Source of the DNA: a virus
Length of the DNA: 45,773 nucleotides
Virus record (IMG/VR): IMGVR_UViG_3300025118_000031
Span: 1 to 45,773 of that record
Direction: 5' to 3' (one strand)
The notes under the pieces are model-generated. The model was not told the DNA's origin, ran no database searches, and saw only the letters and a list, made by a program, of their open reading frames with translations. How positions within the stretch are numbered: position 1 is the stretch's first letter; each line of letters begins with the position of its first letter. The position numbers and the translations under genes were made by a program. This document shows, one piece after another, positions 1 to 45,773 of this stretch.

Positions 1-42
1 CAGTAATTGGTTAATATCTTCAGTGCTATCATTGTATATCAT
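1..42 (-). CDS. 5' end of a leftward gene, product unknown (partial)
   Basis: On the minus strand an ATG at 42 is followed by 14 open codons (MIYNDSTEDINQLL) running off the left edge. An AAGGA Shine-Dalgarno-like sequence precedes the ATG by seven bases, which is the main support. If real, this is the only leftward gene in the window and makes position 43-86 a divergent gene boundary. Fourteen residues are too few to suggest a function. Confidence 0.45.
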   Translation of the reverse strand, partial: MIYNDSTEDINQLL

Positions 43-58
43 GCATCCATCCTTAATT

Positions 59-71
59 TACTATATACTAG
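59..71 (+). promoter_or_regulatory. Candidate late promoter before the tail gene cluster
   Basis: The sequence TACTATATACTAG begins exactly 28 bp before the ATG at 87. The same 28-bp offset is seen for the clearer motif copies at 35461, 37751 and 40171. With one extra T it shares the TAC-ATATA core and the final AG. It lies in the 44-bp spacer between the leftward partial gene and the first rightward gene, where a promoter is expected. This is the weakest match in sequence of the four copies at that offset. Confidence 0.4.
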
Positions 72-86
72 GGGGCTAATCACCAT

Positions 87-542
87 ATGGCAATTTTTTT
101 ACGGAAATTTTTACAAAAAATAAAGGGGGCTGTACAAGAGTTAACGGGCTCTGAGGCAGTTTCTGAAGGAACCCATAAATCTCTTGTCTCCTACTCTACT
201 ATATTACCAGGGGACATCCTATTTTTTAAATACAAGTCCAAGAAATTTGGTATAGGAGACCATTTTGTTATGGTGGTAGCTAATAAGAGAGGGAAATCAG
301 GTATATTTACACATAAGGGAAAAAGATACCTTTCCGCAGTTAAGCTAAATAACATATGGGTAAAAACTGCCATGACGATGGCTAAGGTTTACCAGAATAG
401 AAAGATTTCTTACAGCAACACCGTTAAAAAAGGATTAATTAGTCTAGTGGGTAAAAATAATTATAGAACTTATATACTTGGACAGATGTACAGCACCTTC
501 GAAGTAAATAAAGCACCTGAGAAGAAAGAGGTAAAGGCATAA
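87..542 (+). CDS. Small tail-cluster protein of unknown function
   Basis: A 151-residue basic protein and the first gene of the rightward tail cluster. The central part (about residues 38-75) contains PGDILFFKYKSK followed by a VMVV strand and alternating hydrophobic strands, like a small beta-barrel. The C-terminal third contains NYRTYILGQMY and ends in a charged EKKEVKA tail. No signal peptide or convincing membrane segment is seen. A G-rich Shine-Dalgarno (AGGGGG at 70-75) supports the ATG at 87. The stop is three bases before the next gene, the likely tape measure, so a role in tail assembly or the baseplate is plausible from context only. I do not recognise the family. Confidence 0.75.
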   Translation: MAIFLRKFLQKIKGAVQELTGSEAVSEGTHKSLVSYSTILPGDILFFKYKSKKFGIGDHFVMVVANKRGKSGIFTHKGKRYLSAVKLNNIWVKTAMTMAKVYQNRKISYSNTVKKGLISLVGKNNYRTYILGQMYSTFEVNKAPEKKEVKA

Positions 543-545
543 GCT

Positions 546-2051
546 ATGGCTAAAGCAAAAACTATTAATGATGTTGTAGAGGCTATAGAGGCTCTTAATG
601 AAAATTTAATTACCCTCACTAGTATAGAGCAGAGAGAGGAGAGGACAGGAGGTGTTGGAGGTGCGCAAAGACTGTCTATTCTTGATCGTATTACTTTCGG
701 GGGGGATAAACTTTTAGCTGCGCTAGGAAATTTATCTCTCTCAGTAGTGACTTTTGGTATGAAATTCCTTTTGCCATTAGATCAGATGCAAGTAGCGAAT
801 ATTGCTTCTGGTAGAAATTTGCTACGGGTTATTGATGAATTAAAAGTTCAGAAAGTTGGTTTTATAGGTGGAATAGAAGATAATGCAAAAACACAAATAG
901 CCGCTTTTACGCATGGATTTGATTTACAGGATGTTAGTTTAAGGGAACAATTAACTTTATTAGATAAGGCTGGGCAGCAGGGAGGGCAACTGCTTGAATA
1001 TACTAATAATTTAGTAAGATCAGGTATTCCAAGAGATGTAGCCTACGATATGTTAAAAAATCTTACTAAGATAACACTTACTAGTAGTCAAGGAGCAGAG
1101 TCTCTAGTTAAGATGTTATCTGTTATGAATGGAATAACCCCAGCGTTAACTGAATTAGGTTTTGGGGCTGCCCCACAAGATGTATTAGCTGAGTTATCTA
1201 GGAATGTTCCTGGTGCCCAAGCAGTTGATATGGCGAACACATTTAAAGATATTATGACTGCTAACCTAGGGGGAGAGGTAGGTCAGTGGGCACTTGCTGG
1301 TGGTGAAGCCAGATCAGAAGAACTTAAAACTGTATTGCTTAATATAGAAAAAACAGGTAAGATAACTCCAGGCCAAGTAGACAAGGTGGCTTCTATATTA
1401 ACCAGATACTCTAAAGATTCATTAAAGGTAATGACTGATCTTGGTGTTGGGTTGGCTGGATATGGAGAAGACTATAAGGCCATTGTGGGCAGGCAGCTAT
1501 TAGAAAGTAATGACTTTGCTGATCAGCAAACTATGGCTAGACATCAGGGGACTCTAGCTGGGATAAGAGCTAGGGATGAACTTGGGGCTATAAGTCTCAG
1601 GGATGCGGATTCTCATTTTCAAACTGTAGAGGACTCCATGAGTGTAGCGAGCCGAAGTTTAACTCATATAGGAAATACGATGAGGGAACTAGGAATTAGA
1701 TATGTACGAGAACCAGGCGTTGATATATTCACAAAATATTTTGGTGATTTTTATGATAGACTAGACGCTGTAAATGCGGAGATTGCTAGGGAAGGAGAAT
1801 TAACCCCAGATATGGGAGAGAGATATGGTCTACATACAAGGAATCCCTTTGAGTTATTTTCTCTTGTATTTGGATATGCCTCAGATGCTGAGACCTCAGA
1901 AGGAGAAGTTGACGAAGATCCTGTAACTGGAACAACACAAGAAGCACAATTAACGGCATTACAGGGTATGCATTCTGCCATGGAGGCTATGATGATTTCG
2001 GGAGGTATGGCAGAGCTATGGTGGGAGTTACAGGGAGATATGTATGAGTAA
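546..2051 (+). CDS. Likely tail tape measure protein (gp29-like by position)
   Basis: A 501-residue, mostly helical protein. Near residues 56-80 there is a hydrophobic stretch (LLAALGNLSLSVVTFGMKFL). The remainder is rich in Ala, Leu, Gln and Glu with little predicted beta structure. The C-terminal 60 residues are acidic and end in a Met-rich amphipathic segment. The gene lies directly upstream of the tube-initiator candidate, just as T4 gene 29 precedes 48 and 54, and its length is close to that of T4 gp29 (590 residues). If it is the ruler, about 1.5 angstrom per residue implies a tail of roughly 75 nm. The assignment rests on context, composition and length, not on a motif. It overlaps the next gene by eight bases. 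Confidence 0.6.
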   Translation: MAKAKTINDVVEAIEALNENLITLTSIEQREERTGGVGGAQRLSILDRITFGGDKLLAALGNLSLSVVTFGMKFLLPLDQMQVANIASGRNLLRVIDELKVQKVGFIGGIEDNAKTQIAAFTHGFDLQDVSLREQLTLLDKAGQQGGQLLEYTNNLVRSGIPRDVAYDMLKNLTKITLTSSQGAESLVKMLSVMNGITPALTELGFGAAPQDVLAELSRNVPGAQAVDMANTFKDIMTANLGGEVGQWALAGGEARSEELKTVLLNIEKTGKITPGQVDKVASILTRYSKDSLKVMTDLGVGLAGYGEDYKAIVGRQLLESNDFADQQTMARHQGTLAGIRARDELGAISLRDADSHFQTVEDSMSVASRSLTHIGNTMRELGIRYVREPGVDIFTKYFGDFYDRLDAVNAEIAREGELTPDMGERYGLHTRNPFELFSLVFGYASDAETSEGEVDEDPVTGTTQEAQLTALQGMHSAMEAMMISGGMAELWWELQGDMYE

Positions 2052-3048
2052 AATAACAAGAGTAGATCCACATTTAGGAGACCCCAACTGGGTAGGAAAA
2101 TTATCTTTACGGTATTTTGATAAGGAGAATGTATATACAAAAATAATACCCTTCTTTGAGAACCCAACCATTAAGGAGAGTCAGACTCCTAGATACGCTA
2201 ATTATGCCCCTATAGGAAGATCTTCCAACTTGTTTGGTTATCTTGGTGCTGACTCTAGGAAGTTTGAGATAACTTTTAATTTAACCCTCCCACATATGAC
2301 CCATTTAGGCTATGACAGTATCCATGTCTTCACTACTGCTGTCACACCTGAGCAGATGAAAGGGGAAATTTTAAATGGTGCCCAGAAAGGCGCAGCGGGT
2401 GGGATGTTTGGTGCTGCCATGGGAGCTATGGCTGGTGCTGCTGCCGCAGCCGTAAAGGCATCTGCTCCAGCAGCAGAAAAGATCTCTGGTGGGGGAGGAG
2501 TGGCTAAGGAATTAGACGATCAATATATAGAAACTTTATTAGAGGATGAGGCTGGCCTTAACAGTTTTTTAAGTTTAAGATCCCCTATTTATAATCCTAG
2601 TTCCCCAGGAGCCCAGGATAGAAGACGAATAATAAATATGGTAGCTAGTATAGTTGCTGCTATAAGATCTACAGTAATTAACAATACACAAAATACTAGA
2701 TTTGGTCCACCTATGGTTAGATTAGATTGGGGTATTTTGTATAGAGATGTTCCTTGTGTATGCAAGGGGTATAATATTGTTGCTGTGGAGAGGGCGGGAT
2801 TTGATAAACGAACCTTACTACCCAGAATGCTTAAAGTTACTATGGCATTAGAGGAAGCTAGGAATCTGTCTAATGCAGAATCTAGTATGACTGGGGACGC
2901 ATTAGTTGGATGGGAAATTCTTTTGGGGTCTGATTCTATACCAGGATTAACAATGGACCCAGGAAACTTTAAGACGGTACAGGTTGCAGCAGCGAAAACA
3001 GTTGGAAGAGCGTTCATGAAGGGACTGGCAAATCAATTTGGCGGTTAA
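2044..3048 (+). CDS. Likely baseplate tube-initiator / tube cap (gp48/gp54-type)
   Basis: A 334-residue protein. The N-terminal part holds PFFENPTIKESQTPRYANY and GYLGADSRKFEITFNLTLPH, a pattern typical of tail-tube-like initiator proteins in myovirus baseplates. The C-terminal part (about 225-290) contains PPMVRLDWGILYRDVPC and a run of strands ending MLKVTMALEEARNLS, consistent with a second half of a tube-like fold. Between them, residues 113-146 form an Ala/Gly/Met-rich insertion with GxxxG-like spacing, unusual for this type of protein. The gene sits between the tape measure candidate and the gp53-like gene. The exact T4 counterpart (48 or 54) cannot be decided by eye. Confidence 0.6.
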   Translation: MSKITRVDPHLGDPNWVGKLSLRYFDKENVYTKIIPFFENPTIKESQTPRYANYAPIGRSSNLFGYLGADSRKFEITFNLTLPHMTHLGYDSIHVFTTAVTPEQMKGEILNGAQKGAAGGMFGAAMGAMAGAAAAAVKASAPAAEKISGGGGVAKELDDQYIETLLEDEAGLNSFLSLRSPIYNPSSPGAQDRRRIINMVASIVAAIRSTVINNTQNTRFGPPMVRLDWGILYRDVPCVCKGYNIVAVERAGFDKRTLLPRMLKVTMALEEARNLSNAESSMTGDALVGWEILLGSDSIPGLTMDPGNFKTVQVAAAKTVGRAFMKGLANQFGG

Positions 3049-3064
3049 AAGATAGGAATATATA

Positions 3065-3373
3065 ATGAGTAAACAATATCCATCAAGATATGATTATGGG
3101 TCGAAGACTATAAGGCATAAGAATAAAAACATAAGAACTTCTATAAATACTTCATTTATGGATAATTTTGGAGATAGAGTCCAGGAAGGTAATTACAATG
3201 TTGGTGAGGTAAAATCATTTATTGAGCATAGGCCAGATACTATATCTAATATATTTTATAGCACTACCTCTTTTTGGTGGTATGTTATGATGTATAATAA
3301 TATACATGATCCTTTCGAGAGACTTAACCCATCAGATAATATTCTAATACCTACCATAAATGACATTTTCTAA
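3065..3373 (+). CDS. 53: Baseplate wedge protein gp53-like (LysM-type)
   Basis: A 102-residue protein. Its second half reads like the LysM-type fold of gp53-family baseplate proteins: a threshold segment (FYSTTSFWWYVMMYNNI), then DPFERLNPSDNILIP, matching the usual 'WW.I...N.I.DP....G..L.IP' pattern. In T4, gp53 helps join wedges around the hub. It is shorter than T4 gp53 (196 residues), so only the core domain seems present. A GATAGGAA ribosome-binding site lies before the ATG at 3065. The 3' end overlaps the hub gene start by 14 bases, suggesting translational coupling. Confidence 0.7.
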   Translation: MSKQYPSRYDYGSKTIRHKNKNIRTSINTSFMDNFGDRVQEGNYNVGEVKSFIEHRPDTISNIFYSTTSFWWYVMMYNNIHDPFERLNPSDNILIPTINDIF

Positions 3374-5642
3374 CAGAGCAGTTCAGGCAGCTAGTGTATT
3401 GATTTCTAGCAATTTAGACTCCATAGAAACTTTTCTTTCGGGTGGTGAGGTGGAGGAGGATGTTGTATTTGTAGGAACACATAACTCTAGTTTAATAAAT
3501 TTAGAGCATTCTGCAGCCAGCAAAGCTTTCTTATTTAAATTACAATTTGTTGATTCTGGTGGGGATGCTATACAAAAATTATTTCCTTTAAGTCTTCCTA
3601 CAATACTAAGGAAAAGGGAGGAGAATACTCCTGAAGGTCAGTTTTATATAACATACGGAATGGGGGCAGATAGAACGCATTGGTGTGGTCCTATTACTTT
3701 ATTCATATCGGGTGCTACTTATGATGTTAAACCTACTGGGCTTGATATTACCACATTAGAATTTTCACCTTCCTACTTATTAGCTTCCAAAAAGGATTAT
3801 AAAAGAAAAAAAAATAAGTTACTGGGGGATTCCAAAAGTCCCTTAGTACAGGAGACCAATGATGCAGCGGAAAGTATTACTATGGCAAAGTTTGTCGAAG
3901 TTAATATAGGAACTCACGATAGTAAATATTTCACGGACAAAATACTTACTCCTGAAAATTTAGTTGGTGCAATATCCGAATTAGTAAAAGGCACCGCACA
4001 GGCTTTCACTAATTTACAAACTATAGTTTCATTACCTAAAAAGGAAATGACGGATTACCTTGATTCTTGGATACCTGATCATATTGTGAGATCTGAGGAT
4101 GACGCTAAGTTTATGTATCTGACTAATTATTCACCTATGTTGGGCCAAGCAATATCACCAGATGGTGCAACAACTTACATGTATCAATCAGATGATGGTA
4201 CAGTTCTTGTAGACTACAAAGATGGTCTAAGTACCCTGGCTATTAGAGAACATCTAAAAGAATTGGGAATAGAATATTTATACAAAAAGCAAGGAAAATC
4301 TAGAGCTAAACTTGCTTTAGAAAAGAAACAACAAGAAGAGATAGATGAGGATTATAGTCTCTTACCCATATCCGCTCGTCCTAGCAGGGGGAGTGCCCTC
4401 TCGGAACGGGGTGGTCCCGTTTTGGGGCCAGGAGGAGATATTCCAGATGACTGGGATGCCCCTGTAGAAGAGTACATAGCCCCCCCACATAGATTATTAA
4501 ATGATCTTTACATTGAAGATATTTTTATAACTTTCGATGAGCTTTATAAAACAGGAACAAGAAATTTTATATTGGGAGGATTAACTAGATTATTTTCTGC
4601 TATCAGACGGAGAGGTGGGCCACAAATAGAATTAGTTAAAGGTATTGAGACCAATGTTGATATATTAAGAGTATGGAAAGAGCAAGGGCATATAAAATTT
4701 ATAGCTCCAACTATGATTCTAGGAGATAAAGTTACTATAAACGAAGATTTTTATGGAGACATACCAAAAAGTGAGGAGGCAGATAGAGCTTCTGGGTCTG
4801 CCGAAAAACTATCATCTTCGGCAAAAAAGAAAGTACAGTCTGTAGTAAATAAGAATGGTACGGTAGAAGATGATTACGCTTTAGAGGAAGAAGATAAGGA
4901 GCTTAACATAAGCCATATTTTTGAGTCAGGAAAAGACATATTATCCTTTAAAGGGGAAGCTAGTATTCCAGCCCTAGCGTTTTTGACCCCAGATATACAG
5001 TTTCTAAATAATACAAAATTAACTCGACAAGAAATTGTAGATTATTTAAAGAATAAACTTTCTGATATTTTAGAGAGAGATCCTTTTGAGTCTAATACGG
5101 CTGATAGATTAGAGTATCATAATATGGCTAAATTAGCAGAGACAATATATGATGATTATTTTACAAAAGAGGATAGCCCTTCAGAACTTAATATTAGGGC
5201 GGCTTCTGATTTAGGTGGATTATTAAGCTTTGCTCATATGTATACTCAATTATTGGTTAAGGGTGGCTTATCAGCTAAAATACAAGTTACTCCTAAATTT
5301 GAATACTCTACTGGATATGATCTAACTAGAACTGTGGGAGTTAAGCTTAGAAAAAACCCTTCCTTGTATGATAAATTATCAATATCTAATTACAATAGTT
5401 ATTGGTCTGGTTATTATAGGATACTAGGATTTTCTCATAAGATCTCCAATGATTTTGCTCAGAGTACCTTTGAGATACAAAAAATTTATTTTGGGGATGA
5501 TGTAACTAAATCCTCTCTAGAGGACGATGTAACTTTTGATGCTAAACCAAAAGATGTAACTTCCCCTCCAGCCAGAATGAAAGATCTTCCTACGATGCCA
5601 AAAGTTCAAGAGGCTTGGTATGGTAAAGGATGGAATGATTAA
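3360..5642 (+). CDS. Likely baseplate hub protein (gp27 / gpD-type)
   Basis: A 760-residue protein directly upstream of the spike gene, where hub proteins usually lie. Residues about 58-140 (FLFKLQFVDSGGDAIQKLFP through the GATYDVKPTGLDITTLEFSP region) look like a first hub beta-barrel. The last 130 residues contain KIQVTPKFEYSTGYDLTRTV, then GYYRILGFSHKISNDFAQST, the 'G.Y.I.G..H.I....F.T.F.I' pattern seen where hub barrels end. Between them is a long insertion with a charged segment, a Gly/Pro-rich linker (residues about 340-375, encoded by locally GC-rich DNA) and helices. It is much longer than T4 gp27 (391 residues). The start overlaps the upstream gene and lacks a strong ribosome-binding site. 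Confidence 0.6.
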   Translation: MTFSNRAVQAASVLISSNLDSIETFLSGGEVEEDVVFVGTHNSSLINLEHSAASKAFLFKLQFVDSGGDAIQKLFPLSLPTILRKREENTPEGQFYITYGMGADRTHWCGPITLFISGATYDVKPTGLDITTLEFSPSYLLASKKDYKRKKNKLLGDSKSPLVQETNDAAESITMAKFVEVNIGTHDSKYFTDKILTPENLVGAISELVKGTAQAFTNLQTIVSLPKKEMTDYLDSWIPDHIVRSEDDAKFMYLTNYSPMLGQAISPDGATTYMYQSDDGTVLVDYKDGLSTLAIREHLKELGIEYLYKKQGKSRAKLALEKKQQEEIDEDYSLLPISARPSRGSALSERGGPVLGPGGDIPDDWDAPVEEYIAPPHRLLNDLYIEDIFITFDELYKTGTRNFILGGLTRLFSAIRRRGGPQIELVKGIETNVDILRVWKEQGHIKFIAPTMILGDKVTINEDFYGDIPKSEEADRASGSAEKLSSSAKKKVQSVVNKNGTVEDDYALEEEDKELNISHIFESGKDILSFKGEASIPALAFLTPDIQFLNNTKLTRQEIVDYLKNKLSDILERDPFESNTADRLEYHNMAKLAETIYDDYFTKEDSPSELNIRAASDLGGLLSFAHMYTQLLVKGGLSAKIQVTPKFEYSTGYDLTRTVGVKLRKNPSLYDKLSISNYNSYWSGYYRILGFSHKISNDFAQSTFEIQKIYFGDDVTKSSLEDDVTFDAKPKDVTSPPARMKDLPTMPKVQEAWYGKGWND

Positions 5643-6725
5643 ATGACTCAAACCAAATTTGCAACAGTAACAAGAACAGTTGACCTCTCTAAAAAAGGTA
5701 TTTTCCAAGCCGAATTGGATTATAACAAAGAGAGTATTCAAGTTATTTATGTTACTCCCTTTGCGTCCCACCCTATAAATTCTAATTACTATAGGTATAC
5801 TGGATTTACAGCCATACCAACTCTTGGAACTAGAATACTAGTTAATAAGTTTGAGGAAGGAAATTACTGGTACTATGCAGGTGCCCCGACATACAAAGAA
5901 GGCGATAATTTTTTAAATGTCCCTGGGGGAACTGCGGGTGGGAGTATCGCAGTAAATCTTTTTGAGAGGGTTTTATTAAGTAGTAGGTTAGACAAACTTA
6001 TTAGCTCCCCAGAGAACTTTGGTGTGTATTCACATAATATGTTTCCAGAGAAGTATGGCTTACAAAGTCCAGAGGGTGGGCAAGTAGTCATAAGTGATTC
6101 CCATAATAGAAAAGAACGAGACTTATTTACTGCATTAATCAGCAAGACCCAAAAGAAGATAGGTGGGTACGATTCTGAAGGAACCATGCTAATGAAGAAT
6201 GAGCATGGAGACGGTATCCAAATAACCTCAGAGTATTACAAGGGAGTTCATGGGGTTAGAAGTACCAGAATGGAATGCGATGGTAATCTAGTTAACAAAA
6301 GCCATAATGGGGAGATGTTACATAAAGTATGCTCTGGGGGAAGGAGACTCCAAATAGTTAATGAGGCTGAAAAAGATTATAATAAAGGTAATGTGTCCAC
6401 AGATAATGATGTTGGATCAGTTAATATCCTTAGTAAGCATAATGATGTTACCATAAAAGTTACTGAGAAAAGGGTAGATGAGGGAAGGAGGATATTTATA
6501 GACGCTAGTGAATCTACTGGCCTAATATCCATAAAGGCTGGGGGTGGAGGAGTGGAGATTTTCAGTGCGGGACCCATAGATATTAATACCACTGGAGATT
6601 TCAACGTAAATGCTGGTGGGAACATAAATATGAAGGGTAATAATATTCATTTAAACCCCAATTTCGATTTCGGTAAGACACAACCTACCAAAGATAATCA
6701 AGAGGAAGCAAAGGATTCTATATAA
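5643..6725 (+). CDS. 5: Central spike protein gp5-like, without a visible lysozyme domain
   Basis: A 360-residue protein. Residues about 1-90 form an OB-fold-like region including the GTRILVNKFEEGNYWYYAGA strand pair. Residues about 125-195 contain SPEGGQVVISDSHN and GTMLMKNEHGDGIQITSE, typical of the region leading into the gp5/VgrG needle. Residues about 255-345 are short regular strands (VTIKV, IFIDAS, LISIKAGGGGVEIFSAGPID, FNVNAGGNINMKGNNIHLNP), the classic trimeric beta-helix of a membrane-puncturing spike. T4 gp5 also carries a lysozyme domain between OB-fold and helix. No such domain of adequate length is recognisable here. The gene begins immediately after the hub stop (TAAATG), so the two are probably co-translated. 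Confidence 0.85.
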   Translation: MTQTKFATVTRTVDLSKKGIFQAELDYNKESIQVIYVTPFASHPINSNYYRYTGFTAIPTLGTRILVNKFEEGNYWYYAGAPTYKEGDNFLNVPGGTAGGSIAVNLFERVLLSSRLDKLISSPENFGVYSHNMFPEKYGLQSPEGGQVVISDSHNRKERDLFTALISKTQKKIGGYDSEGTMLMKNEHGDGIQITSEYYKGVHGVRSTRMECDGNLVNKSHNGEMLHKVCSGGRRLQIVNEAEKDYNKGNVSTDNDVGSVNILSKHNDVTIKVTEKRVDEGRRIFIDASESTGLISIKAGGGGVEIFSAGPIDINTTGDFNVNAGGNINMKGNNIHLNPNFDFGKTQPTKDNQEEAKDSI

Positions 6726-9700
6726 TGGGAATAAATTATAATCCAAACATGTTGAACGATCCCCTAGGGGGAATCGCTATGGAGTATGGAGTCCCTAGTT
6801 GTATGGTAGATCTAGCTAAAAATGTTCTATCTCTACTTCCTGGGGATGTTTTAGGTGGTGTATCAAGAGGGATAGCGGAGGGCGAGAATGCTGCTAGAAA
6901 TGCTATGGCTTCTATATTTGAGGATATTCATGATGCTATAGGCATATTAGAGTACGACTCACAGACGGGCAAGCTTAGTTTATTTGGCGACTCATCTAGA
7001 CATGGTGCAGACAGTACATTGGGGGATTCTTTAGGGGAGCTTGGAGAACTTATTGGGTTTGTAGCGGGTGCTGCTGGTGCCATTTATCAGGCTGGTCAGG
7101 ATATAATGGATCAGATAGAAGCTATAGAAAACTGTTTGCAGGATTTTCATGACTGGATGGATCGTAGTGAAAATAAAGGAAAATTTCAAGATGCCAATAC
7201 CGCTCAACAGCAAATTGCTGGTAGTATAGGCCAGTTTAACATTTATAAATCTCAAGCATCCGCAGCTAAAGACTTCCTAGATAGAGCAGCAATTACACAG
7301 GGAGCAATCGCTGAAATTTTTGCGGAAAGAGTACAGAATCCTGACCTCATTCCTGTATTTACAGAAGGAGATCCTCCTGTTGCACCTGAACAGCCTATAT
7401 TCAGGTTAGATTTCGGTCCACCTAAGGCCAAGAGGGGACAATACCTTTTATCTGTTGATGGTCTTTACTATGATTCACAGGAAAGAGACTACGCTGGGGG
7501 ATCTGAAGTACCAACAACAGATGATTTAGAGTTTGTACCCGCACAAGATAGATGGATGTTAGATCATACCCCTAATTTAGGTGGAAGGGGAACTTCTTAT
7601 ACAATTAAACAACTGAATTCTTATGTGGATACCCTTTTTGACCTAGATGTTATTGATGATTCAACATCTTTACAGAATTACTATGACGCTGATCACTTTT
7701 TACAAGTTCTTAAGACTCACAGGAACCAAGCGGTTGATTTTGTTAATAAGAATATAGTAACAATACTAAATTCTGGCTACAAGAAAGATTCTGCTATCTA
7801 TGTAAACTATGTTCAGCAATTAAAATCAGAGAACAGTTTATTTCTTAATAAAATTAATAAAAGAAAGAAGCAGATTGAAGTAGCAGTTAAAGCTCCCGAT
7901 CTATTTGGTTCCTCTGATGTATTTTCCGTAGGAAATGTACCTATTAATGATTTTTCATATCTAAGTTCTATTAACTTGGATGTGGAGATGGACAAGCAAA
8001 GAAATTTGGTGTTTGATCATGGTGAAGTTAGTGGTGTTGTCCTTCCTATTAAGCCATTATTCGCTAGATCAGATGGATCTATGCAGAAAGTCGTACTTAC
8101 TCCATTGGAGGTGGCAGAGCAGGGAGTTGCAAGTCTATTAGACGGAGAAGAGGTGTCTGAGACTCCATATGTACTTTCTTTAGTAAGTAATATTACTACA
8201 GATAATTTAATAGCTGTGTATAACTTTGCAGATGTTAATATACAAGTTCCAGACTCAACTACTTACAATACTTTAAATTGTACTGCGAAAGGAACAGAGA
8301 ATAGAGCGCAAACTGTATCTACTAACCCAAATTACTTATTCCAGAAGGGATTAGCTATTCCATACCTAACGGGAGTAACTAGATTAACTAAAGAAAACGC
8401 TTATTACGAATTTGATGGGGAAGATTATGATACTTATCCTTATTTAGTGGGGGATGCGGGTAATTATGTGAAATTACCTGATACTCAAGACTATCAAAAC
8501 CTTTTCTATAATAACTTAGGATGTTCCATAGATGTGTGGACCTATATCCCAGGATTATTCCAGGAAGAGGGTGGTTGGTGGGAACATCCTTTTTCTACAA
8601 GTGCATGGGACTTTAATTTTAGCTCTACCGAAGGTAAGTGGTGTGATGCACATTATTACAGAGTTCTTTTAGGATGTGAGAATACTGGAGGTACGATGAC
8701 CCCAGTAAACCAGTCTCAAGTCTTTGTTGATAGATCTTCTGAAACTGTGCGAGGGATGCTTATGGGCTTTAGTAGAGAGCCTAGAATGTATTATGATGGA
8801 AGTGCTGTACTTCCTGGTTCAACTGATCTTAACCCAAGAGAGTTCTTTGGATGGTCTTTAAGTGGTGTAGTTGGACCCAATACTTTTAACTACGATAAGG
8901 GTAGTGCGGGGGTGTGGGTTGTTTCTGGTGATAGTATTAATGCTATTCCTGCTGCTGTTCGTCAAGCTAGTGGAACATTTCAGATTAGCGATGACTCCGA
9001 TAAAACTATTGAGTACACTATTACGGAAGCTGGAGATGGTTATCCAGCTAGTTCTCATGATGCTTGCTGCATATTGTGGACATCTGGTGAGCGTTCGCCT
9101 TTTGGTGGTTCAATCGCGTGGCCTCCTGTTGTCCATAGCGGAACATTAGGAATATCTTACTTTGATACTGTACTGAAGAATAGAAAATTAGAGATAGGAG
9201 CAGGTTCCAGCGTGTTCTTTATAGCCCCAACTCAGTCTTATATAAGTCCGAGAGGTAGTAACGATATTTCAAGTACTGTTGGGTTTGTTAGAAACTCATT
9301 ATGTCCTGTAGATGATGAGCCCATAATGAGATTTATGGTATCAACTAAGGAGATAGTGGAGGGGGTAGCTTTAAGTTCTATATCAACTAATTTTGTTAAT
9401 TTACAGATTACATTTGATGTAGAAAACGATTTAATTACTTTATATGTGAATGGAGTTAAGTTTAAGACTCAAAGTATATCTTCTACCTTCGGAACCAATC
9501 CTAAGGAAGCTCCTCAAGTACCTTCCTTTATGATACCAAAAACTTATAGTACTAGTAGTTTTTATTACTCCAAGAGTACTGTAAACCAGACATCTTCCAC
9601 ATCTCTGTTTGATAATGGACCTGATAATTATGGATTCTTTACTCCTTGGATTGTTGGGGGTGGGTGGACAGATGGGAGACCTGTGAATTTAGCAACTTCC

Positions 9701-9853
9701 TCAGGGGGATTCTTAGACCCTGGTGCAGGTATGATTAGTTCTTATAATGGGTATGTAGGAAGTTTAAAATTCTATCGTAAACCTCTAAATAAAACTGAGG
9801 TGATTACTAATTACAATGCTCAAAGAGTATTTTTTGAGAATATAGATGTTTAA
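6725..9853 (+). CDS. Large virion protein with LamG / concanavalin-like region
   Basis: A 1042-residue protein starting at a TAATG overlap with the spike gene. The first 400 residues are helical with a small hydrophobic Ala/Gly stretch (IGFVAGAAGAIYQAG, around 112-126). From about residue 490 onward it becomes beta-rich. NLIAVYNFADVN begins a LamG/laminin-type sandwich, and near 890-915 it contains NLQITFDVENDLITLYVNGV, the LamG signature strand pair. The protein ends with SSYNGYVGSLKFYRKPLN and an N-x-x-A-x-R-like tail, also typical of LamG-type ends. Such domains often bind glycans. Position between spike and gp25 suggests a baseplate-associated protein, perhaps a lateral adhesin. The N-terminal half is not recognised. 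Confidence 0.65.
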   Translation: MGINYNPNMLNDPLGGIAMEYGVPSCMVDLAKNVLSLLPGDVLGGVSRGIAEGENAARNAMASIFEDIHDAIGILEYDSQTGKLSLFGDSSRHGADSTLGDSLGELGELIGFVAGAAGAIYQAGQDIMDQIEAIENCLQDFHDWMDRSENKGKFQDANTAQQQIAGSIGQFNIYKSQASAAKDFLDRAAITQGAIAEIFAERVQNPDLIPVFTEGDPPVAPEQPIFRLDFGPPKAKRGQYLLSVDGLYYDSQERDYAGGSEVPTTDDLEFVPAQDRWMLDHTPNLGGRGTSYTIKQLNSYVDTLFDLDVIDDSTSLQNYYDADHFLQVLKTHRNQAVDFVNKNIVTILNSGYKKDSAIYVNYVQQLKSENSLFLNKINKRKKQIEVAVKAPDLFGSSDVFSVGNVPINDFSYLSSINLDVEMDKQRNLVFDHGEVSGVVLPIKPLFARSDGSMQKVVLTPLEVAEQGVASLLDGEEVSETPYVLSLVSNITTDNLIAVYNFADVNIQVPDSTTYNTLNCTAKGTENRAQTVSTNPNYLFQKGLAIPYLTGVTRLTKENAYYEFDGEDYDTYPYLVGDAGNYVKLPDTQDYQNLFYNNLGCSIDVWTYIPGLFQEEGGWWEHPFSTSAWDFNFSSTEGKWCDAHYYRVLLGCENTGGTMTPVNQSQVFVDRSSETVRGMLMGFSREPRMYYDGSAVLPGSTDLNPREFFGWSLSGVVGPNTFNYDKGSAGVWVVSGDSINAIPAAVRQASGTFQISDDSDKTIEYTITEAGDGYPASSHDACCILWTSGERSPFGGSIAWPPVVHSGTLGISYFDTVLKNRKLEIGAGSSVFFIAPTQSYISPRGSNDISSTVGFVRNSLCPVDDEPIMRFMVSTKEIVEGVALSSISTNFVNLQITFDVENDLITLYVNGVKFKTQSISSTFGTNPKEAPQVPSFMIPKTYSTSSFYYSKSTVNQTSSTSLFDNGPDNYGFFTPWIVGGGWTDGRPVNLATSSGGFLDPGAGMISSYNGYVGSLKFYRKPLNKTEVITNYNAQRVFFENIDV

Positions 9854-9855
9854 TT

Positions 9856-10299
9856 ATGGTTCTTTACGGAAAAATAGCAAGTAACTTAGCAAGAAAAGAG
9901 GTTATAGAAGCCCCTAAGGAGAAGTTAGTTGGGCTTACTTGGCCCACAGGACTTAATCCTAAAGCACCTTACTTTACTAAAAACTCTAGTTTAGCGTTAA
10001 TTCGTAGCCAAGTTATTCAGTTCCTTAGGACTTCTAAAGGGGAACGAGTAATGCTTCCAAATTTTGGTGCATCATTAAAAGATTTTATATTTGAGCCTCT
10101 TTCTAGGGACATGGCTAGTGTAATGGCTACTAATATCATTGATGGGATGGCTTTATATGCCCCAAATATAGTTATTAGGCGAATAAGATTCTTTCAAAGT
10201 GATAATTTAACAGGGTTTGGTCTTCCTGGGATTAAAGTTGAGATGGATATATCTCCACGTAACAATACAGAAATTATAAATATAAAGGTTAACATATGA
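9856..10299 (+). CDS. 25: Baseplate wedge protein gp25-like
   Basis: A 147-residue protein, near the length of T4 gp25 (132). It shows the family core: ALIRSQVIQFLRTSKGERVM, then LPNFGASLKDFIFEPLSRD, a helix, and the closing strands with IRRIRFFQSDN. gp25 seeds sheath polymerisation and forms the inner wedge with gp6 and gp53. The stop overlaps the gp6 start in an ATGA, and this 25-6 pairing is conserved across contractile injection systems, which strengthens both calls. Confidence 0.92.
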   Translation: MVLYGKIASNLARKEVIEAPKEKLVGLTWPTGLNPKAPYFTKNSSLALIRSQVIQFLRTSKGERVMLPNFGASLKDFIFEPLSRDMASVMATNIIDGMALYAPNIVIRRIRFFQSDNLTGFGLPGIKVEMDISPRNNTEIINIKVNI

Positions 10300-11912
10300 G
10301 CGACCCATTTTCAAGCCAGCCTGTACCGTTTACTGATGTAGGTTCAGATTTTTTAAAGCTGGTTAATATACCAGACTCTATCAAAGATAATTATATAGAT
10401 TATGAAGCTACTGATTTTGCTAGTATGCGTCAAGGTATTATAAATTATATTCAAGCTGTATATCCATTAGATTACAATAACTTCGCAGAATCGGATCTAG
10501 GCATGATGCTTATAGAGGTAGTTGCTTATATGGGAGCAGTATTATCCCTAAAAGCTGATATGTTAGCTAATGAAAATTTTATTTCTACTGCGAAAGATCG
10601 AGATAGTGTGAGGAAGTTATTTGAATTAGTGGGTGTTTCCATGAAAGGGCCTACTTCTGCTCAGGCTACTGCGGATATATCTGTAAATGGTGTTGATGAG
10701 TTGGTAGCAGATTTAACACTATCCCCATCAGAAAGAGTATTTACGGTAGTTTCTCCCGAGGATGGGGAGTCTTCTACATATACTTTGTACAAAATATCAA
10801 ATGGTCAGATAGGAGACCCAGAAAGTAATGCTTCTGTTACTTATACTTCTTCTTTATTAACCTCTTCTACGGGGGTTTATTCAGAAGTGGTATTATTGGA
10901 GGGGGCATTTGCTGTAGAGAGTGGACAATTCTCTGATGTTGATGTGTTTAAATCTATTTCATTAACGGAAGCTCCTGTTATTCAGAACAGCGCACAAGTT
11001 TATATAAGTTCTCCTTCTTTACCTAAAGCAGATGGTGTGTATAAAGCAGTTGATAACTTATATCAAGCCTCTTCTACAGATGATAAAGTATTCCAAGTTG
11101 TTTACTCTGATGATTATAAGGCTCGTATTATTTTTGGGGATGGAAATAATGGAGTATCCCCTCCTCCTGGGTCTGTATACACCATAACTTATAGAGTTGG
11201 TGGTGGTAGTAGAGGTAATACTCCTGACAGTTATATAAATGCTGTGGGGACTGGAACTTATAATGAGGTAGCAGACCAAGGAATACGAGTCGTTCAAATG
11301 TCTATGGCTACTGGTGGGACAGACGCAGAGACGGTGGAAAAGGCTAAAAGGTATGCTCCACTAACCTTTAGAAGGCAGGATAGGCTAGTTTCCTTGGAGG
11401 ACTACACAGCGTTTGCTAATAGATTTATATCTTCTGCTGGGGCAGCAGGGAAAGGTACAGCCTCTTTGAGGAAGGCATTTAGCTCTGCTAATGTTATAGA
11501 CTTATTTATTTTAGAGAGTGCAACGGATATACAACTTCAAAAGGCTTCTATATCATTTAAAAATGATTTATTGGCTGCCATAGATCTTAAAAAGATGATT
11601 ACTGATGATGTAGTAGTTAACGATGGTTTAATAAGAACAGTAGACTTAATTATTACAGCTAATGTAGATAAAAGATTTGAAGGTATTGAAGGAACTATAA
11701 CGCCACAAATAGCTAGAAAAGTTCAAAATTATTTCTTATCTACTAATAGAGATTTTGGCGAGCCTTTAATATTGGCTGATTTGAATAGAGAAATTTTTGA
11801 GTTGTCGGATGTAAGGTATTCAAGTATTGATAATTTGAATGATGATATACATATTGAGTTTAATGAAATAATCCAGTTAAATAACTTAGTTATAAATATT
11901 AATTTAGTGTAA
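10296..11912 (+). CDS. 6: Baseplate wedge protein gp6-like (baseplate J family)
   Basis: A 538-residue protein, somewhat shorter than T4 gp6 (660). The N-terminal third has YPLDYNNFAESDLGMMLIEV and a helix covering ENFISTAKDRDSVRKLFELV, the start of gp6/gpJ proteins. The middle carries ARIIFGDGNNGVSPPPGS and ITYRVGGGSRGNTPD, the diagnostic J-family 'I.FGDG..G..PP.G..I...YR.G.G..GN' motif. RRQDRLVSLEDYTAFANRF near residue 360 is the usual J-family 'R...L.T..DYE.' region. gp6 forms the iris-like ring of the baseplate. It overlaps both neighbours by one to four bases. Confidence 0.93.
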   Translation: MSDPFSSQPVPFTDVGSDFLKLVNIPDSIKDNYIDYEATDFASMRQGIINYIQAVYPLDYNNFAESDLGMMLIEVVAYMGAVLSLKADMLANENFISTAKDRDSVRKLFELVGVSMKGPTSAQATADISVNGVDELVADLTLSPSERVFTVVSPEDGESSTYTLYKISNGQIGDPESNASVTYTSSLLTSSTGVYSEVVLLEGAFAVESGQFSDVDVFKSISLTEAPVIQNSAQVYISSPSLPKADGVYKAVDNLYQASSTDDKVFQVVYSDDYKARIIFGDGNNGVSPPPGSVYTITYRVGGGSRGNTPDSYINAVGTGTYNEVADQGIRVVQMSMATGGTDAETVEKAKRYAPLTFRRQDRLVSLEDYTAFANRFISSAGAAGKGTASLRKAFSSANVIDLFILESATDIQLQKASISFKNDLLAAIDLKKMITDDVVVNDGLIRTVDLIITANVDKRFEGIEGTITPQIARKVQNYFLSTNRDFGEPLILADLNREIFELSDVRYSSIDNLNDDIHIEFNEIIQLNNLVININLV

Positions 11913-14900
11913 TGACAACAAATAGATTTTACAAAAGAAATTATAAGGATGCTTTAGATTATATTATACCTGAAGTATATTTTACTCAAGATCTTACTTT
12001 AAGTGGCACCCAACCTGACGCTATCGACAGTATTATAAATAGCCATATAAACTTTTGTGTAAACCAACCTACTATACTTTCCATTTCTGCGGCAGGAACA
12101 TTTTCTAGTATAAATGAAGTATCCTCTTTGTCTAGATGGTTTATCCCACAAAATAAGATTAATAATCTGACCGCTAAAGAGTTTGAGATACAGATACTAC
12201 ATCCTTTAGGGATATGCATGGGAGACTTAAATGGTATGCAATGTACCTACTACTCTTGTCCTGGTAATGAATGTAATACTAATTTCTCAGGAGTACCTTA
12301 TACTAATATTGTTAATGTGTTTAAGGATACTTTATTCCCTAAAATAATTCTTAACTCTGATTCCTTACAGACTACTACATCTGGTGCATTCAGTACTACT
12401 CCTGGAGGAACACATGAATATCTAATTAATAGATTAGGGTGGATATATTTCTTAAATACTGCTTCAGCAGGGGACGCTTCCAGCTACATAGCAAGCTCTC
12501 TAGCGGATATGTATGTATCTGGTACTAACTTTTCAGTGAAGGATGGTATTAAGGGTCTATCTTATTATGTATATAATAATTGGCCTTCTCTATCTAGTAC
12601 TTATCCTGGACTTCTTCCTAGTGATTATACTTCAGGTACAACTACTTATGTAAGTGGAACCCAACCTCTAGACAGGCTTCACACTCTTATAGATGTTATC
12701 TACTCTGATCAGTATTCTAATAAAGATGATACTTATGTTCGTGATGCTTTTGATGATTATGTAGCTAATTCCACATTACTGACTGGAAGGGAAAGGGCAG
12801 GACCATTCAGCAAATTTATAAAGGGGGTATCTTATTCTTTTTTTGATACTAGAGATGAGGTAGAGAGGTTAGAGTCTTTATATGATATAGAAAATTGTCC
12901 ACCTAGACTTCTGAAGTATGTTGCTGATCTAATTGGGTGGGATCTTAAAGGAAGTAATCCAGAGGGTTGGAGAAGACAGTTACTATTTGCGACTACACTT
13001 TACAAACAAAGAGGCACCAAGAAAGGTTTATATAATGCTATAACTACGGTACTTCCTGGGGTAGAGCTTGAGGAGTCTAGTATATCAGAGTTTTATGAAT
13101 CTTATATTCCTTATTTGGCTTATTATTTATTAAATACAGATAGTGCATTATTTGAATCTTTAAGTACTTGGACCCAGGAAGAAGCCTTTAAGTATACAGG
13201 GGGGGAATACGATCCTGCTAGTTTGGATAATAATGTAAGAATTGTTATTGATCATATGATGCTTAAAGCAGTGACTAGATTCCCTGAGCTATTCTATGTA
13301 AAGAACTTTAAGTTTGATTTAACTAATCCAGATTTTGTATTCTTTTATAGGGGAAGATCTTTTAGTATACCACCCTGGGAAGAAGAAAAGTTTTATATGG
13401 ATTGTGAATCTACTCCTTCATTTTTACAATTCATAAAGAATGAACTTATTTGTTTAGGGGTATCCTATGAGCATGCTACTAATTTTTATAATTATGCAGC
13501 AAATAATATATCACAAAAAAACTTAGATACTAGATTTTACAATAACGGGTTACTGTTTTTTACGAGTTCTATAAACTTACCTCCAAATGAGTCTACGATA
13601 TTAGATAATTATAAGGTAGAGAAGTATAAATATCTTCCTTTATGGAATGCTAAATCCTCACACTTCAATGTAAGTGTATCATCAGGATCTTTTACAGACA
13701 GCTTCTTTAACTCTACAATTTACACTAAGCAAGATTTTTTCCAATCCTTATCTATAGTTGATGAATTCTCGCCAGCTAAGTCCATACCTAGAACCCATGT
13801 AGATTTACAGCAAGTAGAGACTTTAAGTGCTATTACATTTAACTGTCCTAGTGTTAGATATTTACTATATGATATATCTTTATCTGGATTCCCAGGGTCT
13901 GTGCAATCTTCTGGGGTTGATATACGAAACATTCCTTACGCTGTGGGTGGAGATTTTCCAACCCCAGATAATTCTAGTAGAGCTAGAAATGATCATACTA
14001 ATCTACCCGTATACAAAAGAGATTTTGTAGATAGTCCTGGAGATTTCTCTCAGTTAGCGGGTTCTTCAGTTAGTGCTGTTCCTTTAACACAAGTAGATAG
14101 AACTAATGTTAGAAGGAGAGATTTTTCTAAAACTCTTCAGAAAGGTGGATGGTACACTAGGACTGGGCGAAACATGCCTTCCTATTTCAACACTAGTTCT
14201 CAAGGTGCAGACACAGAGTTTGCTCCCCTAGGGTTTGTAAATATACTTTACAAATATAATCCTGTTATCAATCCGTATGATTTAGATGAAGTAAGTGGTT
14301 ATCCGCATGAGCTTAATGTTTGGAGTCCTTGCTGGACTTTAAATTCTGACAAGGAAATGAGTGGTATTTATGCTTCCTCTACTTTTGATATAAGGGGGTC
14401 TTCTGCTTTAGTATCTTCAACCTGTGATAGTTATGTTAGAAGAGAGCGCACACCTGAGTTCCAGCGTGTACTCCATAAACTTTTAGATAAAAAATATGAA
14501 GCGGAGGCTAGAGCTATCTACGCAGAGAACAAATCTTTACTAGATACCTCTGCTTATTTAGATCCTATAGCTTCGTTAAAGAATACCCTTTGGAGTAATG
14601 GTAGTGATGATACTTCTGAAATTTATAATTTTATTTTGGGTAATAGAAGATTTAGTAGAGACTCTATAGATGGTATGCATAAAATGTTTAAGGATTATAT
14701 AGATTACTTTACTAATACTGGTATAGGTAATGGGTTATTAGACACTTATACTGATGGTGGTGCCAATATACTATCTCATGTATACGGCCCATTATTCCTC
14801 AATGGTCGGTTTACTCTTGACGGATCCGCTCTGGATGCAACCGTAAGTTCTACATTAGAGGCAACTACCATGGCTACAGAGAATCCCTTTTCTATATCTG

Positions 14901-16330
14901 ATGTATCTTCTTTAAATAATATAACAGCTTCAAGTGTACAAGATATGCCAGTAGAGAAGACAGAGTTTAGAAATCCTTACATACTATCAGGAATGGAGTT
15001 TACGGATTTCCCTGATAGCACTTCTAAGTTTTCTTTTATTAATCTGGACGATACTAATGCTTCGGTAGATAGAGATAACTATGTTATTAACAATCCTTTA
15101 GTGGTCGTAGATACTAAGAACTCATTTCCCAGACTAAGATTTAATCTTAAGGATTATGGGGCTAACGAAAATTTCCTAATCCCAGAAAGAGATTTTAAGT
15201 TGTCAGTGAACGCGGCCATAGGAACTAAAAACTCTGATATTTTAGGTGGGGGTAATATAGGAGCTTGGATACACACAGATGTAGAAGATGATTATCATGG
15301 TAATAAAGTATTTTGGAACTTTATGCCCGATGGGTCCTGGCGAAAGTTAGATGCAGCTATATTACAAACTAAAGGAGCAGTTAATTATGTTAAGCAATAT
15401 TTAACTCATTCTTTGGATTATTCAGATCAGTATACTATAGCTACAGACCCATGCCCAGCGTTTACTTCGGATAAAGATGTTATTGTAAGTATGCAAGAAG
15501 AGGATTTTATTACTCGTTCTGTAGACTTTAATACTAGAAATATAAAAATTAAAGTTCCGTACTCTTACTTTAAAGCTAAGAATCAAGTACATAGAACATC
15601 TCAAAATTACATAGTTGAAGTATTTAGTTATGACAACACAGCACTGGATAAGTTTATTATCTTTGATTATGTCTCTGTAGTAGATATTCGTCAGTCTTCA
15701 AGAGATATTGTTAAGCATCCAATTACATACAATACCTATTCATTACCTAATACAGTATTAGACGATTTAACTTTCTTGGATAGTAAAGGTAATGTGTTAC
15801 CAGAAGGGACAAATCTAGATTCTGATTCTAATGGAAATATATCTACCTCTTCTGGGGATAAAGTTACTACTATAGTTGCCCAATCCCCAGGGCAAATACA
15901 ATCTTTGGGTATTTTATATGATCAGATGACAATACAAAATCCTTATTCCTGGGTAATTGATGATTCTTCTAATGTAGTTAGGTTTGAAGAATATCTATAT
16001 GATGGGGTATTTTCGGTAGGAGCTTCAGGTACAGTGATTCCTTCATCTATAATACTAGAGGGTAAGGCTAAAGGTTCTAATGTAACTATTAGTGAAGTAG
16101 CTAGTATATCATTAGATGGAGAAGAGATACTAGCTATATTAAGAGAGTTCAATAGATTACAAACTAACTTAGGAGCTAGAGATAAAACTATAAATGCTCC
16201 TTTATATGGACCAGAAGGTGGAAGTAGAATAAATTATAGAGTTGCTCCTATTTGGGCACAAAATGGTGGGGTAACACAGTTTGAATCAGGTAACTCCAGA
16301 CAATACTCTGATATAACGGTAGAAAACTAA
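11912..16330 (+). CDS. Giant baseplate wedge protein with P2 gpI-like tail domain
   Basis: A 1472-residue protein immediately after gp6. Residues about 318-395 match the P2 gpI / phage tail protein I pattern: the DIENCPPRLLKYVADLIGWD segment, a Trp-Arg-Arg helix, then LYKQRGTKKGLYNAI and PGVELEESSISEFYES. In simple tails gpI is the second wedge protein after J; in T4 gp7 (1032 residues) does this job. The rest of the protein is largely beta-rich Ser/Thr/Asn/Asp-rich sequence, probably peripheral baseplate domains. A small cysteine cluster (C102, C111, C116, C121) sits in the N-terminal 125 residues. It starts at TAATG with gp6. The wedge role is well supported by order plus domain; the C-terminal 1000 residues are unassigned. 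Confidence 0.75.
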   Translation: MTTNRFYKRNYKDALDYIIPEVYFTQDLTLSGTQPDAIDSIINSHINFCVNQPTILSISAAGTFSSINEVSSLSRWFIPQNKINNLTAKEFEIQILHPLGICMGDLNGMQCTYYSCPGNECNTNFSGVPYTNIVNVFKDTLFPKIILNSDSLQTTTSGAFSTTPGGTHEYLINRLGWIYFLNTASAGDASSYIASSLADMYVSGTNFSVKDGIKGLSYYVYNNWPSLSSTYPGLLPSDYTSGTTTYVSGTQPLDRLHTLIDVIYSDQYSNKDDTYVRDAFDDYVANSTLLTGRERAGPFSKFIKGVSYSFFDTRDEVERLESLYDIENCPPRLLKYVADLIGWDLKGSNPEGWRRQLLFATTLYKQRGTKKGLYNAITTVLPGVELEESSISEFYESYIPYLAYYLLNTDSALFESLSTWTQEEAFKYTGGEYDPASLDNNVRIVIDHMMLKAVTRFPELFYVKNFKFDLTNPDFVFFYRGRSFSIPPWEEEKFYMDCESTPSFLQFIKNELICLGVSYEHATNFYNYAANNISQKNLDTRFYNNGLLFFTSSINLPPNESTILDNYKVEKYKYLPLWNAKSSHFNVSVSSGSFTDSFFNSTIYTKQDFFQSLSIVDEFSPAKSIPRTHVDLQQVETLSAITFNCPSVRYLLYDISLSGFPGSVQSSGVDIRNIPYAVGGDFPTPDNSSRARNDHTNLPVYKRDFVDSPGDFSQLAGSSVSAVPLTQVDRTNVRRRDFSKTLQKGGWYTRTGRNMPSYFNTSSQGADTEFAPLGFVNILYKYNPVINPYDLDEVSGYPHELNVWSPCWTLNSDKEMSGIYASSTFDIRGSSALVSSTCDSYVRRERTPEFQRVLHKLLDKKYEAEARAIYAENKSLLDTSAYLDPIASLKNTLWSNGSDDTSEIYNFILGNRRFSRDSIDGMHKMFKDYIDYFTNTGIGNGLLDTYTDGGANILSHVYGPLFLNGRFTLDGSALDATVSSTLEATTMATENPFSISDVSSLNNITASSVQDMPVEKTEFRNPYILSGMEFTDFPDSTSKFSFINLDDTNASVDRDNYVINNPLVVVDTKNSFPRLRFNLKDYGANENFLIPERDFKLSVNAAIGTKNSDILGGGNIGAWIHTDVEDDYHGNKVFWNFMPDGSWRKLDAAILQTKGAVNYVKQYLTHSLDYSDQYTIATDPCPAFTSDKDVIVSMQEEDFITRSVDFNTRNIKIKVPYSYFKAKNQVHRTSQNYIVEVFSYDNTALDKFIIFDYVSVVDIRQSSRDIVKHPITYNTYSLPNTVLDDLTFLDSKGNVLPEGTNLDSDSNGNISTSSGDKVTTIVAQSPGQIQSLGILYDQMTIQNPYSWVIDDSSNVVRFEEYLYDGVFSVGASGTVIPSSIILEGKAKGSNVTISEVASISLDGEEILAILREFNRLQTNLGARDKTINAPLYGPEGGSRINYRVAPIWAQNGGVTQFESGNSRQYSDITVEN

Positions 16331-18294
16331 TGAAAGGCATAGTAGAAATTTACGGAACTACAGAAGAGGGAAGAAAGGATCTTCTTTATTCTGATGATAA
16401 TATGACAACAGTTGGGTTCTCTGAGAATATAGTTGATATGTTAACTACTCCGTCTTCTATACAGTACCCTACCGCACGCAACAGCGCAGCTTTAGATTCT
16501 TCTAATTATACTATACAAGCATTTTCTATGTCTAAAGGGAAGGATCAGTTTAAAACTAATCAACACGCTTACTCCACTGACAACCTGCTACATAATTCAG
16601 ACTTAGACGATACCTCTGGGTGGACCTTAACCAATGTTACACTGACTAAAAATTCTGTAGAGGGAGACACTTTTAATAGTAGTGGGCATTTATTAAACGC
16701 TGATACTAGTTCTGGTTCTTTGTCCCAGGCGATACTGTATGATGGTACAGATGGAGCCTTTGGGGCACCTTATTTTAGTGGAACAGATTTTGTATTTGGT
16801 GTAGATGTAAAATTAAATAGAGGTGATCCTCCTGTTCAGGTTTCTGGCACTACTAATGAGTACACAGGGTATTCTCAAATAGCTCTTAGTTCTTGTAATA
16901 ATTTATTCCAAACTAGTATTAAATGGGATAATAGGGGTGTAGCTGTATTAGATGATACTGTTGGGTGGACTTCCTCCTTAGCAGGTATTAAGGATATTGG
17001 AGGAGGATGGTATAGAGTATTTGTTCATGGTTTATATGCTAGTGGGGGATCTACACATCCAACTACAGCATATATCTATCCATCTGTGGGGGAATCCGCA
17101 GATGCTTTAGTAGATACTACTACTTATCCTGTAACAGGAGGTGCGGGATCTATTTACATAAATAGACCACAATTAGAATTAGGTACTCACCCTACTAATT
17201 ATGTGAAAACATCTTCTTTCCTCACCAGAGATAATACTTTAGCGTACTCTAGATTAAATTCCACCGCTCCTTATGGAACTTTTACCGATGCTAAGGGTGA
17301 TAAGGTAGCTTTCAAGTACTATGTGGTTAGCGGTTCGGGTGGGCAGACCCTAAGTGGCCTGTACGGCTCCTCTGTGTCCGACCTGGGCGTTTCTGCGTAT
17401 ATACCCAATCCCACCACCTTAATCCCAGCAGCGCACCCAGAGGACACTGAGCTAACTCTAGGGGCAATTACCCCAGTTGAGGAGGCTTTTGGAGTTCAAA
17501 TAACTAAAGGTCAGAATAGTGCAGTTCAAAACTTAGGAGACTCCTTGTATGTAAGTTCTTTTGATTCTTCTTGGTCTTACAGCAGTAAGTACACACCTGT
17601 ATTTGGTAGACATTTAAGTTATGTTGGAACTTTTGTTGTGAGTGGTGATGTATTATCTTCTGGAGTATCGGCAACTGCTCCTGCTGCATCTTTAGTTTAC
17701 TTCGTATCTGCTTATGACGAAAATGGATTAGCTAACCCGTTATCAAGTACTCCTTTATATCAGGGAATATGTCAGGGGAGTAATATTCGTTGCAGCATGG
17801 ATGCGTATGGGTATTGGATCATGCATAGAAATGGAGAAAGTTATCTACCTACCGATTATTCTTTTGGTGGTCCACAGAACAAATGCGTAGTGGAAGCGGA
17901 ATTGGATTTTTCTTCTACTGGAGAAATACAGTATCATATGAGAATGGTAAATATGTCGGGTCATGACGCAACTAGTTGGGTGGTATATGGAGGGCATAAT
18001 TCTGATTCTGTCTTACTAAATATTTTCGGTGGAGTAAATGTTATAGGTTTGTGGGGACTAGATTTAAAGAAAATTAAAGAAGATAACATAGGAGCATTTC
18101 CTCCCTACCTAGCTAAGTTCCAGCATCAGAGGATGGACCAAGATGGAACAGCTTACCCAACTAGAAGATATAAACTATACAGTAAAAAGGTATTAACAGA
18201 TAATATAATGAAGAATGAAGGCTTGGGTACATCGGCTGGTATATTCGGTGATTATTTGAACCTAGACTTGTACTGGAAGGTTAAATTCATATGA
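16330..18294 (+). CDS. Fibre-type protein with split anchor and carbohydrate-binding-like insert
   Basis: A 654-residue protein. Its first 75 residues (MKGIVEIYG, LLYSDDNMTTVGF, NYTIQAFSMSKG) match the N-termini of the genes at 18291 and 22024. Its C-terminal portion (VIGLWGLDLK, FPPYLAKFQ, LNLDLYWKVKFI) resembles the second half of the same anchor. Residues about 85-297 read as a jelly-roll carbohydrate-binding-like domain: LLHNSDLDDTSGWTLTNVTL, IKDIGGGWYRVFVHG, then the closing YINRPQLELGTHPTNYVKTS common in phage fibre proteins. Between 17341 and 17460 the DNA is about 57% GC, far above the gene around it. It is probably a baseplate-attached receptor-binding protein. It starts at a TAATG and ends in an ATGA overlap. 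Confidence 0.7.
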   Translation: MKGIVEIYGTTEEGRKDLLYSDDNMTTVGFSENIVDMLTTPSSIQYPTARNSAALDSSNYTIQAFSMSKGKDQFKTNQHAYSTDNLLHNSDLDDTSGWTLTNVTLTKNSVEGDTFNSSGHLLNADTSSGSLSQAILYDGTDGAFGAPYFSGTDFVFGVDVKLNRGDPPVQVSGTTNEYTGYSQIALSSCNNLFQTSIKWDNRGVAVLDDTVGWTSSLAGIKDIGGGWYRVFVHGLYASGGSTHPTTAYIYPSVGESADALVDTTTYPVTGGAGSIYINRPQLELGTHPTNYVKTSSFLTRDNTLAYSRLNSTAPYGTFTDAKGDKVAFKYYVVSGSGGQTLSGLYGSSVSDLGVSAYIPNPTTLIPAAHPEDTELTLGAITPVEEAFGVQITKGQNSAVQNLGDSLYVSSFDSSWSYSSKYTPVFGRHLSYVGTFVVSGDVLSSGVSATAPAASLVYFVSAYDENGLANPLSSTPLYQGICQGSNIRCSMDAYGYWIMHRNGESYLPTDYSFGGPQNKCVVEAELDFSSTGEIQYHMRMVNMSGHDATSWVVYGGHNSDSVLLNIFGGVNVIGLWGLDLKKIKEDNIGAFPPYLAKFQHQRMDQDGTAYPTRRYKLYSKKVLTDNIMKNEGLGTSAGIFGDYLNLDLYWKVKFI

Positions 18295-21200
18295 GAGGTA
18301 AATTAAATATACAGAGGGTGGATAGGACTACTGGTGAAAGAGAAGTGGTTTATGAAGCTTACAACCAGATAACTCAAGGTATCAAACACGCTTTTGTTAA
18401 TGTGCTTACAGGTACAGGATCTGATAAAGTAGAGGACTATAAGTTCAGATACTTCCAGTTAGGAGATCAGAAGTACGATTTAAGTAATTATAATGTTTCA
18501 GCAGATATAACTGATGCGTCCTTAAAATCTAAATTCTGGACCATTAAAAGTCCTTTGACGAAAGCAGCTTACGGTATTAACAGTAAAATGGGAGTTACTA
18601 ATTTAAATCTTTTTGCTGTGGGTTCCGTGCTTCCTGTTGACGACACCACTGTTATTGATAATTTTGTAGATCCCCCAGACGCAACTAATATGGTACATGA
18701 TTACTCTAATAATTTTGGGTGGCCGTCTGATGGGGTTGATCTTAATAGAGGGAATCAATTATCTAGAATGCCTACTGTTTGGGATTCTGGTTGTGCAGAT
18801 GCATGGGAGCCTTTACCAGAAAATAAAAATATATCACCATTGTCTGCACATGCGGATTACGATATGTCTGGACCTGGATTTACTGCCCCAACTTATAGAG
18901 TATCTTATACCTCAAGTAGAGATCTTATACAAGATGATGGTGTCTCTCCCGAGTTTACGGAGTCCTGTATTAAACCTGGATTTGGATATGTATTCAAAGG
19001 TGGGGTTAACGCTGGTAAAAGTATGGGTGAGATACCTTATCTATGGAATCCTATCAAGAAAGATCAAACCATGTCTTATTATACGGCTGGTGTTCATTAT
19101 CTTTCTAGTACTACCCAGGTATCTGGGACTCCTACCGCTGGAGCTTGTCAGTTGTTTAATAGGATGGCTATGGCTCAAATTCATACTACAGCAGGACAAA
19201 ATAGAATGGAGTTTGCATATAGGTATGATTATGATAATGTAAGTGCTACATATACCCCCTCTGCTTATTTTGTTTCTAGTGGTTGGCAAAGGAACGAAGA
19301 TAAAAATGGAGATTCTGCTGAGAAATTCTTAGCAGCGTTCGGTTTATCTTCCGAAGAAGAGTATGGGGTTGTATCAGGTAATATTTATAATAGATATGGG
19401 CCTATCTACACTTATCAAAATCATTTAGAGGGGTATGTTTCCGCTGGTGGCGCAGGGGCTGCTTACATGGATACATCTAATGTAGGATTTGGTCCTAGTG
19501 GTAATTTTTATAGGGTTTCAACATCTTGGAACAATGTTCCTGATGGTATTATTGATTTTTATAAAATGACCTCTACTGGTGCTGAGTTGAATGGTGGTTT
19601 AGCTGTTCCTTTCGTTATCCCTATATGCTCTAGTCTTGCTGCTATAAATACAAGTTTACCTTTTAATGTATCAGCACATCAATTCCCTGGTACAGTTCCT
19701 AGGTCACAAGTATACTTATCCCATTTCCAATGGGAGTTTAATCCAGAAGTTTCTCCTAATCAAGTTCACATAGGGGAAAGACCATTCTTTGTTACCAAAC
19801 CTCAGGATGTAGTGACTATACCTGAAGGACACTCTACCAGATTACATCCTAATACAACTAATGTAAGGTTAGTAGTGGACGAAAATTTAGCAAATAATCA
19901 AACAATTAATGAGGTTGGTGTATTACTTAAAAATCCAGGAGGCAATGCGGGTAAGGATGTGCCTTATTTAGCCGCATATAAAGCCTTAGAATATCCTTTA
20001 AATAAAAGCGATCAATTCTCTTATCTAATAGATTGGGAGTTTAGTTTTATAGATGAGGAGTATGAGTATGTTGGTATAAGGACTGCCTACTTTAGAAATT
20101 CGCAGCCTACTAGGTTTGAGGGATGGCTTTTCCCTACGGCTGGTGACCCAAAATTTAATCAGCTTACAGTCTACCCAGACTTTAGAGACGCTGATTCCAG
20201 CGGTTATGTATACTATGATGTAAATATAGATTTAGATTACCCAGCTTCTGCTGGAACTGAAATAGCATATACTGTTTCGGGAACAGGAACTACTAATAAC
20301 TATCTTGTAAAACAACCATGGTCAATAGTAGAGGGTTATGAATCTCCTTTATCTCTAGGGACTTACGACACTAGTACTTTTATTAGAGTAAGATTGGATG
20401 CGTCAGCAGGACTTTCCACCTGGAATGAATATAGTCTTATATTTAAATTAGTTCCAGCGGGATCTAGTAAGGTAGAATTTCCATCCTCTTATTCAATGGC
20501 TCCTTCTGATGAGTTTAGATTGTATTCTAAGACTGCTGTAGTGTCCTCAGTTATGGACGGAGCAACCTTTAAAGGATGCACTATGCCTCCTGTGTTGTGG
20601 TTTAGCGGTACTGCACCTGAGGGGCCGAAGGAGTCCACCATAGCTGTTCCTGTGATGACACATGGAGACTCAGGATTTGGATTACCCAGCCTGAATGAGC
20701 CCTGTTATTGGTATTGGACTTCGGCTGGAGGGAATCTTGTTTCTGGCGATGATTGGCTTATGACTGACTCTGGTGGGAACGAGGTTTCACAAGGGGAGTA
20801 TGTTATCTCTGGGGATAATCCAAAAATATATATCAAATCTCTGAATGCTACTACAGGAACAATAAGTATATCAGGAAATTATGAAAGAGTGGATTTAAGT
20901 GCCCAAGGAGTTAGTAGCTTCTCGTTAGTTAGTGCTATGGACGAAAACTTATGGAACGGGACCGATAAATGGAGTTCCATGTGGCCTAACGACCCAAATA
21001 ATCCACCGGAACAGTTATCAAAAAATGTAAATAGGAATCTTACTTGGCCTGATACTCCTAGTAGTGGCACATGGGTATCAAACTCACATGTTTTCCATCA
21101 ACCTATACTGAATTTACCAGATTCAAGCGCAACAGACTCTAGGGGTCGTCCCCTTAGGGTACATTACATAACTTCTAGTTATGCCTCTGATATAAATGTA

Positions 21201-21983
21201 GAACCACACCCCGGCCATGCGAGCCCAGAAACTAAAATTCCTTATATGAGAACGGATTTGGAGGGAGAGTATTTCGCAGACGGATCATTAGATTATTTCC
21301 CTATCAAGAGATACACTTTATTCTCTGTAAAGGTACAAGATCCCTCTCCCTCTAGTGGTGGTATGGTCTTATCTGGTGGTCCTGGTAGTGATTATGGCCC
21401 TTCTCAATACTTTAGAATCTCTTTAAGGGATAAAAGCTCAAATGTACAAGTTTCTTCCTACCCGTTGCCCAGCCACCCAGATGGTGAATCTAATGCTACC
21501 GTAAACTTCGATCAGTCTGCTGGTAATGGCTGGGTGGTTTGTACAACACAAGATGATGACTACCCTAAAGGTTCAGGAGATAATCCCCCTGATGTTAGTG
21601 GTGGTGTGGTTTCGAGTACTGATCATGCAGGAAATGCTGAGTTTACTTTGTGGGTACTTAGAGATGATGAGCCAAGTTTAGCTAGGAGGACCTATGCTGG
21701 AGTTAACATGTTAGCAAGACCTATATATTGTCCTTCTGGTTCTTTAAAAGAAAGTGCGCTTGGAAGTGATTGGGCTATGTTAAGTGGTGCCCTTTGTATG
21801 TATGACCCATTCCTACAAAGTTACGCTTCTTCTGCTCATCCAGATATAATAAATCTAGCTTCTAATATATTACCTGAATTTTGGTCTAGAGACGATAACC
21901 AATGGGAACCTAGAGGGGGATTCGTTACCCCTAAGGCTGGGTCTACATTCTCTAATACATTTACTTTATCGGTGACAGGATGA
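18291..21983 (+). CDS. Large fibre-type protein, split anchor plus long C-terminal extension
   Basis: A 1230-residue protein. Residues about 1-110 (RGKLNIQRVD, VVYEAYNQITQGI, DYKFRYFQLGDQ) align with the 194-residue protein at 22024. The missing second half of that protein reappears at about 523-585 (TINEVGVLLKNPGG, VPYLAAYKALEYP). Some 400 residues are therefore inserted in the middle of the anchor fold. After the anchor come about 640 residues of beta-rich, Ser/Gly/Pro-rich sequence resembling adhesin modules. The 'NEVGL...G..LAAY' end recalls DUF3751-type tail-collar fibre N-termini, where it attaches fibres to the baseplate. Receptor binding is inferred. Confidence 0.7.
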   Translation: MRGKLNIQRVDRTTGEREVVYEAYNQITQGIKHAFVNVLTGTGSDKVEDYKFRYFQLGDQKYDLSNYNVSADITDASLKSKFWTIKSPLTKAAYGINSKMGVTNLNLFAVGSVLPVDDTTVIDNFVDPPDATNMVHDYSNNFGWPSDGVDLNRGNQLSRMPTVWDSGCADAWEPLPENKNISPLSAHADYDMSGPGFTAPTYRVSYTSSRDLIQDDGVSPEFTESCIKPGFGYVFKGGVNAGKSMGEIPYLWNPIKKDQTMSYYTAGVHYLSSTTQVSGTPTAGACQLFNRMAMAQIHTTAGQNRMEFAYRYDYDNVSATYTPSAYFVSSGWQRNEDKNGDSAEKFLAAFGLSSEEEYGVVSGNIYNRYGPIYTYQNHLEGYVSAGGAGAAYMDTSNVGFGPSGNFYRVSTSWNNVPDGIIDFYKMTSTGAELNGGLAVPFVIPICSSLAAINTSLPFNVSAHQFPGTVPRSQVYLSHFQWEFNPEVSPNQVHIGERPFFVTKPQDVVTIPEGHSTRLHPNTTNVRLVVDENLANNQTINEVGVLLKNPGGNAGKDVPYLAAYKALEYPLNKSDQFSYLIDWEFSFIDEEYEYVGIRTAYFRNSQPTRFEGWLFPTAGDPKFNQLTVYPDFRDADSSGYVYYDVNIDLDYPASAGTEIAYTVSGTGTTNNYLVKQPWSIVEGYESPLSLGTYDTSTFIRVRLDASAGLSTWNEYSLIFKLVPAGSSKVEFPSSYSMAPSDEFRLYSKTAVVSSVMDGATFKGCTMPPVLWFSGTAPEGPKESTIAVPVMTHGDSGFGLPSLNEPCYWYWTSAGGNLVSGDDWLMTDSGGNEVSQGEYVISGDNPKIYIKSLNATTGTISISGNYERVDLSAQGVSSFSLVSAMDENLWNGTDKWSSMWPNDPNNPPEQLSKNVNRNLTWPDTPSSGTWVSNSHVFHQPILNLPDSSATDSRGRPLRVHYITSSYASDINVEPHPGHASPETKIPYMRTDLEGEYFADGSLDYFPIKRYTLFSVKVQDPSPSSGGMVLSGGPGSDYGPSQYFRISLRDKSSNVQVSSYPLPSHPDGESNATVNFDQSAGNGWVVCTTQDDDYPKGSGDNPPDVSGGVVSSTDHAGNAEFTLWVLRDDEPSLARRTYAGVNMLARPIYCPSGSLKESALGSDWAMLSGALCMYDPFLQSYASSAHPDIINLASNILPEFWSRDDNQWEPRGGFVTPKAGSTFSNTFTLSVTG

Positions 21984-22024
21984 AAAGAATAGTACTGATT
22001 GATGAGAGGTCTAAATACTTATAA
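21980..22024 (+). CDS. 14-codon coupled mini-ORF, possible remnant of anchor N-terminus
   Basis: An ATG at 21980 overlaps the stop of the 1230-residue gene (ATGA). It reads MKRIVLIDERSKYL and stops at a TAA (22022-22024) that itself overlaps the next ATG (TAATG). It fills the only noticeable gap in this otherwise seamless gene string. The peptide resembles the start of the paralogous protein at 16330 (MKGIVEIYG). It could be a decayed anchor N-terminus kept as a leader that carries ribosomes to the 22024 start, whose own Shine-Dalgarno (GAGAGG at 22004-22009) is 14 bases away. A product is not demonstrated. Confidence 0.4.
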   Translation: MKRIVLIDERSKYL

Positions 22025-22608
22025 TGAATAATAAACAAGCAATGAACCCTACTGGGCATCTGACAATCTTCAAAAAATATGAAGATGGGTCAGAAGAATT
22101 ATACTTTGACGAAAATAATGTCGTTACTTCTGGGATGGCAGTAGGATTCTCTCATCTATTTGCTGCCTCTGGTGGAACTAGTATAGTGGATTATCAGATT
22201 GTTAACTTTTTAGTTGGTTCTGGGGTTACTGATCCTACTGATTATGGAACATCAACCTTCCAGCTTAGAGCCCCTATTTTAGGTGAGGCTGATTGGGGAT
22301 CTGACACAGGACTCGTATTAGAAGATTATTATCCTATAGAGGATGGAAGTATCTTAGGATCTACTAGAGCTTTTGCACGAATTCGTTTTAGTAATATACA
22401 TAAAGTAACAAGCACATCTGTAAGGTATACTTTAGTGTTAGATAGGGATACTTTAAATGGGAAGACTTTAAACGAGGTTGGACTATTTATGAGAAATCCT
22501 AGAGGGAGTGTAACCCCTAACCCAATTCTAGCAGCCTATAGACCCTTTACAGAAATAACAAAGACTAGTGATTTTAGTCTCATCTTCCGCTGGACCCTAC
22601 AGTTCTAA
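22024..22608 (+). CDS. Stand-alone fibre anchor / baseplate connector domain
   Basis: A 194-residue protein. It is the minimal, uninterrupted form of the anchor found split in the two upstream proteins: HLTIFKKYEDGSEELYFDEN, VDYQIVNFLVGSG, a strand region, then KTLNEVGLFMRNPRG, PILAAYRPF and FSLIFRWTLQF. The end strongly recalls DUF3751-type tail-collar fibre N-terminal domains. With no receptor-binding extension, it may be a connector onto which other fibres assemble or an anchor that lost its insert. The start codon overlaps the mini-ORF stop, and its stop overlaps the next ATG (TAATG). Confidence 0.7.
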   Translation: MNNKQAMNPTGHLTIFKKYEDGSEELYFDENNVVTSGMAVGFSHLFAASGGTSIVDYQIVNFLVGSGVTDPTDYGTSTFQLRAPILGEADWGSDTGLVLEDYYPIEDGSILGSTRAFARIRFSNIHKVTSTSVRYTLVLDRDTLNGKTLNEVGLFMRNPRGSVTPNPILAAYRPFTEITKTSDFSLIFRWTLQF

Positions 22609-25600
22609 TGGCCTTCAACTCAAACGACTTATATACCGTTTCTGGTGGTATTGATATATTCAACTACTGGAACCCTTTTGTTACCAAGCACGATTCTTCT
22701 TCTTTCTATAATTGGGAACAAGACAATCTCCCTTCTTATGATTTAGAGGAGAGAACTTTTTACTTGTGGGAAAGGTTTGGTTATCATTTATCCGCAGTAC
22801 CTTCTATGGCACTTGTGGTGTCCTCTTCTGTACCTACTCATTTAGCTCTTAGTGCAAATGTGTTTACCTCGGTCTCTGCTGCTGTGGAAGCTCTCCCAGA
22901 GATAATTAGAATGCCTACTCTTATAGAGGTGGCTGTTAGTGGAGATATGGGCGAGCTAAATCTTAATAATATTAAGTGTGAGGAAGATGGGGCTTTAGAG
23001 ATTATTAACAGAGGGTTTGCCCCTATGTTGGAGTGGGTTAACGTACACTCTGATTTCAAAACTAATACTACAGTACGGATGGATAATGATTCAGACAGTA
23101 TTCACGGTATACCCAACCAACTTTCGGGTGCGGGACCAGTAAACTTTTTAACAAATGCTAGTGCATTATCTGTATCCGCAAATACAGCAGATCTATTCCC
23201 CGCTAATGGAACGGCTGGATTCTATAGAAACTTATCCTATGCGGCTACACTAACTTCAGGTAGCTTAGTTCCTGATAAGACTGGATACGGTATTGTTGGG
23301 GGGGCTACGGCAGAAATATTTAGAAGTTCTAACATTGTATATGTTTCTCCAATAGTTCCAGCCTCATATACCCCCAATCATGAATACGATGATGAAACTG
23401 TACTTAAGGATGTTTCAAGCAGCGTTGGTGATAGATCTCTCCCTAGGGGGGTTACGTCAGAACAGGGGCAATTATTTAACGGTATAATAACTGCTAATAA
23501 ATTCTCTAAGATTAAGCTTCAAAATTGTGATGGCCCGATATACATTAGAGGCTTCATAGCTGATGGGTATAATGATACTTCGGACACATTTGATACTGAT
23601 ATAGGAATTGGTGTGTATAACAGTAATGGTGTGGTTATAGAGGATTGTGGTGCTATGAGATGCACCTTGGCAGGATATGAACTAGTTAATTCTAAAGTTG
23701 AGTTAGCCAGAAGAAATCTGTCAATAAGAAATTATGATACTGCTACTAGACTTATTTGGGGTACTGATGGTCCTTCTTTATACGAAACTTATGGAATAAA
23801 AGCTTCTAATAGTGAAATTACCTATAGTCCTAGTAAGGGAGATGCTTCACTGTCTGCCTGTAAGGGTATTTGTGGTGGTCTTGCTTCATATTTTCATACC
23901 TATGGAATACATCTAACAAACTCTACCCTTAAAGGGGGGGATCCTGTTGAGGCGGGTACTGGAGCATTGGGTTTAGGTAAACTTAAATATAAATCTTTTG
24001 TTGAGATAGGTTACAATAACTATGGTTTGTATTCTGTTAACTCCAAATATTCAATGAACGGGTATACTGATGTATACAATAATGAAGTTAATATAAAAGC
24101 TTTTGGTAGTGATATAAGAACCGAATATTTTAATAATGAGAATGGTGCTAAAGAGGGTATAGATTTAACTAGATCTAATTTTATAATTAATAAAAATTAT
24201 AATCAGAATACTTTGTCAACAGGGGCTCCGTTATATTCTACGAATGAAACCGTTAGAAATTCTTACCCTGTTGTCCATAATAAAAATGGAAGACATTTAG
24301 TATTAACAGACGGATCTTATTACGGTCCTGATTATCCAGCAGATTTCTCTGGTATCCAGGGTGGTGGTGGCTCTAACTTTATTTATAGAATATACAGTAA
24401 GCAGGTATTTAATGATTCCTTTGGTACTGATCATATAGGAAATCACTTACCTAGTATACAAATTAATAATTCCCATGCAGAACTCACATGTCCTTCTATA
24501 CTTACTACAGGTATAGGTGTTAATGATGGATCTATTAAAGGTGCCGCAATACAAGTTAACGATGGTGGTGTATGTAAGTTAATAGGAAATGCTCAAGATG
24601 GTATGATGAATGCTATTATTGGACCTACAGATTTTAGTGTACAGCAAAGGTCTGCTGGTATAGCCGCACTAAATGGATCTAAAGTTTATATACATGGTCC
24701 TACTGAAATAATTCAGTATGGGGTGGACTTATTAGCGGAAAATGGGTCTACAATAAAAGCTTGTCCTGTTCTAGATTTTACTAATTCTCATTACGATATT
24801 TCTGGTTGGGGTACTCTAGCGGTTGATACTATATTAGAGCTTCACTCTACTAGAGCATGCGCTGTAGCTAATAATAACTCTAAATTAATATTTGAAGATC
24901 TCGGTAGATTTGAAACTCATTGGCCCCCATCAGAAAGTGATACAGCGGATTACACGGTCCCTACAGGGGTGTCTGCTATATGCGCCAGGGGAGGACTACA
25001 GTTTTTTCCAAATCCTCAATTAAATAGTATGGCCCACAGTAATTTAGTTGATAATGTTAATATTAGAGACTGGAAGTTAAATACCACTTTTGGTAATATG
25101 AAGAGTACTGAAGACCTTAACCTTAGTTGTTACCGTATTTTAATATCTGATGCTGCGAATGAATACGCACCTTCCTCTGGTCAGTATATACGCGATAATC
25201 TTTCTAGGGGTGGGGTGTGTGTTAAGGCTACTGGAAATAGTGAAGTTTTTGTTAAAAATGTTCACTTCCCAACAGCATATGTAAATTCGGATCAATCATA
25301 CTTTGATCCGTCTGCTAGTGTGGCTGGATGTAATGATTTGTTTATATGGAATATACAAGATTCCTCTAAGCTAAATGCTAGTTACTCAACAGTAAGTGGT
25401 GTCTACCCATCGTTGAATGGTTACACAGGTCCTAGATCGTTCTATACTGCTTCAGGAACTGAGTTAGGTTTGGGGGATGATTCTAGTGCTGTGGGCTATA
25501 CTGCATTCTCTGGTACACCTGATACCAGAACTCTTTCTGTTCTTGACCACTTTGGTAGTGGTGTGGATATTGCAAGTACTTTAACTAACTTAATGCCCAA

Positions 25601-26204
25601 TATTCAATTGGCTAGAACAGGTAATGCTAGTACTTACGGGGAGCCTTCATATAAGAATAGAGGACCGTTTAGATTATTCTTTTCAGTCCATCCTGGGGCT
25701 AAAGCATTGTCGTATGCTACCTCTGATAATGGTGCTGTGCCTGAAGATACTAGACCTTATCAACACTTAGCTCAAGGATATGCATTGTCAGGGGCAGTTT
25801 CTGCTGATATGGAAGTAAGTGGCATATACCCAGAGTTACTAACAGTGCTTAATGATACTAGTACTTTTGCTACCAGTGGGTATTACTACCCGACAGATGT
25901 AGTGTTAGATGCTTCTGATCTTCCTGTATTCGGGATGACGGTTTCTGGGAGGGGGTACGCTACTAAAGGATTAATGCAGCCTACCAATGAAGTAAATGTT
26001 TGGTTGGATGAATCGTTTGCCGATACTTTCGACAATGCTAGACATTGTAGTACAGACTATAGTGGTAGAAAGAGATTGGTTAATATATACAAAGCAAAAG
26101 TTACCACGAATGGAGAAGGCTTTATGCCTTCTAGCCCGAGCGTAAGTGGATATGGAATGGGATTCCGTTCTACTAATATATTTGATCTAGATAGAGATTT
26201 ATAA
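22608..26204 (+). CDS. Beta-helix tail adhesin / tailspike-like protein
   Basis: A 1198-residue protein. Residues about 22-57 (NPF...SFYNWEQDNLPSYDLEERTFYLWE) match the N-terminus of the following gene, defining a second attachment family. Most of the rest is short irregular strands with recurring Asn, Gly and Ser turns (GVYNSNGVVIEDCGAMRC, YGIKASNSEITYS, YGIHLTNSTLKGG, YGLYSVNSKYSMNGYTDVYN), the texture of a right-handed parallel beta-helix as in tailspikes and pectate-lyase-like proteins. No catalytic residues can be assigned by eye. It is likely a surface-glycan-binding or degrading protein. It is flanked by TAATG overlaps on both sides. Confidence 0.65.
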   Translation: MAFNSNDLYTVSGGIDIFNYWNPFVTKHDSSSFYNWEQDNLPSYDLEERTFYLWERFGYHLSAVPSMALVVSSSVPTHLALSANVFTSVSAAVEALPEIIRMPTLIEVAVSGDMGELNLNNIKCEEDGALEIINRGFAPMLEWVNVHSDFKTNTTVRMDNDSDSIHGIPNQLSGAGPVNFLTNASALSVSANTADLFPANGTAGFYRNLSYAATLTSGSLVPDKTGYGIVGGATAEIFRSSNIVYVSPIVPASYTPNHEYDDETVLKDVSSSVGDRSLPRGVTSEQGQLFNGIITANKFSKIKLQNCDGPIYIRGFIADGYNDTSDTFDTDIGIGVYNSNGVVIEDCGAMRCTLAGYELVNSKVELARRNLSIRNYDTATRLIWGTDGPSLYETYGIKASNSEITYSPSKGDASLSACKGICGGLASYFHTYGIHLTNSTLKGGDPVEAGTGALGLGKLKYKSFVEIGYNNYGLYSVNSKYSMNGYTDVYNNEVNIKAFGSDIRTEYFNNENGAKEGIDLTRSNFIINKNYNQNTLSTGAPLYSTNETVRNSYPVVHNKNGRHLVLTDGSYYGPDYPADFSGIQGGGGSNFIYRIYSKQVFNDSFGTDHIGNHLPSIQINNSHAELTCPSILTTGIGVNDGSIKGAAIQVNDGGVCKLIGNAQDGMMNAIIGPTDFSVQQRSAGIAALNGSKVYIHGPTEIIQYGVDLLAENGSTIKACPVLDFTNSHYDISGWGTLAVDTILELHSTRACAVANNNSKLIFEDLGRFETHWPPSESDTADYTVPTGVSAICARGGLQFFPNPQLNSMAHSNLVDNVNIRDWKLNTTFGNMKSTEDLNLSCYRILISDAANEYAPSSGQYIRDNLSRGGVCVKATGNSEVFVKNVHFPTAYVNSDQSYFDPSASVAGCNDLFIWNIQDSSKLNASYSTVSGVYPSLNGYTGPRSFYTASGTELGLGDDSSAVGYTAFSGTPDTRTLSVLDHFGSGVDIASTLTNLMPNIQLARTGNASTYGEPSYKNRGPFRLFFSVHPGAKALSYATSDNGAVPEDTRPYQHLAQGYALSGAVSADMEVSGIYPELLTVLNDTSTFATSGYYYPTDVVLDASDLPVFGMTVSGRGYATKGLMQPTNEVNVWLDESFADTFDNARHCSTDYSGRKRLVNIYKAKVTTNGEGFMPSSPSVSGYGMGFRSTNIFDLDRDL

Positions 26205-28627
26205 TGAGTCATGATTTTTTCGCAGATGGACAGGGGCAAGGGCAAAAGAGTTATAAGCCTAGTTCCCACCCTTTTACAGACCCAATTAGATTATTTAAAG
26301 CAAATGATCCTTACTACTGGGAAGTAGATAATATTCCTTTACAGGAATTACAATCTAATATTCTTTGGTTAAAAGATCAAGTTGGGTTGACAGGGGCTCT
26401 TTCTGGTGGTGGGACTTCTAGAGCAGATCTTGATGAGTTAAGACCTGACGCAACTGGAGATACTAGAAATGTTCAGGTTCTTCCAGGTAGATTTATGGGG
26501 AGAGTAAATGATGCTTATAATAAAGGTATAGCTTCAATAGTTAAGAAGGCTGTGGGATCTATTGATTCTAACTTAACGACGGAGATAACTATAACTACCC
26601 CTGAAGATGTTATAAAGAAATTAGCGGGAGTTACTATAACTAGTTACTTGGCTAATAATGGGTTGTATGATGTTCTGCAACATCATGTAACTGCCCCTAA
26701 TCTATTAAATAATATAGATTGGAATTCTGTACATACCCAATTTGCCCAAAATAATAAAGTAGGGGTATTTGATCTCCCCAAAATTAAACTTGCTTTGTGG
26801 AAGCAAGGAACCACGGTAACTAATATAGGTAATGATTATAATTCTCATGTAGATCTACAACAATTAGCGGTTGAGTTTACTAGAGTTTATGGTGCCCCTT
26901 TCCGTACTGCTCTTGTTAATGTTCCTAATACCTTATCCATTGAGGTGCCAAGTTTTGATTCCACAGATTATCAAAATGATTCTATTTATGTACCATCAGT
27001 AAGGGTAGATCTATTATTCCTATATACTAAACCAATTGATGATGCAACTACTGCAATTCTTAAACCTAATGGTAGTGTTTTAACTACTATAACTTCTCCT
27101 CAGTTAGGTATAGTTAAGGGTGCAGGAGTTATTGCTCTTGGTGGAAGGGGAGCGTTTGCTGGTCAAGATATAGATACTTCTTTCTTTGAATCTAGTACAT
27201 GGACTTCTTCTGAGAATGATCCTACTAGTTTCTTCAATGCTTCTGGTGCCTTTGATCTTAATATGAATCCGCAAATCTCCTCCCCAATAGGAGACCAAAA
27301 CCAAACTCAGATGGGATTATCTAATTACTTTTCTAATTTCCCAAGTCCTGATGATCTATTAAACTTAGCTCCTTATATAACGGACGGGATTTCTAAAAGT
27401 AGCTTACAATTAGTTGGACAATCAGTTCTGCCTATAGCGTATATATTTGTTCGTAAAGGGGAGCCTCTTATAACTAGAAATGATATTTTAGATATTAGAC
27501 CCTTCTTCCGTACAGCAGAACTTACCTACAATGAAAGGGCTGGGGTTGCTGGAGCTAGTCCACCCCTATCTTTAGCTAACCCAGCGGTAGGCAAAGAAGA
27601 GTTACGGGACACTGCTACTAAATTAAGAAATCATGTAATAGCTAGTATACCTTCCATACCAAATAACCCGCGCCCTGTTGGGTCTGGGTTTGTGTTTGGG
27701 GGTATTAAGTATGGTCCTGAAGGTGTTATGGCTAGATTAGCCAGTGATAGTAATGATCCTACATCTAAACTAACTGCTTATGATCAAACTTCTATTACAG
27801 ACTATCTTAAAGCTTCAGGTCCTCTTCCCCCAAGTATGTTTGGTAATGTACCTTCCTTTCCTGACTGGGAAATTGCTGATTGGGCTACTAATACCGCAGA
27901 TGGTGGACAACAGCAAAATGATAGATTCTTTTATTTCTATCAAGATGAAAGAAATAATAACTATCCATTAGCTGCCGATGCTTCTTGGGATTCTTTATAT
28001 GGTGGTAGAGTTTCTCAGACTGTGACTTATAATAAAAAAGAGTATAATGACGGTAGGACTGGAACTATGTGTATGCTAGTTAAGAAAAGGATATACCTGG
28101 ACAAAGTTAATGTCCCATGGATGGCAGATTACAATGTGAATGTTTCTTTTGCTAATTGTGCGGTATCTGTGTCTACTGATAAGTATGGTAACTATTCAGA
28201 CACGGACCACCAAATAGATCGGGAGGAGGATGGGGCTTGGTGGACACAGCCTCAGGGGTTATATGTTGATAAATATCCAGACTTTTTTGATATTATTTGT
28301 ATGTGGAGACATACAGAACCTTTTAGAGGTTCACATTGTGATTTAAGTTATGTTGCGGCAGCATCTCCCCCTTCTGCATATAGAACTTCACACATTTTTA
28401 GTAAAGTATTCGTAACTCATGCTACTGGATTTGAACCTCAGAAATATAGTGTTGCTACTAGAGATTTTGTTAGAAAGTTGGGAGGTTATGGAACTGTGCA
28501 TAATATGTTTAAAGGTGCTTGGTGTACCTATCCAACTGTTAAATTTGAAGTTATGGGGTATCCAGAGAACTATACTGGTGACATGTTGACAAATGCTGGG
28601 ATTAATAATACAGTAACCTTATCCTAA
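26204..28627 (+). CDS. Tail protein sharing the beta-helix protein's attachment domain
   Basis: An 807-residue protein. Residues 22-59 (HPFTDPIRLFKANDPYYWEV, DNIPLQELQSNILWLKD) are paralogous to residues 22-57 of the upstream beta-helix protein. Beyond this point the two proteins differ. The middle contains VQVLPGRFMGRVNDAYNKG, a helical VHTQFAQNNKVG region, RVDLLFLYTKPID and YIFVRKGEPLITRNDILDIR, patterns that look like a structured tail component rather than a repetitive fibre. It may be a baseplate arm protein that pairs with the beta-helix protein through the shared domain. The family is not recognised. Confidence 0.6.
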   Translation: MSHDFFADGQGQGQKSYKPSSHPFTDPIRLFKANDPYYWEVDNIPLQELQSNILWLKDQVGLTGALSGGGTSRADLDELRPDATGDTRNVQVLPGRFMGRVNDAYNKGIASIVKKAVGSIDSNLTTEITITTPEDVIKKLAGVTITSYLANNGLYDVLQHHVTAPNLLNNIDWNSVHTQFAQNNKVGVFDLPKIKLALWKQGTTVTNIGNDYNSHVDLQQLAVEFTRVYGAPFRTALVNVPNTLSIEVPSFDSTDYQNDSIYVPSVRVDLLFLYTKPIDDATTAILKPNGSVLTTITSPQLGIVKGAGVIALGGRGAFAGQDIDTSFFESSTWTSSENDPTSFFNASGAFDLNMNPQISSPIGDQNQTQMGLSNYFSNFPSPDDLLNLAPYITDGISKSSLQLVGQSVLPIAYIFVRKGEPLITRNDILDIRPFFRTAELTYNERAGVAGASPPLSLANPAVGKEELRDTATKLRNHVIASIPSIPNNPRPVGSGFVFGGIKYGPEGVMARLASDSNDPTSKLTAYDQTSITDYLKASGPLPPSMFGNVPSFPDWEIADWATNTADGGQQQNDRFFYFYQDERNNNYPLAADASWDSLYGGRVSQTVTYNKKEYNDGRTGTMCMLVKKRIYLDKVNVPWMADYNVNVSFANCAVSVSTDKYGNYSDTDHQIDREEDGAWWTQPQGLYVDKYPDFFDIICMWRHTEPFRGSHCDLSYVAAASPPSAYRTSHIFSKVFVTHATGFEPQKYSVATRDFVRKLGGYGTVHNMFKGAWCTYPTVKFEVMGYPENYTGDMLTNAGINNTVTLS

Positions 28628-28634
28628 AATCGTT

Positions 28635-31600
28635 ATGGCAAATTTTATAACTTGCTGGCTCAAAGACCCTGGTGATTTGCCCCCTGGTGATGGTCCTCCT
28701 GGAGGTAATGGTATAGTTATTCCTCCTGATGACGATGACGATGGAGGATGCCCTGGATTTACTACCTACTGTCAATGCTCTCCTCCAGCAAATTGGCAAG
28801 ATGTAATATTTAACGAAACTAATGGGTGTACAGATTGTACAGTACAGATTCCTAAAATTTGTGATGGTACTGAGAAGGATTGTGTGGTTAATCCAGGTAC
28901 TGGATGTATGGTATGCAAGCCTGGGATGGCTGGTCCTGGAAGTCCGTGTGAGCAGGATAAAGCTTGTTGTGGGCATGATCCTGTTGATTGCAAGGGGTAT
29001 ATGTGCATAGGTGCTGGTACTGCTGATATTCCTTGTACTGATTGTAACCCTTGCGATGCTGGTGGTGGTGGGTTTGGTGGTGATTGTACAGATAGAGAGT
29101 TGTGGATAAATACTGATTGTAAGTCTGATTCTAATTTTGGTTGTTTCCCATGGGAATCTCAAGATATGAATGGTTATGAGATTTGTAATAACTGTTATAA
29201 AAAGAAGTGGGAATGTAAATCTGCCGATTCTGGGCCTTTTGGGAACGGCGACTGTCGTTGGAAACCTGGACCCCCTGGTGGGGAAGATACACCAGTGGTA
29301 CCATTAACCCCGCCAGGGAAATGCTGGAAATGTCCTGATACTATGGGAACGGGCTGTTGTAAACAGGATTGTGATAGAAAGGATGACGGCGAATGTCCAG
29401 ATGATTGCTATGAGAAGAAAAAGGATTGTGATGACCAGTGTAGGTATTTATGTCCTGAATGTAAGATAGAAGATGAGACTTGCTATGATACCTTAGTTAC
29501 TGATTGTACTGAAGAATGTGATCAGACACAAGAAGATTGTGCAGCAGGATGCGTTGATCCCTATGCAGACATGTGTTGGAAGTGTCCAGATAAAGTAGAA
29601 CCTAAGGGGTGTTGTCAAAAGAGCGTAAAGAAAGTAAATGAGAAATGTCCCCCAGGAAGTTTTAAAAGGAAGAAAAAATGTGATCAGGGCTGCCCTAAAA
29701 GATGTTGGAATTGTGCGGAGTATGGTCAACCGTGCAAAAAAGTTACTATTAACTGTAACCAAGACTGTATAGAGGAGGGTTATTACGATTCTCAAACTAA
29801 ATGTGACATCGAATGTAAAGATGATCCTCCCCCTCCCTGTACCGTAGAGTGCTATACTTGTATTGGTTCTGGTGATCCTGGTGGAGTGGATGATGATGGA
29901 GGTGGGGGCTTCTTTGATGGAGGAGCTACGTATATAATAGATGATACTGGAGCAGGAGGTATAGATGGGGGAGGGGGCATCTTTACTGGGGGGGGAAGTA
30001 CAAAATTGACAGACTCTACAGGTGTGGGTGGGACAGATGAATCGAAAGGGGGAGGATCAGAGGGTCAAAAATGTACAGCTATAACAGTTTCTTGTGTTGA
30101 TGTGAATGATAAACCTGATTGTTATAGTTTAGGTTATTATGATGATGATACATGTGATGGAAATTGTGACGCTGAAGAAGGGGCTCAATCTTCCTATGGG
30201 TCTGTGAATGCATTCAATAGGATTTATGGGGCTGGGGGTACGGGTAATCCTATCTATGAGAAATCTTCTAGTAACTTAGTAATTAAAAATAATGCTCAGT
30301 TTGTTGGGGTTCAAAGAGGAGATTTAAGACAGGATTTATTTAAGTCTAGGGTACATGTAGGAATCAGAGCATCATTAGATATAATTAGAGGGAGGATTCA
30401 ATATAGCGATAACCCATTCACTGATCTAAGTGATTCTAATTTAGAGAAGAGTATTAATGATGATATTATTCTAAAGTTAAACCTAGCTAGAGATGCTACA
30501 GGTAAACCCTTAAAGAGGTTCTTTTTAAGTTCTATTAGAAATCTTATAATCTCTAATAGACTAGACTCTTTCAATGTAGTAGAGTTAATTCAGTTGCTAG
30601 ATAGGATTATAAGGAATCAGGATACAGAGGAGTATATAGATACTAGATCTTATGCCCCAATAAGTAGATTAGATACTCTCTATAATGAAGCTTCTGCTAT
30701 ACAACTAGCCACACAGAAAGTTTGGCCTTTGGATCCTGCACAATATGATCAGATTAGAGTAGCAGAGCGTATGAGAACTTGGAAGACCCTAGCTACTGAT
30801 TTAAGTAAGGGATTTCCTGTTACTACATCTACAGGAGCTACTACTATATTCTATTATTCCAATTACGATACCATTGTTTGGGAGGGGAATCTACGCATTA
30901 CCATGAGTAATGGGGACATACAAAGAATAACTCAAAGTGATGGAAGCATAGCAGAGATTCCAGTGCATAGTTCAATAAAAAGGGCAGGTATTCTTAGTAC
31001 AGAAGTGCTTCAGAAACTACTCTATCTTTTAGGAGATAGATATGATATTAATTTAAAAGTTACTACTGATGAAATATTAAGAGTTGATGAGAGGTATGGA
31101 GTAACTAAGGATAGAAAGAATATATATCTTCTAGCTTTACAACCAGGAACAGTTAATGATCTAGAGAGGATTAATCCTTTTGTAGCTAGGAGTACTGCTA
31201 CTTACAAATACCTAGATAGTGCAGCGGATAGAAATTCTCATGTTAGTATTGATGGGTCTGGTGCTGCATTCCCTTCCTTGGAAGTGTATCTAGATATAAA
31301 TGATCCTATCCTTAGTTACATTGAAAATGATGGGACTATAGAGGTTACCTTCAAAGACTTTGTATTAGATCTATTTGATGAGGAAGACCAACAAAATATA
31401 GCTCTTCCTGTGATAGCCAGAAGAGCCCCACAAACTATAGCTATTTACACTACGGATATAACTGCTAATGTTATTACTCATAATATATCTAAATCTACTT
31501 CGTATGGGGTAAGAGAAATAAAATTATTTATGAGCCCAGATACTTTTGGGTCAGATACTTGGCATCCCACTTTTATAAAAGAAACTTTAGCTTATCCTGA

Positions 31601-32063
31601 TAGGGGAATAAACCAATATGTAGCTAATAATCAAGGTGTTCAATACTCTATGGCTACTAAATCATTATCTGAACATAATTTGTACAGGTCTGGCAGCCAG
31701 CCAGTAGAAAGAATAGAGTGGGGGGAGAGGCAAGTATATAAATTAGCTAGAATGCTAAAAGCAGATTACCAATTACCCGCTAATAAGACTGTTTATTGGT
31801 TTGAAATATATGATAGGATGGATACTCCTCAGAAGAAATTTTTACATAGAGAATGTTTGAATTTTGATAAGTTTAAATCTCTTCTGAGTATGGGTAAACC
31901 TGCATTTAGTAGTATAGTAAATGATAAGTACCCTAAAGTTAAAGAGTTTAGATCTGTAAATTGGTTAGGCAATACTGATTTTGTAATTCCATTTGATAAA
32001 GAAGATTATAAATTAAGTGTTAAAGAGGGGCATGTTCCTATCCCTCCAGGAGAGTTACCTTAA
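28635..32063 (+). CDS. Cysteine-rich modular tail protein (about 63 Cys in the first 511 residues)
   Basis: An 1142-residue protein in two contrasting halves. Residues 7-511 hold about 63 cysteines. At least five modules begin with C-x-x-C at residues 230 (CWKC), 273 (CPEC), 314 (CWKC), 357 (CWNC) and 406 (CYTC), and most end in a charged stretch with CDxxC. Earlier cysteines (residues 39-210) look like more divergent modules. The last module is split by about 65 residues of Gly/Asp-rich sequence between CYTC and EGQKCTAITVSC. The first 37 residues are Pro/Gly/Asp-rich. Residues about 530-1142 are a conventional mixed alpha/beta protein with a single cysteine (HRECLNF). No signal peptide is present. 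Its position between fibres and the PAAR gene suggests a virion tail protein. Cys-rich modules could form disulfides outside the cell or bind metal. I know of no matching phage family. Confidence 0.7.
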   Translation: MANFITCWLKDPGDLPPGDGPPGGNGIVIPPDDDDDGGCPGFTTYCQCSPPANWQDVIFNETNGCTDCTVQIPKICDGTEKDCVVNPGTGCMVCKPGMAGPGSPCEQDKACCGHDPVDCKGYMCIGAGTADIPCTDCNPCDAGGGGFGGDCTDRELWINTDCKSDSNFGCFPWESQDMNGYEICNNCYKKKWECKSADSGPFGNGDCRWKPGPPGGEDTPVVPLTPPGKCWKCPDTMGTGCCKQDCDRKDDGECPDDCYEKKKDCDDQCRYLCPECKIEDETCYDTLVTDCTEECDQTQEDCAAGCVDPYADMCWKCPDKVEPKGCCQKSVKKVNEKCPPGSFKRKKKCDQGCPKRCWNCAEYGQPCKKVTINCNQDCIEEGYYDSQTKCDIECKDDPPPPCTVECYTCIGSGDPGGVDDDGGGGFFDGGATYIIDDTGAGGIDGGGGIFTGGGSTKLTDSTGVGGTDESKGGGSEGQKCTAITVSCVDVNDKPDCYSLGYYDDDTCDGNCDAEEGAQSSYGSVNAFNRIYGAGGTGNPIYEKSSSNLVIKNNAQFVGVQRGDLRQDLFKSRVHVGIRASLDIIRGRIQYSDNPFTDLSDSNLEKSINDDIILKLNLARDATGKPLKRFFLSSIRNLIISNRLDSFNVVELIQLLDRIIRNQDTEEYIDTRSYAPISRLDTLYNEASAIQLATQKVWPLDPAQYDQIRVAERMRTWKTLATDLSKGFPVTTSTGATTIFYYSNYDTIVWEGNLRITMSNGDIQRITQSDGSIAEIPVHSSIKRAGILSTEVLQKLLYLLGDRYDINLKVTTDEILRVDERYGVTKDRKNIYLLALQPGTVNDLERINPFVARSTATYKYLDSAADRNSHVSIDGSGAAFPSLEVYLDINDPILSYIENDGTIEVTFKDFVLDLFDEEDQQNIALPVIARRAPQTIAIYTTDITANVITHNISKSTSYGVREIKLFMSPDTFGSDTWHPTFIKETLAYPDRGINQYVANNQGVQYSMATKSLSEHNLYRSGSQPVERIEWGERQVYKLARMLKADYQLPANKTVYWFEIYDRMDTPQKKFLHRECLNFDKFKSLLSMGKPAFSSIVNDKYPKVKEFRSVNWLGNTDFVIPFDKEDYKLSVKEGHVPIPPGELP

Positions 32064-32064
32064 A

Positions 32065-33060
32065 ATGCCACAAGTAGCAAGAATGGATGACACATGTGAT
32101 CACGATTTCGCTCCTATTGGACGAGACGGCAAGGGAATTGAAAGCACTGTACTTGTCAACAGTAGACCTATAGCCGTAACGGACGGCACTGGAGACGGTG
32201 CTACGGGTCCGTGTGGGTTATGGCGAGACAACCTTACCCCAGCGGGGGATGGATTCGATACGCACCCTTTGGGGAGGTCCCCTTTATACCCTCCTGGGTC
32301 GAACCCACCTGGGGTACCTGGACCTACAACTGGATCAAATACAGTTTTCGCTGGTGGACTTCCTGTGCATAGATTTAATGATGGTAGGGGATGTGGAGCG
32401 GAAACCAATACAGCATCACCAGATGTTTGGGCTGATTTCGTAGAGAAGATTAGAATAGAGGGAGCTACGGTGAATGAGCCTAAAGCATCTCCAGCAGCAC
32501 CAACATTATGGGCATATCCTCCTGGTGAGTTCTATATGTTTTCTGATTTATTACCTGGACTATTTTTTGTTAGAAGTCCATACTCTGATAGTAAACTTTT
32601 CCAATTTTTAGATCAGAACGATTTTGTTCAATGGGGAACTGAGATACGACCTACCTTAGAGTTTGAGGATATTACTGATGAAGATAAGTTCAAGGTTCCC
32701 GATCTAGATTTAGCGGTTAGAAAGTCTTCTATACCATTAGGATTAGATTTGGGTATTGATGACCCTACTATATCAGTTTCTTTTGCTGGGGGATTACAAG
32801 CCAAAGGATTCCCTTCTTATGGAGAAGTTAGAGATTTAGATGATTTAGGTACTATATCTGGTAAAGGCACTGTGGATACATGGCAGGACTTTTATAGACC
32901 AGGATACGATGTGTCTGGGTTTTTAATTTCTATAACCCCTACGTCATATACAGGATATCCAACTTACATAGCTAATGAGTCAGGAAATGGTTTAAGCTAC
33001 ACTAAACTTTTAATAATGCCTACTTTCCCAAAGCAGTTCTTAACCTTTGGAGCCCCTTAG
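32065..33060 (+). CDS. PAAR-like spike tip protein with C-terminal extension
   Basis: The preferred start is the ATG at 32065, two bases after the upstream stop and preceded by AGGAGAG; a start at 32017 would lie inside the previous gene. The resulting 331-residue protein begins MPQVARMDDTCDHDFAPIG, followed by GIESTVLVNSRPIAVTDGTG, and later SNTVFAGGLPVHRFNDGRGC. These are the two paired 'G..TV.VNG.P..R..D' hairpins and Cys/His residues of PAAR tips, which sharpen the central spike with a metal-bound point (compare T4 gp5.4). About 200 further residues form an unassigned extension. The tip gene lies some 25 kb from the spike gene. The PAAR part is encoded by DNA richer in GC than its surroundings. 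Confidence 0.75.
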   Translation: MPQVARMDDTCDHDFAPIGRDGKGIESTVLVNSRPIAVTDGTGDGATGPCGLWRDNLTPAGDGFDTHPLGRSPLYPPGSNPPGVPGPTTGSNTVFAGGLPVHRFNDGRGCGAETNTASPDVWADFVEKIRIEGATVNEPKASPAAPTLWAYPPGEFYMFSDLLPGLFFVRSPYSDSKLFQFLDQNDFVQWGTEIRPTLEFEDITDEDKFKVPDLDLAVRKSSIPLGLDLGIDDPTISVSFAGGLQAKGFPSYGEVRDLDDLGTISGKGTVDTWQDFYRPGYDVSGFLISITPTSYTGYPTYIANESGNGLSYTKLLIMPTFPKQFLTFGAP

Positions 33061-33107
33061 ATTTTGGCAATTTTTAAAAAATTCAATGTATTATAGATCT
33101 TCTATTA

Positions 33108-33148
33108 TACATATTAACAGACGGGTATACACCCGAACATATTAATTG
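33108..33148 (+). promoter_or_regulatory. Paired motif copies flanking a small hairpin, upstream of head module
   Basis: ACATATTAA occurs twice, at 33109-33117 and 33137-33145, exactly 28 bp apart. The first sits in TACATATTAACAG, a 12 of 13 match to the motif at 35461. Between the copies, CGGGT-ATAC-ACCCG (33122-33135) can form a five-pair hairpin. The GGAG ribosome-binding site for the 33160 gene follows at 33148. The arrangement suggests a promoter region, possibly with two start points or a bound regulator. The 99-base gap 33061-33159 holds nothing else that I can assign apart from A/T runs near 33070-33082. Confidence 0.5.
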
Positions 33149-33159
33149 GAGAATTAAAA

Positions 33160-33549
33160 ATGGATTTTCGTACTAAAGTAAGTGATGATTTTGTAGGCCA
33201 GCTACTTGAGTCCCGTGGTTGGGACATGGTTGGTGTTCGTGTTGAGGAAAAAGTAAAGAGTGGCGAGGTTGAAGCTAAGGAAGAGGTTCAAGATTCTGAA
33301 GAGGTTATTGCTGAGAACAGTTGTTGCCCCCTTTGTGAGTCTGATCTTGGTGAGTATGAGCTTACTGATGAAGCCCTTCAAGAGCATGCTGCCTCTATGA
33401 TGGAAGTTTTCTCGGAAGCTGGTCTCATTTCTGAGCAAGTTGAAGAGTCTTTCATTATTGAGAACGCAGAAGAAATTCTTGGTGTTCTTTCTGAAGCTGG
33501 TCTTATTGTTGAAGCTACCAACGAAGAAGCTGACGAAGACGACGAGTAA
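33160..33549 (+). CDS. Acidic, probably abundant head-module protein (prohead core candidate)
   Basis: A 129-residue, very acidic protein ending in EEADEDDE. Residues 83-92 (VFSEAGLISE) and 109-118 (VLSEAGLIVE) are an internal duplication. A Cys cluster CCPLC (55-59) with His76 may bind metal but is incomplete as a classical finger. Several (L/I)xE tripeptides (LLE 15-17, ISE, IVE) resemble T4 gp21 cleavage sites. All three Arg codons are CGT, as favoured in the capsid gene and unlike the tail genes, suggesting high expression. Position two genes before the protease parallels T4 gp67/gp68, small core proteins degraded during maturation. Function is inferred from context and composition. Confidence 0.6.
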   Translation: MDFRTKVSDDFVGQLLESRGWDMVGVRVEEKVKSGEVEAKEEVQDSEEVIAENSCCPLCESDLGEYELTDEALQEHAASMMEVFSEAGLISEQVEESFIIENAEEILGVLSEAGLIVEATNEEADEDDE

Positions 33550-34028
33550 TGGGCAGATTAGATGAGGCGGGAATAGGCATTGGAGACTTTGCTAAGTCTT
33601 TAATGGAATCTGGTAAAATAAATGAGGGAGAATCTACACCTGTAGAATCTACTCCTTCTGAATTACCTGTTACAGATGTTGATATATCTGAAGTTCCCGT
33701 ATCCAACTCTATGATTGATCAAGTTCTCCAAGAATCCTTTGGTATGGGTGAGGCTCCTAAGCGGGAAACCGTTAAGGAGCCTTTACTAGCTGAACAAGAA
33801 ATTCTTCAAGAGAAAATTATTAGTCTCAGAGAGGAATTAGTTGAAACTATTAATAAGTTAAGTTCCTTAGTTTCAGAGATGGCAGGGATATCTACTACTA
33901 TGGGTATAGCTCCTCGTATGGGTGGTGGTGGAACTACCACTAGGACTAGCAAGTATACCCCCCTAAGAGAGCCTGATAAGAAAAAAAGAAGAAGAAGGAA
34001 AAGAAGTGGAAATATTAAGTATACTTAA
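33549..34028 (+). CDS. Prohead core candidate with coiled coil and basic tail
   Basis: A 159-residue protein starting at a TAATG overlap. Near the N-terminus are LDE (4-6), LME (18-20) and INE (24-26), all fitting the (L/I)xE cleavage rule of gp21-type proteases. Residues about 80-112 form a likely coiled coil (LLAEQEILQEKIISLREELV). A Gly/Thr-rich segment follows, then a strongly basic KKKRRRRKR near the end. The combination of cleavable N-terminus, coiled coil and basic tail suits an internal head or scaffold-associated protein. No family is recognised. The end overlaps the next gene by 23 bases. Confidence 0.6.
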   Translation: MGRLDEAGIGIGDFAKSLMESGKINEGESTPVESTPSELPVTDVDISEVPVSNSMIDQVLQESFGMGEAPKRETVKEPLLAEQEILQEKIISLREELVETINKLSSLVSEMAGISTTMGIAPRMGGGGTTTRTSKYTPLREPDKKKRRRRKRSGNIKYT

Positions 34029-34443
34029 ACTGCTTAACGAAAAGAAGAGTAGCAGATACCCCTCTGGTAGAGGTAAGTATAAGACCAAGAGTAAGACTGG
34101 CGACTTAGCTATTAAGGGTAGGGTAAAAGTATACCCTACTATTAAAAAAGCTTTAAGTTCCCATGGACCAGGACACATATTTTCTACTAAAGGAGCTAGA
34201 AGACTTTATGTTATCTCCAAAAGAACTCATGGTGGTACAGATTCAGAGTCTGTAGTGAGCGGAAGAATAGCAAAAGGATTTACACCAGGAAGTGCTACCC
34301 CTAGTGCTGAATGGGGATCAGTTAAAGACCACGCTGCAAGAGTTGGTCATAAGTACACAGGAAAGAAAGCTAAGAAGCTTTCTGCTAAATCTAGAAGAGA
34401 AGCTCGTAAGGGTAAGAAGTACAAGAAAAAAACTAAAGGATAA
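34006..34443 (+). CDS. Small highly basic head-module protein
   Basis: A 145-residue Lys/Arg-rich protein, particularly in its last 30 residues (GKKAKKLSAKSRREARKGKK). It starts at GTG 34006 with AAGGA seven bases upstream, inside the preceding gene. The middle contains GPGHIFSTKGARRLYVISKR and GGTDSESVVSGRIAKGF, suggesting a small folded domain. Strong positive charge next to head-assembly genes suggests DNA or core binding, for example an internal capsid protein. This is inference; no family is recognised. Confidence 0.6.
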   Translation: MEILSILKLLNEKKSSRYPSGRGKYKTKSKTGDLAIKGRVKVYPTIKKALSSHGPGHIFSTKGARRLYVISKRTHGGTDSESVVSGRIAKGFTPGSATPSAEWGSVKDHAARVGHKYTGKKAKKLSAKSRREARKGKKYKKKTKG

Positions 34444-34446
34444 GAT

Positions 34447-35430
34447 ATGCAATTATTAGAAGATGTATTTATTATTGAGAACCTACAGGTTATTAATGAA
34501 GGTAGAGGACCTGGACCTATGAAGATTAGTGGGTGCTTTCAAAGAGCAGACGAGGAAAATAATAACAAACGAATTTATAAAAAGCCCCTCTTGGAAAGGG
34601 AAGTTACTAAACTTGCTACTGCTATGAATGAAAGAAGGTTGATGGGAGAGCTTGATCACCCACAACATGATTCAGTTAGGCTTTCTAATGTATCTCACCT
34701 TATTACTGGACTTAATATGAAAGGTAATGAGGTTATTGGTGAAGCTGAAATATTAGACACACCTTCTGGTAAAGTGGCTAAGGCTCTTATTGAAGGTGGT
34801 GTAAAAATTGGAATATCCTCCCGTGGAATGGGTACGGTAACTGAAGAGACGGACGGTAAGAGATATGTCAACGAAGACTTTAAGTTAATTACTTGGGATA
34901 TAGTGGCAGACCCTTCAACTAGGGGAGCTTTCCCTGGTCTTACTGAGTCTACCCAAATTCAAGAGATTATTGATACAGTATACCCAGAAGCTCAAAAGGT
35001 TAAGAACTTTACTACTCTTCTTAAGGAAGAGTTAATGATGGAAAGCGGTAGCCCTCAAGGACCCAGACAGACTAATAGAGTTTCTGTAGCGGCTAAAACG
35101 CAAGAAATAGCCGCTAGGGCTGTCCAAAAGCCTGAGGTTACAGGAAACTCCTTATCTCGCCAAGGACATCAAAATTTACAAGCAACAGTTTCTTTAGCAG
35201 CTAAAAGGGCAGATGCTAGTGAGAGGAAAAAAGCTGCTGCTGCTAAACAACAAAACTCTTCCACCCAATTCGTTAACTTTATGAGAGATAAGTTAATGGA
35301 GACTGAAGTTAGAAGTATCAAAAATCAGCCTAAGAAGTTTATAAGACAGCATCAAGCCGCAGTAAAATCAGGAAAGCCAATAAAATTTAAACTAGGCCCA
35401 AATCAAGCAGGACAGGGAAACAAAAAATAA
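34447..35430 (+). CDS. 21: Prohead maturation protease (T4 gp21 / peptidase S80-type)
   Basis: A 327-residue protein. Residues 39-45 (NNKRIYK) start the conserved fold. GELDHP puts the catalytic His at 71, KIGISSRGMG gives the nucleophile Ser at 124 or 125, and TWDIVADPS contributes Asp 151 or 155, with His-to-Ser spacing close to T4 gp21. The protease cleaves scaffold, core and capsid proteins inside the prohead, then itself. Possible self-cleavage sites are INE (16-18) and LTE (165-167). Residues 180-327 are an Ala/Lys/Gln-rich extension absent from the 212-residue T4 enzyme. The gene lies just upstream of scaffold and capsid, as in T4. Confidence 0.9.
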   Translation: MQLLEDVFIIENLQVINEGRGPGPMKISGCFQRADEENNNKRIYKKPLLEREVTKLATAMNERRLMGELDHPQHDSVRLSNVSHLITGLNMKGNEVIGEAEILDTPSGKVAKALIEGGVKIGISSRGMGTVTEETDGKRYVNEDFKLITWDIVADPSTRGAFPGLTESTQIQEIIDTVYPEAQKVKNFTTLLKEELMMESGSPQGPRQTNRVSVAAKTQEIAARAVQKPEVTGNSLSRQGHQNLQATVSLAAKRADASERKKAAAAKQQNSSTQFVNFMRDKLMETEVRSIKNQPKKFIRQHQAAVKSGKPIKFKLGPNQAGQGNKK

Positions 35431-35460
35431 TAAAAAACACCTCTAATAATGTAGAGTGCA

Positions 35461-35473
35461 TACATATAAACAG
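35461..35473 (+). promoter_or_regulatory. Candidate late promoter before scaffold and capsid genes
   Basis: TACATATAAACAG starts exactly 28 bp before the scaffold ATG at 35489. The inner TATAAACA (35465-35472) is close to the T4 late consensus TATAAATA. The gap is only 58 bases, and an AGGAG ribosome-binding site follows at 35476-35480. That closeness would leave a very short leader if the element works like a T4 late promoter. Confidence 0.5.
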
Positions 35474-35488
35474 ATAGGAGACTTAATT

Positions 35489-36121
35489 ATGTCAGACAAA
35501 GTAAAAGATATTGCAGACTTACTGCCCGAAGGAATGAGTGAGGAGCTTATTTCGGAGATTGCAAAGGTTATGCAAGATATTATTTCCGAAAGACTTGATG
35601 AAGAGATGGATATGCTTACGAATAAAGTCCACGCATTCCTTCGTCATCAAATGGATACTGTCCAAGAGGCTGCTCTGGAAGAGCTTTCTGAGTCTCATGA
35701 GATTTATCGTGATGCTCAAGCCCTTAAGGATATTAAGACTGTGCTTGCATTTGAAATAGATCGTGATGATTTGAACCCCGTGGTGTCTCAAGTTAGCGAA
35801 GATATACAAAAGGTAGAGAAGGACAACGAAGTTCTTGCTTATGAATTATCTGAAGCTATTAAAGAGAATAATAGATTAGATAGGGTTCTAACTAACTACG
35901 AAGATAAAATGGAAGTTCTTACTGAACAAAACAATACACTTCAGGATTCCGTGGTGAATCTTGAAGAAGAGGTTAATAGCGATTTCGAGTCCACCGAGAA
36001 AGCTATTATTATTACTGAAAATGTGGACAATCCAATAACGGACAAACGACCTGTAAATACATTAGGTAATCCGTTCTTAACCGAAGAGGTTATGGCTTTC
36101 ATGCCTGACTCTAAAAACTAA
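35489..36121 (+). CDS. 22: Prohead scaffold protein (gp22-like)
   Basis: The ATG at 35489 has a good ribosome-binding site (AGGAG at 35476-35480); the GTG at 35456 upstream would be unsupported. The 210-residue product is acidic and nearly all helical, with a coiled-coil region near residues 100-160 (heptads such as VEKDNEVLAYELSEAIKENN). Sites ISE (32-34), LDE (36-38) and LTE (197-199) fit gp21-type cleavage, consistent with a scaffold that is destroyed in maturation. The hexapeptide ERLDEE recurs at the predicted capsid cleavage site. It sits between protease and capsid protein exactly as T4 gene 22 does; the T4 protein is longer (269). Confidence 0.8.
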   Translation: MSDKVKDIADLLPEGMSEELISEIAKVMQDIISERLDEEMDMLTNKVHAFLRHQMDTVQEAALEELSESHEIYRDAQALKDIKTVLAFEIDRDDLNPVVSQVSEDIQKVEKDNEVLAYELSEAIKENNRLDRVLTNYEDKMEVLTEQNNTLQDSVVNLEEEVNSDFESTEKAIIITENVDNPITDKRPVNTLGNPFLTEEVMAFMPDSKN

Positions 36122-36140
36122 CTGATACGGATTTTATATT

Positions 36141-37652
36141 ATGATTAATGATGACATTATGGAACCAGGGGCTGACAATGCTACTTTAGAGAAGTGGGCT
36201 CCCGTTCTTGAGGACATTGAAGATTCTTATGTTCAGAGAGTTACGGCACAACTTCTGGAAAACCAAGCTAAGTCTATCATGACCGAAAGACTTGATGAGG
36301 AACAAACTACTACTCAGTCTATGGGTACTTTTCAGAAATTCGCTTTCCCTCTCGTTCGACGGGTGTTCCCCGAACTGATTGCCAACAAGATTTGTGGCGT
36401 TCAGCCCATGAGCGGCCCTGTTTCCCAGGTGTTCTACCTTGGATCTGACAGAAATGCTAATGGTGCCCAAGAGCGCACCCTTTACAGCAAGTACAACCTT
36501 ACTTGGGGCGGTCTTGAGACTTCTCAAATTGGTGGACTTGGTAATTCTATTGATACTGGTACTACTTATGACCTTTCTGATATGAATCTTGGTGCTGGTG
36601 AGGCTGGAAACGCTTCTGCTACCTATGGTGGCGAGATTGCTGATTTCCCAGCCTGGGCTGCGGATAGATCTACATGGGGATTCTCCATGAGTGCTGGCGA
36701 ACTTCTTACTGGTACTGGAATTCCTGATATGACCTTCCACATCGAGCAACAGCCTGTTGTTGCTAGAACCCGTAAGATGAGAGCCCTTTGGACTCTTGAG
36801 GCTTCTCAAGACCTTAAGGCTTATCACAACCTTGATTTAGAGCGCGAACTTACGGATCTTCTTAGTTCCGAACTTCGTCTTGAGATTGATCGTGAACTTA
36901 TTGAAGACATTCGTATGATTGCATATGATGTTACTAGCACTGTTGGTCCTTTCAACAGACAGAACCTTGATTGGGGAAACTCCAACAACTTTACCAACAC
37001 TGGTACTAATGTTGATAGTAATTTTGGCGATTTCCAAAATAACCCTGCTAGTCTTCCTACTAACCCTAGAGGTACTAGGAATAATATTTATCTTATGGAT
37101 TGGACCTCTTCGGCTCTGAACTTTGCTCCTCGTCATGTTGGAGATACTTATGCTAACTTGCTGGCTCTGATTAACATTGCCTCACAAGATATTTATAAGT
37201 CTACTCAGCGTGGTGCGGGTAACTGGCTTCTTTGCGCTCCTGTGGTTGCATCTCTTCTTGAGTCTTCCGCTAAACTGCAAGGTGGTATTGATCGTGCTGA
37301 CGGACCTACTAACATGAGCAAGAATGGTATCGCTTATGTCGGCAAGTTCATGGGTCGTTATGATCTGTATGTTGATCCTCTGTACCCAGAAGATGAAATC
37401 ATGATGGGATATAAAGGTAGCAGTCCTATGGATGCTGGCTATATATACGCTCCATACATTCCTCTTCAAGGTCTGCCGAAGGTCATTGATCCTAACACAT
37501 TCCAACCTCGTAAGGGTCTGATTACTCGGTATGGCAAAGCTGCTATTACGCCAGAAGCTAGATTCTATCGTATTATTCGCTTTGCTGGTCCTGGTGGTCT
37601 GCTTGGTGGATGGACCGAAAGTGCCACTAACTTTGGCAGCGGTAATGTCTAA
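36141..37652 (+). CDS. 23: Major capsid protein (gp23-like)
   Basis: A 503-residue protein, near T4 gp23 (521). It contains the family signature FPLVRRVFPELIANKICGVQ followed by PMSGPVSQVFYL, and ends with typical capsid sequence including a RYGKAAITPEARFYRIIRF-like C-terminal arm. The N-terminal 53 residues are probably removed by the prohead protease at L51-D52-E53. Codon use shifts towards CGT/CGC Arg and CTT Leu, and DNA is less AT-rich than in tail genes, as expected for the most highly expressed virion gene. The ribosome-binding site is weak (ACGGA), so coupling to the scaffold gene 19 bases upstream may help. A strong terminator follows. Confidence 0.96.
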   Translation: MINDDIMEPGADNATLEKWAPVLEDIEDSYVQRVTAQLLENQAKSIMTERLDEEQTTTQSMGTFQKFAFPLVRRVFPELIANKICGVQPMSGPVSQVFYLGSDRNANGAQERTLYSKYNLTWGGLETSQIGGLGNSIDTGTTYDLSDMNLGAGEAGNASATYGGEIADFPAWAADRSTWGFSMSAGELLTGTGIPDMTFHIEQQPVVARTRKMRALWTLEASQDLKAYHNLDLERELTDLLSSELRLEIDRELIEDIRMIAYDVTSTVGPFNRQNLDWGNSNNFTNTGTNVDSNFGDFQNNPASLPTNPRGTRNNIYLMDWTSSALNFAPRHVGDTYANLLALINIASQDIYKSTQRGAGNWLLCAPVVASLLESSAKLQGGIDRADGPTNMSKNGIAYVGKFMGRYDLYVDPLYPEDEIMMGYKGSSPMDAGYIYAPYIPLQGLPKVIDPNTFQPRKGLITRYGKAAITPEARFYRIIRFAGPGGLLGGWTESATNFGSGNV

Positions 37653-37682
37653 GTCTAACTAGACACTACAGTTTAAGATAAC

Positions 37683-37725
37683 ATAGAGTGAGGGCTAAAA
37701 AAAGTCCTCACTCTATTTTTCTTTT
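37683..37725 (+). terminator. Rho-independent terminator after the capsid gene
   Basis: A perfect 11-bp stem, ATAGAGTGAGG (37683-37693) with CCTCACTCTAT (37706-37716), extends by G-T, C-G and T-A pairs to 14 bp with an AAAAAA loop. It is followed by TTTTTCTTTT. It lies 30 bases after the capsid stop and separates the head module from the neck genes. Confidence 0.93.
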
Positions 37726-37750
37726 AAGGCTATATAAAGTAGGAAATGTA

Positions 37751-37763
37751 TACATATAAAAGC
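37751..37763 (+). promoter_or_regulatory. Candidate late promoter before the neck genes
   Basis: TACATATAAAAGC shares its first ten bases with the motif at 35461 and lies exactly 28 bp before the ATG at 37779. It is just downstream of the capsid terminator, where a new promoter is needed. The T4-like octamer is TATAAAAG (37755-37762). Confidence 0.5.
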
Positions 37764-37778
37764 ACATGTAGGTTTAAA

Positions 37779-37970
37779 ATGCTTCTTTACATAGGATCAG
37801 ATATACTAGAGGTGAGACCACAGCAGGTATTTGAATCCAGTGTAGAGTTAGATTATCCAAATATTAAACTAATTAATGAAAAACCTAAACCTACTAAGCA
37901 AAAGCGTACTAAGCAAAAGCGTACTAAAAAATCATCTAAAGGAAAATTAAATAATGGCAACAATAGGTAA
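37779..37970 (+). CDS. Small protein with basic TKQKR repeats between capsid and neck genes
   Basis: I start it at the ATG at 37779, because the upstream ATG at 37746 would place the promoter motif inside the gene. The 63-residue product has a beta-rich first half (LLYIGSDILEVRPQQVFES) and a Lys/Arg-rich second half with two TKQKR repeats. It overlaps the gp13-like gene by 17 bases, and the weak GTAGG ribosome-binding site lies six bases before the start. The role is unknown. Position suggests a minor head or neck component, and the basic tail could contact DNA or the acidic capsid interior. Confidence 0.6.
   Translation: MLLYIGSDILEVRPQQVFESSVELDYPNIKLINEKPKPTKQKRTKQKRTKKSSKGKLNNGNNR
37893..37922 (+). 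repeat. Exact 15-bp tandem repeat (two copies)
   Basis: ACTAAGCAAAAGCGT occurs twice head-to-tail (37893-37907 and 37908-37922), followed by the first four bases of a third copy. In frame it encodes TKQKR-TKQKR. The perfect identity implies a recent slippage duplication within the basic tail of the small protein. Confidence 0.95.
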
Positions 37971-38826
37971 TCCAATAATCACCACCTGGGGGCAGACAGG
38001 GGTTACTGACCCAATAGCTAATAATATACTAGATAATAAACCTTTAGGTTATATTGATCCAGATACATTAAATAAAACTACTGAATCAGATGCTATAGAA
38101 TTAAATCCTTTTGAGGAGCAAATAAATAGTTTTGTTCTAGCTAGAATGGGTCATCCTATTGTCAGGGTAGAGCTTACCCCATACCAAGTTAAAACTTGTA
38201 TTGATGAGTCCGTAACTCTTTTAGATTATCATACTCCTTATTGGGCTACACAGTTTGCTGTCTTTGATGGTTCCGCTGGTGTGAATTTATACACTATGCC
38301 CCCATGGGTTCTGAATAATTTAGTTAATGTTGTATACAAAAAGTCTTTGTTAAGCATCCAAGCACAAGCAGGGACTCTGGAATTTGACTTCTTTATTAAA
38401 TATTTCCAGGACAATTATCTTTTTAATAACTTTAGTATTGGAGATTACTATCTTCTCCAAGCTAATATGGAGATGACTAGAAAGATATTAGGGCAAGATG
38501 GATCATGGGATATAATTAATAATCAGTATATACAACTTACTCCTCCCCCTACGACAACTCCAGAGCCTATTATCTTACAGTATAGGCATCTAGATACAAA
38601 TACTATGCCACCAGCGTACCTAAACTGGGTACAAAAATATACTTTAGCTTGTGCTAAAATATTACTAGGTGAGATACGAAGTAAATACTCTTTAATTCCC
38701 AGTCCTGCTGGTGGTACTCAGATGAATGGTGCTGCCCTTATAGGAGAGGGGGAGAAGGAGAAAGAGGCTCTTAAAATGGAGCTTATTAAGGAGATTGAAG
38801 AACCCCCGAGATTTAGTACATACTAA
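37954..38826 (+). CDS. 13: Neck protein gp13-like
   Basis: A 290-residue protein, near T4 gp13 (309). The core reads FVLARMGHPIVRVELTPYQV, a helix with TCIDESVTLLDYH, then strands, matching the gp13-family 'LARLG.P...VELT..Q....I..A' pattern. The C-terminal half includes ILQYRHLDTNTMP and a helix with YTLACAKILLGEIRSKYSL. gp13 forms the neck ring below the portal and prepares the head for tail attachment. It is followed at a TAATG overlap by gp14-like, as in T4. Confidence 0.85.
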   Translation: MATIGNPIITTWGQTGVTDPIANNILDNKPLGYIDPDTLNKTTESDAIELNPFEEQINSFVLARMGHPIVRVELTPYQVKTCIDESVTLLDYHTPYWATQFAVFDGSAGVNLYTMPPWVLNNLVNVVYKKSLLSIQAQAGTLEFDFFIKYFQDNYLFNNFSIGDYYLLQANMEMTRKILGQDGSWDIINNQYIQLTPPPTTTPEPIILQYRHLDTNTMPPAYLNWVQKYTLACAKILLGEIRSKYSLIPSPAGGTQMNGAALIGEGEKEKEALKMELIKEIEEPPRFSTY

Positions 38827-39398
38827 TGGCTAAAAATAAAAAATATACAGTAAGTACTCCTATGCCACCCCTTCCAGAGCTTCTGGGGGGGACGAAGCTT
38901 AGTTTATTTGATCAAACCAACAATGATATTAATTTATTTAACTTGGTTGACGATGAAATCATAAGACTGGGGGGCTCTGAACTACTTTATTATAAATTTA
39001 GACGCTCAGAAGATTTCGATGATGTATATTTAGAGAGTCGTAGTAAGGTTATAGATTCAGAACCCTTATTGGTTCATGGACATTACGATCCGACTGTCCT
39101 AGAAGAATCCTTAAGTGAGTTTGGTCTGGAATTAACTAATGATCAAATCTTTATCTTTAATAAGTCTTATATTACACAGTCTTTACATAGAATCCCTATT
39201 GCTGGGGACATAATTGAGCCTAAATTTCAGAACCAAAAGTATGAAGTGTTTGAAGTTCAAGAAGATAGTTTTGAACTATATGGGGTTTACCACATGGCTT
39301 GCTCTGCTAGACTCCTTCGTGATACTGAAGAAATCCATAACGAGGATGTACCAGAGCGTAGTAATGATCTTGGGGGGTATCTGAACCTTGACGGATAG
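38826..39398 (+). CDS. 14: Neck protein gp14-like
   Basis: A 190-residue protein, shorter than T4 gp14 (256). The core shows LLVHGHYDPTVLEESLSEFG, then LELTNDQIFIFNKSYI, HRIPIAGDIIEP and KYEVFEVQEDSFELYGVYHM, the ordered gp14-type features. gp14 works with gp13 in the neck collar. It shares its start with the gp13 stop and its end with the TTG-started gp15-like gene. Confidence 0.85.
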   Translation: MAKNKKYTVSTPMPPLPELLGGTKLSLFDQTNNDINLFNLVDDEIIRLGGSELLYYKFRRSEDFDDVYLESRSKVIDSEPLLVHGHYDPTVLEESLSEFGLELTNDQIFIFNKSYITQSLHRIPIAGDIIEPKFQNQKYEVFEVQEDSFELYGVYHMACSARLLRDTEEIHNEDVPERSNDLGGYLNLDG

Positions 39399-40143
39399 AG
39401 AAGATGTATACACAGGTAAGACTATAGCGGAAGTTCTAGCAGAGACTACGGAATACGCTGGAACTACACCATCTATAGTGGGTAGATCTGCCTATGAGAA
39501 ATTTAAAAGTTTCGCTTTAGAGGCTACCAGTAATTCTACGCTATCCCCCATAGTATATAAAGAGTTATTAAGAGCTATGCTAGTGTCTTTTGGTAATATA
39601 TCCTACGTTGATGGGGAAAATAAGTTACAGAGAGTTAAATCTATCCATGCTGCCCCTGAAAGGACGATAGCTAAATACTTCCAGGAAAACAATATTATCT
39701 TACCTGTGATAACTATACAGCAAGATAGCGTCAAAGATGATACTACCAAAAGAAGGTACGATAATATCCTAATCCAAAGATCTGTGTGGAATGACGATAT
39801 ACAGAGAGCAGAAAGAGTTATAAGTGTGGCTGATGTTCCAGTTACTATACAGTATAGTATGAATTTGTGGTGTAAATATATGGAAGATATAGATCAAATA
39901 TCACAATCCATAAGAGGCAGGTTCAACCCTGGTGTATTGTTGAAGACTTCTATTAGCAATTCAATCAAGGCTTTTTTACTATCAGAGTCTAATAAGGAAG
40001 GAGCCTCTGCTCCTGATAGAGAGGATAGACTTCTTCGTAAAAGCTTCCTGGTGGAGATAGAGACCTATATACCTAGTCCACAGTTCAAGGTTACCTCCAC
40101 TGGTAGGATTGAGAAGGTGGTATCTGAGCTATGGGTTTCTTAA
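39388..40143 (+). CDS. 15: Tail completion / sheath terminator gp15-like (TTG start)
   Basis: A 251-residue protein. The only sensible start is TTG 39388, overlapping the upstream stop by 11 bases, with a GGGGGG run about ten bases before it. Features match gp15-type tail terminators: ERTIAKYFQENNIILPVITI, then RRYDNILIQRSVWN, ADVPVTIQYSMNLWCKYMED and DQISQSIRGRFNPG. gp15 caps the sheath and tube and binds the neck. The 55 bases after it hold the next promoter candidate. Confidence 0.82.
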   Translation: MTDREDVYTGKTIAEVLAETTEYAGTTPSIVGRSAYEKFKSFALEATSNSTLSPIVYKELLRAMLVSFGNISYVDGENKLQRVKSIHAAPERTIAKYFQENNIILPVITIQQDSVKDDTTKRRYDNILIQRSVWNDDIQRAERVISVADVPVTIQYSMNLWCKYMEDIDQISQSIRGRFNPGVLLKTSISNSIKAFLLSESNKEGASAPDREDRLLRKSFLVEIETYIPSPQFKVTSTGRIEKVVSELWVS

Positions 40144-40170
40144 AAAAATAATTGGTGTTGTGGTCTGGTG

Positions 40171-40183
40171 TACGGATAAATAG
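40171..40183 (+). promoter_or_regulatory. Candidate late promoter before the sheath genes
   Basis: TACGGATAAATAG lies exactly 28 bp before the ATG at 40199, the same offset as at 35461 and 37751. Ten of 13 bases match TACATATAAACAG. The octamer GATAAATA differs by one base from the T4 late consensus TATAAATA. An AGGAG ribosome-binding site follows at 40188-40192. Confidence 0.5.
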
Positions 40184-40198
40184 ATATAGGAGAATATT

Positions 40199-40375
40199 AT
40201 GAAAGTAATTAAAAATGATTCCTTTACTGGCATGGAGATAACCATTGCCACCCCTAAAGGACCAAAGACGATGTGGTTAACGCCCAGAGAACAGGTGGTT
40301 GTACCTCCTTCGGCCATAACTAATACTGTTAGAAATCTTGCGTCTAAAAGAATATTAAAAATTACTAATGCATAA
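40199..40375 (+). CDS. 58-residue protein preceding the tail sheath gene
   Basis: ATG at 40199, AGGAG at 40188-40192, and stop at 40373-40375 define a 58-residue protein beginning MKVIKNDSFTGMEITIATPK and containing MWLTPREQVVVPPSAIT and a C-terminal RILKITNA. The pattern of short strands, a 'L.P.E...VP' turn and a closing strand suggests a small beta-barrel. It lies 11 bases before the sheath gene. I do not know its function; a sheath partner or assembly factor is plausible from position. Confidence 0.75.
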   Translation: MKVIKNDSFTGMEITIATPKGPKTMWLTPREQVVVPPSAITNTVRNLASKRILKITNA

Positions 40376-40386
40376 GGAAATAAACA

Positions 40387-42429
40387 ATGGCTAATTTTGT
40401 AAGTCCTGGCGTATATGTTATTGAGAAGGATAATAGTGATTATCCCGTCTCTATCAACCCCTCTGTTGTAGGTGTAGTAGGTTTTGCTAATCAAGGCCCA
40501 GTTAATACAGCTACTTTAATAACTTCACAGGAAAGACTATTTCAACAATTTGGTAATCCTACTGAGGCTATTACTGGTCAGGGATTGGAAGGGTGTGTAG
40601 AGATTCTAGAAACCACCAATGCTCTTTACTATGTTAGAGCCGCTGGAACTGGATCTCTTGATGCTTCTGCTGTTATTCCTATTGGGGGTTGTCCTGCGTT
40701 TCAAGTAAGTTCTAATCAATATGGTGTTACTGCTGACCTATATTTGAAGGTTCAAGTTGCTGTTGGTGGTGTTGATAAATTTGTCGCGCCTAAATCTTTT
40801 GCCATTCCTGCTGGAACTTCCACTGATCAAGCTAGAGCTATTCAGAAGATAGTTGGTGGTGCTTTAGACGGTGCCTCTGTCGCTGCGTATTACGATGATA
40901 CCGCTACGGGTTTAAGCGGTGGTTATGTTGCTGCTGGTTATGCTGGATCTTCAGTGGTCTTAACTGTGTCTTCTTATAGTAATGCTGGTTATAGTACCCC
41001 CTTGTCTGCCTTACAGAAATTCGATAAGGCTGGTTCTTATGATGTTAATGTAAGTAGTACTATTTCTGTAACTGGTTGTACTATAGTAAACACGGGGGTT
41101 GATGATTCCTTGTGGTATTCTGTACAAAGTTTATACCCAGGAATTGGTTACAACGAAGGTGCAAAATCTGATGGAACTACTAGTGGATATTCTGCTGAAG
41201 TTATCCAGACTGGGGGTTATAATAATAATTTAAATATAAATAAAGACGGTGCCGCAGCAGAATCATTTAGGTTGGCCTTAGTTGCTTCTGGAGCATTTGC
41301 GGAAGATGTAATTAATACAGGTTCTGTGGACAACTTAAAGTCGGATTATATAAAAGGGTACTTTGTCTATGAAGGAGCAGATGCTAGTGTTACTTCTCTA
41401 CCAACATTCCAAACTCAATTGAGTGCTTTGGTAGGTAGTCCTCTTAAGGGTGATGCTGGTGACGGTGTGGGTGTTGCTGCACCAAGATTCTGCAAGCTTA
41501 TTACGGGAAGTAAAGCTTTGGCTGGTGGGTATAATGGTTCGGAGACTGTCCCTGATGATATAGTAGGTAATTCTATAAACAAGACTGGTATTTACGCTTT
41601 GGATAATGATACTCTTAACATCTCAATGGCAATAATCCCAGGAATCACTGATCAAAATGTTCAAAATACTCTAGTTAATTTAGGGGAAACTAGCCAAAAC
41701 TTCTTAGCTGCTGTATCCCCTCCTCAGGGATTAACTACCGTCCAACAAGCTATTGATTGGACTAATGGGCAATCTGATGAGAGGACTGCTGCTATAGTAA
41801 GTAATTATGCTGCTGTGTACTGGCCTTGGGTTAAGACTTTTGACGGGATGGCATCCAGAGATCGTTGGTATGATCCAGCTATCTTCGCTATTAGGCAGAT
41901 GGCTTACACAGACGATGTAGGAGACCCCTGGTTTGCTCCTGCTGGCGTTGTACGAGGTAGATTGACCAAACCTACGGATGTGGAGGTAAGTGTCAACCAG
42001 GGCGATAGAGACTCCATGTATAGTGGTGGTAATGTTGTTAATCCAATTGTTAAATTCCCCCAACAGGGCATTATGATCTTTGGACAAAGAACTGCTCAAC
42101 GCAATCCTACTGCTCTTGATAGAATCAATGTTAGACGAATGCTTATTGTTATTCGTAAGAGTTTACTGTCTTCTACTAGAAGATTTGTATTTGAGCCTAA
42201 TGACGCTACGACTTGGGAAAAAGTTGTGAATGTTGTTAACCCCCTTCTCGATGATATTCGTAGAAGAAGAGGTATTACGGACTATAAGGTTGTCTGTGAT
42301 GAAACTGTGAACACTCCTGTTCGGGTTGATAGGAACGAATTATGGTGCAAAGTTCTTATTAAGCCTACCAAGGCAGCGGAAATTGTTATCTTCGAACTGA
42401 ACCTTACGAGCCAATCGGCAACTTTTTAA
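40387..42429 (+). CDS. 18: Contractile tail sheath protein (gp18-like)
   Basis: A 680-residue protein, close to T4 gp18 (659). The N-terminus FVSPGVYVIEKDNS and VVGVVGFANQGPVNTATLIT is the classic sheath start. Later motifs include the AIIPGITDQNVQNTL segment, YWPWVKTFDGMASRDRWYDP, AVYW-P-type core strands and a C-terminal RIN-RRMLIVIRKS region, where neighbouring subunits interlock. The sheath contracts to drive the tube. The ATG has an AGGA site eight bases upstream. Confidence 0.97.
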   Translation: MANFVSPGVYVIEKDNSDYPVSINPSVVGVVGFANQGPVNTATLITSQERLFQQFGNPTEAITGQGLEGCVEILETTNALYYVRAAGTGSLDASAVIPIGGCPAFQVSSNQYGVTADLYLKVQVAVGGVDKFVAPKSFAIPAGTSTDQARAIQKIVGGALDGASVAAYYDDTATGLSGGYVAAGYAGSSVVLTVSSYSNAGYSTPLSALQKFDKAGSYDVNVSSTISVTGCTIVNTGVDDSLWYSVQSLYPGIGYNEGAKSDGTTSGYSAEVIQTGGYNNNLNINKDGAAAESFRLALVASGAFAEDVINTGSVDNLKSDYIKGYFVYEGADASVTSLPTFQTQLSALVGSPLKGDAGDGVGVAAPRFCKLITGSKALAGGYNGSETVPDDIVGNSINKTGIYALDNDTLNISMAIIPGITDQNVQNTLVNLGETSQNFLAAVSPPQGLTTVQQAIDWTNGQSDERTAAIVSNYAAVYWPWVKTFDGMASRDRWYDPAIFAIRQMAYTDDVGDPWFAPAGVVRGRLTKPTDVEVSVNQGDRDSMYSGGNVVNPIVKFPQQGIMIFGQRTAQRNPTALDRINVRRMLIVIRKSLLSSTRRFVFEPNDATTWEKVVNVVNPLLDDIRRRRGITDYKVVCDETVNTPVRVDRNELWCKVLIKPTKAAEIVIFELNLTSQSATF

Positions 42430-42440
42430 AGGATTAAATT

Positions 42441-43028
42441 ATGGCTAAGTCTTCTTATTATGCTAACAACTTAAACAGAGACCTTAACGAAACTGAGGGG
42501 TTACCTGTTATCTCTCAAGATTTAGACTCTGTGAGAGCTTATCAGTGGGAGATAACCTTCTTCCCACCATCAGACATCGAAATTCCTCTGGGTTTTTCTA
42601 AGCCTCTTACAATAGCTGCTAAAAAAGTTACAGGAATGATGGCTCAGGTTGAAGATATTCTTGTTAATAGAGTTAATGATGTTACTTACTACCCTGGTAG
42701 ACCTTCTATGGGTGAGCTTGAAGTGACCTTTGATAATTTATTAAAGACTAAGGCTGGTGTTCAGTTGTACAAGTACTTTACTACAGTTTATGATCCTGCT
42801 ACAGGGGAAATGACTTCTACTTTCTTGGATACCCCAGGAAGATTTAAGACTACTGCCGAAGTTCTTGAGCTTGACGGTAAAATGTCTCCAGTTTCATTGG
42901 TTAAGCTTGTTGGTCTTTACCCCAAAAGATTCGCTAAGGCTGAGAAAAACTACGCCACTAACGAATTTGATACGGCTATAGTAACTTTTAGATACGATTA
43001 TATTCTTCATACAGGTGACACTGCATAA
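42441..43028 (+). CDS. 19: Tail tube protein (gp19-like)
   Basis: A 195-residue protein, somewhat longer than T4 gp19 (163). It immediately follows the sheath gene, as in nearly all contractile phages. Strands include AYQWEITFFPPSDIEIPLGF, KPLTIAAKKVTGMMAQVEDI and a closing TAIVTFRYDYILHTG, the tube fold's inner-sheet pattern. The ribosome-binding site is AAGGA 11 bases upstream. A hairpin terminator follows the stop. Confidence 0.93.
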   Translation: MAKSSYYANNLNRDLNETEGLPVISQDLDSVRAYQWEITFFPPSDIEIPLGFSKPLTIAAKKVTGMMAQVEDILVNRVNDVTYYPGRPSMGELEVTFDNLLKTKAGVQLYKYFTTVYDPATGEMTSTFLDTPGRFKTTAEVLELDGKMSPVSLVKLVGLYPKRFAKAEKNYATNEFDTAIVTFRYDYILHTGDTA

Positions 43029-43052
43029 AAACTAACTATAATAACTAGAGTA

Positions 43053-43093
43053 AAAGCCCAACTCAGCCTGTGTCTTTGGTTGGGTTGGGTTTT
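43053..43093 (+). terminator. Terminator after the tail tube gene
   Basis: Bases 43053-43068 pair with 43078-43093 (AAAGCCCAAC with GTTGGGTTT, extended inward with some G-T pairs) around a nine-base loop. The T-run (GTTTTCT) overlaps the 3' arm, so the U-tail is short; it could allow some read-through to the next gene. It lies 24 bases after the tube stop. Confidence 0.75.
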
Positions 43094-43103
43094 CTAATAT
43101 AAT

Positions 43104-45725
43104 ATGGATTTCTTTACAGATTTATTAACTAGCTACGCACTTCTTAAGAAGAGGAAGTTTCGTATCACCTTAGATGAGGCAGGTAAGAAGCCTGATGAAT
43201 TAGGTAAACCTCCTTCATTTGCCGCTCTTCTTAAGATGCGGGATAGTAATACTAAAGCTGATTCAACTGTACAGGCTACAGTAAAGTTACTAACCTCTAT
43301 GTTTCCAGGGGTTGATGTAGAGTCCCCTACTATTCCAGGCAAACAATCAGTAACTAGCCAACCTAATTTAGCGTTGGCGAAAGGTTTAAGTGATGAATTA
43401 CAACTTATCCCTGGATCTACACCTAAGAAAACTGTTACTGAAGAAGAAGAGGAGAAGAAGGAGAAGCCTACCGCTAATGGTGACTCTGGTTCTTTGGCTG
43501 GTGGCGCAGACGGTGCGTGTGGAGATGGGGTTGTTTGGCCTCAGCACCCAAAATCTCCAATAGTTAAGAAGAATTGCTCTGTTGATTCTACTGTGCTTGG
43601 ATGGTATAGAACTGCTGTGGGTAGATATTATTGGGGGGGTGGAGAGGGAGCGGAAGAAGCTGGGGTAGCTAAAACTCCCCAAGCTTATTATTTAGAAAAC
43701 AGTAATGAAGGTGCGGCATTACTAGATTTATATAAGGATAGCCCAGAGGTTAGAACTCAGCTTATAAAGCTTATGGATAGGGGGTGGGATGCCACTGAAG
43801 GTAAACCTGAAAGTGAGTTCTATGATCCAGAAAAGAAAAGATCTATATTTGCAGTCTTAAATAAAACTATTAGGGAAGGTAAAGAAAGGGGAGTGAAGTT
43901 AGGTACTCTTGGGGATATGGATTTAGGGAAAGTTATAGCCACTGAGGAGCAAGTTTTGGGTGCAGTATCTACTATGATAAAGTCTGTAGATATAGTTAGG
44001 AACAAAAATAGGGCTGCTGACAACGAGCTATCTTTTATTAGGGATAATTTAAACTTTGTAATAAGTGAGGATGGTACTAGAGAACTATACTTTAACGCTG
44101 GTGATGACACAGGTATTAATTTTACCGCTGCTCCTGGTATGGCTGATAGATTCTTAAAGGATTTTGATAATTACAATAACTTTTTAGAAAAGAAGAAAGA
44201 TGATGACCCTGATTTTGACTCTTCCTTATACTCCATACCTATTCAGGATAGAGAATCCAATTATAGGAATAGTGACGCTGCGTTAGACTCTAATCAAGTA
44301 GTTACAGAATTGTCGGAACAAGCAGATCAAATAATGCTCTTATTGTATAAGCCAGATAGTGAGGATCGCAAGAAGGGATCTAAAACTAATCACCAACGGG
44401 CTGCTGAATTATATACTGACCTGAGAGATAAGTGGGGGGATAATCTTAATAAAGCATTACGGGTTATCCAGTCTGATTTACCTAGTGAGGGTTTTGCGCT
44501 AACAGAAGAGTGGACTCTGGTACAAGATGCAGTAAAGAATTTAAAATCAGACTATGGAGACTTACAGTTTGAGAAGTTTGCAGAGAAGCTAATAAGACTT
44601 CGTGCAGATCAGGTTAGGGGTTGTGGTGCTGATTATATACTAAGGGTTGGTACTGGGGGAGGGAAGAAAGGTTTTAAGTCTGATCAATTCTACCTATTTA
44701 CCGATAAAGATAAGGCTAAGAAATTTCAGGGAACTGGGTTTGATAAAACTTCACAAAATATAAAGCAATTAGTTACTGGAAGTGTACCCCCAGAAAAGGC
44801 AGCGCAAGCGTGGAAAGATTTTAAAAATAGGTGGGGAGATGTATCTGATGACCAAGAGGTTTATGTAGGGTATGACAGTTTAAAATACGAGACGACTGGT
44901 AGATACCGTATGGGTAAACAACCTCCAGTTAGAACTATTACTGGTACTTTATCTAGTGAATTAAGTAGGTTAGGTAGTTCTAAAGATCCCGAAGAGGCTG
45001 CATGGTTAAAAGGGATGACTAGTTTATTTAAATCTAAGGACCACATACCTAAGGTTATGGAGAATCTAGATTCTATTTCTGAAAAGTATGCAAATATAGA
45101 TAAACTACAAAACGCAGAATCAACTACCCTTACTACACAAGAAGTACGAAATGAGTTATGGGGTGCTTTAGGGGGTGCAGACAACCCTTTAAACATATCT
45201 GATGAACAGGTAAAGAAATTAACAACTCAATCAGATGACCCTAAAGATATTCTAATGGCTGAAAAAGTTAAGAAGGAATTACAAAATATGTTATTTAGTA
45301 ACAGTATTAGGGAAGGATTAGAGAGTGGAGACGCTGACACTAGAGAATCCTGGAAGCATACCATGGCTTTATTAATAGCTAGGGGAGCTTATGATAGGAA
45401 TGATGCTAATGATACTGTAGTAAACCCCAAAAAGAATAAAACAGCTAGACATAAAAGAAATAAACTTATAAAAGATACTTTAAGCTCTTTTATGGGATCT
45501 GACTCCCCTTCAAGTGAAGTATCTTGGTATGATACAGTAATGCGTGTAGGTTCTATAGGGTTTAGTCTTAAAAAGGATATTACAGCAGTAGATTTTAATG
45601 TTCCTGAAGGTTATTACCCTGGGGAAAGAAGGGAAGATTCTAGTACAGAATATTCATCTACAGAACTCATGCATAAGTTGTTAGAAGTTCAAGAGTTAAT
45701 GTTTAGTCACTTAATTAAAGAATAA
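43104..45725 (+). CDS. Unrecognised 873-residue protein after the tail tube gene
   Basis: An 873-residue, mostly helical, highly charged protein. It begins MDFFTDLLTSYALLKKRKFR, has an acidic Glu/Lys low-complexity stretch near 112-125 and a Gly/Ala-rich linker (SLAGGADGACGDG). A central region around 510-570 holds GCGADYILRVGTGGGKKGFK, and the C-terminus is STELMHKLLEVQELMFSHLI. The position corresponds to where T4 has the portal gene 20, but no portal features are visible and it is far longer. No strong ribosome-binding site precedes the ATG. It could be an internal virion protein; I cannot name a function. Confidence 0.7.
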   Translation: MDFFTDLLTSYALLKKRKFRITLDEAGKKPDELGKPPSFAALLKMRDSNTKADSTVQATVKLLTSMFPGVDVESPTIPGKQSVTSQPNLALAKGLSDELQLIPGSTPKKTVTEEEEEKKEKPTANGDSGSLAGGADGACGDGVVWPQHPKSPIVKKNCSVDSTVLGWYRTAVGRYYWGGGEGAEEAGVAKTPQAYYLENSNEGAALLDLYKDSPEVRTQLIKLMDRGWDATEGKPESEFYDPEKKRSIFAVLNKTIREGKERGVKLGTLGDMDLGKVIATEEQVLGAVSTMIKSVDIVRNKNRAADNELSFIRDNLNFVISEDGTRELYFNAGDDTGINFTAAPGMADRFLKDFDNYNNFLEKKKDDDPDFDSSLYSIPIQDRESNYRNSDAALDSNQVVTELSEQADQIMLLLYKPDSEDRKKGSKTNHQRAAELYTDLRDKWGDNLNKALRVIQSDLPSEGFALTEEWTLVQDAVKNLKSDYGDLQFEKFAEKLIRLRADQVRGCGADYILRVGTGGGKKGFKSDQFYLFTDKDKAKKFQGTGFDKTSQNIKQLVTGSVPPEKAAQAWKDFKNRWGDVSDDQEVYVGYDSLKYETTGRYRMGKQPPVRTITGTLSSELSRLGSSKDPEEAAWLKGMTSLFKSKDHIPKVMENLDSISEKYANIDKLQNAESTTLTTQEVRNELWGALGGADNPLNISDEQVKKLTTQSDDPKDILMAEKVKKELQNMLFSNSIREGLESGDADTRESWKHTMALLIARGAYDRNDANDTVVNPKKNKTARHKRNKLIKDTLSSFMGSDSPSSEVSWYDTVMRVGSIGFSLKKDITAVDFNVPEGYYPGERREDSSTEYSSTELMHKLLEVQELMFSHLIKE

Positions 45726-45773
45726 AGACCTATCTATACTTAGTAGATCTTTAAATGCTGTTAAGGCATAGTC

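Follow-up and report, generated by a model that had tools for sequence, protein, structure and literature searches.

The cysteine-rich gene and its genomic context

The window examined here, a 45,773-nucleotide stretch comprising positions 1 to 45,773 of IMG/VR record IMGVR_UViG_3300025118_000031, contains a 1142-aa ORF that we confirmed as real and whose features are listed in Table 1. The gene sits between a conserved upstream neighbor and a PAAR gene. Since the surrounding genes encode gp25- and gp6-type baseplate wedge proteins, PAAR, a head protease, the major head protein, sheath and tube, we identify the window as the structural-gene cluster of a myovirus resembling T4. An earlier sequence-only reading had placed the protein on the tail, and the gene context supports that placement. 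We read the window as probably marine, going by metagenome contig names and by a link to Prochlorococcus described below.

Table 1. Features of the cysteine-rich gene and its immediate neighbors (positions in the window; residues numbered in the 1142-aa protein).
Feature	Position	Strand	Basis
Upstream neighbor, motif ANDPYYWEVDNIPL, syntenic marker for the family	26204..28627	+	Gave the related contigs
Cysteine-rich tail-cluster protein, 1142 aa, whole ORF	28635..32063	+	Family by synteny and profile search
Conserved N-terminal tag MANFITCWLKDPGDLPPGDGPPGG, residues 1-24, solitary Cys7	28635..28706	+	Near-identical in L002 and L004
Pro/Asp/Gly-rich spacer, residues 25-38	28707..28748	+	Sequence
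Irregular cysteine-rich stretch, residues 39-207	28749..29255	+	Cysteine positions; aligns in part with L002 and L004
CWKC-type module, copy 1, residues 230-269	29322..29441	+	Module comparison
Cysteine module starting CPEC, residues 273-306	29451..29552	+	Cysteine positions
CWKC-type module, copy 2, residues 314-353	29574..29693	+	Module comparison
CWNC module, residues 357-394, ending in GYYDSQTKCDIEC	29703..29816	+	Cysteine positions, motif counts
Last cysteine clusters (402-409 and 480-511) with Gly-rich linker 412-478 between them	29838..30167	+	Cysteine positions
Conserved C-terminal domain core, residues 566-1091	30330..31907	+	Family profile; AF2 model of residues 541-1142
Downstream PAAR-type gene, probable start ATG 32065	32065..33060	+	phrog_281, E 9.5e-9

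The first 511 residues were said to carry about 63 cysteines; the count is exactly 63 (12.3%), against a single cysteine, at 1074, in the remaining 631 residues (512-1142). Elsewhere in the window, the 28 other genes have a mean cysteine content of 0.59% and a maximum of 2.3%, the latter in a protein of 129 aa. One relative, 60% identical in its C-terminal part, has 65 cysteines in the same half, and this retention, together with a family-wide contrast between N- and C-terminal regions, argues that the enrichment is not due to chance. Histidine occurs once in the 565-residue N-terminal part.

All five module starts of the form CxxC that had been proposed are present (residues 230, 273, 314, 357 and 406), three of them CWKC (230 and 314) or CWNC (357). 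The accompanying statement that modules usually end near CDxxC holds for four closures (265-269, 349-353, 390-394 and 507-511), whereas the module from 273 closes with CAAGC. The two CWKC modules are the only clear mutual copies, and the stretch at 39-207 is less regular in its cysteines than the modules. Four relatives (L020, L021, L027 and L050) have one copy each of the CWKC module. No tandem array of modules is visible at the DNA level in the window, so its modules are old.

Several features of the neighboring genes were recorded alongside. The mechanically called PAAR start, GTG at 32017 (ORF 32017-33060), overlaps the cysteine-rich gene; the start given in Table 1 is likelier, lying just past the stop at 32063, and the same holds in L002 (11674). 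A PAAR-like gene is present at 9 of 46 related loci. A small protein adjoining the head genes (33160-33549) has a CCPLC zinc-ribbon-like motif that is kept in L002 (12761-13180). The long neighboring protein at 22608-26204 contains 15 cysteines, a share of 1.25% that is roughly double the window average, and its motif YNWEQDNLP resembles YYWEVDNIP of the following gene.

Family recovery and architecture

A direct search with the window protein recovered just four loci in IMG/VR. The upstream neighbor is better conserved and led to 46 contigs, at which the next gene was searched by iterated profile; this yielded 35 proteins with a common C-terminal domain of about 520 residues. Added scans with sub-family alignments brought the set to about 44 distinct complete members, on contigs that are mostly fragments and nearly all uncultivated.

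Across the family, N-terminal parts range from 73 to 1270 residues and from 0 to 101 cysteines, and the pooled cysteine share is 6.2% in N-terminal regions versus 0.18% in the C-terminal domain. A cysteine lies within the first 17 residues in 41/44 members, in most cases with a Pro/Gly-rich stretch after it, and this holds even for members in which cysteine is otherwise rare (L034 has a single cysteine, at position 9, in an N-terminal part of 178 residues). The C-terminal domain was modeled with confidence by AF2 (residues 541-1142 of the window protein; pLDDT 82.4, pTM 0.84). The key feature of the family is its architecture of a conserved tag, a variable cysteine array and a conserved C-terminal domain, which lay beyond the reach of the sequence-only reading. 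Given that L034, L040/L057 and L082/L083 have no array, the array is not needed for the core function.

L082 and L083 have neither the N-terminal cysteine nor the array (one cysteine in about 360 N-terminal residues) and offer a natural comparison for the array's contribution. In L021 (9945-10200), an additional cysteine module opens the ORF, ahead of the usual tag motif LWLNCTLKFPG, and the match to the upstream neighbor is only partial; here the beginning of the gene may have been duplicated or recombined, or the start codon may be wrongly assigned.

A single host link emerged, to the Prochlorococcus single-cell assembly AG-409-P03, which has a cysteine-free member: its 130-kb viral contig L060/L057 (QCKN01000003.1) encodes the C-terminal domain without the cysteine-rich array. 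We found no other convincing match in 400 genomes of Prochlorococcus' family.

Repeated modules in relatives

Some relatives have long runs of tandem modules of 47-62 residues each, with 11 copies in L018 and 13 in L019, following the pattern C-x4-C-x(4-7)-C-...-C-...-YY-x5-C-x3-C. Among 26 copies (24 from L018 and L019, two from L024), the six cysteines are the only invariant positions, and mean column identity is 29%. L028 has about four tandem units of 276 nt with about eight cysteines each by our count; the cysteine total of the related L030 is lower by 24. AF2 modeled one L018-type module at pLDDT 91.9, as two beta strands, a hairpin and a C-terminal helix. This confident model is of a relative's six-cysteine module, other than the window's own modules; hhalign gives a probability of 0.8% for the window CWKC module against the L018 module, and homology between the two was not established.

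The six-cysteine module has the aromatic-x5-C-x3-C ending typical of Kunitz/BPTI domains, placed on the C-terminal helix. Its sole VIA-align 2 match at Z of at least 2 is the HAI-1 chain of 4isn, a weak match (Z 3.3, rmsd 2.1 A, 38/55 residues). Both observations would suit an array with a protective or inhibitory role, for example Kunitz-like protease inhibitor modules shielding the tail from proteases rather than binding a receptor. We consider such a role quite improbable: beyond the weakness of that Z score, Foldseek returned nothing at E < 1 for the module, the other cysteine spacings differ from those of Kunitz domains, the Pfam Kunitz_BPTI profile (PF00014) had no match even at E 10 in 14 records, and Pfam scans, covering both the whole proteins and the modules, gave no Kunitz_BPTI hit. 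Because the profile found no match, we record a resemblance to Kunitz domains, short of membership. A CPPGSFxxxxxCD motif had also brought up the CBM_14/peritrophin-A chitin-binding domain (PF01607), which had no match at E 10.

Evolution of the array

Cysteines outlast the sequence around them. L018 and L019 conserve 89/89 aligned cysteines at 69% identity, and their 12-cysteine difference lies wholly in gaps, which fits two six-cysteine modules. All 31 cysteines are kept between L027 and L050 (31/31, 73% identity). More distant pairs behave similarly, with 33 cysteines shared versus 3 substituted in L023/L026 (31% identity) and 19 versus 2 in L032/L044 (38% identity). Against L016, L079 and L081, many cysteines of the window protein are unaligned, as they are against its nearest relatives, so its array has undergone extensive rebuilding.

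The N-terminal region evolves faster than the C-terminal domain. dN was higher in the N-terminal part in all pairs compared, with dS saturated in many of them; in closer pairs the N- versus C-terminal values were 0.24 vs 0.09, 0.34 vs 0.13 and 0.21 vs 0.03. The overall pattern is one of a fixed cysteine frame with a fast-changing surface and gain and loss of modules. With regard to a diversity-generating retroelement, no reverse transcriptase (RVT_1) was found in 21 records, all of them fragments.

Disulfides or metal

The cysteines had been proposed to form disulfides or to bind metal, and the family comparison favors disulfides: cysteines outlast the surrounding sequence and change in number by whole modules, CxxC is not enriched (56 observed in the family versus 60 in shuffles), and histidine is nearly absent. 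The enriched motif is instead aromatic-x5-CxxxC (32 observed versus 3.2 expected, tenfold). The metal half of the proposal, in which the modules use Cys4 sites to bind zinc or iron, reach their fold within the reducing cytoplasm and stabilize the tail without disulfides, has its attractions, since the window protein has several CxxC pairs, folding in the cytoplasm would be simple and metal ions are frequent on phage tail tips. It nevertheless looks unlikely to us: besides the lack of family-wide CxxC enrichment and the scarcity of histidine, the cysteines beyond the first leave a mix of 0 and 2 modulo 4 in family N-terminal regions, and six invariant cysteines with variable spacing are unfit for Cys4 sites.

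We also asked whether cysteine counts suggest pairing. In the discovery set, 26/29 members had an odd N-terminal count, that is, a solitary cysteine plus an even remainder (P 7.6e-6 with members treated as independent). A hold-out set of later-found members agreed in 7/12. Pooled, the count beyond the N-terminal cysteine is even in 33/41 (P 5.6e-5, uncorrected and over related sequences), and lysine reaches P 0.006 in the same table. Strong in the discovery set and unreproduced in the hold-out, parity fails as proof of pairing, and we treat it as weakly supportive only. A search for Erv/Alr oxidases and thioredoxin found none in 21 contigs, which are fragments and in which the Erv control likewise matched nowhere.

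Precedents and novelty

Disulfides in phage virions are established. Phage Milano has an extensive disulfide network in tail and baseplate, including a bond between fiber Cys38 and the baseplate (PMC10811340). The capsid of phage 7-7-1 contains numerous disulfides (PMC12796354), and in the myophage Pam3 the tail fibers are reported to be joined to the baseplate wedge by disulfides (cited in PMC11821841). Cysteines in virions are accordingly less paradoxical than the sequence-only reading had held. What would be new is the likely concentration of disulfides in one modular, variable protein. Among the nearest parallels are Milano and 7-7-1, Agrobacterium phages whose myovirus virion proteins contain many disulfides (PMC10811340, PMC12796354), as proposed here. 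Their cysteines, at 1.4-2.6%, are distributed among many structural proteins and mostly bond between chains; in our case the cysteine-rich half of one protein reaches 11-12%, and relatives have tandem self-contained modules. The fiber-wedge disulfide of Pam3 is a possible parallel for the solitary N-terminal cysteine of the family, and the passage on the Pam3 fibers describes no cysteine-rich module array (PMC11821841).

These precedents raise the alternative that interchain crosslinks between the cysteines keep the baseplate locked until the cell surface supplies a reducing trigger. Such a lock has been proposed for Milano, whose baseplate and sheath disulfides must be reduced for contraction (PMC10811340). 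The solitary N-terminal cysteine kept in 41/44 members would suit such a lock. We nonetheless regard it as rather improbable, as the cysteines are gathered in one protein as self-contained modules, the neighboring structural proteins are cysteine-poor and the array ranges from no cysteines to 101.

Phage Ig-like domains are optional small domains added in variable number to virion proteins. The cysteine array may work like this form of display, differing in that its modules are built on cysteines; no Ig profile matched in Pfam scans of the family proteins.

The sequence-only reading had called the protein undescribed, and this stands within the databases searched (Pfam, PHROGs, GenBank phages and PDB). 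Neither the C-terminal domain nor the array matched PHROGs v4 profiles, and sequence searches of the family protein against Pfam, PHROGs and PDB gave nothing credible. Five family queries, namely the window protein plus four relatives or fragments, gave no tblastn match in 50,697 GenBank phage records. We found no description of the cysteine-rich family in the literature. In fold searches, the C-terminal domain had no PDB match at E < 0.4 or VIA Z of at least 2 and no BFVD match at E < 0.2; such an absence does not prove a new fold.

Proposed function and significance

On balance, we favor the interpretation that the gene product is a structural protein from a tail/baseplate cluster of the T4 type, tethered at its ends and carrying a variable array of modules braced by disulfides, most likely for contact with host surfaces. 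The data show the architecture, the enrichment and conservation of cysteines, module turnover in relatives, the more rapid evolution of the N-terminal part and the setting among tail genes. The mechanism we infer, covering disulfide state and timing, location in the virion, tethering and receptor contact, would run as follows. The conserved N-terminal tag, with its one unpaired cysteine, and the large C-terminal domain probably hold the protein to the baseplate. Between these ends, small cysteine-rich modules would form intramolecular disulfides, giving a rigid scaffold that resists proteases and supports surface residues that change quickly. The array would loop outward, most likely touching host-cell surfaces, and would evolve through gain and loss of whole modules, with its disulfides forming late, on or after lysis. 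As a guess by analogy with the fiber cysteines of Milano and Pam3, the solitary N-terminal cysteine may bond interchain to the baseplate as a tether.

More tentatively, the protein could be a tail adhesin of tandem disulfide mini-domains with a fold new to viruses, unfolded in the cytoplasm, oxidized after release and diversified by module gain and loss with fixed cysteines, in mostly uncultivated T4-like phages; we see this as possible rather than probable.

The absence of the family from the GenBank phages, Pfam and PHROGs that we searched marks a gap in the annotation of marine phages. The family also raises, as a testable question, the manner and timing of disulfide formation in virions that assemble in a reducing cytoplasm. 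Repeats rich in disulfides are characteristic of proteins secreted by eukaryotes. If our interpretation is true, a whole phage family places such repeats on a tail-cluster protein, each chain with up to about 100 cysteines. Phages would then have evolved a variable surface scaffolded by cystines, and with it a new type of rugged surface for contact with host cells.
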